Shown here piece by piece: positions 1 to 39,006 of a stretch of DNA of 39,006 bases. The notes under the pieces are model-generated. The model did not search any database. It worked only from the letters and a program-made list of their open reading frames with translations, and had not been told where the DNA came from. The position numbers and the translations under genes were made by a program. Position 1 is the stretch's first letter. Each line of letters opens with the position of its first letter. The stretch lies in the NCBI GenBank assembly GCA_013001755.1, contig JABDLY010000026.1, forward strand, positions 1 through 39,006, read 5' to 3'. The DNA comes from Sphingomonadaceae bacterium. Its GTDB lineage: Bacteria; Pseudomonadota; Alphaproteobacteria; Sphingomonadales; Sphingomonadaceae.

Positions 1-711
1 GCGCAATTTCGCCCAGTGTTTCTCGGTCGTCGTGACCGAGCCCATCATTACATCGCTATGGCCGACGATATATTTGGTCGCGGCCAGTATATTGATATCG
101 ACACCATGTTCGATCGCGCGGAAGAAGTGCGACGCCGCCCAGGTGTTGTCGAGCAAGGTGACGACGTTGCGATCTTTCGCGACGGCGCATATCGCCGGGA
201 CATCCTGCACTTCGAAGGTGAGGCTACCGGGGCTTTCCATCAGGATAGCGCGCGTCCGGTCGCAGATCAGATCGGCAATGTCTGCACCGATCAACGGATC
301 ATAATAGCGCGTTTCGACACCCCAGCGCTTGAGGAAGGCATCGGCATAGCTGCGCGTCGGATCGTAGCTCGAATCGGTGCACAGCAGCACATCGCCCGGC
401 CGCAACACGGCGAGCAATGCGCAGGCTATCGCCGAAACGCCTGAAGGAAAAAGCATCGTGCCTGCCGCGCCGGGTTCCATTTCGGTCAAGGCTTCGGCGA
501 GCGCCCATTGCGTCGGCGTGCCCCGGCGGCCGTAGAAAAACCGGCCGTCCTCGTTATGCGCTTTGCCGGCGCGAAGATCGGCCACGGTGTCGTAGAGAAT
601 GGTCGATGCGTGCCAGACGGGCGGATTGACGACGGCGCCGGTCCACTCCTTCCGGCGACCGCCGGCTACCAGCCTGGTCGCGTTCTTGTGATCGTCCTTC
701 TTCGCCGTCAC
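1..711 (-). CDS. metC: Cystathionine beta-lyase, partial (3' end beyond window)
   Basis: This is a PLP-dependent enzyme of the Cys/Met metabolism family that would cleave cystathionine to homocysteine, pyruvate and ammonia in the cytoplasm. Only the first 237 residues are in the window. Visible landmarks are FFYGRRGTPT near residues 58-67, the SGVSA substrate/PLP loop near 90-94, LLDNTW near 186-191 (the Asp that contacts the PLP ring nitrogen), and the PLP lysine in LAATKYIVGHSD (Lys213). The start is a GTG at 711 whose first bases overlap the stop of the upstream sulfurtransferase gene (GTGA at 708-711), so the two are probably translationally coupled. The family also holds cystathionine gamma-synthases, but the WHAST and GRRGTPT segments favour the beta-lyase group. 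The pairing with a sulfurtransferase suggests a sulfur amino-acid unit. Confidence 0.88.
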   Translation of the reverse strand, partial: MTAKKDDHKNATRLVAGGRRKEWTGAVVNPPVWHASTILYDTVADLRAGKAHNEDGRFFYGRRGTPTQWALAEALTEMEPGAAGTMLFPSGVSAIACALLAVLRPGDVLLCTDSSYDPTRSYADAFLKRWGVETRYYDPLIGADIADLICDRTRAILMESPGSLTFEVQDVPAICAVAKDRNVVTLLDNTWAASHFFRAIEHGVDINILAATKYIVGHSDVMMGSVTTTEKHWAKLR

Positions 712-1553
712 GCGGCTCCGGTCGCCTTTTCGGTGTCAGGCCGACTGCCCCATTCGGCCCAGCTTCCATCATAAAGCGCAACGTCTGTCTTGCCGAGCAG
801 CTTGGCGCCGAAAAGCGGCACCGCCGCCGTCAGCCCGCCGCCGCACGTCGTCACCATCGGCTTTTCGAGATCGACCCCGGCGGCTTCGAAGGCCGCGGTC
901 AGCGCCGCGCCGCGCTTCCACGTCCCGTCTTCGTTGAAAAAGTCGGAATGCGGCACGTTCTTGGCGCCCGGAATATGGCCCGGTTCGATATCGTCGCGCG
1001 GTTCGGAATCTTCGCCCGTGAACCGCCCATCTGGGCGCGCATCGACGATTTCAGCGTCGTCCGAGCCGGCAAGCGCCTTCATCTCGTCGATTGAGCGGAT
1101 GCCGCTATCGTCATGAAAGGGCGTGAAATGGCGATGGCGGACCTGTTGCTTGCCCTGTTCGACATCGCGGCCTTCGGCCTTCCATTTGGCTAGGCCGCCG
1201 TCGAGTATCGCAACGTTATGCGCGCCGAAAACATCCTTGGTCATCCACCAGGCGCGTGCGGCGCTGTGGAGCGGCGAATTGTCATAGATCACGATGCGGC
1301 TGCCATCGCCAATGCCGAGAGACTGCATCCGGCTCGCGAATTTTTCGGCCGGCGGCAACATGCCCGGCAGCGGGCTCGAGGTATCGCGAAGCTCGGCAAG
1401 GTCCATGAATACCGCGCCGGGAATATGCTCGAAGCCATATTCGGCTTTGGCGTCGCGCCCGGCATCGGGAAGGAATTGGGTCGCATCGACAACATGAAGG
1501 TCGCTTGCCCCCAATTCTCCGGCGAGCCATTCGGTCGAGACGAGCATGTCCAT
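708..1553 (-). CDS. sseA: 3-mercaptopyruvate / thiosulfate sulfurtransferase (two rhodanese domains)
   Basis: This cytoplasmic sulfurtransferase moves a sulfane sulfur from mercaptopyruvate (or thiosulfate) to a thiol acceptor or cyanide. It is a tandem rhodanese protein of 281 residues, the usual length. The inactive N-terminal domain covers about residues 1-130 and the catalytic domain about 150-281. The active-site loop is Cys237 in TTCGGGLTAAV. This resembles the CG[S/T]GVT loop of mercaptopyruvate sulfurtransferases rather than the CRKGVT loop of rhodaneses. ATG at 1553 was chosen because AGGA precedes it at normal spacing and it gives the family length; the frame is open further upstream to a TTG at 1670, which would add 39 residues unlike the family. 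Its stop overlaps the GTG of metC. The third loop residue is Gly instead of Ser/Thr, a mild variation. Confidence 0.88.
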   Translation of the reverse strand: MDMLVSTEWLAGELGASDLHVVDATQFLPDAGRDAKAEYGFEHIPGAVFMDLAELRDTSSPLPGMLPPAEKFASRMQSLGIGDGSRIVIYDNSPLHSAARAWWMTKDVFGAHNVAILDGGLAKWKAEGRDVEQGKQQVRHRHFTPFHDDSGIRSIDEMKALAGSDDAEIVDARPDGRFTGEDSEPRDDIEPGHIPGAKNVPHSDFFNEDGTWKRGAALTAAFEAAGVDLEKPMVTTCGGGLTAAVPLFGAKLLGKTDVALYDGSWAEWGSRPDTEKATGAA

Positions 1554-1666
1554 AAGGTATCGGTCCTGTTTGTACGTTATTTTGGAGGCGACTCTTAACC
1601 AGCGCCTTGCCGCTAGTCGAGTGATTCGAGAAACAGGCGCCGCTTTCGGCAGCGATCCCGACAGGG

Positions 1667-2956
1667 TCAAGCCGCAGCGGCAGCCTTTTCGGGTATTTGC
1701 AGCAGCCGGCAGCCGACCCGGCGATACTCGGCCTCGGGCTTGTCGAGCGCGAACGGCGCGACCTTGGCGGTCGGCGGATTATGCTCGCTGCCGACAAGGA
1801 TCGTCGCATGGCGCTCATGCACATTGCCTGCAGCGTCCGAATAGCGCGGCATCATGTCGACGACGGGCACGCAGACCGGCCGGCCATTGATGATAACCGG
1901 TTTGATCGTTTGAAGCGGCAGCCGCATTTTGCCGTCCTGTTCGACGATCTTGCCCGGATCGAGCCGGTCGAGCGTGAAGATCGGGTCGGGCTGCTGCATC
2001 GGCACATGGCCGGTCAGCCGATCGGCCGCGCGTATCGTCAGCGCCACGGCGATATCGCTGAGCGGATCCTTCCCGACATTGGCGATATGGAGCCTGTAAT
2101 CGATCGCGAGGCCCTCTGGCGTCAGTCTTGCATTCAAAGGGACAAGATTGATCTCGATCCGGCCGGGTCTGGCGGCGGTATCCGCCGGTGCCGTGTGGAG
2201 CGACGGTGTTGCGGGCCGCGCCGGCACGATGGGTTGCGGAGGCTCGGAAGTTGCGGGCGTGGGTGTCAGTCGGTGCGTCGGCATTGCCAGTTTCGGGGGA
2301 ACCGGTTCGGCTTCGCCGATCTTCGGCTCCACAACCGATTCCTCAGTCATGGCGGCGTCGCGGCGCGCGCGCCGTCTGAAACCAAGGAATGCGGCAAGCG
2401 CCACAAGGAGCAATGCGGGCACCAGCGCCCACCATGAGGAAAGCGCGCCGCCGGCCTCTTCCGCCGCGGCTTCATTGCCGGGAGATATCGTGGCCGGTGC
2501 AACCGGATCGTCGGCTTGCGGTATCGGCGCGGCAACGGATTGACCGGCCGCGGGTTCAGGTGTTTCCGGCGCATTGGACGCGCCGGCTGCGGGACCGGCC
2601 TGCTGCGCGCTTCTCGTTTGTGTGCCCACCGGTACCGGCGCCGCGCGATCGGCCGTCTGGCGCGCAGGAGCTTCAGCGTTTCTCGCGTTGACGGGCGCTG
2701 TCGGCTGAGGCTGGTTCGCCGTCGCGGGCGGCGGCGTTGTTTGCGGCCGATCTTCGACGATCCGGCGCGGCGCGCTTTCGCCCGGCACTCTCGGGCCCTG
2801 CACATCGGGCTCGGGCTCGGGATTGACAGGATTGCCCGGGGGCAGGCTGAACACGGGCGCCGAAGGCGGCGGCCGTGTCGACTCGCTGTCCTGCGCCGCC
2901 ACAGGCGCCGCAGCCGCGCAGACCAGCAAAAACCCCGATAAGACCCTGTTACGCAT
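1667..2956 (-). CDS. Proline-rich single-pass membrane protein, function unknown
   Basis: I do not recognise a named family. The 429-residue protein has an N-terminal signal peptide (MRNRVLSGFLLVCAAAAPVAAQ). A low-complexity Pro/Ala/Gln-rich segment follows (about residues 23-170), then one transmembrane helix (about 173-194) ending in the basic patch FRRRARR, then a C-terminal domain of about 200 residues. Part of that domain, near LNARLTPEGLAIDYRLHIANVG, reads like an immunoglobulin-type beta sandwich. By the positive-inside rule the proline-rich part would be periplasmic and the C-terminal domain cytoplasmic. ATG at 2956 was chosen because the signal peptide begins there and an AGGA lies upstream; the frame is open to an ATG at 3040. 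Its tail (PEKAAAAA) ends 113 bases before the sulfurtransferase start. It is divergent from queF, with a 113-base gap. Confidence 0.7.
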   Translation of the reverse strand: MRNRVLSGFLLVCAAAAPVAAQDSESTRPPPSAPVFSLPPGNPVNPEPEPDVQGPRVPGESAPRRIVEDRPQTTPPPATANQPQPTAPVNARNAEAPARQTADRAAPVPVGTQTRSAQQAGPAAGASNAPETPEPAAGQSVAAPIPQADDPVAPATISPGNEAAAEEAGGALSSWWALVPALLLVALAAFLGFRRRARRDAAMTEESVVEPKIGEAEPVPPKLAMPTHRLTPTPATSEPPQPIVPARPATPSLHTAPADTAARPGRIEINLVPLNARLTPEGLAIDYRLHIANVGKDPLSDIAVALTIRAADRLTGHVPMQQPDPIFTLDRLDPGKIVEQDGKMRLPLQTIKPVIINGRPVCVPVVDMMPRYSDAAGNVHERHATILVGSEHNPPTAKVAPFALDKPEAEYRRVGCRLLQIPEKAAAAA

Positions 2957-3069
2957 AACCGCCCGTTCCTGAAGCACCGCAACGCCGCGCTCAAGCCCCG
3001 ATGCGCTTAATCGTCGATGAACCGCGACGGGGAATGACATAAACCGGCCAATCGCCTAGATGAACCGCC

Positions 3070-3516
3070 ATGGATACCACCCATCTCGGCAAGGACAGCC
3101 CGCTCCCCGCTTCGCCCGAAGGGGCGATCCTCGATTATGTTCCCAATCCGCGCATCGGAGAGCTCTATTGCGTACGCTTCGCCGCGCCCGAATTCACCTC
3201 GCTCTGCCCGGTTACTGGACAGCCCGATTTCGCGCATCTCGTGATCGATTATGCGCCCGGCGAGACGATCGTTGAGAGCAAATCCTTAAAACTGTTTCTC
3301 GCAAGCTTCCGTAACCACCGGGCATTCCACGAAGATTGCACTGTCGGGATTGGTCGGCGCCTCACTGAAGAGATGCAACCGCAATGGCTGCGCATCGGCG
3401 GTTACTGGTATCCGCGCGGCGGCGTCCCGATCGACGTCTTCTGGCAAAGCGGCCCGCCGCCCGAAGGATTGTGGCTGCCCGACCAGGGCGTCGCGCCCTA
3501 TCGCGGACGCGGTTGA
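3070..3516 (+). CDS. queF: NADPH-dependent 7-cyano-7-deazaguanine reductase QueF
   Basis: QueF reduces preQ0 to preQ1 in queuosine tRNA modification and works in the cytoplasm. The 148-residue length matches the short, unimodular form built on the T-fold. The catalytic Cys46 is in [11 protein letters not shown] and the conserved Asp53 follows it. The QueF signature ESKSLK (residues 69-74) binds substrate and [16 protein letters not shown] (near 80-90) and the C-terminal [10 protein letters not shown] also match the family. The gene stands alone, divergent from the proline-rich membrane protein, with no other queuosine genes in the window. I saw no convincing preQ1 riboswitch in the 113 bases upstream. 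Confidence 0.95.
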
Positions 3517-3610
3517 CGGTCCGGGATCTGAACTGAAAACTATGCCTTGGGGTGCCGCGATCATGACGTTACCAGGCGGTTAATCACTGCTTGCCACATA
3601 GCGTTCACTT

Positions 3611-3646
3611 TACTGACATGAATGTAAGCTATAATGATAGTCAGTA
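3611..3646 (+). promoter_or_regulatory. Candidate promoter -10 inside an inverted repeat, upstream of thioesterase gene
   Basis: An exact TATAAT lies at 3630-3635, 32 bases before the thioesterase ATG. It is flanked by inverted arms TACTGAC (3611-3617) and GTCAGTA (3640-3646), 22 bases apart. No good -35 hexamer sits 16-18 bases upstream (ACTTTA at 3607-3612 is poor). The arrangement would suit an activator- or repressor-bound promoter, but a 7-base inverted repeat is short enough to arise by chance. Confidence 0.4.
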
Positions 3647-3666
3647 TCGCAAAAGAGTAAGTGTAG

Positions 3667-4074
3667 ATGCCCGATTCGACCAACCGTTATGACCACGCCA
3701 TCGCCGTCGACCCGGCCGACATCGATTTCATGGGTCACGTCAACAACGCCAACTATCTCAACTGGGTGCAGGATGCCGTGTTGTCGCACTGGCAGAAGAT
3801 CGCCCCGCCCCAGGCGGTCGCCCAGCATCTCTGGGTCGCGCTCAAGCATGAGATCACCTATCGCAAGCCGGCTTTTCTCGAAGACACGCTGATTGCGACT
3901 TCGATCGCCGAGCGCGTCCAGGGCGCGAGCGCATTCTTCGAAACGGTGATCAGACGCGGCGAAGAGGTGATCGCCGAGGTCAAGTCGCGTTGGTGCTGCA
4001 TCGATGCCGACACCCAGCGGCCCAAATATATCGCCAAGGACGTCGCAGCACTTTTCTTGCCGCGCGAAGCCTAA
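3667..4074 (+). CDS. Acyl-CoA thioesterase, hot-dog fold (4HBT / YbgC-FadM type)
   Basis: The protein would hydrolyse an acyl-CoA thioester in the cytoplasm; the substrate cannot be read from sequence. It is 135 residues, typical of a single hot-dog domain. The family motif is [16 protein letters not shown], with the catalytic Asp20 and His24. [16 protein letters not shown] is the second conserved strand. YbgC homologues usually sit at the head of a tol-pal operon, but here the gene is alone, so a FadM-like or general housekeeping thioesterase is as likely. The ribosome binding site is weak (AAGAG). Its stop shares bases with the stop of the convergent HerA-like gene (CTAA at 4071-4074). Confidence 0.85.
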
Positions 4075-5633
4075 CGTCCGCCGAGCAATCCTCCGAGCAA
4101 TCCGCGAACCAGCCGGTTGCCAATTTGCCTGCCGACTGAACTGGCCACAGATCTAGTTGCCGATTTGATTGCGGCTTCGCCGACCGACTGGCGATTGGAA
4201 CTGCGGCGCGGACTCGCATTCTGCCGTGCCTCGGTTGCGCGGGCCTTTGCTTCGGCCTTGGCCTGTTCAGCGGCGGCTTTCTCGGCTTCTTCTTGCGCTT
4301 CGGCGGCCTCTCGTGCAGCAACGGTTTCTTCAGCGCGCGCCGCCAGCACTTCCTCGGCGCTTTCGCGATCGATTTCCTCGTCATATTTTTCAGCGCAGGG
4401 AGAGATCGACTGGATGATCGCGCGTTCTTTATCATTAAGCGGCCCGAGACGCGAGCGCGGCGGTTTGATCAGCGCCCGCTGAACCACCGAGGGTGCGCCA
4501 TCCTCATCGAGCATCGAGACCAGCGCCTCGCCTACCTTTAGCTCGGTGATCGCCTCTTCGACATCGAGATCGGGATTAATCCGAAACGTTTCGGCGGCCG
4601 CTCGGATCGCCTTCTGGTCGCGCGGAGTAAACGCCCTCAGCGCATGCTGAACGCGATTGCCGAGCTGGCCCGCGACATTTTCCGGGATATCGATTGGGTT
4701 CTGTGTGATAAAAAACACTCCGACGCCCTTTGATCGTATTAGGCGGACAACCTGCTCGATCTTCTCCTCGAGTACCTTGGGAGCGTCTTCGAACAGGAGA
4801 TGCGCTTCGTCGAAGAAGAATACGAGCTTGGGCTTGTCGGGATCGCCAACCTCGGGAAGTTGCTCGAATAATTCGCTCATCAGCCAGAGCAGAAAGGTTG
4901 CATAGAGTTTTGGGCTCGCCATCAGCTTGTCGGCGGCCAGCACATTGACATAGCCGCGCCCCTGATCGTCTGTTAGAAAAAAATCGTTGATGTCGAGTGC
5001 CGGCTCGCCGAAAAACTCGTTCGCTCCCTGACTGTCGAGTTGCAGGATCTTGCGTTGAATCGCACCGACGCTCTGCTTCGAGACATTGCCATAGGTGTTC
5101 GTCAGCTCCTTAGCGTTTTCCGCAACATTGACCATCATCGCTTGCAAATCTTCAAGTTCGAGCAACAGCAGACCTTCGTCGTCGGCATAGCGAAAGGCGA
5201 TTTCTAAAACGCCCTGTTGCGCGTCGCTCAGGTCCATCAACCGGCCGAGTAGTAGCGGACCCATTTCCGAGATTGTCGTGCGGATAGGATGACCTTGCGC
5301 GCCGTACAAATCCCAGAAAATTACCGGATTGTCCGAATAGGCATAGCCTTCGTAACCGATCTCCTTGGCACGTTCGACCAGCTTGTCGTGATGTTTGAAA
5401 GTCGGCGAGCCCGGCATGCCCACCCCCGAAACATCGCCCTTCACATCGGCGACAAAGACAGGGACGCCGTGCGCGGAAAAGCTCTCGCACAATCCCTGCA
5501 CCGTCACCGTCTTTCCGGTGCCGGTGGCGCCGGCGATCAGCCCGTGCCGATTGGCGCGCGCCAGGTTCAGATATTGTTTTTCGCCGCCACCCAGGCCGAG
5601 AAAAATGCCATTCTCCGTCGCATTGTCGCTCAT
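4071..5633 (-). CDS. HerA-like / DUF853 family P-loop ATPase
   Basis: This belongs to the DUF853 (YjgR-type) group of HerA/FtsK-superfamily ATPases. These are predicted hexameric motors whose biological role is poorly known. In 520 residues it has a Walker A GATGTGKT (residues 35-42), a Walker B with four hydrophobic residues before DEAH (Asp275-Glu276), and a downstream [11 protein letters not shown] segment typical of the group. After about residue 400 comes an Ala/Glu-rich, probably coiled-coil stretch. The tail is basic and glycine-rich (GGLLGGR) and could contact DNA or membrane. ATG at 5633 was preferred because GGGGGA lies 8 bases upstream; further in-frame starts exist at 5642 and 5702. 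No NurA-type nuclease partner is nearby. Confidence 0.85.
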
Positions 5634-5711
5634 CGTCCGCATCCCCCGTTCGAGGACGCGGACGATAGCCCGGGCCGGGCGGGATGCAACCGCCCGGCTC
5701 ACAAAATTCCG

Positions 5712-7289
5712 CTATTCGGCGATATCGATGGCGATGAAGCGCGACGCCGTATTGCCGCGCTGGAGCAACAACAGCACCGAACCGCGACCAGCGCGCCGCG
5801 CCGCATCGATCACGCCGACCGCGTCAGAAGGCTGTTCGGTCGAGCGGCGGTTGATCGACAGGATGATGTCGCCGCGGCGAATACCCTTTTGCGCCGCGTC
5901 GCTCGACGGATCGACCTGGTTGATCACGATGCCGCGCACCGATCCGCGCACGCCAAGCTGGCGGGCGATTTGTGGAGTTAGCGTCTGGAAACCGAGACCG
6001 ATCGATTCCATCGTGCTTTCGCTCACCGCATCCTGTTCTTCATCCTTGCCCGGATCGCGCAGGCCGCTGTCATCGTCCTGCTGGCCGTTTTGCTGTTGCG
6101 CGCGTTCGAGCAGCTCGCGCTCGGTCGGGCGTTCACCCATCACGGCGGTCACGCGAACGCGGCGGCCATCGCGGATCAAAACGATCGGCACGCGCTGGCC
6201 GACCGGCAGGTTGGCGACGATATAGGACAAGGTCTGATCAGGCGTGACATCTTCGCCATTGACCTCGACGATGACATCGCCCTGCTGGATACCGGCCTCG
6301 GCGGCCGCCTCGCCGGGTTCGACGCGCGCGACGATCTCACCGCGATTGCGCGCGATCCCCAAGGCTTCGGCTTCGTCGTCGCCAATCGGCTGGATGCTGA
6401 CGCCGAGATAACCCCGGCGCACACGCTCGCCGCGCATCAGCGTTTCGACGATAGGCGCTGCTTCCGATGCGGGAATCGCAAAGCCGATGCCGACATTGCC
6501 GCCGGTAGGCGAGAAGATCGACGAGTTGATGCCGACCACATTGCCGCGCGTATCGAACATCGGGCCGCCCGAATTGCCCTGGTTGATCGAAGCATCGGTC
6601 TGGATAAACTGGTCATAGGGGCCCTGGCCGATATTGCGCTGCATCGCCGAAACGATGCCCGCTGTCACAGTGCCACCGAGACCGAAAGGATTGCCGATCG
6701 CCAGCACCCAGTCGCCGACGCGCAGGCGGTTCGAATCGCCGAACTCGACAAAGGGAAGATTTTCCCCCTCGATCTTGAGAACGGCAAGGTCGGTCGCCGG
6801 ATCGCGGCCGACGATACGCGCCTCATATTCGGTACGATCGGACAAGGTTACGGTTATCGTGTCGACGGGATCCGCGCCGACGCCGCCATTTTGGCTGCGC
6901 GAGGAAATCACATGATTGTTGGTGACGATGAAGCCATCGGCCGAAATGATGAAGCCCGAGCCGAGCGAGCGCGCCTGGCGCGTGATCGGCTCGCCGTTAT
7001 TGTCGCCGCCGCGCGGCCCGAACTGGCGGAAGAATTCGTCGAACGGACTGCCCTGAAACGGGTTACGGCGCTGGTTTATTTCGATGGTCTGCGTGGTCGA
7101 GATGTTGACGACCGCAGGCGCCAGCCGCTCGGTCAGATCGGCGAAGCTGCCCGGCGCATTGGCCTGCGGCATGACGGTCGGCGCATTTTGCGCCACTTGG
7201 GCACCCACCGGCTGTTGCAACGCAAGCGTTGCAGTCGCTCCCCCTGCCAGCAAAATTCCGGTAATCGCATAAGCGTATCGCACGGCCAT
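5712..7289 (-). CDS. degP: Periplasmic serine protease, DegP/HtrA (Do) family
   Basis: This envelope protease/chaperone degrades misfolded periplasmic proteins. The 525-residue protein starts with a signal anchor (residues 4-24) and a Gln/Ala linker. The trypsin-like domain has the catalytic triad His126 (VTNNHV), Asp167 (PATDLAVLKI) and Ser240 (NQGNSGGPMF), all intact. Two PDZ domains follow, about 285-380 (beginning RRGYLGVSIQPI) and 430-520, separated by a Gln/Asp-rich linker. ATG at 7289 has GGGAG just upstream. It lies downstream of hflK-hflC on the same strand after a 111-base gap holding a spaced direct repeat, so it may have its own stress-responsive promoter. The neighbours are also envelope quality-control genes, which fits. 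Confidence 0.95.
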   Translation of the reverse strand: MAVRYAYAITGILLAGGATATLALQQPVGAQVAQNAPTVMPQANAPGSFADLTERLAPAVVNISTTQTIEINQRRNPFQGSPFDEFFRQFGPRGGDNNGEPITRQARSLGSGFIISADGFIVTNNHVISSRSQNGGVGADPVDTITVTLSDRTEYEARIVGRDPATDLAVLKIEGENLPFVEFGDSNRLRVGDWVLAIGNPFGLGGTVTAGIVSAMQRNIGQGPYDQFIQTDASINQGNSGGPMFDTRGNVVGINSSIFSPTGGNVGIGFAIPASEAAPIVETLMRGERVRRGYLGVSIQPIGDDEAEALGIARNRGEIVARVEPGEAAAEAGIQQGDVIVEVNGEDVTPDQTLSYIVANLPVGQRVPIVLIRDGRRVRVTAVMGERPTERELLERAQQQNGQQDDDSGLRDPGKDEEQDAVSESTMESIGLGFQTLTPQIARQLGVRGSVRGIVINQVDPSSDAAQKGIRRGDIILSINRRSTEQPSDAVGVIDAARRAGRGSVLLLLQRGNTASRFIAIDIAE

Positions 7290-7353
7290 AATACTCCCAA
7301 TCTCTTGGCTGTTTTTAGTTACGACAGATGTCGGTTAGCTGCGAAACAGCGGC

Positions 7354-7369
7354 TGAACGCAGATTGAAC
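7354..7369 (-). promoter_or_regulatory. Direct repeat GTTCA-N6-GTTCA upstream of degP
   Basis: On the minus strand GTTCA occurs twice with starts 11 bases apart (7365-7369 and 7354-7358), 65-80 bases before the degP start. An 11-base period places both on one face of the helix, as in binding sites of OmpR/PhoB-type response regulators. The regulator is unknown to me, and the repeat is short. Confidence 0.35.
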
Positions 7370-7400
7370 ACAACGCCGGCAGCTGCTGTTCGTCGATGTT

Positions 7401-8270
7401 TCAGCGCTGTCCACGGAATTGGCGCAAATATTCATTATACGGCGACATGATTATCGACGATTCGCCCTGGTTCTCGTTGTTGCGATCGATCCCGAAGGTC
7501 GTGCGATAGGATTCCATCGCACGATAGAAATCGTAAAAATCCGGATCTGCGCCATAGGCCTCGGCATAGGTGCGCGCGGCTTCGGCATCGGCCTCGGCGC
7601 GAATGATCTGCGCCTGCTTCGCGCCCTGCGCCTCGATCGTCAGCGCCTCCTGCTCGCGCGCCGAGCGCATTCTCGTATAGGCCGAATCGAGCGGCTGGCC
7701 CTCGGGAAGGTCGGCACGCTTGATTCGCACATCGACGATCTCCGCGCCGTATTGGCGCGCGGCGAGGTTGAGGCTTTCCTGGATATTATCCATCACCTGT
7801 CCGCGCTCAGGGCTCAGCAACGCGGCGAAGGGCCGGCGGCCGAGCTCGTTCCTCAGCGACGAGGCCAGGATCGGCCGCAGCGCCGCGCTCACCCGGTCCT
7901 CGGTCCGCGCGGAGATGTACATCTGCAGCGGATCGACGATTCGATACCGTGCAAAAGCGTCGACCTGCAGCCGCAATTGATCGGTCGAAAGCACCTGCTG
8001 GCGTTCCATCTCGACATTCTGGATGCGGCGATCGATCCATACGACGCGTTCGGCAAACGGAATGTGCGCCATCAGGCCGGCGCTGCCCGAGCCGAATTGT
8101 TCGCCCGGTTCGAAACGATTGACGATCCGCACCGGCTCACCGAAGCGCACAATGACGGCCTGCCGCGTTTCGGGCACGATCGAGAAGGTGCTGAAGATAA
8201 CGATCAGCAGCACGACCGCGAGAATGATATAGCCGATGGGATTGCGCGCGACGCGCGATACGATGCTCAT
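7401..8270 (-). CDS. hflC: HflC, SPFH/prohibitin-domain modulator of FtsH
   Basis: HflC partners HflK in a large membrane-anchored cage that surrounds and modulates the FtsH protease. The 289-residue protein has one N-terminal transmembrane helix (about residues 12-31, IGYIILAVVLLIVIFSTF). An SPFH (band 7) domain follows from about 35 to 210. An Ala/Glu-rich helix (QGAKQAQIIRAEADAEAARTYA) then builds the cage wall, and a conserved DFYRAMESYR segment lies near the end. Its ATG overlaps the hflK stop (ATGA at 8267-8270), the usual hflKC coupling. The degP gene follows. Confidence 0.95.
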   Translation of the reverse strand: MSIVSRVARNPIGYIILAVVLLIVIFSTFSIVPETRQAVIVRFGEPVRIVNRFEPGEQFGSGSAGLMAHIPFAERVVWIDRRIQNVEMERQQVLSTDQLRLQVDAFARYRIVDPLQMYISARTEDRVSAALRPILASSLRNELGRRPFAALLSPERGQVMDNIQESLNLAARQYGAEIVDVRIKRADLPEGQPLDSAYTRMRSAREQEALTIEAQGAKQAQIIRAEADAEAARTYAEAYGADPDFYDFYRAMESYRTTFGIDRNNENQGESSIIMSPYNEYLRQFRGQR

Positions 8271-9358
8271 TGCTCGCCTCCCCCCTCGGTGACCGGCGTC
8301 GCCTGGCGTTGTGCACGGCGGCGAATTTCGGGGAGCGGCAGATAGGGCGTCACACCCTCGGCTTCGACGATCGTGATGTCGGTTTCCGCCAACACACGCT
8401 CCATCGTTTCGTAATACATGCGGCGGCGCGTCACTTCGGGCGCCAATCGGTATTCCTCATATACCCGGGTAAAGGCGGCGGCTTCACCCTGCGCCCGTGC
8501 CGTCAACTGCTGCGCATAGGCGCGGGCATTGTTGAGATAGGTCTGCGCGGTTTGCTGCGCGGCCGACACGCGGCGGAAGCTTTCTTCCACGGCCGAGGGC
8601 GGATCGGCCTCTTCGATCGCAACGCCCTGCACCACCACGCCGGCACCATAGCCATCGAGCAATTCCTGCATCAGCGCCTGAACACGCTGTTCGATCTCGC
8701 CGCGGCCCGAACCGATCGCCTCGTCGAGCGTGACGCGCGCGATCACCGCGCGCATTGCGCTTTCGGCGACTTCGCGAATTGTCGTGTCGGGATCGGAAAT
8801 CTGGAACATATAATTTTGCGGTTCCTTGATATTCCAGCGCACCTGATAGGCGAGATCGACGATATTCTGATCGCCGGTCAGCACGCGATTCTCCGAATCG
8901 GCGCCGGTTCCGCCAATATCGATCGTGCGGATATTTTCGACATCGATCACCTGCACGCGATCGATCGGATAGGGGAAAGAGAGATTCGGTCCGGGCCCAA
9001 AAGTGCCCTGATAGTCGCCAAAGCGTGTCAGCACGCCGCGTTCCTGCGGGCCGATCAGGTGGAACGACGTGAAGAAAAGCCACAGCACGACAATTCCGAT
9101 AACCGCCCAGAACCAGATTGGCCGACCGCCGAATTCGGGGAGATTGGGCCGATTGCCGCTCCCGCCACCACCCCATTGACTGCGGCCGCGCTTCAGCAGC
9201 TCGTCGAGCGCGGTCGGACCAGATGGCCGTTTGCGCGGCGGCTGTGACCACGGGTTTTTCGGCCCGTCGCCGCCGCCATCATCGCCGCCACCCGAACCAT
9301 TGCCACCGGGACCGCCGCCGCCGCGACCGCCCCAGGGTCCTCTTGATTCACTAAACAT
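8267..9358 (-). CDS. hflK: HflK, SPFH/prohibitin-domain modulator of FtsH
   Basis: HflK forms the HflKC complex with the product of the next gene. The 363-residue protein has a glycine-rich, disordered cytoplasmic N-terminus (residues 9-70), a transmembrane helix (about 81-97, IWFWAVIGIVVLWLFF), an SPFH domain starting at IGPQERGVLTRFG, and a long Ala/Gln helix (NNARAYAQQLTARAQGEAAAF). The start is uncertain. ATG at 9358 gives the expected MFSESRGPWG beginning, but its ribosome binding site is weak, and an in-frame ATG at 9397 would add MSVFSGLGARLGA. The frame stays open far upstream to 10324 across the divergent mrp gene, which cannot be coding. It is divergent from mrp across about 110 bases. 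Confidence 0.93.
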   Translation of the reverse strand: MFSESRGPWGGRGGGGPGGNGSGGGDDGGGDGPKNPWSQPPRKRPSGPTALDELLKRGRSQWGGGGSGNRPNLPEFGGRPIWFWAVIGIVVLWLFFTSFHLIGPQERGVLTRFGDYQGTFGPGPNLSFPYPIDRVQVIDVENIRTIDIGGTGADSENRVLTGDQNIVDLAYQVRWNIKEPQNYMFQISDPDTTIREVAESAMRAVIARVTLDEAIGSGRGEIEQRVQALMQELLDGYGAGVVVQGVAIEEADPPSAVEESFRRVSAAQQTAQTYLNNARAYAQQLTARAQGEAAAFTRVYEEYRLAPEVTRRRMYYETMERVLAETDITIVEAEGVTPYLPLPEIRRRAQRQATPVTEGGGEQ

Positions 9359-9469
9359 GGCACCAAGCCTGGCGCCCAAACCGGAAAAAACGCTCATGCC
9401 AGTCTTTATAGGAAGCCTTTTCGGGAAAAACAGTGCAATTTGCCGATCGGCATCCCTATTTGGTCTGGC

Positions 9470-10465
9470 ATGACCGATATATCCCAACAACTCGCCGCCG
9501 CTCTCAACGCCATCAAGGACCCATCGTCGGGCAAGGGACTTATCGATTCGGGCCGTTCGCCCGCACCCCGTTTTGCCGACGGCATTGCCAGTGTCATCAT
9601 CGAAGTGACGGCGATTGCCGAGGCCAGGCGCGAGCTGATCGAGATCGACATTAAGAAAGCCTTGGGCGCGATCGAGGGCGTCGAAGATGTCCGTATCGGT
9701 ATGACGAGCAAGAAGATCGGTAAGCGGCTGATCGCGGTCGGATCGGGCAAGGGCGGCGTCGGCAAATCGACTTTGGCGGCCAATCTCGCCATCGCGCTGG
9801 CGCGGCGCGGGCTGCATGTCGGGCTGATCGACGCCGATATCTACGGGCCCTCGCAGCCACGTATCATGGGTGTCGAAGGCCGGCGGCCTGTTGCTAATGA
9901 GGACAAGAAACTTGTCCCCGTCCCGACCGAATATGGCGTCTCGATGCTGTCGATGGGTCAGCTCGTAAAACCCGGCCAGGCGATCGCCTGGCGCGGCCCG
10001 ATGGCGGCCAATGCGATGGGCCAGCTTATCGACGCCGATTGGGGCGAAGCCGATACCTTCATCATCGATCTCCCGCCCGGCACCGGCGATGTCCAGCTGA
10101 CGATGGTGCAAAAATACAAGCCGATGGGCGCTATCATCGTCTCGACCCCGCAAGATCTCTCGCTGATCGATGCGAAACGCGCGATCAATTTGTTCGAAGA
10201 GGCTGAGGTTCCGATTGTCGGGCTGGTCGAGAACATGGCGGGCTATGAATGCCCCGAATGCGGCGCCGTATCCGATCCGTTCGGCAACGGCGGGGCGGAG
10301 GCAGCGGCGAAAGAGCAGGGCCATGATTTTCTCGGCCGCATCCCGCTCGAACTCGGAATTCGCACCGCGTCGGACGAAGGCGTTCCGCCGGCTGCAAGCG
10401 GAGAAGTGGGATCCGATTCGTTCAATGCAATCGCCGGGAAACTCTTCGATTGGCTCGACCGTTAG
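9470..10465 (+). CDS. mrp: Mrp/ApbC (NBP35-type) iron-sulfur cluster carrier ATPase
   Basis: Mrp proteins are cytoplasmic P-loop ATPases that carry or insert Fe-S clusters. The 331-residue protein has an N-terminal MIP18-like domain (about residues 1-80), here rather degenerate. The deviant Walker A is SGKGGVGKS (92-100), and DADIYGPSQPRIMG (121-134) is a family hallmark. DLPPGTGDVQL is the Walker B region. The CPEC motif (Cys261, Cys264) binds the bridging cluster. ATG at 9470 (MTDISQQ) was chosen over an in-frame start at 9440 because it gives the usual N-terminus. It is divergent from hflK and followed after 30 bases by the CoA-binding protein gene, probably in one transcript. Confidence 0.93.
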   Translation: MTDISQQLAAALNAIKDPSSGKGLIDSGRSPAPRFADGIASVIIEVTAIAEARRELIEIDIKKALGAIEGVEDVRIGMTSKKIGKRLIAVGSGKGGVGKSTLAANLAIALARRGLHVGLIDADIYGPSQPRIMGVEGRRPVANEDKKLVPVPTEYGVSMLSMGQLVKPGQAIAWRGPMAANAMGQLIDADWGEADTFIIDLPPGTGDVQLTMVQKYKPMGAIIVSTPQDLSLIDAKRAINLFEEAEVPIVGLVENMAGYECPECGAVSDPFGNGGAEAAAKEQGHDFLGRIPLELGIRTASDEGVPPAASGEVGSDSFNAIAGKLFDWLDR

Positions 10466-10495
10466 TCAAGCGAACCGGATAATGAGGAAAATGCC

Positions 10496-10912
10496 ATGCC
10501 GCTAACCACCGACGAAGATTTGCGAACGCTATTTGCCGAAACCAATTCGATCGCGCTTGTCGGCGCGTCGCAGAAACCGCATCGCGCCAGCAATGGTGTG
10601 ATGAAGTTCCTGCTCGGCAAGGGTTTTCGCGTCTTCCCCGTCAATCCGACGATCGCGGACGAAAAAATTCACGGGCAAACGGCGTACGGCAGCCTCGACG
10701 ATATTGGCGAGCCGATCGACCTGGTCGACATCTTTCGCAACAGCGAGGACGCGGGCGATGCGGTAGATGGCGCCATCGCGATAGGCGCGAAATCGGTTTG
10801 GATGCAGCTCGGCGTGATCAACGAAGCGGCAGCCGGACGCGCCGAGGCCGCTGGGCTCAAGGTCGTGATGGACAAATGCCCGGCGCAGGAAATGCCGCGG
10901 CTCGGCCTTTAG
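10496..10912 (+). CDS. CoA-binding domain protein (YccU-like)
   Basis: This is a stand-alone CoA-binding Rossmann domain of 138 residues, the normal length for the YccU-type family; the physiological role is not established. The nucleotide-binding segment is [19 protein letters not shown] (residues 18-36). The typical FRVFPVNP strand follows, and the conserved C-terminal DKCPAQE corresponds to the family DRCP motif. It lies 30 bases behind mrp and is probably co-transcribed. Its TAG (10910-10912) overlaps the TAA of the convergent cysQ gene. Confidence 0.85.
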
Positions 10913-11703
10913 CGGTTGTTGCGCGCCGCGTCCTTGTCGGCCTGTTCGCGTATTCTTTCCAATAGCTTCGCGTGAATCCCGAACGGTGCAACGGCTAGTC
11001 CAAAGGCTTCTGCTTCGGGCTTGTTGAAGCTGAACGGTTTGCCGAATGCATCGGTCACCTTCGCGCCTGCCTCGGCAGCGATCAGCGCCGCCGCCGCGAT
11101 ATCCCATTCGCCGCCCCAGCGCGTCGACGCGACGATATCGGCACGATCCGAAGCGACCATGGCGATCCGCAGCGCGATCGAATTGGGCTTCTCTACGGCT
11201 ACCAGGTTCCTGATCGCCTTGGGCATTTCGTCGATTGGCAGCCGCGCACCGTCATAATCGGTGCGATCGCTGACACGTATGCGAGCGCCGTTCAACGTTG
11301 CTCCTTGTCCCGCCGCGGCGAGAAATCGCTCGTTGCGCGCCGGCGCTTCGAGCGCGGCGATAACGGGCTCGCCGACCTCGACAAGAGCTATCGAAACGCA
11401 CCAACCCGACCGGCCGCGAATAAAGTCTCGCGTGCCGTCGATCGGATCGACCACCCAGAGACGCGGCGCATCAAGCCTCGTCGCATCATCGAGCGACTCC
11501 TCAGACAGAAACCCGGCCTCGGGATCGATTGCCGAAAGTCTCTCGCGGAGCAGTTTGTCTACCGCAATGTCGGCATCGCAAACCTTGTGCCCCGGCGTTT
11601 TCTCCCAGACTTCATAGTCCCCACGGGACAGTTCAAGCGCGAGTACGCCCGCTTCAGCCGCTACTTCAGCAACAGCCTCGAGCGAAACGTCAGCCACCCG
11701 CAA
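10909..11703 (-). CDS. cysQ: 3'(2'),5'-bisphosphate nucleotidase CysQ (inositol monophosphatase family)
   Basis: CysQ removes the 3' phosphate of PAP/PAPS, a by-product of sulfate assimilation. The 264-residue protein carries the lithium-sensitive phosphatase motifs: the metal-binding Glu pair in FLSEESLDD (residues 68-69), DPIDGTRDF (86-94), and [17 protein letters not shown] (Trp200-Asp201). The [12 protein letters not shown] form favours CysQ over plain inositol monophosphatase, though related IMPases cannot be excluded. The start is uncertain: TTG at 11703 or GTG at 11697, neither with a clear ribosome binding site. Either start overlaps the end of pmbA by 6-14 bases. That overlap and the non-ATG start suggest translational coupling to pmbA. 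Confidence 0.82.
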
Positions 11704-13036
11704 CCATCATCCCGTCCACACGCAACGTCGGGACATTGGTGCCGCGGATAAATTCGAGATCGCTCGCCGGGGTCAGCGTCCGATACATGTCCTTGAGATT
11801 GCCGGCGATCGTGATTTCGGAAATCGCGGCGCCGATCTCGCCACCTTCGATCAGAAAACCCGAAGCGCCGCGGCTATAGTCGCCGGTGACCGGATTGACG
11901 CCCTGCCCGATCAGCTCGGTTACCAGCACGCCGCGTTCGATCCCGCCGATCAGCGCATCGCGCGATTGTTCGCCCGCTTCGAGATAGAGGTTCGTCGCAC
12001 CCGCGCCGGGCGGCCCGCCGATGCCGCGCTTGGCATGGCCGGTAGGTTCAAGCCCCAATTGCCGCGCCGAAGCGCTGTCGAGCAGCCATTGGGTCAGCAC
12101 GCCGTTCTCGATGATCGCGGTCGGCGCAACCGGCAATCCCTCGCCGTCGAAGGGACGTGAGCGCAGGCCGCGGCAGCGCAACGGATCGTCGCGCACGGCG
12201 ATGCCATCGGCAAAAATCTGTTGTTCGAGACCGTCGCGCAAAAAGCTGGTTCCGCGCGTGATCGAAGATCCGGTAATCGCACCGATCAGATGCCCCAACA
12301 AACTCGATCCGACGCGTGGATCGAAGACGATCGGCATCGTACCGCTTTCGAGCTTCGCCGGGTTGAGCCGCGCCACCGCGCGCTCCCCTGCCCTGCGCCC
12401 GATAGATTCGGCATCTTCGAGATCGGCCTGATGGCGCGCGGTACGATAGGCATAATCGCGCTCCATGCCGTCGCTCGTTCCAGCGATAACACTTGCCGAA
12501 ACGCCATAGCTCGTCGCCGAATGGCCGCCGCAAAATCCGTGGCTCGTCGCCAACGCCATTATCGACCTGCCACCCGATGCGCCGCCGCCCTCGCTATTGG
12601 TCACGCCTTCGACGCCGCGCGCCGCATCTTCGGCCGCGAGCGCTCGATCCCTCAGCAATTGCGGGTCGGCTTGTCCGCCGTCATCGGTTTCGAGTTCGGG
12701 CACTTCGCCGCTAAAGAGGCGATCCTCGGGAGCGAGCCCGGCATAGGCGTCTTCGGGCGCTTCGCGGGCCATCGCCGCGGCGCGCTCGACGAGCACGGCG
12801 AGCGCAACGTCGGAGAGGTCTGACGAGGATACGCTGGCGGACCGTTTGCCGACAAAGAGCCGCAGCCGGATTTCCTCGCCCTCGGAACGTTCGACATCTG
12901 CGAGTTCGCCAAGGCGGATTTGCACTTCTGTCGAAGCGCCGCCGGAATAAAGCGCATCGGCGGCGTCGGCACCGGCCTTTTTCGCCTGGTCGACAAGATC
13001 GGAAACGCGCGCCGGCGCGTCGGATAGACTTAGCAT
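11690..13036 (-). CDS. pmbA: PmbA/TldE, non-catalytic subunit of the TldD/TldE protease
   Basis: TldE pairs with the metalloprotease TldD in a cytoplasmic protease that cuts small unfolded peptides, such as RiPP precursors. The 448-residue length and the C-terminal signature ([17 protein letters not shown]) match PmbA/TldE. It lacks the HExxxH zinc motif of TldD. Other family segments are GGHSATSYGVSASVIAG, GSSITRGTSFL and GASGFLIEGGEIGAAISEITIAGNLKDM. No tldD is in the window, so the partner must be encoded elsewhere. It precedes cysQ, with the reading frames overlapping. ATG at 13036. Confidence 0.93.
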   Translation of the reverse strand: MLSLSDAPARVSDLVDQAKKAGADAADALYSGGASTEVQIRLGELADVERSEGEEIRLRLFVGKRSASVSSSDLSDVALAVLVERAAAMAREAPEDAYAGLAPEDRLFSGEVPELETDDGGQADPQLLRDRALAAEDAARGVEGVTNSEGGGASGGRSIMALATSHGFCGGHSATSYGVSASVIAGTSDGMERDYAYRTARHQADLEDAESIGRRAGERAVARLNPAKLESGTMPIVFDPRVGSSLLGHLIGAITGSSITRGTSFLRDGLEQQIFADGIAVRDDPLRCRGLRSRPFDGEGLPVAPTAIIENGVLTQWLLDSASARQLGLEPTGHAKRGIGGPPGAGATNLYLEAGEQSRDALIGGIERGVLVTELIGQGVNPVTGDYSRGASGFLIEGGEIGAAISEITIAGNLKDMYRTLTPASDLEFIRGTNVPTLRVDGMMVAGG

Positions 13037-13074
13037 GCGCGCGACTTAGGTGCTCGGCCCGGCGATGTCACCCA

Positions 13075-13995
13075 TCAGGCGGTCGCGCCGACGACAAACA
13101 AGCCGAGCGCGAGCAGCAGTCCGGCATCGCGGTTCGACCGGAATTTGGCGAGCGCATCCTCGCCGCTCTCCGTCCGCAGCGTCGCAATCTGCCATAGCAG
13201 ATGCAGCGCCATCGGGAGCAGCGCTGCGAGCCCCAGCGATTCGGGACGGATCGTCCATAGCGCCATTGCCCAGCAGGCCAGTGCCAAGACGTAGAACAGC
13301 CCCACACCGCCGCGCGCGACGCCGCCCAAACGCCGCGCCGAACTCTTCACCCCGGCGAGCGCATCGTCCTCGATATCCTGCAAGGCGTAGATCGTGTCGT
13401 ATCCGATCACCCAGAACACCGATCCCGCATAGAGCCAGAGCATCGCCGGCGCCTGCCAGTCGCCGGTCACCGCGACCCAGCCGACCGGCGCGCCCCATGA
13501 AAATACCAGCCCGAGCCAGGCCTGCGGCCACCAGGTGATGCGCTTCATAAATGGATAGGCGGCGACGAGCACGATGCTTGCCAGCGCGACGATCTGCGCC
13601 TCCGTTCGCAGCTGGAGCAACACCACCAGACCGATCAGCGCCAGCAAGAAGAGCCAAATCCATGCGCCTTTTAGGCCAACGCGCCCACTCGCAAGCGGCC
13701 GCGACCGCGTGCGCTCGACCTTCCGGTCGAGGTCGCGATCAACGATATCGTTATAGACGCATCCGGCGCCGCGCGTCGCAATCGCGCCGAGCAGGAACCA
13801 GAGCAGCAGATCCCAGCGCGCGGTTGCCTCTCCGGCCAGTGCGACGCCCCAGACGCACGGCCAGAAGAGCAGCCACCAACCGATTGGTCGATCGAACCGC
13901 GCGAGCAGCGCATAGGGCCGCAGCGGCTCGGGAAGCGTCGCGATCAACCAATGGCGTTCGGTATCGGGTAAGGCAGTCATATTGCTTTCGCTCAT
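13075..13995 (-). CDS. ubiA: 4-hydroxybenzoate polyprenyltransferase UbiA
   Basis: UbiA attaches the polyprenyl tail to 4-hydroxybenzoate in the inner membrane during ubiquinone synthesis. The 306-residue protein has about eight to nine hydrophobic helices. Its two Asp-rich prenyl-diphosphate sites are NDIVDRDLD (Asn82, Asp83, Asp86, Asp90) and YDTIYALQDIEDD (Asp200, Asp207, Asp211). The segment ARFDRPIGWWLLFWPCVWG before the first site is typical of UbiA rather than of heme O or chlorophyll prenyltransferases. ATG at 13995 or an in-frame ATG at 13980. It is divergent from rsmE; the 118-base gap holds a palindromic repeat. Confidence 0.95.
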   Translation of the reverse strand: MSESNMTALPDTERHWLIATLPEPLRPYALLARFDRPIGWWLLFWPCVWGVALAGEATARWDLLLWFLLGAIATRGAGCVYNDIVDRDLDRKVERTRSRPLASGRVGLKGAWIWLFLLALIGLVVLLQLRTEAQIVALASIVLVAAYPFMKRITWWPQAWLGLVFSWGAPVGWVAVTGDWQAPAMLWLYAGSVFWVIGYDTIYALQDIEDDALAGVKSSARRLGGVARGGVGLFYVLALACWAMALWTIRPESLGLAALLPMALHLLWQIATLRTESGEDALAKFRSNRDAGLLLALGLFVVGATA

Positions 13996-14020
13996 CGCTT
14001 GTGGCCCTTAAACCGATTGC

Positions 14021-14091
14021 GCTGAACTTGTCGAAGTCCTGTACTTCCCGTTTTGTCACCAAGAGAGGTACAGACCTTCGACAAGTTCAGC
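14021..14091. repeat. Palindromic REP-like element between ubiA and rsmE
   Basis: Arms GCTGAACTTGTCGAAG (14021-14036) and its perfect reverse complement (14076-14091) form a 16-bp stem. CTGTAC / GTACAG (14039-14044 and 14068-14073) can extend it inwards. The arm sequence is related to that of the element at 21402-21474. Both neighbouring genes are transcribed away from it, so it is not a terminator and is more likely a dispersed repeat. Confidence 0.8.
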
Positions 14092-14113
14092 CCGAACGGA
14101 GTAAATCGAACCC

Positions 14114-14860
14114 ATGCCCGCGACCCCCGCCTGGCCGCCGAACAGCCTGCCGCGCCTCTTTGTCGATACCGAACTCGCCGAAAGCGACGAGATCGCGATC
14201 GATGCCGCGCAGGCCAATTATCTCGTTCGCGTGTTGCGTATGAAGGCCGGGGCGCAGGTCAAATTGTTCGACGACCGCACCGGCGAATGGCTCGCCGAGC
14301 TGACCCATATCGGCAAGCGCGATGCTGTGCTGACCGTAGAAGGGCAATTGCGCGAGCGTGAGGAGGTGCCCGATCTCTGGCTCGCCTTTGCGCCGATCAA
14401 GAAGGCGCGGCTTGGCTGGATGGTCGAAAAAGCCTGCGAGCTGGGCGTACGGCGGCTGATCCCGGTCAGGACCGAGCGCACCATCATGGGCGGCATAAAA
14501 CCGGCAAAGCTTCGCGCGCATCTCATCGAAGCAGCCGAACAATGCGAACGCACCGCACTGCCCGAACTGGCCGAAATGACGAGCCTCGACACGCTGCTTT
14601 CCGACTGGCCGAAACAGCGCGCGCTATTTTACGCCGCCGAGCGCGGCGGCGGGTCGTTTCGCAAGGCGTTGGTCGAGAATGACGGCCCTGCCGGGATACT
14701 CGTCGGGCCCGAGGGTGGGTTCACCGAGGAAGAGGACGCCGCGATCCGGGCAGTCGAGCAGACCGCGCCGGTGTCGCTCGGCCCGCGAATTCTCCGCGCC
14801 GACACGGCGGCGGCGGCGGCCGTCAGCCTGTGGATGGCCGGGCGCGGCGACTGGAATTAG
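14114..14860 (+). CDS. rsmE: 16S rRNA m3U1498 methyltransferase RsmE
   Basis: RsmE methylates N3 of U1498 in 16S rRNA of the small subunit, using S-adenosylmethionine. The 248-residue protein has an N-terminal PUA-like RNA-binding domain (about residues 12-80, with HYLxxVLR-like NYLVRVLRMKAG). The C-terminal SPOUT (trefoil-knot) domain has the SAM-binding loops LVGPEGGFTEEE (197-207) and SLGPRILRADTAAAAAV (221-237). It stands alone and is divergent from ubiA. Its TAG lies 8 bases from the convergent stop of the secreted protein gene. ATG at 14114. Confidence 0.94.
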   Translation: MPATPAWPPNSLPRLFVDTELAESDEIAIDAAQANYLVRVLRMKAGAQVKLFDDRTGEWLAELTHIGKRDAVLTVEGQLREREEVPDLWLAFAPIKKARLGWMVEKACELGVRRLIPVRTERTIMGGIKPAKLRAHLIEAAEQCERTALPELAEMTSLDTLLSDWPKQRALFYAAERGGGSFRKALVENDGPAGILVGPEGGFTEEEDAAIRAVEQTAPVSLGPRILRADTAAAAAVSLWMAGRGDWN

Positions 14861-14868
14861 TCAATGCG

Positions 14869-16062
14869 CTAGTTGATTCTGGCGCGGAAGCGGATGGTGA
14901 AGCTGCTGTTCGCCGCGAAGGTGCCGGTCGGTTCAAAGCGGACGGCGTCGACATTGCCGTCATAGCCGGCCGAAGGCGAATAGGCGTAAGTCGAACCGCC
15001 ATTGTTCGAATAGGTCACGTCGCCCGCAGTCAGGCTCAGCCCGCTCGATCCCGGCACGAATTCGAAATTGTCGGTGCCTGCGGCAGCACCGTTAAAGTCG
15101 CCGTTGAAGAAAGTGACGTCAGCCGGGAGGATATCGGACAGGTCGATCTCGTTCGCGTCGACCGTACTGCCGCCATTATTCCTGACGGAGAGCGTATAGA
15201 CGACATCAGTATTGGGAATGTTGAAACGTTTCGGCCCGCTCGTGTCGAACGGCGCGGAGCTTTTGGCGACGTTGATATTGGGCATCGGGCAAAAGGAAAT
15301 CGCCGTGATGCCGACGGCCTGCTGGCCGGTATTGGTCTCGGTCCCGGTCAGCGGAGCGTTTCCGTAGCGCCATTCGACCGACGTGACGGGTTCGTCGAAC
15401 AGCACATCGATATTGCCGGTATTCGCATTGTTGCCGCTGCTCGATATGCCAGCAGCCTGATCGACGGTCAGTACCGTCGGCGTCACCGCAGGGCCGAAGC
15501 TCAACGACGAGCCGGCCGCCGTGACCGGCCCGCCGGTATTGTTGTTACCGGCCGGTGAGGTGAGAGTAGCGGTATAGGTGCTCGCTCCGTTGCGACCGAG
15601 CACCTGAACATAGTCGCGGAACTGGTTGCTCGAAAAATCGATATCGTGCCAGTTCATCCGAAGCTCACGGATCGGTTGGGCGAAGGTGAAGGTCGTCACG
15701 ACGACGCGGTTGTTGAGCGCGATATTCGGCGTCCGCCCGGTAAAGATCGCGCCGAGGACGAGCGACTGTGCCGTCGGCGCGCCTGACACCAGCGTGCTGA
15801 TTTCGGGCATTTGCCGTCCGGCGACGACCGACGAGAATACGCCGAATGTCTGGAAGGACACCTGCACGTTTACCGACTGCGCTAGCCCGTTCGTCGCCGT
15901 ATAATTGTAAGTGCCGGCATAGCTGAGCGTTTGCGCGGTCTGCGAGGCAAAGGCGAAAGTGAACTGGTTCGTCGCATTACAGCTGACGTGCGCGGAAGCG
16001 GCCCCGGCCCAAAACAAGGCAGGCGCAAACAAGGCCAATGCTGCAAATTGCCGCAACTTCAT
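14869..16062 (-). CDS. Secreted beta-rich protein of unknown function
   Basis: I do not recognise the family. The 397-residue protein has a clear Sec signal peptide (MKLRQFAALALFAPALFWAGAASA) and then a Ser/Thr/Asn/Gly-rich, low-charge sequence typical of an extracellular beta-sandwich protein. The N-terminal part (about 25-260) has repeated Thr/Val strands. The C-terminal part (about 265-397), starting at PNINVAKSSAPFDTSGPKRFNIPNTDVVY in two conserved strands, looks like a DUF11-type repeat, seen in many bacterial surface proteins. There is no PEP-CTERM, LPXTG or autotransporter tail, so release or surface adsorption is likely. The very uncharged composition differs from the neighbouring genes. 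No clear ribosome binding site precedes the ATG at 16062. Transcribed alone. Confidence 0.7.
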   Translation of the reverse strand: MKLRQFAALALFAPALFWAGAASAHVSCNATNQFTFAFASQTAQTLSYAGTYNYTATNGLAQSVNVQVSFQTFGVFSSVVAGRQMPEISTLVSGAPTAQSLVLGAIFTGRTPNIALNNRVVVTTFTFAQPIRELRMNWHDIDFSSNQFRDYVQVLGRNGASTYTATLTSPAGNNNTGGPVTAAGSSLSFGPAVTPTVLTVDQAAGISSSGNNANTGNIDVLFDEPVTSVEWRYGNAPLTGTETNTGQQAVGITAISFCPMPNINVAKSSAPFDTSGPKRFNIPNTDVVYTLSVRNNGGSTVDANEIDLSDILPADVTFFNGDFNGAAAGTDNFEFVPGSSGLSLTAGDVTYSNNGGSTYAYSPSAGYDGNVDAVRFEPTGTFAANSSFTIRFRARIN

Positions 16063-16205
16063 CTTTTTTCAAGCCATGACGGACATTCGGCGCCATTTTA
16101 CGCCGACTATGTTTAAGATTGCGTGGATTGCCCGGATTTTCCGGATTTAGCGCAGGCAAGAGCTGCTTTCTGGCGAAATCGAAAAAAGCCCGCTAGAGCC
16201 GCTTC

Positions 16206-17579
16206 ATGAGCACGAAAACGGTTGCCAATAGCAACGCACCGACCATCGAAAATCGCGAGCAGCTTTGCTCGGTCTTCTCCGGCGGCGAAAAGCCGCAAGC
16301 CGATTGGCGCATCGGCACCGAGCATGAAAAATTCGTCTATCGCTGCGACAGCCATGAGGCGCCGGCCTATGGCGCGCCGGGCGGCATTCGCGACCTGCTT
16401 GGGGAAATGCAGCAATTCGGCTGGCAGCCGGTCGAAGAGAATGGCAACGTTATTGCCTTGTCGGGCGAGGACGGCACTGTCAGCCTCGAACCCGCCGGCC
16501 AGCTCGAACTGTCGGGCGCACCGCTCGAATGTCTGCACGATACCTGTTCGGAAGCCGCGCGCCATCTCGACCAGGTCAAAATCGTCGGCGAGAAGCTCAA
16601 TCTCGGCTTTCTCGGTCTCGGCATGTGGCCCGACAAACGCCGCGACGAGCTGCCGATCATGCCCAAGGGCCGCTACGGCATCATGCTCGATTATATGCCC
16701 AAAAAGGGTTCGCTCGGCCTCGACATGATGCTGCGCACCTGCACGATCCAGACCAATCTCGATTATGCCAGCGAAGCCGATATGGTGAAGAAATTCCGCG
16801 TCGGCCTCGCGCTCCAGCCGCTCGCGACCGCGCTGTTCGCCAACTCGCCGTTTACCGAGGGCAAGCCCAACGGCTTCCTCTCGTTTCGCAGCCATATCTG
16901 GTCCGACACCGATCCCGACCGCACGGGCATGCTGCCCTTCGTCTTCGAAGACGGCTTCGGCTATGATCGCTATGCCGATTATGCGCTCGATGTGCCGATG
17001 TATTTCGTCTATCGCGGCGGGCAGTATCTTGATGCTTCAGGGCTGAATTTCCGCGATTTTCTCAACGGCGAGCTCGGCATCCTTCCCGGCGAGAAGCCGA
17101 CGATGGACGACTGGAACGATCATCTCTCGACGATCTTCCCCGAAGTGCGGCTCAAAAGCTTTCTCGAAATGCGCGGCGCCGACGGCGGGCCGTGGAACCG
17201 GATCTGCGCGATGCCGGCGCTCTGGGTCGGGCTGCTCTATGATAACGGGGCGCTCGATGCGGCCTGGGATATGGTCAAGGACTGGTCGATGGAGGAGCGC
17301 AATGCGCTGCGCGATGGCGTACCGAAACTCGGCCTCAAGGCGGCGGTGCCCGGCGGAAGGACATTAGGCGATATCGCGGCCGAAATTCTCGATATTGCGG
17401 TTGCCGGTTTAACGGCACGGGCACAGCTCAACGGCGCCGGCGACAATGAAAGCGGCTTCCTCGATCCGCTCCGCGAGATCGTCGCCAGCGGCAAGACGCC
17501 CGCCGACCGGCTGCTCGAACGCTATCATGGCGAATGGGGCGGCGATGTGTCGCATGTGTACGAGGAAGAGAGTTTCTAA
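16206..17579 (+). CDS. gshA: Glutamate-cysteine ligase, plant/proteobacterial type
   Basis: GshA joins glutamate and cysteine with ATP, the first step of glutathione synthesis, in the cytoplasm. The 457 residues match the plant-like class found in alphaproteobacteria rather than the E. coli class. Diagnostic segments are DWRIGTEHEKF (residues 33-43, metal/ATP glutamates), SLEPAGQLELSGAP, RYGIMLDYMPKKGSLGLDMMLRTCTIQTNLDY, and FANSPFTEGKPNGFLSFRSHIWSDTDPDRTG (read as two adjoining motifs). The ribosome binding site is weak. It stands alone, with an unrelated convergent gene 50 bases downstream. The matching gshB is not in the window. Confidence 0.94.
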   Translation: MSTKTVANSNAPTIENREQLCSVFSGGEKPQADWRIGTEHEKFVYRCDSHEAPAYGAPGGIRDLLGEMQQFGWQPVEENGNVIALSGEDGTVSLEPAGQLELSGAPLECLHDTCSEAARHLDQVKIVGEKLNLGFLGLGMWPDKRRDELPIMPKGRYGIMLDYMPKKGSLGLDMMLRTCTIQTNLDYASEADMVKKFRVGLALQPLATALFANSPFTEGKPNGFLSFRSHIWSDTDPDRTGMLPFVFEDGFGYDRYADYALDVPMYFVYRGGQYLDASGLNFRDFLNGELGILPGEKPTMDDWNDHLSTIFPEVRLKSFLEMRGADGGPWNRICAMPALWVGLLYDNGALDAAWDMVKDWSMEERNALRDGVPKLGLKAAVPGGRTLGDIAAEILDIAVAGLTARAQLNGAGDNESGFLDPLREIVASGKTPADRLLERYHGEWGGDVSHVYEEESF

Positions 17580-17629
17580 AGAAACGCGCTCCAATACTGC
17601 GCGCCTCCGCCAGAGATTATGGTGGCAAG

Positions 17630-18964
17630 CTATTCCGCCGGAACGATGCCGGCCTGCATCGGCCTTGCGCTGCGCCGTGTCGCCCAAGCAAAGAACCTCG
17701 GCACCGGAGCATTGCGCTCCATCCAGTGCCAATATTGCTGATAAGCGGGATCGGCCATCAGATGCTTTTCCTCGGTCTTGGCGCGCCAGTAATAGACGCC
17801 GCTGACCGCCGCTATGATCGCCGTGTTGCGTATGAGGTCAACCGTGCTCCCGCTCATCGGCAGAAAGGGCATCGCCGCCAGCCACCAGAAGGTATTTTTC
17901 GCCAGATAGGCCGGGTGCCGCGTCCAGCGATACGGGCCGTGGGTCATAATGCCGCGATGGGTAAGGTTCGAAAAACGCAGCCCGAAAGCGACGGTCGCCC
18001 AAGCGTAGATCGCCGTCAGCAGCACGAGCAGTCCGCCCCAGATGGCGAGGACGACGGGCTGGCCTTCGAACCAGAAGGTCCAGGCGTCGTTATTGCCCTG
18101 ATAATCGAGCGGCCCGCCGCTGCCCATAAGGATAAACGGCGGATAGCAGATCAGCGCGGCGATCCAGCCCTGCGCATAGGGATTGGACGAGCGGATATGC
18201 GAATCGAGCGGACGCATCGTCAGCACGTAACCGACGGTCGCAAAGGCGACGTCGATCAGGAACAATATGTTGATCAGGAAGAACGCCATCGCGATCGGGT
18301 TCGAGACGATCTCGGCATTGCTCCAGTGCAGCACGTCGAACCAGTTGCCCGGCACGATCGAGATCATGAAGGCGGTGAAAAAGCCCTTCACGGCCCAATT
18401 GCGCAGATGGCCGATCATCTTCTCGCGATCGACCTCGTCATGGTCGCCCATCAGCCATTTGCCGAAACTATAGGCACCGTCCTTGGGCTGTTTGAGCCGC
18501 CGGTCGATCCAGAAGATATAGGGGATCGAGACGATGAACATCGCCGGCGCCGCCAAGGCGATCATCCGCATCGCGAACAGATATTGCCCGTCCCAATACC
18601 AGCGGCAGATGCAATAGAGCGCGCCAATGATCGCCCAGGTCGCCCAGAGCCCGGCGAGCTTGGTGATGCTGATCTCACGGCAGGCGTCATGGCTTCGCGG
18701 CGGGTTCGACCAGTCGAGCCCGGTCGACGCATGTTTCCATGTCTTGTCGACGACGACAGTCCAGACCATCATCGGCAGCGCACAGGCGACCAAGGCCAGC
18801 GTCGCGGAAAGCGGCCCGTTTGCGCCGATCATGCGCCCGACGATGACGGCGGCGAAAAGCCCCGCAAGCCCCGCCAGACCCACGCCCGTCGAGACAGCCG
18901 AAACCGGTCGCGGATCGCCACCGGCGGCATCCGCCGCACGCTCAATATCGGAATGCGCATTCAT
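17630..18964 (-). CDS. Isoprenylcysteine / phospholipid methyltransferase-like membrane protein
   Basis: This 444-residue inner-membrane protein has about nine hydrophobic helices. The C-terminal part carries the ICMT/PEMT-type methyltransferase signature: GIMTHGPYRWTRHPAYLAK (residues about 358-376), followed about 55 residues later by RAKTEEKHLMADPAYQQYW. Bacteria with this domain methylate lipids or small molecules; the acceptor here is unknown. The N-terminal half (residues 1-250) is extra to the catalytic domain and is not recognised. ATG at 18964 (MNAHSDIERAAD) was chosen because the 27 codons open upstream run toward the tRNA gene and have no hydrophobic or family-like character. Monocistronic as far as can be seen. 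Confidence 0.72.
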   Translation of the reverse strand: MNAHSDIERAADAAGGDPRPVSAVSTGVGLAGLAGLFAAVIVGRMIGANGPLSATLALVACALPMMVWTVVVDKTWKHASTGLDWSNPPRSHDACREISITKLAGLWATWAIIGALYCICRWYWDGQYLFAMRMIALAAPAMFIVSIPYIFWIDRRLKQPKDGAYSFGKWLMGDHDEVDREKMIGHLRNWAVKGFFTAFMISIVPGNWFDVLHWSNAEIVSNPIAMAFFLINILFLIDVAFATVGYVLTMRPLDSHIRSSNPYAQGWIAALICYPPFILMGSGGPLDYQGNNDAWTFWFEGQPVVLAIWGGLLVLLTAIYAWATVAFGLRFSNLTHRGIMTHGPYRWTRHPAYLAKNTFWWLAAMPFLPMSGSTVDLIRNTAIIAAVSGVYYWRAKTEEKHLMADPAYQQYWHWMERNAPVPRFFAWATRRSARPMQAGIVPAE

Positions 18965-19012
18965 GATACGCGAAACTAGGGAAAAATGGTAAGCAGAAGA
19001 TGAAGATGCGGC

Positions 19013-19086
19013 TGGAGCGGGTAGCGGGGATCGAACCCGCATCACAAGCTTGGAAGGCTAGTGCTCTACCATTGAGCTATACCCGC
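19013..19086 (-). tRNA. tRNA-Gly (anticodon UCC)
   Basis: The 74-nt cloverleaf ends in an encoded CCA. The 7-bp acceptor stem is GCGGGTA / TACCCGC. The D arm is GCTC/GAGC, and the anticodon stem CTAGC/GCTTG (one G-T pair) encloses loop CTTCCAA, giving anticodon UCC for GGA/GGG codons. The T arm is GCGGG-TTCGATC-CCCGC. It is flanked by unrelated protein genes. No integrase or duplicated 3' end was seen, so there is no sign of an inserted island. Confidence 0.97.
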
Positions 19087-19150
19087 ATGCGCCAAGCGAT
19101 GGCGACCTAATAGCTCGGCGAGTTTAAGGCAATGTGTATTCGCGAGAAAG

Positions 19151-19894
19151 CTACCGCCCTCCCCCGTCCACGCGAAGGATCGCACCTGTCGTGTAGCTCG
19201 ATGACGGGCTGGCCAGCATCAACGCGGCGGTGACGATTTCTTCGGGGTTTCCGGGGCGGCCAAGCGCGACTGGCTGAGTCTCACGCGCTTCCTCGTCCCA
19301 GGCTTCGGCGATATCGGTCAGAAACGGCCCGGCGGCGATCGTGTTGACGCGGACCTTGGGGGCATATTCACGGCTCAGCGAAACCGTCATCGCGTTGAGC
19401 GCGGCCTTGGCGCCGCTATAGGGGACGACGCCGGGGAATGCGCCGAGCGAGGCGATCGAGCTGATGTTGATGATACAGCCGCCCTCTCCCTCGCTCATCC
19501 GGTGGCCGATCCGGGTGGCGAGGCGGAACGGGCCTTTGAAGTTGAGGTTCATCACCGAATCGAACAGGCTTTCGGATATCTCATGGCTCGGACAGGCGGG
19601 CGACATCCCCGCATTGTTGACGAGGATATCGATGCGTTCGAATTCGGCATAAGCGGCGTCGATCAGGCCATCGATCTCGTCCCATTTCCCGCAATGCGCG
19701 GCATGGGCAAACGCGCGGCGCCCCTTGGCGCGGATTTCGTCGGCCACCGCCTCGCACGCATCGAGCTTGCGGCTCGCGATCACGATATCGGCGCCGCGAT
19801 CGGCAAAGGCGAGCGCCATTTCGCGCCCGAGCCCGCGGCTGCCGCCGGTAATCAGCGCGGTTCTGCCCGACAGGTCGAATAGCGGGTCGATCAT
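19151..19894 (-). CDS. Short-chain dehydrogenase/reductase (classical SDR)
   Basis: This NAD(P)-dependent oxidoreductase has 247 residues, the normal SDR length. The cofactor loop is TGGSRGLG (16-23), and the Arg in IASRKLDA after the second strand hints at NADP(H). The NNAG motif is at 93-96, and the catalytic residues are Ser146, Tyr159 and Lys163 (YSGAK). The C-terminus TTGAILRVDGGGR is typical of FabG-like enzymes. The substrate is not deducible; gluconate 5-dehydrogenase-like enzymes look similar. ATG at 19894 is supported by a strong ribosome binding site (GGAGAGGAG, 8 bases upstream). An upstream GTG at 19921 would swallow that site. It sits alone between tRNA-Gly and the efflux operon. 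Confidence 0.88.
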   Translation of the reverse strand: MIDPLFDLSGRTALITGGSRGLGREMALAFADRGADIVIASRKLDACEAVADEIRAKGRRAFAHAAHCGKWDEIDGLIDAAYAEFERIDILVNNAGMSPACPSHEISESLFDSVMNLNFKGPFRLATRIGHRMSEGEGGCIINISSIASLGAFPGVVPYSGAKAALNAMTVSLSREYAPKVRVNTIAAGPFLTDIAEAWDEEARETQPVALGRPGNPEEIVTAALMLASPSSSYTTGAILRVDGGGR

Positions 19895-19962
19895 GTGGCG
19901 GGCTCCTCTCCGTTCTAACACGCAACGGCGAACCTAGCAGCATGTCAGCGATACTCTACGCC

Positions 19963-21507
19963 CTATTCTGCCGAGGGTGCTGTAGTCGGCAGCTCGTCCA
20001 CATCGCCAATCGCGCGCCACAAAGCGACGCGTTGAAGCGCGCGATCGGCGCGGGCGATGATCTCGGCGCTGCGCGTGGCGTTGGCGGCGCGCTGCGCATC
20101 GATGATCGTCAGGAAGGTATCGAGGCCGCGACGATAGCGGATGCCCGCCAGCCCGACATTGTCATTGTCATAGCCGAGTTGTTCGGAGAGCGCCGCGGCG
20201 CGCACATCGGCAGCCGCTATCGCGCCGAGCGATCGTTCGACATCGCCGAGCGCGACGAAAACCTGGCGGCGATAGGCGGCGAAGGCTTCGGCGGCTTCGG
20301 CCTGGCGCTGGTCGATCCGCGCCTGGGTCCGTCCGAAATCCAAGAGCGGCCCGGCGATGCCGGCGCCGAGCGAGGCGACGACGGCATCGTCCGAAAACAG
20401 ATCCCCGAAAGCGAGCGCGATCAGCCCGATGGCGCCGGATATCGAGAAGCTCGGGAAGCGGGCGGCGGCTGCGGAGGCAATTTCGGCATCGGCTGCGGCA
20501 AGCCGGTTTTCGGCGGCGACGACATCGGGACGTTGGCGCAGCAGGATCGACGGCACGGCAAGTTCGGGGAGCGCGGTATCGACATCAAGCGCGGTGGCGG
20601 TCTCATGGCTTACCGCGAGCGCCGCCTCGATCGCGCCGACCGATTGCGCCGTCAGCGTCGCCAGCGTTGCCAGCGCCGCTGTACGATCGATCTCGACCGG
20701 CCCGCGCCGCGCTTCGGCATCGGCGCGCAGCGATTGCGCGCGAACCAAATCGAAGCCCGGCGATATCCCGGCACGCGACCGCACATCGGTCAGCCGCTCA
20801 AGATCGCGCGCTTCGGCAAGATCCTGCTCGATCACCTCAAGTCGAGCTTCGGCCGCGCGATAACCGATAACGGCGCGCGCAATATCCGACGCCAGCGCGA
20901 CGCGCACTGCGGCGGCATCGGCGCGTGCGGCATCGACCCGGGCGCGAGCGGCACGCTCCGAAGCACGCAGGCGCCCGAAGATGTCGGCATCCCAGCCGGC
21001 ATCGATCGATGCACTGTAGATTGTCCGGTCGGTGTCGAAAGGGATGTTCTGCGGCAAACCGCCGAAGGTCGCCGTACTCGTGCGCTCGCGCGACACACCA
21101 CCGCTTGCCGTAACGTTGGGAAGCCGTTCGGCCGCCGCGCCACGTGCACCGGCCCGCGCCGCGTCGATGCGGGCGAGCGCCACCTGCAGGTCAGGCGCAT
21201 CGGCCAACGCGCGGGCGAGGAGAGCCGCATAGGCCGGGTCTTCGAACGGTAGCAGCGAACGCGTATCGATCACCGCATCGACTTCGCCTGCGACCAGTGC
21301 GAAGCGATCGGGAATGTCGACTTCGCTCGGCGCACGGGCGCCCTGCACGGTAGCGCAGGCCGCCAGAGGTACGAGCAGCGCCGCCACAACAAGCGATCGG
21401 GCTGAGCCTGTCGAAGCCCTGTCCTTACCTTTTCCCACGCGAAGAAAGAAAGAACGACCCTTCGACCGGCTCAGGGTAATCGGATCGAGGAAAGGCTTGG
21501 AGTTCAT
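19963..21507 (-). CDS. Outer-membrane efflux lipoprotein, NodT/OprM (TolC) family
   Basis: This is the outer-membrane channel of the tripartite efflux system encoded by the operon. The 514 residues contain two OEP (TolC-like) repeats, with VVALLVPLAAC-type lipobox cleavage expected at the Cys in VPLAACATVQG (residue 51). Family signatures are DAGWDADIFGRLRASERAA and FPSFSISGAIGLIAL. The ATG at 21507 overlaps the stop of the membrane-fusion gene (ATGA), so this start is firm. However, about 38 residues precede the hydrophobic signal core. Residues about 12-37 (LSRSKGR ... ASTGSAR) are encoded by a palindromic repeat at 21402-21474, which has lengthened the signal-peptide n-region in frame. An in-frame GTG inside the element (21438) might serve as an alternative start. 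It is last of four genes controlled by the divergent TetR. Confidence 0.9.
   Translation of the reverse strand: MNSKPFLDPITLSRSKGRSFFLRVGKGKDRASTGSARSLVVAALLVPLAACATVQGARAPSEVDIPDRFALVAGEVDAVIDTRSLLPFEDPAYAALLARALADAPDLQVALARIDAARAGARGAAAERLPNVTASGGVSRERTSTATFGGLPQNIPFDTDRTIYSASIDAGWDADIFGRLRASERAARARVDAARADAAAVRVALASDIARAVIGYRAAEARLEVIEQDLAEARDLERLTDVRSRAGISPGFDLVRAQSLRADAEARRGPVEIDRTAALATLATLTAQSVGAIEAALAVSHETATALDVDTALPELAVPSILLRQRPDVVAAENRLAAADAEIASAAAARFPSFSISGAIGLIALAFGDLFSDDAVVASLGAGIAGPLLDFGRTQARIDQRQAEAAEAFAAYRRQVFVALGDVERSLGAIAAADVRAAALSEQLGYDNDNVGLAGIRYRRGLDTFLTIIDAQRAANATRSAEIIARADRALQRVALWRAIGDVDELPTTAPSAE
21402..21474. repeat. Palindromic REP-like element inserted in frame in the outer-membrane factor gene
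   Basis: The 15-base arms at 21402-21416 (CTGAGCCTGTCGAAG) and 21460-21474 (reverse complement with one mismatch) are separated by 43 bases. The arms resemble those of the repeat at 14021-14091. The element lies between the start codon and the signal-peptide core of the gene and keeps the frame open. Read on the minus strand the arms encode LSRSK and ASTGSA-type peptides. Confidence 0.8.
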
Positions 21508-22511
21508 TCTCCGGCATCCCCTTCCTCGGCCTCGTCTGCGTTCGCCCCGCGCGCCGGCACAAAAGCATCGACCTGCTGTCCGACAAACATCCGGTGGCCC
21601 TCGGGCGGGAGGGCGTAGATCAGTTCTATGACGCGGACATCGACCAATTCGGTCGCGGCGTTGGTCAGCGAGGTCTTGGGCACGACGAGCGGCTCGGTGC
21701 GGACATAGCGTGCGCGGACCCGCCGCCCGGCATCGCCGCGCGCACTGACAATCGCCGGTGCCCCGATATTCAGGCGCTCGATCTCATTCTCGTCGATCGA
21801 GACACGGACATGGAGTGGATTGGTGTTTCCCATCACGATGAGAGGATCGGCGCCATTGCCCATCGGCCCGCTCGCGCTGGCGAACTCGCCCGCGCGGACA
21901 TTGAGCTGGAGCACCGTGCCCGTGCTCGGCGCGCGCACGGTATGCCGGGCCAGCGCGGTCTGCGCCGAAGCGAGCTGCGCCTGCGCCTCGCGATATTGCG
22001 CCTGGGCCACACCGAGCTGCGCGCGTGCATTATCGCGCACACCGCGCCGCTCGATTACCTCCTGCTGCGATACCGCGCGCGGATCCTCGACGCGCGAATA
22101 GAGCGCGAGCTGTTCGTTGGCGACGCGCAGCTGGGTTTGCGCCGAAGCCATCGATTGCCGCAATGCATTGACCCGTGCGCGACCTTCATTGACCCACGCG
22201 GCCACATCGCGCGTGTCGACGCGGAACAGCGGCTGGCCCTGCGTCACCTCGTCGCCCGCCGACACATAGACCTGGTCGACGATCCCCGAGATATGCGGGC
22301 CGATTTCGATGAGCTCGCTCGACGGCTCGATAATGCCGGTGCCCGCGACCGAGCCGGTTTCGCTCTGTGCCGATGGTGTCCGCGGCGGCTCGATCTCGGG
22401 TTCGTTCATCGTGCGGTCGGGCAGGTTGGCGAAGACAAGGATCGCCGTGACGATAATCGCGATGATCGCGATCGCCGGCAGGATCTGGCGGGAGAAGCTG
22501 AGTTTGCTCAT
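21504..22511 (-). CDS. Membrane-fusion (HlyD/MacA-like) periplasmic adaptor
   Basis: This adaptor links the ABC permease to the outer-membrane lipoprotein channel. The 335-residue protein has an N-terminal transmembrane anchor (about residues 11-30). A biotinyl-lipoyl half-motif (ISGIVDQVYVSAGDEVTQGQPLF) follows, then a coiled-coil hairpin of about 100 residues rich in Ala/Gln/Arg (VNEGRARVNALRQSMASAQ ...). The second lipoyl half is TVRAPSTGTVLQLNVRAGEFAS, followed by a beta-barrel domain. The tail is acidic. The start at 22511 lacks a clear ribosome binding site and is 82 bases from the ATPase stop, the only sizeable gap in the operon. Its stop overlaps the next ATG. Confidence 0.9.
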   Translation of the reverse strand: MSKLSFSRQILPAIAIIAIIVTAILVFANLPDRTMNEPEIEPPRTPSAQSETGSVAGTGIIEPSSELIEIGPHISGIVDQVYVSAGDEVTQGQPLFRVDTRDVAAWVNEGRARVNALRQSMASAQTQLRVANEQLALYSRVEDPRAVSQQEVIERRGVRDNARAQLGVAQAQYREAQAQLASAQTALARHTVRAPSTGTVLQLNVRAGEFASASGPMGNGADPLIVMGNTNPLHVRVSIDENEIERLNIGAPAIVSARGDAGRRVRARYVRTEPLVVPKTSLTNAATELVDVRVIELIYALPPEGHRMFVGQQVDAFVPARGANADEAEEGDAGE

Positions 22512-22592
22512 AAGGCAGGCTTTCGAATGAGAGCGTCGATGCAGTCGACAAAGCCGTCAGCATGACGGATGTTTATCTTCGCGGTCGTTTGA

Positions 22593-23297
22593 TCAATGGC
22601 CATCGGGAAGCCCCTTGCCGTCATGGGTGATACGGCCGTCCTCGATTTCGAGGATACGGTCGGCGAGGTCGAAAACGCGGTTGTCGTGAGTCACGATGAT
22701 CACCGCGCGGTCGGGCGCGAGCGCGACTTCGCGCAGCAGGTCCATCACCCGGCGGCCCGAAGCAGCATCGAGCGCCGCCGTCGGCTCGTCACAGACGACG
22801 AGGCGCGGCTCGTGGATCAGCGCGCGGGCGATCGTGACGCGCTGTTGCTGGCCGCCCGACAGCTGACGCGGCAGTTTTTCAGCCTGGTCGAGGATGTTGA
22901 GCTTGTCGAGTATCGCGCGCCCGCGCTCCGCGCCCTCTTTGCGGCCCATCCCCGCCGCATAGAGGGGGACTGCGGCATTCTCCGCCGACGTCAGCGTCGG
23001 GATCAGATTATATTGCTGGAAAATAAAACCGATATTGTCGAGCCGGAAATTGACCAGCTCGGTGTCGGTCAGTTGGTAAATGTCTGTACCAAAGACATGA
23101 ACGGTGCCCTGGGTCGGATAGAGAATGCCCGCGACGATCGAAATCAGCGTCGTCTTGCCCGATCCGGACTCGCCGATCAGATACGTCAGCTCGCCGGTCT
23201 TGATCTCCAGATCGATGCCGTGAAGCACGCGGATCGAATTGTCGCGCGTGATCGGGAACTCCTTGACGATGCCGTCGATAATAATCGTCTCGCTCAC
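22593..23297 (-). CDS. ABC transporter ATPase, MacB/LolD/DevA type
   Basis: This is the cytoplasmic ATPase of the tripartite ABC exporter. The 234-residue protein has Walker A GESGSGKT (42-49), Q-loop FIFQQYN (91-97), signature LSGGQQQR (146-153), Walker B LVVCDEPTAALD (166-177) and the H-loop His in IIVTHDNR. This set matches the MacB/LolD/DevA group that works with FtsX-type permeases. The GTG at 23297 overlaps the stop of the permease gene (GTGA at 23294-23297), which fixes the start. The longer open frame to 23405 reads through permease coding sequence and is not meaningful. Confidence 0.93.
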   Translation of the reverse strand: MSETIIIDGIVKEFPITRDNSIRVLHGIDLEIKTGELTYLIGESGSGKTTLISIVAGILYPTQGTVHVFGTDIYQLTDTELVNFRLDNIGFIFQQYNLIPTLTSAENAAVPLYAAGMGRKEGAERGRAILDKLNILDQAEKLPRQLSGGQQQRVTIARALIHEPRLVVCDEPTAALDAASGRRVMDLLREVALAPDRAVIIVTHDNRVFDLADRILEIEDGRITHDGKGLPDGH

Positions 23298-24430
23298 CGG
23301 AACACCTCGGCCGGTTCGGTCTTGAGGACGTTGCGCAGCGCGAGGAAACCGGTGAGCAGGATCATGATCAGCACGACCACCGCGGCGAAGAGCGGGATCT
23401 GCCACGGCATGAAAAAGCCCTTGAACGTATCGAGCGCGGCGAAGCTGACGAAGAACAATTCGGCAAGCAAAACGCCGATGCCATAGCCGACGAGACCGAC
23501 GAAACCCGCCTGCACGGCCACCATCCGGCGTATTCGTCCATTGGTGACGCCGATCGCCTTCAACGCGCCGAACTGCTTGATGTTATCGCGGATGAACAGG
23601 CTGAAGGTCAGGCTGACGATGGCAACGCCGACGACGAAACCCAGAAGGACGGTAATTCCGAAATTGAACGGGATTCCGGTATTCTCGATGATGAAAAATA
23701 TGCCCTCGCGCGCGAAGTCGGTCGATGTCCGCGCCTTGAGGCCGGTCTCCGCTTCGATACTTTCGGCGACCTCGCCCGCGTCGATGCCCTCGACGCTGCG
23801 GACGAGCACGAAGGACAGGCGGTTGCGCGTTCCCGGCGCATAGCGCAGCGCATTCGAATAGCGCGTGTAGAGAATGACGGTCGAGGTGAAGGTCGGGATC
23901 GAATCGGTGATGCCGTGGATCACGGCGCGCTGGTCGTTGAGCTCGAGCCGCGTGCCGACAACGTCATAATCGAGCGGAAACAGGCGGCGCGCACCGACAT
24001 CGTCGATAAAGACCGCATCGGGTTCGAGTAGGCTCAGCCGGTCGCCTTCGGCCATGTTGCGCGGCAGCCCGATCAGCGTCGCGTCATCGACGCCGACGAT
24101 ATTGACCGGCTCGAGATCGCCCTCGGGCGTGCGGACAACGGCGCCGGTGCGGATAAGCGGAGACGCATAGGCGACACCTTCTACACCGCGCACGCGCTCA
24201 AGCGCCGTAGACGGCATCGGGGCAGTCGCGTCCGCCGTGCGCGTTGCCGGGTCCATAACCCAGATGTCGGCGGTTGCTACTTCCTGGACCGAAACGCCGC
24301 CGCGCATCACGAGATTGACGAAAATCGAAAGCTGCTGGGTGATAAGCAGCGTAGAAAAGGCGACGCCGAACAACAGGCCGATAAACTTGACCCTGTCCCC
24401 TGTCAGCATTCTCAGCGCAATCCAGCCCAT
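23294..24430 (-). CDS. ABC transporter permease, FtsX/DevC type
   Basis: This is the inner-membrane permease of the efflux system. The 378 residues follow the MacB/FtsX plan: a first transmembrane helix (about 15-38), a large periplasmic domain (about 45-250), and three C-terminal helices (about 255-280, 305-335, 345-368). The coupling segment IKQFGALKAIGVTNGRIRRM contacts the ATPase. The tail KTEPAEVFR is typical of the group. It is the first gene of the operon, read from a good promoter at 24466-24494. GGGAG lies upstream of the ATG at 24430. The exported compound is unknown; DevC-like permeases export glycolipids in cyanobacteria and MacB exports macrolides, lipopeptides and toxins. Confidence 0.9.
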   Translation of the reverse strand: MGWIALRMLTGDRVKFIGLLFGVAFSTLLITQQLSIFVNLVMRGGVSVQEVATADIWVMDPATRTADATAPMPSTALERVRGVEGVAYASPLIRTGAVVRTPEGDLEPVNIVGVDDATLIGLPRNMAEGDRLSLLEPDAVFIDDVGARRLFPLDYDVVGTRLELNDQRAVIHGITDSIPTFTSTVILYTRYSNALRYAPGTRNRLSFVLVRSVEGIDAGEVAESIEAETGLKARTSTDFAREGIFFIIENTGIPFNFGITVLLGFVVGVAIVSLTFSLFIRDNIKQFGALKAIGVTNGRIRRMVAVQAGFVGLVGYGIGVLLAELFFVSFAALDTFKGFFMPWQIPLFAAVVVLIMILLTGFLALRNVLKTEPAEVFR

Positions 24431-24465
24431 CGGCGCCTGCGACTCCCGTTTGATTTGTCGCGTGA

Positions 24466-24494
24466 ATTATGGCATTCCAATTAGTGAACGTCAA
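24466..24494 (-). promoter_or_regulatory. Promoter of the ABC efflux operon
   Basis: On the minus strand TTGACG (24494-24489) and CATAAT (24471-24466) are separated by 17 bases; each matches the sigma-70 consensus at five of six positions. The permease ATG lies 35 bases downstream. The TetR palindrome begins 7 bases upstream of the -35. Confidence 0.7.
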
Positions 24495-24501
24495 CGTTTA
24501 G

Positions 24502-24525
24502 TATTGTTTCAAAACTGAAACAATA
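24502..24525. promoter_or_regulatory. TetR operator palindrome in the divergent promoter region
   Basis: This is a perfect inverted repeat: arms TATTGTTTCA (24502-24511) and TGAAACAATA (24516-24525) separated by AAAC. It covers the likely -35 and spacer of the tetR promoter (TTGTTT at 24504-24509, TGTTAT at 24526-24531, 16-base spacer), so the regulator should repress itself. It adjoins the -35 of the efflux promoter, so binding should affect both directions. Confidence 0.8.
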
Positions 24526-24543
24526 TGTTATGAGGACAGCGCG

Positions 24544-25191
24544 ATGAGCGAGAAGAACGCCTCCCCTGCCGCTGGCGGCCCCGGCCGGCCGACCGATGAA
24601 GCCAAGACCGAAGCGATTCTCGATGCCGGACGGGCGCTGATGTTTGCGGGCAGGTTCGCCAACGCCTCGATGGACCAGATCGCCGATGCCGCCGGCGTCT
24701 CGAAGGTGACGCTTTACAAGCGGTTCGGCGACAAGACCGGGCTGACCGAAGCGATGATCCGCGGGCAAGCGGCTTCGATGACCGCAATGATCCACGCCGC
24801 CAATCGCGATGCGCCGACGCTGCGCGACCAGCTGCGGAATTTCGGCGTCACCTTGTCCGCCTTCCTGCTCAGCGAGCGATTTTATCATGTCGACGCCATG
24901 CTGACGGCGCTGCGCCGCGACCAGCCCGGCGCGACGCGGCGCTTCTTCGAGGCTGGCCCGGGGACGATGCGATCGGAACTGATGGCTATTCTGGGTGCTG
25001 CGGCCGATCGCGAAGAGCTTGCGATCGACGACATCAAGCTCGCTGCCGAAGACCTGCTATCGCTGTGGCGCGGTTTCAAGGAGGTCGAGTTGCGCTTCAG
25101 CGCGCGCGAGACGCTCGGCAGTGAAGAGCTTGAAGCCCATGTCGATCACGCTATCGACGTCTTTTTCCGCGCCTATCGCGCGCAGGGCTAA
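24544..25191 (+). CDS. TetR/AcrR-family transcriptional regulator of the efflux operon
   Basis: This is a ligand-responsive repressor, predicted to control the divergent ABC efflux operon and itself. The 215-residue protein has an N-terminal TetR_N domain with helix-turn-helix MDQIADAAGVSKVTLYKRFGDK (split as 43-52 and 53-64), the recognition helix being VSKVTLYKRF. The C-terminal ligand domain (about 85-210) resembles the TetR_C groups with ALRRDQPGATRRFFEAGP. ATG at 24544 follows GAGGAC. The short leader and the palindrome at 24502-24525 indicate autorepression. Its TAA shares bases with the stop of the convergent PH-domain gene (CTAA, 25188-25191). A similar operator before the PH-domain/hemerythrin genes may be a second target. 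Confidence 0.92.
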   Translation: MSEKNASPAAGGPGRPTDEAKTEAILDAGRALMFAGRFANASMDQIADAAGVSKVTLYKRFGDKTGLTEAMIRGQAASMTAMIHAANRDAPTLRDQLRNFGVTLSAFLLSERFYHVDAMLTALRRDQPGATRRFFEAGPGTMRSELMAILGAAADREELAIDDIKLAAEDLLSLWRGFKEVELRFSARETLGSEELEAHVDHAIDVFFRAYRAQG

Positions 25192-26648
25192 CGCAGCAGC
25201 AAGCGATCCATCAGTGCCTGCGCCTCGGGCAATTCCAGATCGACAATTTTGAGCGGCGAGGCTAGCGGCGCTCCCGCCGTGCCGATCACCAATGTGGCCG
25301 TGCCGAACAGGCTTTGTAGCGGCGTGCGAACGACGGTCGCGCTCTGGACCTTTTCGCGGCGCAGGACGAGCGTCCTTGGCTTCCAGACGCCGCGGCGAAC
25401 GAAAAGAAACTCGCCGTCAAACCGCCAGCCATGCGCGCGATACTGGAAAATCGCCCCCACAAGCGCCACAGGCACCAGCAAGATGAACCAGATTGCCGCC
25501 GCCCAGACCCAGGACAGGGCGACGACTGTCACCGCCAGCGACACGCCGTCCTCGATCCAGCTTCGCGTCACCATATGGCGGGAGACACGGGTGAATGCCT
25601 CTGCCGCCGGCGGCTCGGGAAGCGCCAGTTCGCCAAAAATCGGCAATAACTCGAGCCGCCTGGCAAAGGGCGCGGCGACGTGGCTGGTCCCGGCATCGCC
25701 ATCGGTGCCAAGGCTCTGCAACGACAAAGCTTCCCAGCCGAAGCGCCGACGAACGATACCCGTCGAGACGATAGCCGCCTGGACGCGGCGCAGCGGCATC
25801 ACGACATCGGTGCGGGTCAACAATCCGCGTATCCGGCGCAATCCGGTTTCGGTGCGCGTCAGCTCGAAACCGTAATCGCGGAGGAAGGTGCGCACGATCC
25901 CGGTTACCATACCCACCACGAGCAGGGCGGCCAGCGCGACAGTGGCGGCGAACAGCGTCGCGAAACCGGCCAGCATATCGCCCCATCGGCCGATGAAATA
26001 TTCCGGATCGAGATAACGGCCCGGAAGATATGTGCCGAAATATTGCCAGCCGACGCCGATCACCGCGAGAAAGACGAGCGAGAAATTGAACAGTCCAGCG
26101 GTCAGCAACCGGTCGGGGTTCATGCTGAACAATATCGGTGCGGCCGCCTCTTCCGCTTCGGCGGCTTCGGCGGATACGGCACCGCTTCGGTGCCTGCGGA
26201 TCACGTCGCGCAGCCGGTCCGCCTCGTCGCGGCTTACGCATTCGAGTTTGCCTTCGTCGCTGCCCGAACTTCCGGTTTCGATCCGCACGATCGACACGCC
26301 GAATATTCGCGCGAGCAATGTCTGTTCGAGGCTGACATCCTGGATCCGGTCGAACGGTATCGAGCGCCGGTTGCGGCTCATTATGCCGCTTTCGATGACG
26401 AGCTGGGCGTCACCCAGTTGATAGCTGAAGCGCAGCCAATGGAGGAAGGCGATGCCGATCGAGATTGCGAGTCCGGCGATAGCGAGCAGGATCGCAACGC
26501 CGATCCCGACATCGCCCGCGAAATAGGCGACCGCGGGGAGACCGAGAACCAGGCTCGGCAACCGTTCAATCGCGCCAATCGCAAGGCTTGCCGGGTGCAG
26601 TCGCCGGACCGGCGCGGCTTCCTCGTTCGGCGCAAGCGCATCGCTCAC
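25188..26648 (-). CDS. Large bacterial-PH (bPH2, YdbT-like) membrane protein
   Basis: This inner-membrane protein has 486 residues and three copies of the bPH2 (DUF304-type) domain. They show as repeated segments: GIMSRNRRSIPFDRIQDVSL...IFGVSIVRIET, GLLTRTDVVMPLRRVQAAIV...RFGWEALSL, and GVWKPRTLVLRREKVQSATV...LFGTATLVIGT. Pairs of hydrophobic helices separate them (near residues 30-70, 180-260 and 370-400). YdbT-like proteins pair with a short YdbS-like partner, here the preceding gene. In Bacillus such pairs have been linked to resistance to antimicrobial peptides; the function here is inferred only. The GTG at 26648 overlaps the stop of the partner (GTGA at 26645-26648), so they are coupled. 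Confidence 0.85.
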   Translation of the reverse strand: MSDALAPNEEAAPVRRLHPASLAIGAIERLPSLVLGLPAVAYFAGDVGIGVAILLAIAGLAISIGIAFLHWLRFSYQLGDAQLVIESGIMSRNRRSIPFDRIQDVSLEQTLLARIFGVSIVRIETGSSGSDEGKLECVSRDEADRLRDVIRRHRSGAVSAEAAEAEEAAAPILFSMNPDRLLTAGLFNFSLVFLAVIGVGWQYFGTYLPGRYLDPEYFIGRWGDMLAGFATLFAATVALAALLVVGMVTGIVRTFLRDYGFELTRTETGLRRIRGLLTRTDVVMPLRRVQAAIVSTGIVRRRFGWEALSLQSLGTDGDAGTSHVAAPFARRLELLPIFGELALPEPPAAEAFTRVSRHMVTRSWIEDGVSLAVTVVALSWVWAAAIWFILLVPVALVGAIFQYRAHGWRFDGEFLFVRRGVWKPRTLVLRREKVQSATVVRTPLQSLFGTATLVIGTAGAPLASPLKIVDLELPEAQALMDRLLLR

Positions 26649-27136
26649 GGCAAATCCTGCCGGATATGCGTGCGGATTTCCTCGCGGATACTCCCCGCGT
26701 CCTCGAACGCCAGACCGGGGAGCGCGACGGTACTGTTATAACTCCCCGCCGTATGGAGCGTCAGCGTCGCCACGCCAAAGGCGCGCTCGATCGGCCCGCG
26801 CGACACGTCGATATGCTGGACGCGGGCGAACGGCACGATCGTTTCGCGACGGACGACCCAGCCCGAAGCGATGCGGATCGCGTCGCTGCCCATATGATAG
26901 CCCCAGCGCCGCCAACGACGCCCCGGCAGGACAATGACCGATATAGTGTAGAGGAGGACGCCAAGCCCCGTCAGATAGGCATAGGGCCAGCCGAGAAGGC
27001 TGTTCGCCGCAAGGTCACCGCCGCACAGCGCCAGGAAGGGCACTAGCCCGGAGATCAGCGCATATATTCTGATCACCATGCGCTGGCGCGGATCGAGCCG
27101 CGTCAGCTCGATCGCGGGGTCCTTTTGTTCTTCCAT
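26645..27136 (-). CDS. Short bacterial-PH (bPH2, YdbS-like) membrane protein
   Basis: This is a 163-residue partner of the larger bPH2 protein. It has two transmembrane helices (about 20-42 and 50-70). One bPH2 domain follows, with the segment ASGWVVRRETIVPFARVQHIDVSRGPIERAFGVATLTLHT (about 90-130) in the same pattern as the repeats of the larger protein. ATG at 27136 is preferred because AAGGAG lies about 10 bases upstream. The frame is open to 27478, but that part runs through the intergenic region and antisense to the hemerythrin gene. An operator-like site at 27166-27189 lies 29 bases before the start, suggesting control by the TetR regulator 2.6 kb away. Confidence 0.82.
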   Translation of the reverse strand: MEEQKDPAIELTRLDPRQRMVIRIYALISGLVPFLALCGGDLAANSLLGWPYAYLTGLGVLLYTISVIVLPGRRWRRWGYHMGSDAIRIASGWVVRRETIVPFARVQHIDVSRGPIERAFGVATLTLHTAGSYNSTVALPGLAFEDAGSIREEIRTHIRQDLP

Positions 27137-27165
27137 CGCCAGCGCTCTCCTTCGCCCCCATGTGA

Positions 27166-27189
27166 TAATGATTCGCATCTGAAACAATA
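27166..27189. promoter_or_regulatory. Second TetR-like operator between PH-domain genes and hemerythrin
   Basis: The half-site TGAAACAATA (27180-27189) is identical to one arm of the operator at 24516-24525. Four bases to its left, the same spacing, stands TAATGATTCG (27166-27175), which matches the other arm at 7 of 10 positions. It lies 29 bases before the YdbS-like start and 58 bases before the hemerythrin start. Confidence 0.5.
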
Positions 27190-27247
27190 GCCCGAAGCAG
27201 CCGTTGATAGAGCAGGCCCCAACAGCAAATTTCAAGGAAACACCGCA

Positions 27248-27703
27248 ATGGCAGACGAAACGATTTTCAAACGGCTCAAGGAAGATCACGACAAGCATCG
27301 CACTTTGCTCGACCTGATCGACAAGACCGAAGGCGACAGCGAGGGACGGCGCGAATTGTTCGGGCGCTTCAAAACCGAGGTAACGGCGCATGCCGCCGCC
27401 GAGGAAGAGACGCTCTACGCGACGATGCTCGCCGATCGCGATCTGCGCCATGAAGGGCAGCATTCGGTCGCCGAACATAAGGAAATCGAAGACTATCTCG
27501 AGGAACTAGAAGAGATGGATTATTCGTCGACCGGCTGGCTGGCGCGCTTCCGGACTATGAAGGACCGGTATCTCCATCATATCGAGGAAGAGGAAGACGA
27601 GATGTTCATCGCCGCCGCGAAGGGGCTGAGCGATGCCAAGGTCAAGGAGCTCGCGGACAAGTTCGAGAAGCGCAAGCCCGACGAACTCGAGCGCGCCGCC
27701 TAG
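27248..27703 (+). CDS. Hemerythrin HHE-domain protein
   Basis: This cytoplasmic four-helix protein would bind a di-iron centre, with roles such as oxygen or NO sensing, iron handling or oxidative-stress protection in its family. The 151 residues carry the ligand pattern: His14/His17 (EDHDKHRTLL), His48 and Glu52 (TAHAAAEEE), His77 (AEHKEIE), and His110/111 with Glu115 (LHHIEEEEDEMF). The C-terminus is charged (KFEKRKPDELE) and not membrane-linked. AAGGA lies upstream of the ATG. It is divergent from the PH-domain operon and shares the region with the operator-like site. The glycerophosphodiesterase-like gene follows after 37 bases. Confidence 0.92.
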   Translation: MADETIFKRLKEDHDKHRTLLDLIDKTEGDSEGRRELFGRFKTEVTAHAAAEEETLYATMLADRDLRHEGQHSVAEHKEIEDYLEELEEMDYSSTGWLARFRTMKDRYLHHIEEEEDEMFIAAAKGLSDAKVKELADKFEKRKPDELERAA

Positions 27704-27740
27704 ATAGACTTTCGAAAATTGGGAGGCTAGCGCCGCGATC

Positions 27741-28853
27741 ATGCGATGGCGCGCTGGCCTTCTTCTCTTTCTGCTGCCGCTCGCGGCGTGCGTTACGCAG
27801 GGCGAGCCGGTTGCGACGCATGTCGATATCCTGGTTATCGCGCAACGCGGCGCATCGAGCGATCTGCCCGAACACACATTGGAAGCCTACAGCCTCGCGA
27901 TCGATCAGGGCGCCGATTACATCGAACCCGATCTCGTGATGACGCGCGACGGCGTTTTCGTCTCGCGGCACGAAAACGAGATTTCCGAAACCACCGACGT
28001 CGCCGACCGACCCGAATTCGCCGACCGCCGGACAACCAAGACAATTGGCGGGCTGGAAATCACCGGCTGGTTCACCGAAGATTTCACGCTAGCCGAGCTG
28101 CGGACGCTGCGCGCCCGCGAGCGGCTGCCGCAGCTAAGGCCTGAAAGCGCCGAGCATGACGGGCGCTATGCCGTGCCTACGCTGGCGGAGATCATCGCTT
28201 TGGTGCAGCGGCAGAACCGCGCCGTCGGCCTCGTCCCCGAAATCAAGCATCCGGGTTATTTCGCCTCAATCGGCCTGCCGATGGAAGAAGCGCTTGCGAC
28301 ACAGCTTGCCGATGCGGGCTATGACGACGACGACGATCCCGCGATGATCCAGTCGTTCGAGATAGCGCCGCTGGCCCGGCTCGATATCCTCACCAACCTG
28401 CGTCTCGTCCAGCTGATCCGCCGATCGGGTGCGCCTGCAGATGCACCAGGCACCAGCTATGCGCATATGACGACGCCCGCGGGACTCCGCGCCATAGCCA
28501 CCTATGCCGATGCGATCGGACCCGACAAGAACTGGCTGATCCCGCGCGACGAAAACGATAATCTCGGCGAACCGACGGCCGTCACCGCCAATGCGCAAGC
28601 GCTGGGCTTGCGCGTCATCCCCTATAGCTTCCGGCCCGAAAACTATTTCCTTCCCGCCAATATGCGCAACGGCGAAGACCCCGCGGCCAATGGCCTGATC
28701 GAACGCGAAATCGCCGAATATTTACGCATCGGCATCGACGGCTTCTTCACCGACGATAGCGAAGAGGGCGTCTATGCCCGTTACATCTTCGAGCGCCCGC
28801 GCATCATGCGCGAACTGGCCGAAGAGAGGGTGCGCGAGGGCGAGAGCGAATAG
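27741..28853 (+). CDS. Glycerophosphodiester phosphodiesterase-like lipoprotein with His-to-Gln change
   Basis: This is a periplasmic lipoprotein of the GDPD family (GlpQ/UgpQ fold), 370 residues. The lipobox is LPLAAC, with Cys17 as the lipidation site. Family motifs are RGASSDLPEHTLEAY (36-50), the metal-binding YIEPDLVMTRDG (Glu62, Asp64) and SRHENEISETTDV (His77). DGFFTDD is near the C-terminus. GDPD enzymes use two His as acid/base; the first should be the His of AHRG, but here the codon at 27843-27845 is CAA (Gln35). The second (His77) and the metal ligands are intact. The protein may therefore be slow, altered in chemistry, or a binding protein; a single-base error from CAC/CAT is also possible. 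A GGGAGG lies 14 bases before the ATG. Confidence 0.85.
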   Translation: MRWRAGLLLFLLPLAACVTQGEPVATHVDILVIAQRGASSDLPEHTLEAYSLAIDQGADYIEPDLVMTRDGVFVSRHENEISETTDVADRPEFADRRTTKTIGGLEITGWFTEDFTLAELRTLRARERLPQLRPESAEHDGRYAVPTLAEIIALVQRQNRAVGLVPEIKHPGYFASIGLPMEEALATQLADAGYDDDDDPAMIQSFEIAPLARLDILTNLRLVQLIRRSGAPADAPGTSYAHMTTPAGLRAIATYADAIGPDKNWLIPRDENDNLGEPTAVTANAQALGLRVIPYSFRPENYFLPANMRNGEDPAANGLIEREIAEYLRIGIDGFFTDDSEEGVYARYIFERPRIMRELAEERVREGESE

Positions 28854-28859
28854 CGGCGG

Positions 28860-31800
28860 CTATTCGGCGGCGATCAGCGTTTCGGCCGTACCGAGATCGA
28901 CCGACACCAGCCGGCTGACGCCGCGCTCGACCATCGTCACGCCATAAAGCCGGTTCATCCGCGACATCGTCACGGCGTTATGCGTCACGATAAGATAGCG
29001 CGTATCGGTCTCGCTCGTCATCTTGTCGAGCAGCTCGCAGAAGCGTTCGATATTGGCATCGTCGAGCGGCGCATCGACTTCGTCGAGCACGCAGATCGGC
29101 GCAGGGTTGGTAAGGAACAGCGCGAAGATCAGCGCTATCGCCGTCAGCGCCTGCTCGCCGCCCGAAAGCAATGTCAGCGAGGAAAGTTTCTTGCCCGGCG
29201 GTTGCGCCATGATCTCGAGGCCCGCTTCGAGCGGATCGTCCGAATCGATCAGTTCGAGATGCGCATGGCCGCCCTGAAAAAGTGTTTGATAAAGCCGCTG
29301 GAAATGGCGGTCGACTTCTTCAAACGCCGCGAGCAAACGCGCCCGGCCTTCGCGGTTGAGGTTGCCGATCGAACCGCGCAACCGGTTGATCGCCTGGCCC
29401 AGTTCCTCGCGTTCGGCGAATGAAGTTTTGCGTTCGGTTTCAAGCTCTTCGAGTTCGTTCTCGGCAACGAGGTTTACCGGCCCGATCCGCTCGCGATCGG
29501 CCTTGAGCTTGTCGAGCCGCGCCGATTCCAGCTCGGCCTCATCGACGCCTTCGGCCTCGATTTCGAACTTGTTCGGCAGCGCGTCGGGACCGACCGAAAA
29601 ACGTTCTTGCGCGATGCGGACCATCTCGCGGCGGCGGCTTTCGGAATTTTCGTACCGCGCCTGCGCGCCAGCCCGGGTCTCACGCGCCGTGGCTAGCGCC
29701 TCGACGGCGGCTGCCGCGACCTGCTCGAACTCCGCGACTTTTTCTTCGCCGGCGCGCTCTGCCATCCGCGCCGCTCCGGCAGCGGCATCGGCAGTAGCGC
29801 CCTGTTCGGCCAGCGCCGCAATCCGCTCTTCCATATCGTCGGGCGCATTGGCGAGTGCTTCGGCCTCGGCCTGCGCTTCCTCGGATCGTTTCGCCATTTC
29901 CTGGACGCGCCGTGCCGCCTCGCCGGCACGCGATTTCCAGCTGTCCGATTCGGCCTTGGCGGCGTCGAGCCGCGCGGCATCGGCTTCGATCGTCCGGTTG
30001 ACCGTCGCCGCCGCAGCGCGCGCTTCGGCGAGCACCGCGCGCGCCGCCTCGCTCGCGCCCTTGAGCCGTTCGACCGATTTGTCTGTCTCGCTGCCATCGG
30101 GGAGCGCGCCAATCGCTTTGTCAGCCGCCGCAAGCGCCGCCTTGGCCTCGGCCAGTTCGTCGGCCGCGCGCTGGTGCCGTTCGGTCAGCCCGTCTTTCTG
30201 TCCCGCCAGCCGTTCTATCGCCGCTTCAGCGGAATCTTCCTCGCGGATCGCCGCGCGCAGAAGGTCTTCCGCTTTGCCGAGAGCATCGCGCGAATCCTCG
30301 AGCCGCGTCCGCGATTCGGTTAGCTGCGCAAGCGCCGATGCGGCATCGGCGGCAGCGGTTTCAAGGCTCTCACGCGCCTCGGGCAATTTGCCCTTGATCT
30401 CGTCGAGCCGGTTCGCGCGCCGCAATCGTTCAGCGGCAGCAGCACCCTCGTCGCGTGCCACATAGCCATCCCAGCGCCTGAGACGCCCATCGCGCGTCAC
30501 CAGCCGCTGACCGACCGCCAGCAGAGCCGAACCGTCATCGCTCTCGACCACACCGATCTGCTTGAGCCGCCGCAGCAACGCCGCCGGCGCATCGACATGA
30601 TCGGCCAGCGACTCCGCACCGGCCGGGAGCGCAGGATCGTCCGATCGCGTCTCAGCGCCAGTCCAGCGCCGTTTCGCCTCGGCATCGAGCCCGGCTTCGA
30701 GATCCTCGCCAAGCGCCGCCGCCAGCGCCGCTTCATAACCACGCGCGGCCTTTACCCGATCCAACGCCTTGTCGCCTGCGCTGCTTTCGAGCGCCTTCTC
30801 AAGCGCCTGCGATTCGGATTCGAGCGCCGACAAGACCGCCCGCGCCGTCGAGGTCGCGCTCTCCGCCTCGTCGCGTGCCGATGCAGCGTCTTCGCGCTCG
30901 CTATCGGCGGCGGCAATCGCCTCGCGCAATTCCTCGACCCGCTTCTCGGCTGTCGCGCGTTCGATCTTGGCCGCATGGCGCGCTTCTTCGAGCGGCCCCA
31001 GGTCGCCAAGTTCCGCAAGCTCTGCCGCGATCCGTTCGGCTTCCGCCTCGGCCCGCGTCAGCCTTTGCCGAGACGAATCGGCATTGGCTTCGGCCACCCG
31101 CACATCGGCCTGTTCGGAGGCCTGCGCCGCCAGCGCGCGCGCCATTGCGAGTTCGGCATCGCTCGCAACACTTTCGGCCTCGCGCAATTTCTCGTCGGCA
31201 TCGGCCCGGCGCCCATCGGCATCTTCGAGCCGCGCCGCAATTTCTTTCCGTTCCGCCTCGAGCCGTTCGAGCGCCGCCGCAGCATCGCGCGCCAGTGCAT
31301 CTTCGCGCGTCCTGTCGCGGGCCAGCGTTTCGCGTTGGCTCGCCAGTTCGGATATCCGCCGTTCGAGCGCGGCGCGTTCGTTCTTGAGCGCGGCGAGCTC
31401 ATGACCCAGTGCCGTCGCCGCATCGCGGGCTTCCTGCGCGCTATTGCGCTGTTCGGCGAGCGCCCTTGCCGCTTCGGCCTGATGAACCGCAGCCGCGCGC
31501 TGTTTCTCGGCGGCATCGGCGACCTGCGTTTCGGCGAGTTCGGCCTCTTCCTGCGCCAGTTTCGCCGCCTCGGCTGCATCGCGCCAACGCGCGTAGATCA
31601 GCCGGCCTTCGCCCGCTTCGATCTGTTCGCTGAGCTTGCGATAGCGCTTGGCCTGCGACGCCTGCCGTTTCAGCGCCTTGGCCCGCTGCTCCATATCGGC
31701 GAGCAGATCGTCGAGGCGTCCAAGATTGGTTTCGGTCGCGCGGAGCTTTTGCTCGGCATCCTTGCGCCGGACATGCAGACCGGCAACACCCGCCGCTTCT

Positions 31801-32300
31801 TCGAGCATCTGGCGCCGTTCGTCGGGCTTGGCCGAAACCACCTGGCCGATCTTGCCCTGGCTGACGAGCGCCGGAGAATGCGCGCCGGTCGCGGCATCGG
31901 CGAACAGCAGCGCGACGTCCTTGGCACGCACATCGCGGCCATTGACGCGGTAGGCGGACCCCGCGCCGCGCTCGATCCGGCGGACGACCTCCACTTCGCT
32001 TTCGAGCGCAGCGGTGACATCGTCGGGCTGGTCGCCGGCTTCGCGCTCGGCAAGGATGGCGACCTCGGCGAACTCGCGCGACGGCCGCGCATCGGTGCCG
32101 GCGAAGATGACGTCTTCCATCCCGCCGCCGCGCATCGATTTTGGCGAACTTTCGCCCATCGCCCAGCGCAATGCCTCAAGCAGGTTCGATTTGCCGCAAC
32201 CATTGGGGCCGACAACGCCGGTCAGGCCGGGCTCGACGCGCAGTTCTGCCGGATCGACAAAGCTCTTGAAGCCCGAAAGTTTGAGCCGCTTGATCTTCAT
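28860..32300 (-). CDS. smc: Chromosome segregation ATPase SMC
   Basis: SMC is the core of bacterial condensin, which folds and separates the chromosome. At 1146 residues it is full length. The N-terminal head has Walker A GPNGCGKSN (31-39) and a long Ala/Glu/Arg coiled coil follows (about 170-500). The hinge begins near GYEAALAAALGEDLEA (about 520) and runs to about 660. A second coiled coil (about 670-980) follows, then the C-terminal head with signature LSGGEQALTA (1045-1054) and Walker B ICVLDEVDAPLDD (about 1069-1081). Kleisin partners ScpA/ScpB are not in the window. It follows the DUF721 and DsbA-like genes on the same strand after 42 bases, an arrangement I associate with sphingomonads. 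Confidence 0.97.
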   Translation of the reverse strand: MKIKRLKLSGFKSFVDPAELRVEPGLTGVVGPNGCGKSNLLEALRWAMGESSPKSMRGGGMEDVIFAGTDARPSREFAEVAILAEREAGDQPDDVTAALESEVEVVRRIERGAGSAYRVNGRDVRAKDVALLFADAATGAHSPALVSQGKIGQVVSAKPDERRQMLEEAAGVAGLHVRRKDAEQKLRATETNLGRLDDLLADMEQRAKALKRQASQAKRYRKLSEQIEAGEGRLIYARWRDAAEAAKLAQEEAELAETQVADAAEKQRAAAVHQAEAARALAEQRNSAQEARDAATALGHELAALKNERAALERRISELASQRETLARDRTREDALARDAAAALERLEAERKEIAARLEDADGRRADADEKLREAESVASDAELAMARALAAQASEQADVRVAEANADSSRQRLTRAEAEAERIAAELAELGDLGPLEEARHAAKIERATAEKRVEELREAIAAADSEREDAASARDEAESATSTARAVLSALESESQALEKALESSAGDKALDRVKAARGYEAALAAALGEDLEAGLDAEAKRRWTGAETRSDDPALPAGAESLADHVDAPAALLRRLKQIGVVESDDGSALLAVGQRLVTRDGRLRRWDGYVARDEGAAAAERLRRANRLDEIKGKLPEARESLETAAADAASALAQLTESRTRLEDSRDALGKAEDLLRAAIREEDSAEAAIERLAGQKDGLTERHQRAADELAEAKAALAAADKAIGALPDGSETDKSVERLKGASEAARAVLAEARAAAATVNRTIEADAARLDAAKAESDSWKSRAGEAARRVQEMAKRSEEAQAEAEALANAPDDMEERIAALAEQGATADAAAGAARMAERAGEEKVAEFEQVAAAAVEALATARETRAGAQARYENSESRRREMVRIAQERFSVGPDALPNKFEIEAEGVDEAELESARLDKLKADRERIGPVNLVAENELEELETERKTSFAEREELGQAINRLRGSIGNLNREGRARLLAAFEEVDRHFQRLYQTLFQGGHAHLELIDSDDPLEAGLEIMAQPPGKKLSSLTLLSGGEQALTAIALIFALFLTNPAPICVLDEVDAPLDDANIERFCELLDKMTSETDTRYLIVTHNAVTMSRMNRLYGVTMVERGVSRLVSVDLGTAETLIAAE

Positions 32301-32342
32301 GATCCGGTTGCCCGCAAGCCGATGTCCCCCCTGCCGAGCAAA

Positions 32343-33086
32343 CTACTCGACCATTTCCTCAAGCCGTGCCTGAAGCCCGGCCCAGTTGGAAACGCCCTGC
32401 ACGACTTCGCCATTGATCAGGAAAGTCGGCGTACCGGCCAGATTATACTGGCTCATCGCCTGGGCGCGCATCTGCTCAAGCTCTTCGAGCGCGGCCGAAT
32501 CGCTCAGGCACTGGCGCGCCTGATCCGGCGAAATGCCGAGACCGCCGACGAAATCTATCAATCCGGCTGCCTCGGCAAAGCCGACAAAGGCCGCGCCGCT
32601 CTGCACCGCTTCGGGCGTCGACAGCGCCTGGAGCTGCGCCTGGTCGGCGCCCTGGATCGCTTCGAACATCGGCACCTGGTTGGCGAACAGCCGCTCGTTG
32701 AGCGTGAAGAACGGCTCGGCGCCGTTGCAGCGGCTCAAAAGCGCAGCCGATAGATCGAGCGGATCGCGGACAAAGTTGCGGACCTCGAAGCTCGCCAGGC
32801 CCTGCGACACGTAATTCTCGGTCAGTGGCTCGAAGCTTTCTTCGGCGAACGTCGCACAATGCGAGCAGGTCAGCGAAGCATATTCGACGATCTGGATCGG
32901 CGCATCGGGATTGCCCATGCGAAAGCCGCCTTCGTCGGTCTTCGATACAACTTCGACCCAGTTGCGCGACGTATTGGCGTCATCGGCCGAAACAGTCGTT
33001 GCGCCGCCATTGGCCGAGGTTTCGCCGCCACAGGCGGCCAATGCCATGGCAAGGCCGATACCGGCGATTTTCCAGTGATTCTTCAT
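32343..33086 (-). CDS. DsbA-like thioredoxin-fold lipoprotein
   Basis: This is a periplasmic thiol oxidoreductase, 247 residues. The signal peptide ends in a lipobox (ALAAC, Cys19). A Ser/Asn/Thr-rich linker (20-40) follows, then a DsbA-type thioredoxin domain with the active site CSHC (Cys74-Cys77) in YASLTCSHCATF. The cis-proline loop AGTPTFLING is near residue 220. Members of this group act as disulfide oxidases or copper/thiol-linked factors; CSHC with a Thr before the cis-Pro fits the DsbA/BdbD-like set. The ATG overlaps the stop of the DUF721 gene (ATGA at 33083-33086), so the two are coupled. The smc gene follows. Confidence 0.9.
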   Translation of the reverse strand: MKNHWKIAGIGLAMALAACGGETSANGGATTVSADDANTSRNWVEVVSKTDEGGFRMGNPDAPIQIVEYASLTCSHCATFAEESFEPLTENYVSQGLASFEVRNFVRDPLDLSAALLSRCNGAEPFFTLNERLFANQVPMFEAIQGADQAQLQALSTPEAVQSGAAFVGFAEAAGLIDFVGGLGISPDQARQCLSDSAALEELEQMRAQAMSQYNLAGTPTFLINGEVVQGVSNWAGLQARLEEMVE

Positions 33087-33691
33087 TGATCAGAAACTCC
33101 ATGATGTTCGCCGCGCCCGATATCCTCCAGACGCTTAACCTGCAATTGCTTTGGCGCCGAACCCTCGTCAAAAATCGGCATATCGCACGAATTCGCCACC
33201 GAAACCGCCAACCCTTCGAGGCAGGCGCGCAATTCGGGATCCTCGATCTCGCGCAGCGAATCGCCGAGCGAATCGGGTATCGCGCGCAGCGAAGGCGGAG
33301 CTTTTCGGGTGCGAGCGGGCTCAGGCGGATGGCCTTGCTGGATCGAAACCCGCGCCACGGCGGGATAACCGAAGAAGCGATTGACCCGTTCGATGATCTC
33401 CGGCTCGATATGCTGCATCATCGTCGCATGCGCACCCGATACGGTAAGCCGCAAAACCCCGTCCGAACGGCGGCCATGCGGAAAACGGATCGATTCGGGC
33501 GCCGAAACTTCGGCATAGCGTTCGCCGACAATTTCGTTCCAACGGCTGACGACCGAACTCTGGACGAAGCCGAAACGCCGGAAAGACGCCCGCCCGACAT
33601 CGGGCAGCAGATCGCCGACGGCACGCGCGCGATAGTTGCGGCGCGGTCCCGCGCGCGCACCGTCACCCGGTTTTTTCGGTGTTTTCGCCAT
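33083..33691 (-). CDS. DUF721 family protein (DciA-like)
   Basis: This 202-residue protein carries the DUF721 domain, related to DciA, which helps load the replicative helicase DnaB in many bacteria without DnaC. The domain shows as VGDLLPDVGRASFRRFGF, VVSRWNEIVGERYAEVSAPESIRF and GVLRLTVSGAHATMMQHIEPEIIERVNRFFGY (about residues 25-125). A less conserved C-terminal third follows. Two starts are possible, ATG at 33691 (MAKTPKKPG) or ATG at 33703 (MRCT...); the first gives the usual N-terminus. It is divergent from mutY across 88 bases and coupled to the DsbA-like gene. The helicase-loading role is inference from family, not visible in the sequence. Confidence 0.82.
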   Translation of the reverse strand: MAKTPKKPGDGARAGPRRNYRARAVGDLLPDVGRASFRRFGFVQSSVVSRWNEIVGERYAEVSAPESIRFPHGRRSDGVLRLTVSGAHATMMQHIEPEIIERVNRFFGYPAVARVSIQQGHPPEPARTRKAPPSLRAIPDSLGDSLREIEDPELRACLEGLAVSVANSCDMPIFDEGSAPKQLQVKRLEDIGRGEHHGVSDQ

Positions 33692-33779
33692 CGTGCATCT
33701 CATGCCATAGGCCCCATATGCCCGCTATCAATACCGTCTGCGCCGTGTGGATAATCGGCAAGCGCCCGGAAACCGGACG

Positions 33780-34859
33780 ATGAACCCTGGAAGCATCGCG
33801 TCGGAGCTGCTGCGCTGGTACGAGGCGCACGCCCGCATGTTGCCCTGGCGCGCGCCCCCCGGGGCTCCGCGAACCAATCCCTATCGGGTCTGGCTTTCCG
33901 AAATCATGCTCCAGCAGACGACTGTGGCGGCGGTACAACCCTATTTCGCCAAATTCATCGAAAACTGGCCGACGGTCGAGGCGCTGGCGGCGGCGGACGA
34001 TGACGATGTGATGGCGGCTTGGGCGGGGCTCGGTTATTACGCCCGCGCCCGCAACCTCATCGCGTGCGCCAAAATCGTGGCGGAAGATCATGGCGGGCGG
34101 TTTCCGGAAACTGAGACGGCGCTGCGCGACCTGCCGGGGATTGGCGATTATACGGCTGCGGCGATCGCAGCGATCGCTTTTGGCGAAGCTGCAATCGTGG
34201 TCGATGCCAATATCGAGCGCGTCATAGCGCGGCTCGAAACGATCGACACACCGTTGCCCAAGGCACGGCGCGAGATTCGCGCCGCGGCGGAAACACTGAC
34301 CCCGCCCGATCGCGCGGGCGATTTCGCGCAGGCGATGATGGATCTCGGCGCGGCTATCTGTACCAGCCGCAACCCGGCCTGCGGCATCTGTCCGCTGAGC
34401 GAGCAATGCGCGGCAGCGGCGAGCGGCGAGCCCGAGGCATGGCCGGTCAGGAAATCCAAAGGCCCGAAACCGCAGCGCCACGGCACGGCCTATTGGCTTG
34501 AACATCAAGGCGATGTTCTGCTCGTCCGCCGTCCCGGCAAGGGCATGCTTGGCGGCATGCGCGCTTTGCCGAGCGACAATTGGTGTGCTCCGGCGAAGAC
34601 CGGAGCCAAGCTCGATCCGCCGGACTGGGCTCCGGCCTTCGCCGGAGCGCTAAGCGGTCCCCGGCGAGTGATCGGTACCGTCGACCACGTCTTCACCCAT
34701 TTCGCGCTGACGCTTGACGTGGTGACGACGAAGGTCTTGACCCGGCCCGACATCGACGGCGAATGGTGGCCGGTCGGCCGGATTGAAGAGGCTGGGCTAC
34801 CTACGCTATTCGCCAAGGCCGCTAAGCTCGCCCGCGCGCTGGAGGAAGAAACCGAATGA
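33780..34859 (+). CDS. mutY: A/G-specific adenine DNA glycosylase MutY (with in-frame palindromic insert)
   Basis: MutY removes adenine mispaired with 8-oxoguanine. The 359-residue protein has the catalytic Glu41 (WLSEIMLQQTTV), the helix-hairpin-helix LPGIGDYTAAAI (118-129), the catalytic Asp142 (VVDANIERV), and a [4Fe-4S] loop Cys194-X6-Cys201-X2-Cys204-X5-Cys210. The C-terminal NUDIX-like domain recognises 8-oxoG and includes HVFTHFAL. ATG at 33780 has GGA upstream; the frame is open to a GTG at 33747. Residues 270-290 (APAKTGAKLD ... APAFAGA) are encoded by a palindromic repeat (34587-34648) that sits in the variable part of the 8-oxoG domain, just before HVFTHF. The stop overlaps the nudC start (ATGA at 34856-34859). 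Confidence 0.95.
   Translation: MNPGSIASELLRWYEAHARMLPWRAPPGAPRTNPYRVWLSEIMLQQTTVAAVQPYFAKFIENWPTVEALAAADDDDVMAAWAGLGYYARARNLIACAKIVAEDHGGRFPETETALRDLPGIGDYTAAAIAAIAFGEAAIVVDANIERVIARLETIDTPLPKARREIRAAAETLTPPDRAGDFAQAMMDLGAAICTSRNPACGICPLSEQCAAAASGEPEAWPVRKSKGPKPQRHGTAYWLEHQGDVLLVRRPGKGMLGGMRALPSDNWCAPAKTGAKLDPPDWAPAFAGALSGPRRVIGTVDHVFTHFALTLDVVTTKVLTRPDIDGEWWPVGRIEEAGLPTLFAKAAKLARALEEETE
34587..34648. repeat. Palindromic repeat inserted in frame in mutY
   Basis: Two 21-base arms at 34587-34607 and 34628-34648 are reverse complements with one mismatch, 20 bases apart. Each arm is itself nearly palindromic, with CTCCGG/CCGGAG around a CGAAG or CTTCG core. The whole lies in the mutY frame and encodes APAKTGA and APAFAGA at its two ends. 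It differs in sequence from the repeats at 14021 and 21402, so it belongs to another family. Confidence 0.85.
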
Positions 34860-35749
34860 ACGATATTCCGCTTCCGGGCCCGATCGCAGGAGTAACCGGC
34901 TCGCCGCTCGACCGCGCCGATCATATCCGCATCGACGACGATGCGATGGCAGGGTTGTATGGCAATTTGCGCGCGCGGCTGCTCAAGCTCAACGATCTCG
35001 ATCCCGAAATCGAGCCGGACGGCGCGCTGTGCTGGTGTTCGCTGGCCGAATGCCCGGACGATGCCGAATTGCTGTTTCTCGGTCTCGACGGCGAGACACC
35101 CTGCTTTGCGCCACTGATCGAGCAAGGCCCGCCGCAACGCCAGCAAGCCTATGCCGCCTGGCGCTATCTCGATCTCATGCCGCCGTCCGAATCGGCAACC
35201 TATGCGACTGCGCGCTCGCTCATAGAATGGCATCGCGGCCACCGTTTCTGCAGCCGCTGCGGCAATCCTTCGCGAATCGCCAAGGCGGGTTGGGGGCGCC
35301 GGTGCGACAGCTGCGATTCCGAACAGTTCCCGCGTGTCGACCCGGTCGTCATCATGCTCGCCGAATATGAGGGCAAGGCGCTGGTCGGCCGCCAGCCGCG
35401 CTTCCCGCCGAAACGCTATTCGGCGCTGGCAGGGTTTCTCGAGCCCGGCGAATCGATCGAAGAGGCGGTGGCGCGCGAACTGCACGAGGAAGCCGGCGTC
35501 CGCACGAAATCGGTTCGCTATCTGACGAGCCAGCCCTGGCCCTTCCCCAATTCGCTGATGATGGCGTGCATCGCGCCGGTCGAAGACGACACGATCAGGC
35601 TCGACGAGAACGAGCTCGACGACGCGATCTGGGTGACGCGCGACGAGGTCGAGGCCGCCTTCGCCGAATCGCCCGATGCGCCGTTTATAGCGCCGCCGCA
35701 TTTCGCTATCGCGCATACTTTGCTCAAGGCTTGGCTCGCCGGACAATGA
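34856..35749 (+). CDS. nudC: NADH pyrophosphatase / NAD decapping hydrolase NudC
   Basis: NudC hydrolyses NADH to NMNH and AMP and removes NAD caps from RNA. The 297-residue protein has an N-terminal domain (about 1-125) and a zinc-ribbon with Cys132, Cys135, Cys150 and Cys153. The Nudix box is at residues 193-215 (GFLEPGES ... LHEEAGV, all metal-binding Glu present), followed by the NudC hallmark SQPWPFPNS (225-233). All the signatures needed for activity are visible. Its ATG overlaps the mutY stop by four bases, so expression is coupled with an 8-oxoG repair enzyme. Confidence 0.95.
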   Translation: MNDIPLPGPIAGVTGSPLDRADHIRIDDDAMAGLYGNLRARLLKLNDLDPEIEPDGALCWCSLAECPDDAELLFLGLDGETPCFAPLIEQGPPQRQQAYAAWRYLDLMPPSESATYATARSLIEWHRGHRFCSRCGNPSRIAKAGWGRRCDSCDSEQFPRVDPVVIMLAEYEGKALVGRQPRFPPKRYSALAGFLEPGESIEEAVARELHEEAGVRTKSVRYLTSQPWPFPNSLMMACIAPVEDDTIRLDENELDDAIWVTRDEVEAAFAESPDAPFIAPPHFAIAHTLLKAWLAGQ

Positions 35750-35773
35750 CGAGCGCCGGGGGCTCACTGCCAG

Positions 35774-35801
35774 CTTGCGATAGTCCGCTGCCCGCTATAA
35801 A
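35774..35801 (+). promoter_or_regulatory. Candidate promoter of the cytochrome c gene
   Basis: TATAAA (35796-35801) lies 38 bases before the ATG. CTTGCG (35774-35779) is 16 bases upstream, or TTGCGA (35775-35780) 15 bases upstream. The -10 is good and the -35 is fair. The 90-base gap after nudC supports separate transcription. Confidence 0.45.
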
Positions 35802-35839
35802 GCGCTCGCCAACGTCTCGGGGCCATTGGAAAGACAAAG

Positions 35840-36484
35840 ATGAGTACCTTTAATACCGCTGCGGGCTGGGCATTGGCGGGCGGCATCGTCGCGCTGGGTT
35901 CTTCGATCGTCATGAGCGAAGTTTTCCACGCCGAGCGCCCCGAAACCATGGGATATGTCGTCGAAGGCGTCGTCGAAGACGGTGGCGGCGAAGAAGCCGA
36001 AATGTCGATGGGCGAAGCGCTGACCGACACCTCGGTGACCGCCGAACGCGGCGAGAATCTTTTCGGGCGCTGCGCCAGCTGCCACACGATCAACCAGGGT
36101 GGTGCCAGCGGCATCGGGCCGAATCTATACGGCATGCTCGGCAGCCAGATCGCCGGCCAGTCGGGCTATGATTATTCCGATGCGCTCGCCGGTATCGGGG
36201 GCTCGTGGAACTGGGACAATATGTCCGATTGGCTCGCAAGCCCGCGCAACTTCGCCAGCGGGACGAAAATGTCGTTCGCCGGCCTGTCCGATCCCTATGA
36301 CCGCGCTTCGGTCATTCTCTATATGAACGAGCAGGGCTCGAACATGGCGCTCCCCGCAGCACCGCCACCCGAAGCCGAAGCGGAGGAAGGCGAAGAAGCG
36401 CCTGCCGATGGCGAAGAGGCCGTGCCGGCCGAAGACGAAGCTCCGGTCGACGATTCGGCCGAAGCTGTCGACGCCGAAGGTTAG
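35840..36484 (+). CDS. Membrane-anchored c-type cytochrome (cytochrome c552/CycM-like)
   Basis: This electron carrier faces the periplasm, held by an uncleaved N-terminal helix (about residues 8-26, AAGWALAGGIVALGSSIVM). One heme-binding CASCH (Cys78, Cys81, His82) sits in GENLFGRCASCHTINQGG. The axial Met is Met144 in GTKMSFAGL, typical of class I cytochromes of the CycM group that feed cytochrome c oxidase. An Ala/Pro/Glu-rich acidic tail of about 40 residues (from about 172) is unusual in length and may be disordered; acidic tails can help docking. It is 214 residues in all. It has its own candidate promoter and is convergent with the LOG-family gene, 9 bases between stops. Confidence 0.92.
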   Translation: MSTFNTAAGWALAGGIVALGSSIVMSEVFHAERPETMGYVVEGVVEDGGGEEAEMSMGEALTDTSVTAERGENLFGRCASCHTINQGGASGIGPNLYGMLGSQIAGQSGYDYSDALAGIGGSWNWDNMSDWLASPRNFASGTKMSFAGLSDPYDRASVILYMNEQGSNMALPAAPPPEAEAEEGEEAPADGEEAVPAEDEAPVDDSAEAVDAEG

Positions 36485-36493
36485 GCCCGGGCG

Positions 36494-37390
36494 CTAATCG
36501 ATCTTGAGAATTGTCGGCTCGCACTTCCAGCCGACGGGTTCTTCATAATAATCCTCGACATGACCCCAGGCCTCGTCGGCGGTCTCGACGAAACGCAGCA
36601 ATCCCAGATCCTCGGGCGAAATCGTGCCTTCCTCGGCCAGCGCCTGGAAGTTGACGACGGTCGTCCAGAACTCCTTGCCGAATAACAGGATCGGTAGCGG
36701 CTTTACCTTGCCGGTCTGAACGAGGCAGAGCAGCTCGAACAGCTCGTCGAATGTTCCGAAACCGCCCGGGAAGGCCGCAACGGCGCGCGCACGGATCAGG
36801 AAGTGCATCTTCCTCAAGGCAAAATAGTGGAACTGGAAGCTCAGGCTCGGCGTGACATATTCATTGGGCGCCTGTTCGAAGGGCAAGACGATATTGAGCC
36901 CGATCGATTCGGCGCCGACATCGACCGCCCCGCGATTGGCCGCCTCCATGATCGAAGGACCGCCGCCCGAACAGACGACGAATTGCCGCTGGCCATCTTC
37001 GTCGGGCGCGCAACTGCTCGCCAGCTGCGCCAGTTTGCGAGCTTCGACGTAATATTTTGCCTTGGCGCGCAGCTTCTCCGCCACTTTCTTTTGCGGAGCG
37101 TCCACCGCCTCGACCATCGCATCGGCCATTTCGGGCTCCGGTATCCGGGCAGAACCGTACATGACGAAGGTCGATCCGATTTTCGCTTCGTCGAGCAACA
37201 ACGTAGGTTTGAGCAATTCGAGCTGGAACCGCACCGGACGCAAATCCTCGCGCAGCAGGAAATCGGTATCCTGAAAGGCGAGCTTGTAAGCGGAATGTTC
37301 GGTCTGCGGGGTGAGGGTCGCTTCGCGGGCGGAGGCGGCATCTTCATCGGCCGCGCGGAAGATGCGCTGGGGAATATTGGTGTCCTTCAT
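36494..37390 (-). CDS. LOG-family (lysine decarboxylase-like Rossmann) protein
   Basis: The protein belongs to the LOG/TIGR00730-like group of nucleoside-phosphate phosphoribohydrolases, some of which release cytokinin bases or hydrolyse purine/pyrimidine 5'-monophosphates. In 298 residues it has CSGGGPSIMEAANRGA (140-155) and the catalytic PGGFGTFDELFELL (208-221). An N-terminal extension of about 65 residues fits the longer subgroup found in proteobacteria (PpnN-related). ATG at 37390 is 2 bases beyond the extensin-like gene's stop, indicating one transcript. A lysine decarboxylase function, often written for this family, is wrong by present knowledge. Confidence 0.88.
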   Translation of the reverse strand: MKDTNIPQRIFRAADEDAASAREATLTPQTEHSAYKLAFQDTDFLLREDLRPVRFQLELLKPTLLLDEAKIGSTFVMYGSARIPEPEMADAMVEAVDAPQKKVAEKLRAKAKYYVEARKLAQLASSCAPDEDGQRQFVVCSGGGPSIMEAANRGAVDVGAESIGLNIVLPFEQAPNEYVTPSLSFQFHYFALRKMHFLIRARAVAAFPGGFGTFDELFELLCLVQTGKVKPLPILLFGKEFWTTVVNFQALAEEGTISPEDLGLLRFVETADEAWGHVEDYYEEPVGWKCEPTILKID

Positions 37391-37392
37391 GC

Positions 37393-38046
37393 CTAGCGGC
37401 AATAGGGACCGCGACTTCCCATGTCGAAATGAAAATGATCGCGATGCGCGGCATTGGCGTCGGGGCCGAGGACGATCTCGAAGGTGCGGCAGGCACCCTG
37501 ATGCAGATCGCGCAAAAAGGCGCGTTCGCGCCGGTCGCCATTCCAGCCTTCGAGAACGCTGACCTGCCGTTCGCCGTCGATGACGAATGCGCGAATGTCG
37601 ATCGCATTGGCCTTGCCATGTTCGGAGATGCGGCTCGAACCGGCGATCTGGCGGCAACTATAGGTCGCGATGACATCGACGCGGGTCGCCTGGCTGCCGA
37701 AATGACGGCGGGCGGCAGGCTGGAGCACATCGCGCACCCAGCGGCCATAGCGATCGGCCAGCGGGCAGGTCATCGCGCCAAGGTTGCGCGTCGGCACCCC
37801 GACCTGGAGCAGTTGCACCGCGCCGCGAGCATGGCATCCGCCGGAAAATTCGCGATTGGGCAGCCGACGGTATTGGACGCCGGCACGGTCGAGGCCCGAC
37901 AGGCATTGGCGCAGATCGCCCGAGGGCGGCGGCAGGCGCTGGCCCTGCTGATCCGACCGCGGCACCGGGCGATTGTCGTTGCGGCCATCGACTAGCCCGC
38001 ACCCGGCAAGCAAAAGCAAAATCGCCGATATCCCCCCGATACGCAT
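37393..38046 (-). CDS. Extensin-like lipoprotein with LAS-peptidase zinc motif
   Basis: This is an envelope lipoprotein (217 residues; signal ending in LLLAGC, Cys16) with the bacterial extensin-like C-terminal domain. The domain shows the LAS metallopeptidase metal pattern: His143-X6-Asp150 (SEHGKANAID) and His204-X-His206 (RDHFHFD). It is therefore likely a zinc D,D- or L,D-peptidase acting on peptidoglycan, though no substrate is proven here. Cysteines at 48, 71, 94, 131, 186 and 216 could form disulfides. The name refers to plant extensin similarity, not function. ATG at 38046; the LOG-family gene follows after 2 bases. Confidence 0.85.
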   Translation of the reverse strand: MRIGGISAILLLLAGCGLVDGRNDNRPVPRSDQQGQRLPPPSGDLRQCLSGLDRAGVQYRRLPNREFSGGCHARGAVQLLQVGVPTRNLGAMTCPLADRYGRWVRDVLQPAARRHFGSQATRVDVIATYSCRQIAGSSRISEHGKANAIDIRAFVIDGERQVSVLEGWNGDRRERAFLRDLHQGACRTFEIVLGPDANAAHRDHFHFDMGSRGPYCR

Positions 38047-38132
38047 ACAGCCTGCCTACCGGCGCGTTGGCGGCGGTCAATCGCCCTCCGCCCGATATGA
38101 GTCGAACCGTGCACGGCTTTCGTCCAACGCAA

Positions 38133-38161
38133 TTGACATGCTGCGCCGCACAACGGATAGC
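38133..38161 (+). promoter_or_regulatory. Candidate promoter of serC
   Basis: A consensus -35 TTGACA (38133-38138) is followed, 17 bases later, by GATAGC (38156-38161). The -10 matches only three of six positions. Transcription would start near 38168, giving a leader of about 49 nt that holds the hairpins below. Confidence 0.5.
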
Positions 38162-38171
38162 GGCTGCGGGC

Positions 38172-38211
38172 CACGCTGTCCCAACGCAGCGCGTGCTCTC
38201 TGTAAGGAGAG
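38172..38211 (+). promoter_or_regulatory. Structured leader of serC with hairpin over the ribosome binding site
   Basis: Two hairpins can form. The first pairs CAC GCTG (38172-38178) with CAGC GC GTG (38087-positions 38087 excluded; 38187-38195), with a two-base bulge and an 8-base loop. The second pairs CTCTC (38196-38200) with GAGAG (38207-38211) and covers the ribosome binding site AAGGAGA (38204-38210), six bases before the ATG. A conserved RNA motif before serC has been described in alphaproteobacteria; whether this is that motif is my inference. Confidence 0.5.
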
Positions 38212-38216
38212 AATAT

Positions 38217-39006
38217 ATGAATGACGAACCTTCGGTCCGCCCGGGCCGCCCTTTCTTTTCATCCGGGCCCACCTGCAAATTCCCCGGCTGGTCGCTCGAC
38301 AAGCTCAACACCGAAGCGATTGGGCGCTCGCATCGTTCGGCGACCGGCAAAGGCCGTCTCAAATATGCGATCGACCTTAGCCGCGAGATCCTCGGCATCC
38401 CCGACGATTATCTGATCGGCATCGTGCCGGCATCGGATACCGGCGCGGTCGAACTGGCGATGTGGAACATGCTCGGCGCCCGGCCCTGCACCGTTGCCGC
38501 ATGGGAAAGCTTCGGCAATGTCTGGATTCAGGACGCGGTGAAAGAGCTCAAGCCCGACGGGCTGACCGTGCTCGACGCCGATTATGGCGACATTCCCGAT
38601 CTCAGCCAGATCGATCCGGGCGACGATATCGTCTTCACATGGAACGGCACGACATCGGGCGCGCGGATTCCGCACACCGACTGGATTTCTTCGGAACGCG
38701 ACGGCGTCACGATCAACGACGCGACGAGCGCGATTTTCGCCCAGCCGATGGATTGGCCCAAGCTCGATGCGACGACCTATTCATGGCAGAAGGTGATGGG
38801 ATCGGAAGCCGCGCACGGTATGCTGATCCTCAGCCCGCGCGCCGTCGAGCGGATCGAAAGCCATCAACCCGCCTGGCCGCTGCCCAAGATCTTCCGCGTC
38901 AAGAAAAACGGCAAGCTCAACCGCGCGATCTTCGAAGGCGCGACGATCAATACGCCGTCCTTGCTCGCTACCGAAGACTATATCGCCAGCCTCGAATGGG
39001 CGAAGT
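38217..39006 (+). CDS. serC: Phosphoserine aminotransferase SerC, partial (3' end beyond window)
   Basis: SerC transfers an amino group from glutamate to 3-phosphohydroxypyruvate in serine synthesis (and acts in pyridoxal phosphate synthesis). The 263 residues in view are the N-terminal two-thirds. Landmarks are the opening FFSSGPTCKFPGWS, SHRSATGKGRL (38-48), FTWNGTTSGAR (140-150), NDATSAIFA (167-175) and the PLP lysine Lys192 in SWQKVMGSEAAHG. These match the alphaproteobacterial/archaeal-type SerC rather than the E. coli type. The start at 38217 has a near-perfect AAGGAG. A second ATG at 38221 is in another frame and is not used. Homologues are often followed by serA, which would lie beyond the window. 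Confidence 0.94.
   Translation, partial: MNDEPSVRPGRPFFSSGPTCKFPGWSLDKLNTEAIGRSHRSATGKGRLKYAIDLSREILGIPDDYLIGIVPASDTGAVELAMWNMLGARPCTVAAWESFGNVWIQDAVKELKPDGLTVLDADYGDIPDLSQIDPGDDIVFTWNGTTSGARIPHTDWISSERDGVTINDATSAIFAQPMDWPKLDATTYSWQKVMGSEAAHGMLILSPRAVERIESHQPAWPLPKIFRVKKNGKLNRAIFEGATINTPSLLATEDYIASLEWAK

Follow-up and report, generated by a model that had tools for sequence, protein, structure and literature searches.

The mutY gene of a Sphingomonadaceae bacterium carries within its reading frame a segment that is very probably a copy of a dispersed repeat, a head-to-head (HH) REP dimer, transposed, in the lineage of this bacterium, into a loop of the C-terminal NUDIX-like domain, with the loss of about 29 bp of native loop, and surviving as a harmless passenger. 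The window, i.e., the whole stretch of DNA analysed (39,006 nucleotides), is contig 48 in a 2.49-Mb draft assembly of 244 contigs that is 90.5% complete. The coordinates are collected in Table 1; genomes, contigs and loci are designated by G, C and L numbers, respectively.

Table 1. Position of mutY in the window and of the parts of the repeat element that it contains.
Feature	Position	Strand	Remarks
mutY (A/G-specific adenine glycosylase)	33747..34859	+	370 codons from GTG 33747
REP dimer, head-to-head, 62 bp	34587..34648	+	in frame as residues 281-301, APAKTGAKLDPPDWAPAFAGA
Head trinucleotide TGT, left arm (consensus YGT)	34584..34586	+	142 arm rows
Left REP arm	34587..34610	+	2 changes compared to the consensus arm
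14-nt spacer	34611..34624	.	reverse complement resembles the spacer type of related species' dimers
Right REP arm	34625..34648	-	0 mismatches to the consensus arm
Right head site	34649..34651	-	AGC on the - strand, not YGT; eroded or never present

Regarding the gene itself, its product scores 292.5 bits against the curated equivalog profile TIGR01084 (cut-off 286.5) and possesses the HhH-GPD domain, the 4Fe-2S domain with its cysteines and a C-terminal NUDIX_4 domain, placing it among the MutY enzymes. An alternative start, ATG, lies at 33780, from which the element is counted as residues 270-290, and as 281-301 from GTG 33747. The 3' end overlaps the beginning of an NADH pyrophosphatase-type NUDIX gene, and a DciA gene adjoins mutY in divergent orientation. 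The reading frame remains open and is conserved both before and after the element, as proposed in an earlier note on this DNA, which described an insertion in frame leaving the downstream motifs intact. The two inverted arms of 21 bases described there were confirmed by alignment, with 20 of 21 positions complementary (34587-34607 and 34628-34648), and they can be extended to 24 nt, 22 of them complementary, separated by 14 nt. Each arm is also nearly self-palindromic, as had been noticed, folding singly at -12.6 and -15.8 kcal/mol as RNA, while the whole element reaches -47.5 kcal/mol (z -6.5; none of 200 shuffles as good) and a z of -5.7 when folded as DNA. This RNA fold, the copies found in the genome and the absence of matches to the reversed pattern show that the palindrome in mutY is not due to chance.

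The anatomy of the repeat was deduced from 142 rows of arms found in the genus, among which some palindromes appear twice, once for each strand. As seen in these rows, each REP unit has a YGT head, a stem of 8 bp, a loop of 4 nt and a CCAG tail. The head is well-conserved, position -2 being G in 136 rows, position -1 T in 128 and position -3 a pyrimidine in 122, and it is followed by the stem GCTCCNGC/GCN'GGAGC, where N-N', the stem pair 6/15, varies mostly between G-C, T-A and C-G. The loop is often GAAG, GAAA or GCAG, and the tail is mostly CCAG or CTAG; in mutY, the left arm has a CAAG tail and one stem mismatch. A GC...GC stem base is present in most arms, and a minority with ATTCC or TTTCC stems are the partners of GCTCC arms in heterodimers. 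The genus set comprises 59 HH dimers and 16 lone-arm rows, the pairing script having sought the HH orientation only, with spacers of 14, 16, 26, 34 or 35 nt in 51 of the 59 dimers.

The repeat is not restricted to mutY, in agreement with the expectation of further copies in the genome. A query of 121 bases retrieved similar elements at C65, C94, C140 and C215 of the same genome, where C78 additionally carries a lone arm and C160 a variant dimer, and the reversed-pattern control of the arm search gave no match. Allowing up to three mismatches, the arm was found in 7 of the 10 genus genomes, own included (111 rows; reversed control 0), and the single-contig genome G004 alone has 30 arm matches. 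The genus set leaves out 9 of these 111 rows (G005 C2; G006 C279, C296, C297, C312 and C314; two of G007 C7; G008 C4). Dimers of the exact pattern occur in 9 of 149 genomes and those with a looser right arm in 35 of 397 family genomes, both with a control of 0; their distribution across the family is patchy, with up to 37 in one genome. It could also be considered that slippage or template switching copied and inverted a single hairpin inside mutY, with no mobile element involved, as the two arms are almost perfect inverses of each other and bacteria undergo templated inversions. This origin is extremely improbable, since the arm, the left head, the tail and the spacer match or resemble elements elsewhere in the genome and in other species.

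In addition, some dimers of different species have the same or similar spacers, from which it appears that the arms move together with the spacer as a single unit. The mutY spacer, when reversed, reads TCCGGCGGATCGAG; a related 16-nt spacer, TCCGGACGGTTCGGGT, has the same sequence in G004 and in G007, which are different species, and another, TCCGACGGTTCGGGA, belongs to the variant dimer at C160. Comparing the mutY spacer with 12 short spacers, the summed similarity was equalled in 2 of 5000 shuffles, and that of the best single spacer in 23. The mutY copy appears to belong to this arm-plus-spacer unit.

The element at 21402 of the window is of another type, as claimed previously: together with a copy at 14008-14104, the one at 21402-21480 forms a second repeat family with CTTCGACARGYTCAG arms, which has 60 + 62 matches in the genome with up to one mismatch (0 and 1 for the reversed pattern), and many of the rows listed form inverted pairs about 56 bp apart. 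The idea that the window holds two copies of repeats within coding sequence did not stand, as the copy at 21402, of this other family, lies at a doubtful N-terminal. There, an outer-membrane efflux ORF (19963-21507, - strand) has an N-terminal extension (21387-21507) made of the CTTCGACARGYTCAG repeat, whereas the gene caller starts this ORF at 21387. The copy would encode only the first 40 residues or so, ahead of what looks like a lipoprotein-like signal, making the coding status of this copy doubtful, and it may be located upstream of the true efflux start. At the gathering threshold, Rfam recognized only a tRNA and a serC leader in the window, the latter (RF00517) at 38164-38216 with 46.4 bits.

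The insertion site in MutY is the length-variable loop that precedes the HVFTHF strand, consistent with the position first reported, just before HVFTHF in the 8-oxoG recognition domain. There are 43 residues from MRALP to HVFTHF in this protein, compared to 32 in all the genus relatives in which both motifs are present (7 of 8), with HSFTHF replacing HVFTHF in L032. In an alignment of 82 rows (82 of 89 mutY loci, 7 remaining outside), the loop between W279 and H314 has 36 residues here and 21-27 in the 81 relatives. Moreover, no arm of this kind is present inside the mutY match in the loci of the best 80 named MutY relatives, L127 and L134 having arms outside their match. The comparison with relatives that had been suggested thus shows the segment to be absent from them, and their shorter loops without such an arm contradict the possibility that all homologues have an equivalent loop. 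The titles of these 80 relatives are nearly all of genera that we take to be Sphingomonadales, one being given only as Alphaproteobacteria and one as Actinobacteria. The latter contig (L150) has a sphingomonad-like mutY, 60% identical, and is probably a mislabelled metagenome bin.

As the element has 62 bp and the net gain is 33 bp, about 29 bp of the native loop are gone. Thus, the earlier claim that residues 270-290 were added is right in its numbering from ATG 33780 but not in the amount, as MutY gained 11 residues net and not 21, while the element itself encodes about 21. This native stretch would have been lost with the insertion or through an indel shortly afterwards. The nearest MutY are only 66-70% identical, so that the exact empty site was not seen, and insertion plus deletion is indistinguishable from stepwise change.

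Residues E52, D153, C205, C212, C215 and C221, which we take to be catalytic and cluster residues, are among those invariant in the 82-row alignment. Structure prediction, as had been suggested, for this MutY and for a relative lacking the insert indicates that the fold is kept and that a loop of low pLDDT appears only with the insert. The AlphaFold model of MutY has a mean pLDDT of 88.8, and residues 283-290, within the insert, are its only internal stretch below 50; a natural relative without the element, modelled from a 50-row alignment, has a mean of 93.6 and no residue below 50. When compared to the full-length crystal structures of mouse, human and bacterial MutY/MUTYH, the model reaches Z values of 36.4-37.7, so the predicted structure keeps the MutY fold despite the insert. 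From these conserved residues, MutY is inferred to be active with the insert, which would be a linker-like stretch of Ala, Pro, Lys and Gly in a flexible loop, with little or no function of its own.

Considering all copies, the main pattern is gene avoidance, with a few survivors that keep the frame. Genes were called by a codon-usage script, with uncertain starts, giving a coding fraction of 0.84 for the genus loci, and the 4 of 59 genus dimers inside called genes are far below the chance expectation at this fraction. A further dimer of G007 (L309), which accounts for one of the nine rows left out of the genus set and is outside both sets, lies between open frames and would make it 4 of 60. 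In other genera, 6 are in genes among at least 119 distinct dimers in the matches listed, which are a sample, with L225, L233 and L306-L310 (own-genus or filler loci) dropped before this count; overall, about 5% of the dimers, genus and other genera listed, are in genes. The proposal that such insertions are a source of new peptide is then literally true, but the event is rare. The neighbouring genes are co-directional or convergent for 48 of the 59 genus dimers and 108 of the at least 119 others listed, and many copies are close to gene ends. These positions, together with the very stable hairpin, could be related to a regulatory RNA or DNA site working inside mutY, such as an mRNA hairpin or a site for gyrase or another protein. 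It is highly unlikely, however, as no Rfam family reaches the gathering score at the element, the mutY of the 80 relatives' loci lack the arm and the hairpin is not followed by a run of T.

Besides mutY, the in-gene dimers of the genus are found in a hydantoinase/oxoprolinase-like gene (G001), in dnaE2, encoding an error-prone polymerase (G006; 1120 bits, cut-off 939), and in an mfd fragment (G006; 796 bits, cut-off 800). Three of the 16 lone-arm rows are also inside called genes, one being in truB (G001) and another, in a DinG/YoaA-like helicase of G006 below the curated cut-offs, corresponding to a fifth in-gene dimer; the third, near the end of a monooxygenase ORF (L210), was not counted as in-gene. 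The matches of dnaE2 to seven relative genomes break at about residues 520/550, with 3-15 bp between the parts, and in an eighth genome, a single match spans the site with 20 residues fewer. Similarly, the helicase matches break at about 359/386 in seven genomes (3-12 bp between), an eighth spanning the site with 21 residues fewer. A local comparison gave +25 aa for dnaE2 (two relatives, same register) and for the helicase (five relatives). The mfd matches break at about 310/340 in eight genomes, G006 having 30 residues more than each of them. This net insertion exceeds the 68-bp dimer (L204, 1548-1615) by about 22 bp, possibly a target duplication, as the flanks share GCGCnGGG; at the compared in-gene sites, the flanks are too diverged for target duplication to be read.

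In the other genera, the genes are AccC/PccA-like (two species), ispE, glyS (two genera, with the dimer at distinct positions) and an E2 acyltransferase, where it sits between the lipoyl and E3-binding domains. The AccC/PccA-like copies (L228 and L327) are in frame at the same place and have a nearly identical spacer in two species of one genus, for which reason the copy was probably kept since their ancestor. The ispE dimer has a 62-bp core in the same frame as that of mutY, giving SAPAKAGAQ...WAPAFAGAQ, so that parallel peptides are encoded in different genes. Regarding glyS (L258, residues 376-400; L317), the dimer is intact in G036, and the same site in G237 has an apparently decayed copy, translated as TPAKAGV...MPAFAGMT, besides a second, intact dimer near the C-terminal. 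Counting the AccC/PccA-like pair once, nine distinct in-gene dimers besides that of mutY were found among the matches listed for related genomes.

The census of the repeat and of its frame, which had also been proposed, revealed that the first arm is read in one frame (APAKAGAQ or like) in 8 of the 10 distinct in-gene dimers, those of mfd and the helicase using the other two. With n = 10, the binomial P is 0.0034, or 0.010 after correction for three frames, the preferred frame having been chosen after viewing the same data. In the APAKAGAQ frame, the covarying stem pair falls on fourfold-degenerate positions, and stem changes are silent because the covarying bases are the third positions of CCN and GCN. 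These features suggest a wider but unlikely reading, in which REP dimers would be protein-compatible mobile DNA, with the frame under selection, the hairpin drifting without change of the peptide and a linker fed repeatedly into genome-maintenance genes in some lineages. For the harmless passenger preferred here, only those insertions that preserve the frame and add an innocuous peptide would persist.

Repair genes hold 4 of the 5 in-gene dimers of the genus and 0 of the 5 found elsewhere among the matches listed, and enrichment in repair genes as a general rule was rejected on this latter count. It could be proposed that the insertion is adaptive, tuning MutY activity and the mutation rate, and that REPs are retained in repair genes for this reason, considering the four genus cases in repair or damage-tolerance genes (mutY, the error-prone polymerase, mfd and the DinG/YoaA-like helicase) and the similar tendency in other species in the main text of Di Nocera et al. 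2013 (PMC3733652). This is distinctly unlikely, as three of the four are from one genome (G006), the genes outside the genus (AccC/PccA-like, ispE, glyS twice and the E2 acyltransferase) have other roles than repair, and the insert is a low-confidence loop in the model. The probability of at least 4 in 11, with the truB lone arm counted, is 0.0007-0.0085 at assumed repair shares of 4-8%.

As for its mobilization, the copy would have reached mutY as a transposing hairpin form, moved by an enzyme acting in trans. REPINs possess a GTAG head and a flanking RAYT gene, and RAYT transposases have been proposed to move them via a hairpin form. The RAYT transposase domain (Pfam Y1_Tnp) gave no match in the own draft genome or, despite its arm matches, in the single-contig G004, and occurs in 2 of the 10 genus genomes. 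None of the eight Y1_Tnp loci examined, this being the only domain sought, has arms directly adjoining it; L080 has two hairpins, one CGTC and one GCTCCCGC, about 1 kb from the transposase. A RAYT as the mover was rejected, as Y1_Tnp is present in 5 of 11 element-bearing genomes and 3 of 18 comparison genomes, the latter matching none of the dimer patterns but possibly holding divergent copies, which gives no usable association. The Y1_Tnp genes of G006 and G008 (L080 and L081) are located between long inverted repeats containing CGGTGACAGT, and that of G146 between inverted repeats as judged by the flanking 14-mers. A plasmid search returned one weak Sphingobium match with no annotated feature.

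Comparing with known systems, the closest are the CGTC-1 REPs described in the main text of Di Nocera, De Gregorio & Rocco 2013 (PMC3733652), mostly from alphaproteobacteria, with sphingomonad species named, and for which no dedicated transposase was known. According to that text, they are mostly located between convergent or co-directional genes, with some copies in genes, many of these in DNA replication and repair and some in frame; thus, the surprise of a copy in mutY is limited. The CGTC-1 type is described with an 8-bp stem, a 4-nt loop, a CCA tail and predominant HH dimers, and the family of the mutY element shares the stem and loop lengths, the tail, the predominance of HH dimers (59 compared to 16 lone-arm rows) and the lack of an associated transposase gene (eight Y1_Tnp loci, Y1_Tnp alone). 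Meanwhile, CGTC stems are said to start 'almost invariably' with complementary A and T after a CGTC (or TGTC/CCTC) head, whereas here, YGT stands directly on a stem that starts G-C/C-G (GCTCC...GGAGC). Because head and stem base differ, the mutY element is regarded as a variant of CGTC-1 and not a member, a separation based on the main-text description (PMC3733652), and a subtype listed in that work may be identical.

The Rickettsia RPE-4 and RPE-6, equated in that main text with CGTC-4 and CGTC-1, are likewise palindromic repeats in frame within genes of functional proteins, differing in the sequence of the arms and in the host. The highest number of in-gene CGTC repeats given there is that of R. 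conorii, compared to the low in-gene share of the dimers here. REPINs, in the description of Bertels & Rainey 2011 (PMC3116915), are mobile units of two inverted REP hairpins and a spacer, and the present dimers are also formed by two inverted REPs with a conserved spacer (identical in G004 and G007, similar in mutY); however, the mutY-family arms lack the GTAG head and no cognate RAYT flanked by the same repeat was found. TIRYTs are Y1 transposases between long terminal inverted repeats (main text of PMC3733652), resembling the Y1_Tnp genes of G006, G008 and G146, but the CGGTGACAGT repeats are unrelated to the mutY element. The words 'mutY' and 'glycosylase' are absent from the main text of PMC3733652, and the literature search returned no report of a REP copy in mutY. 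As far as these searches show, what is known of REPs is extended by the mutY case, the preference for one frame and an in-gene copy common to two species.

A repair glycosylase is then added to the proteins that carry a translated repeat, and REP dimers with a variant head and stem are described in Sphingomonadaceae, with a testable regularity offered for them, namely one preferred frame and synonymous stem covariation. If the reading of protein-compatible mobile DNA is true, the repeat would feed a standard Ala/Pro/Lys/Gly linker into proteins. The movement of CGTC-like REPs and their presence in repair genes were left open in 2013 (main text of PMC3733652), and genomes with about 20-37 dimers, together with G004, having 30 arms and no Y1_Tnp match, make this question more tractable.
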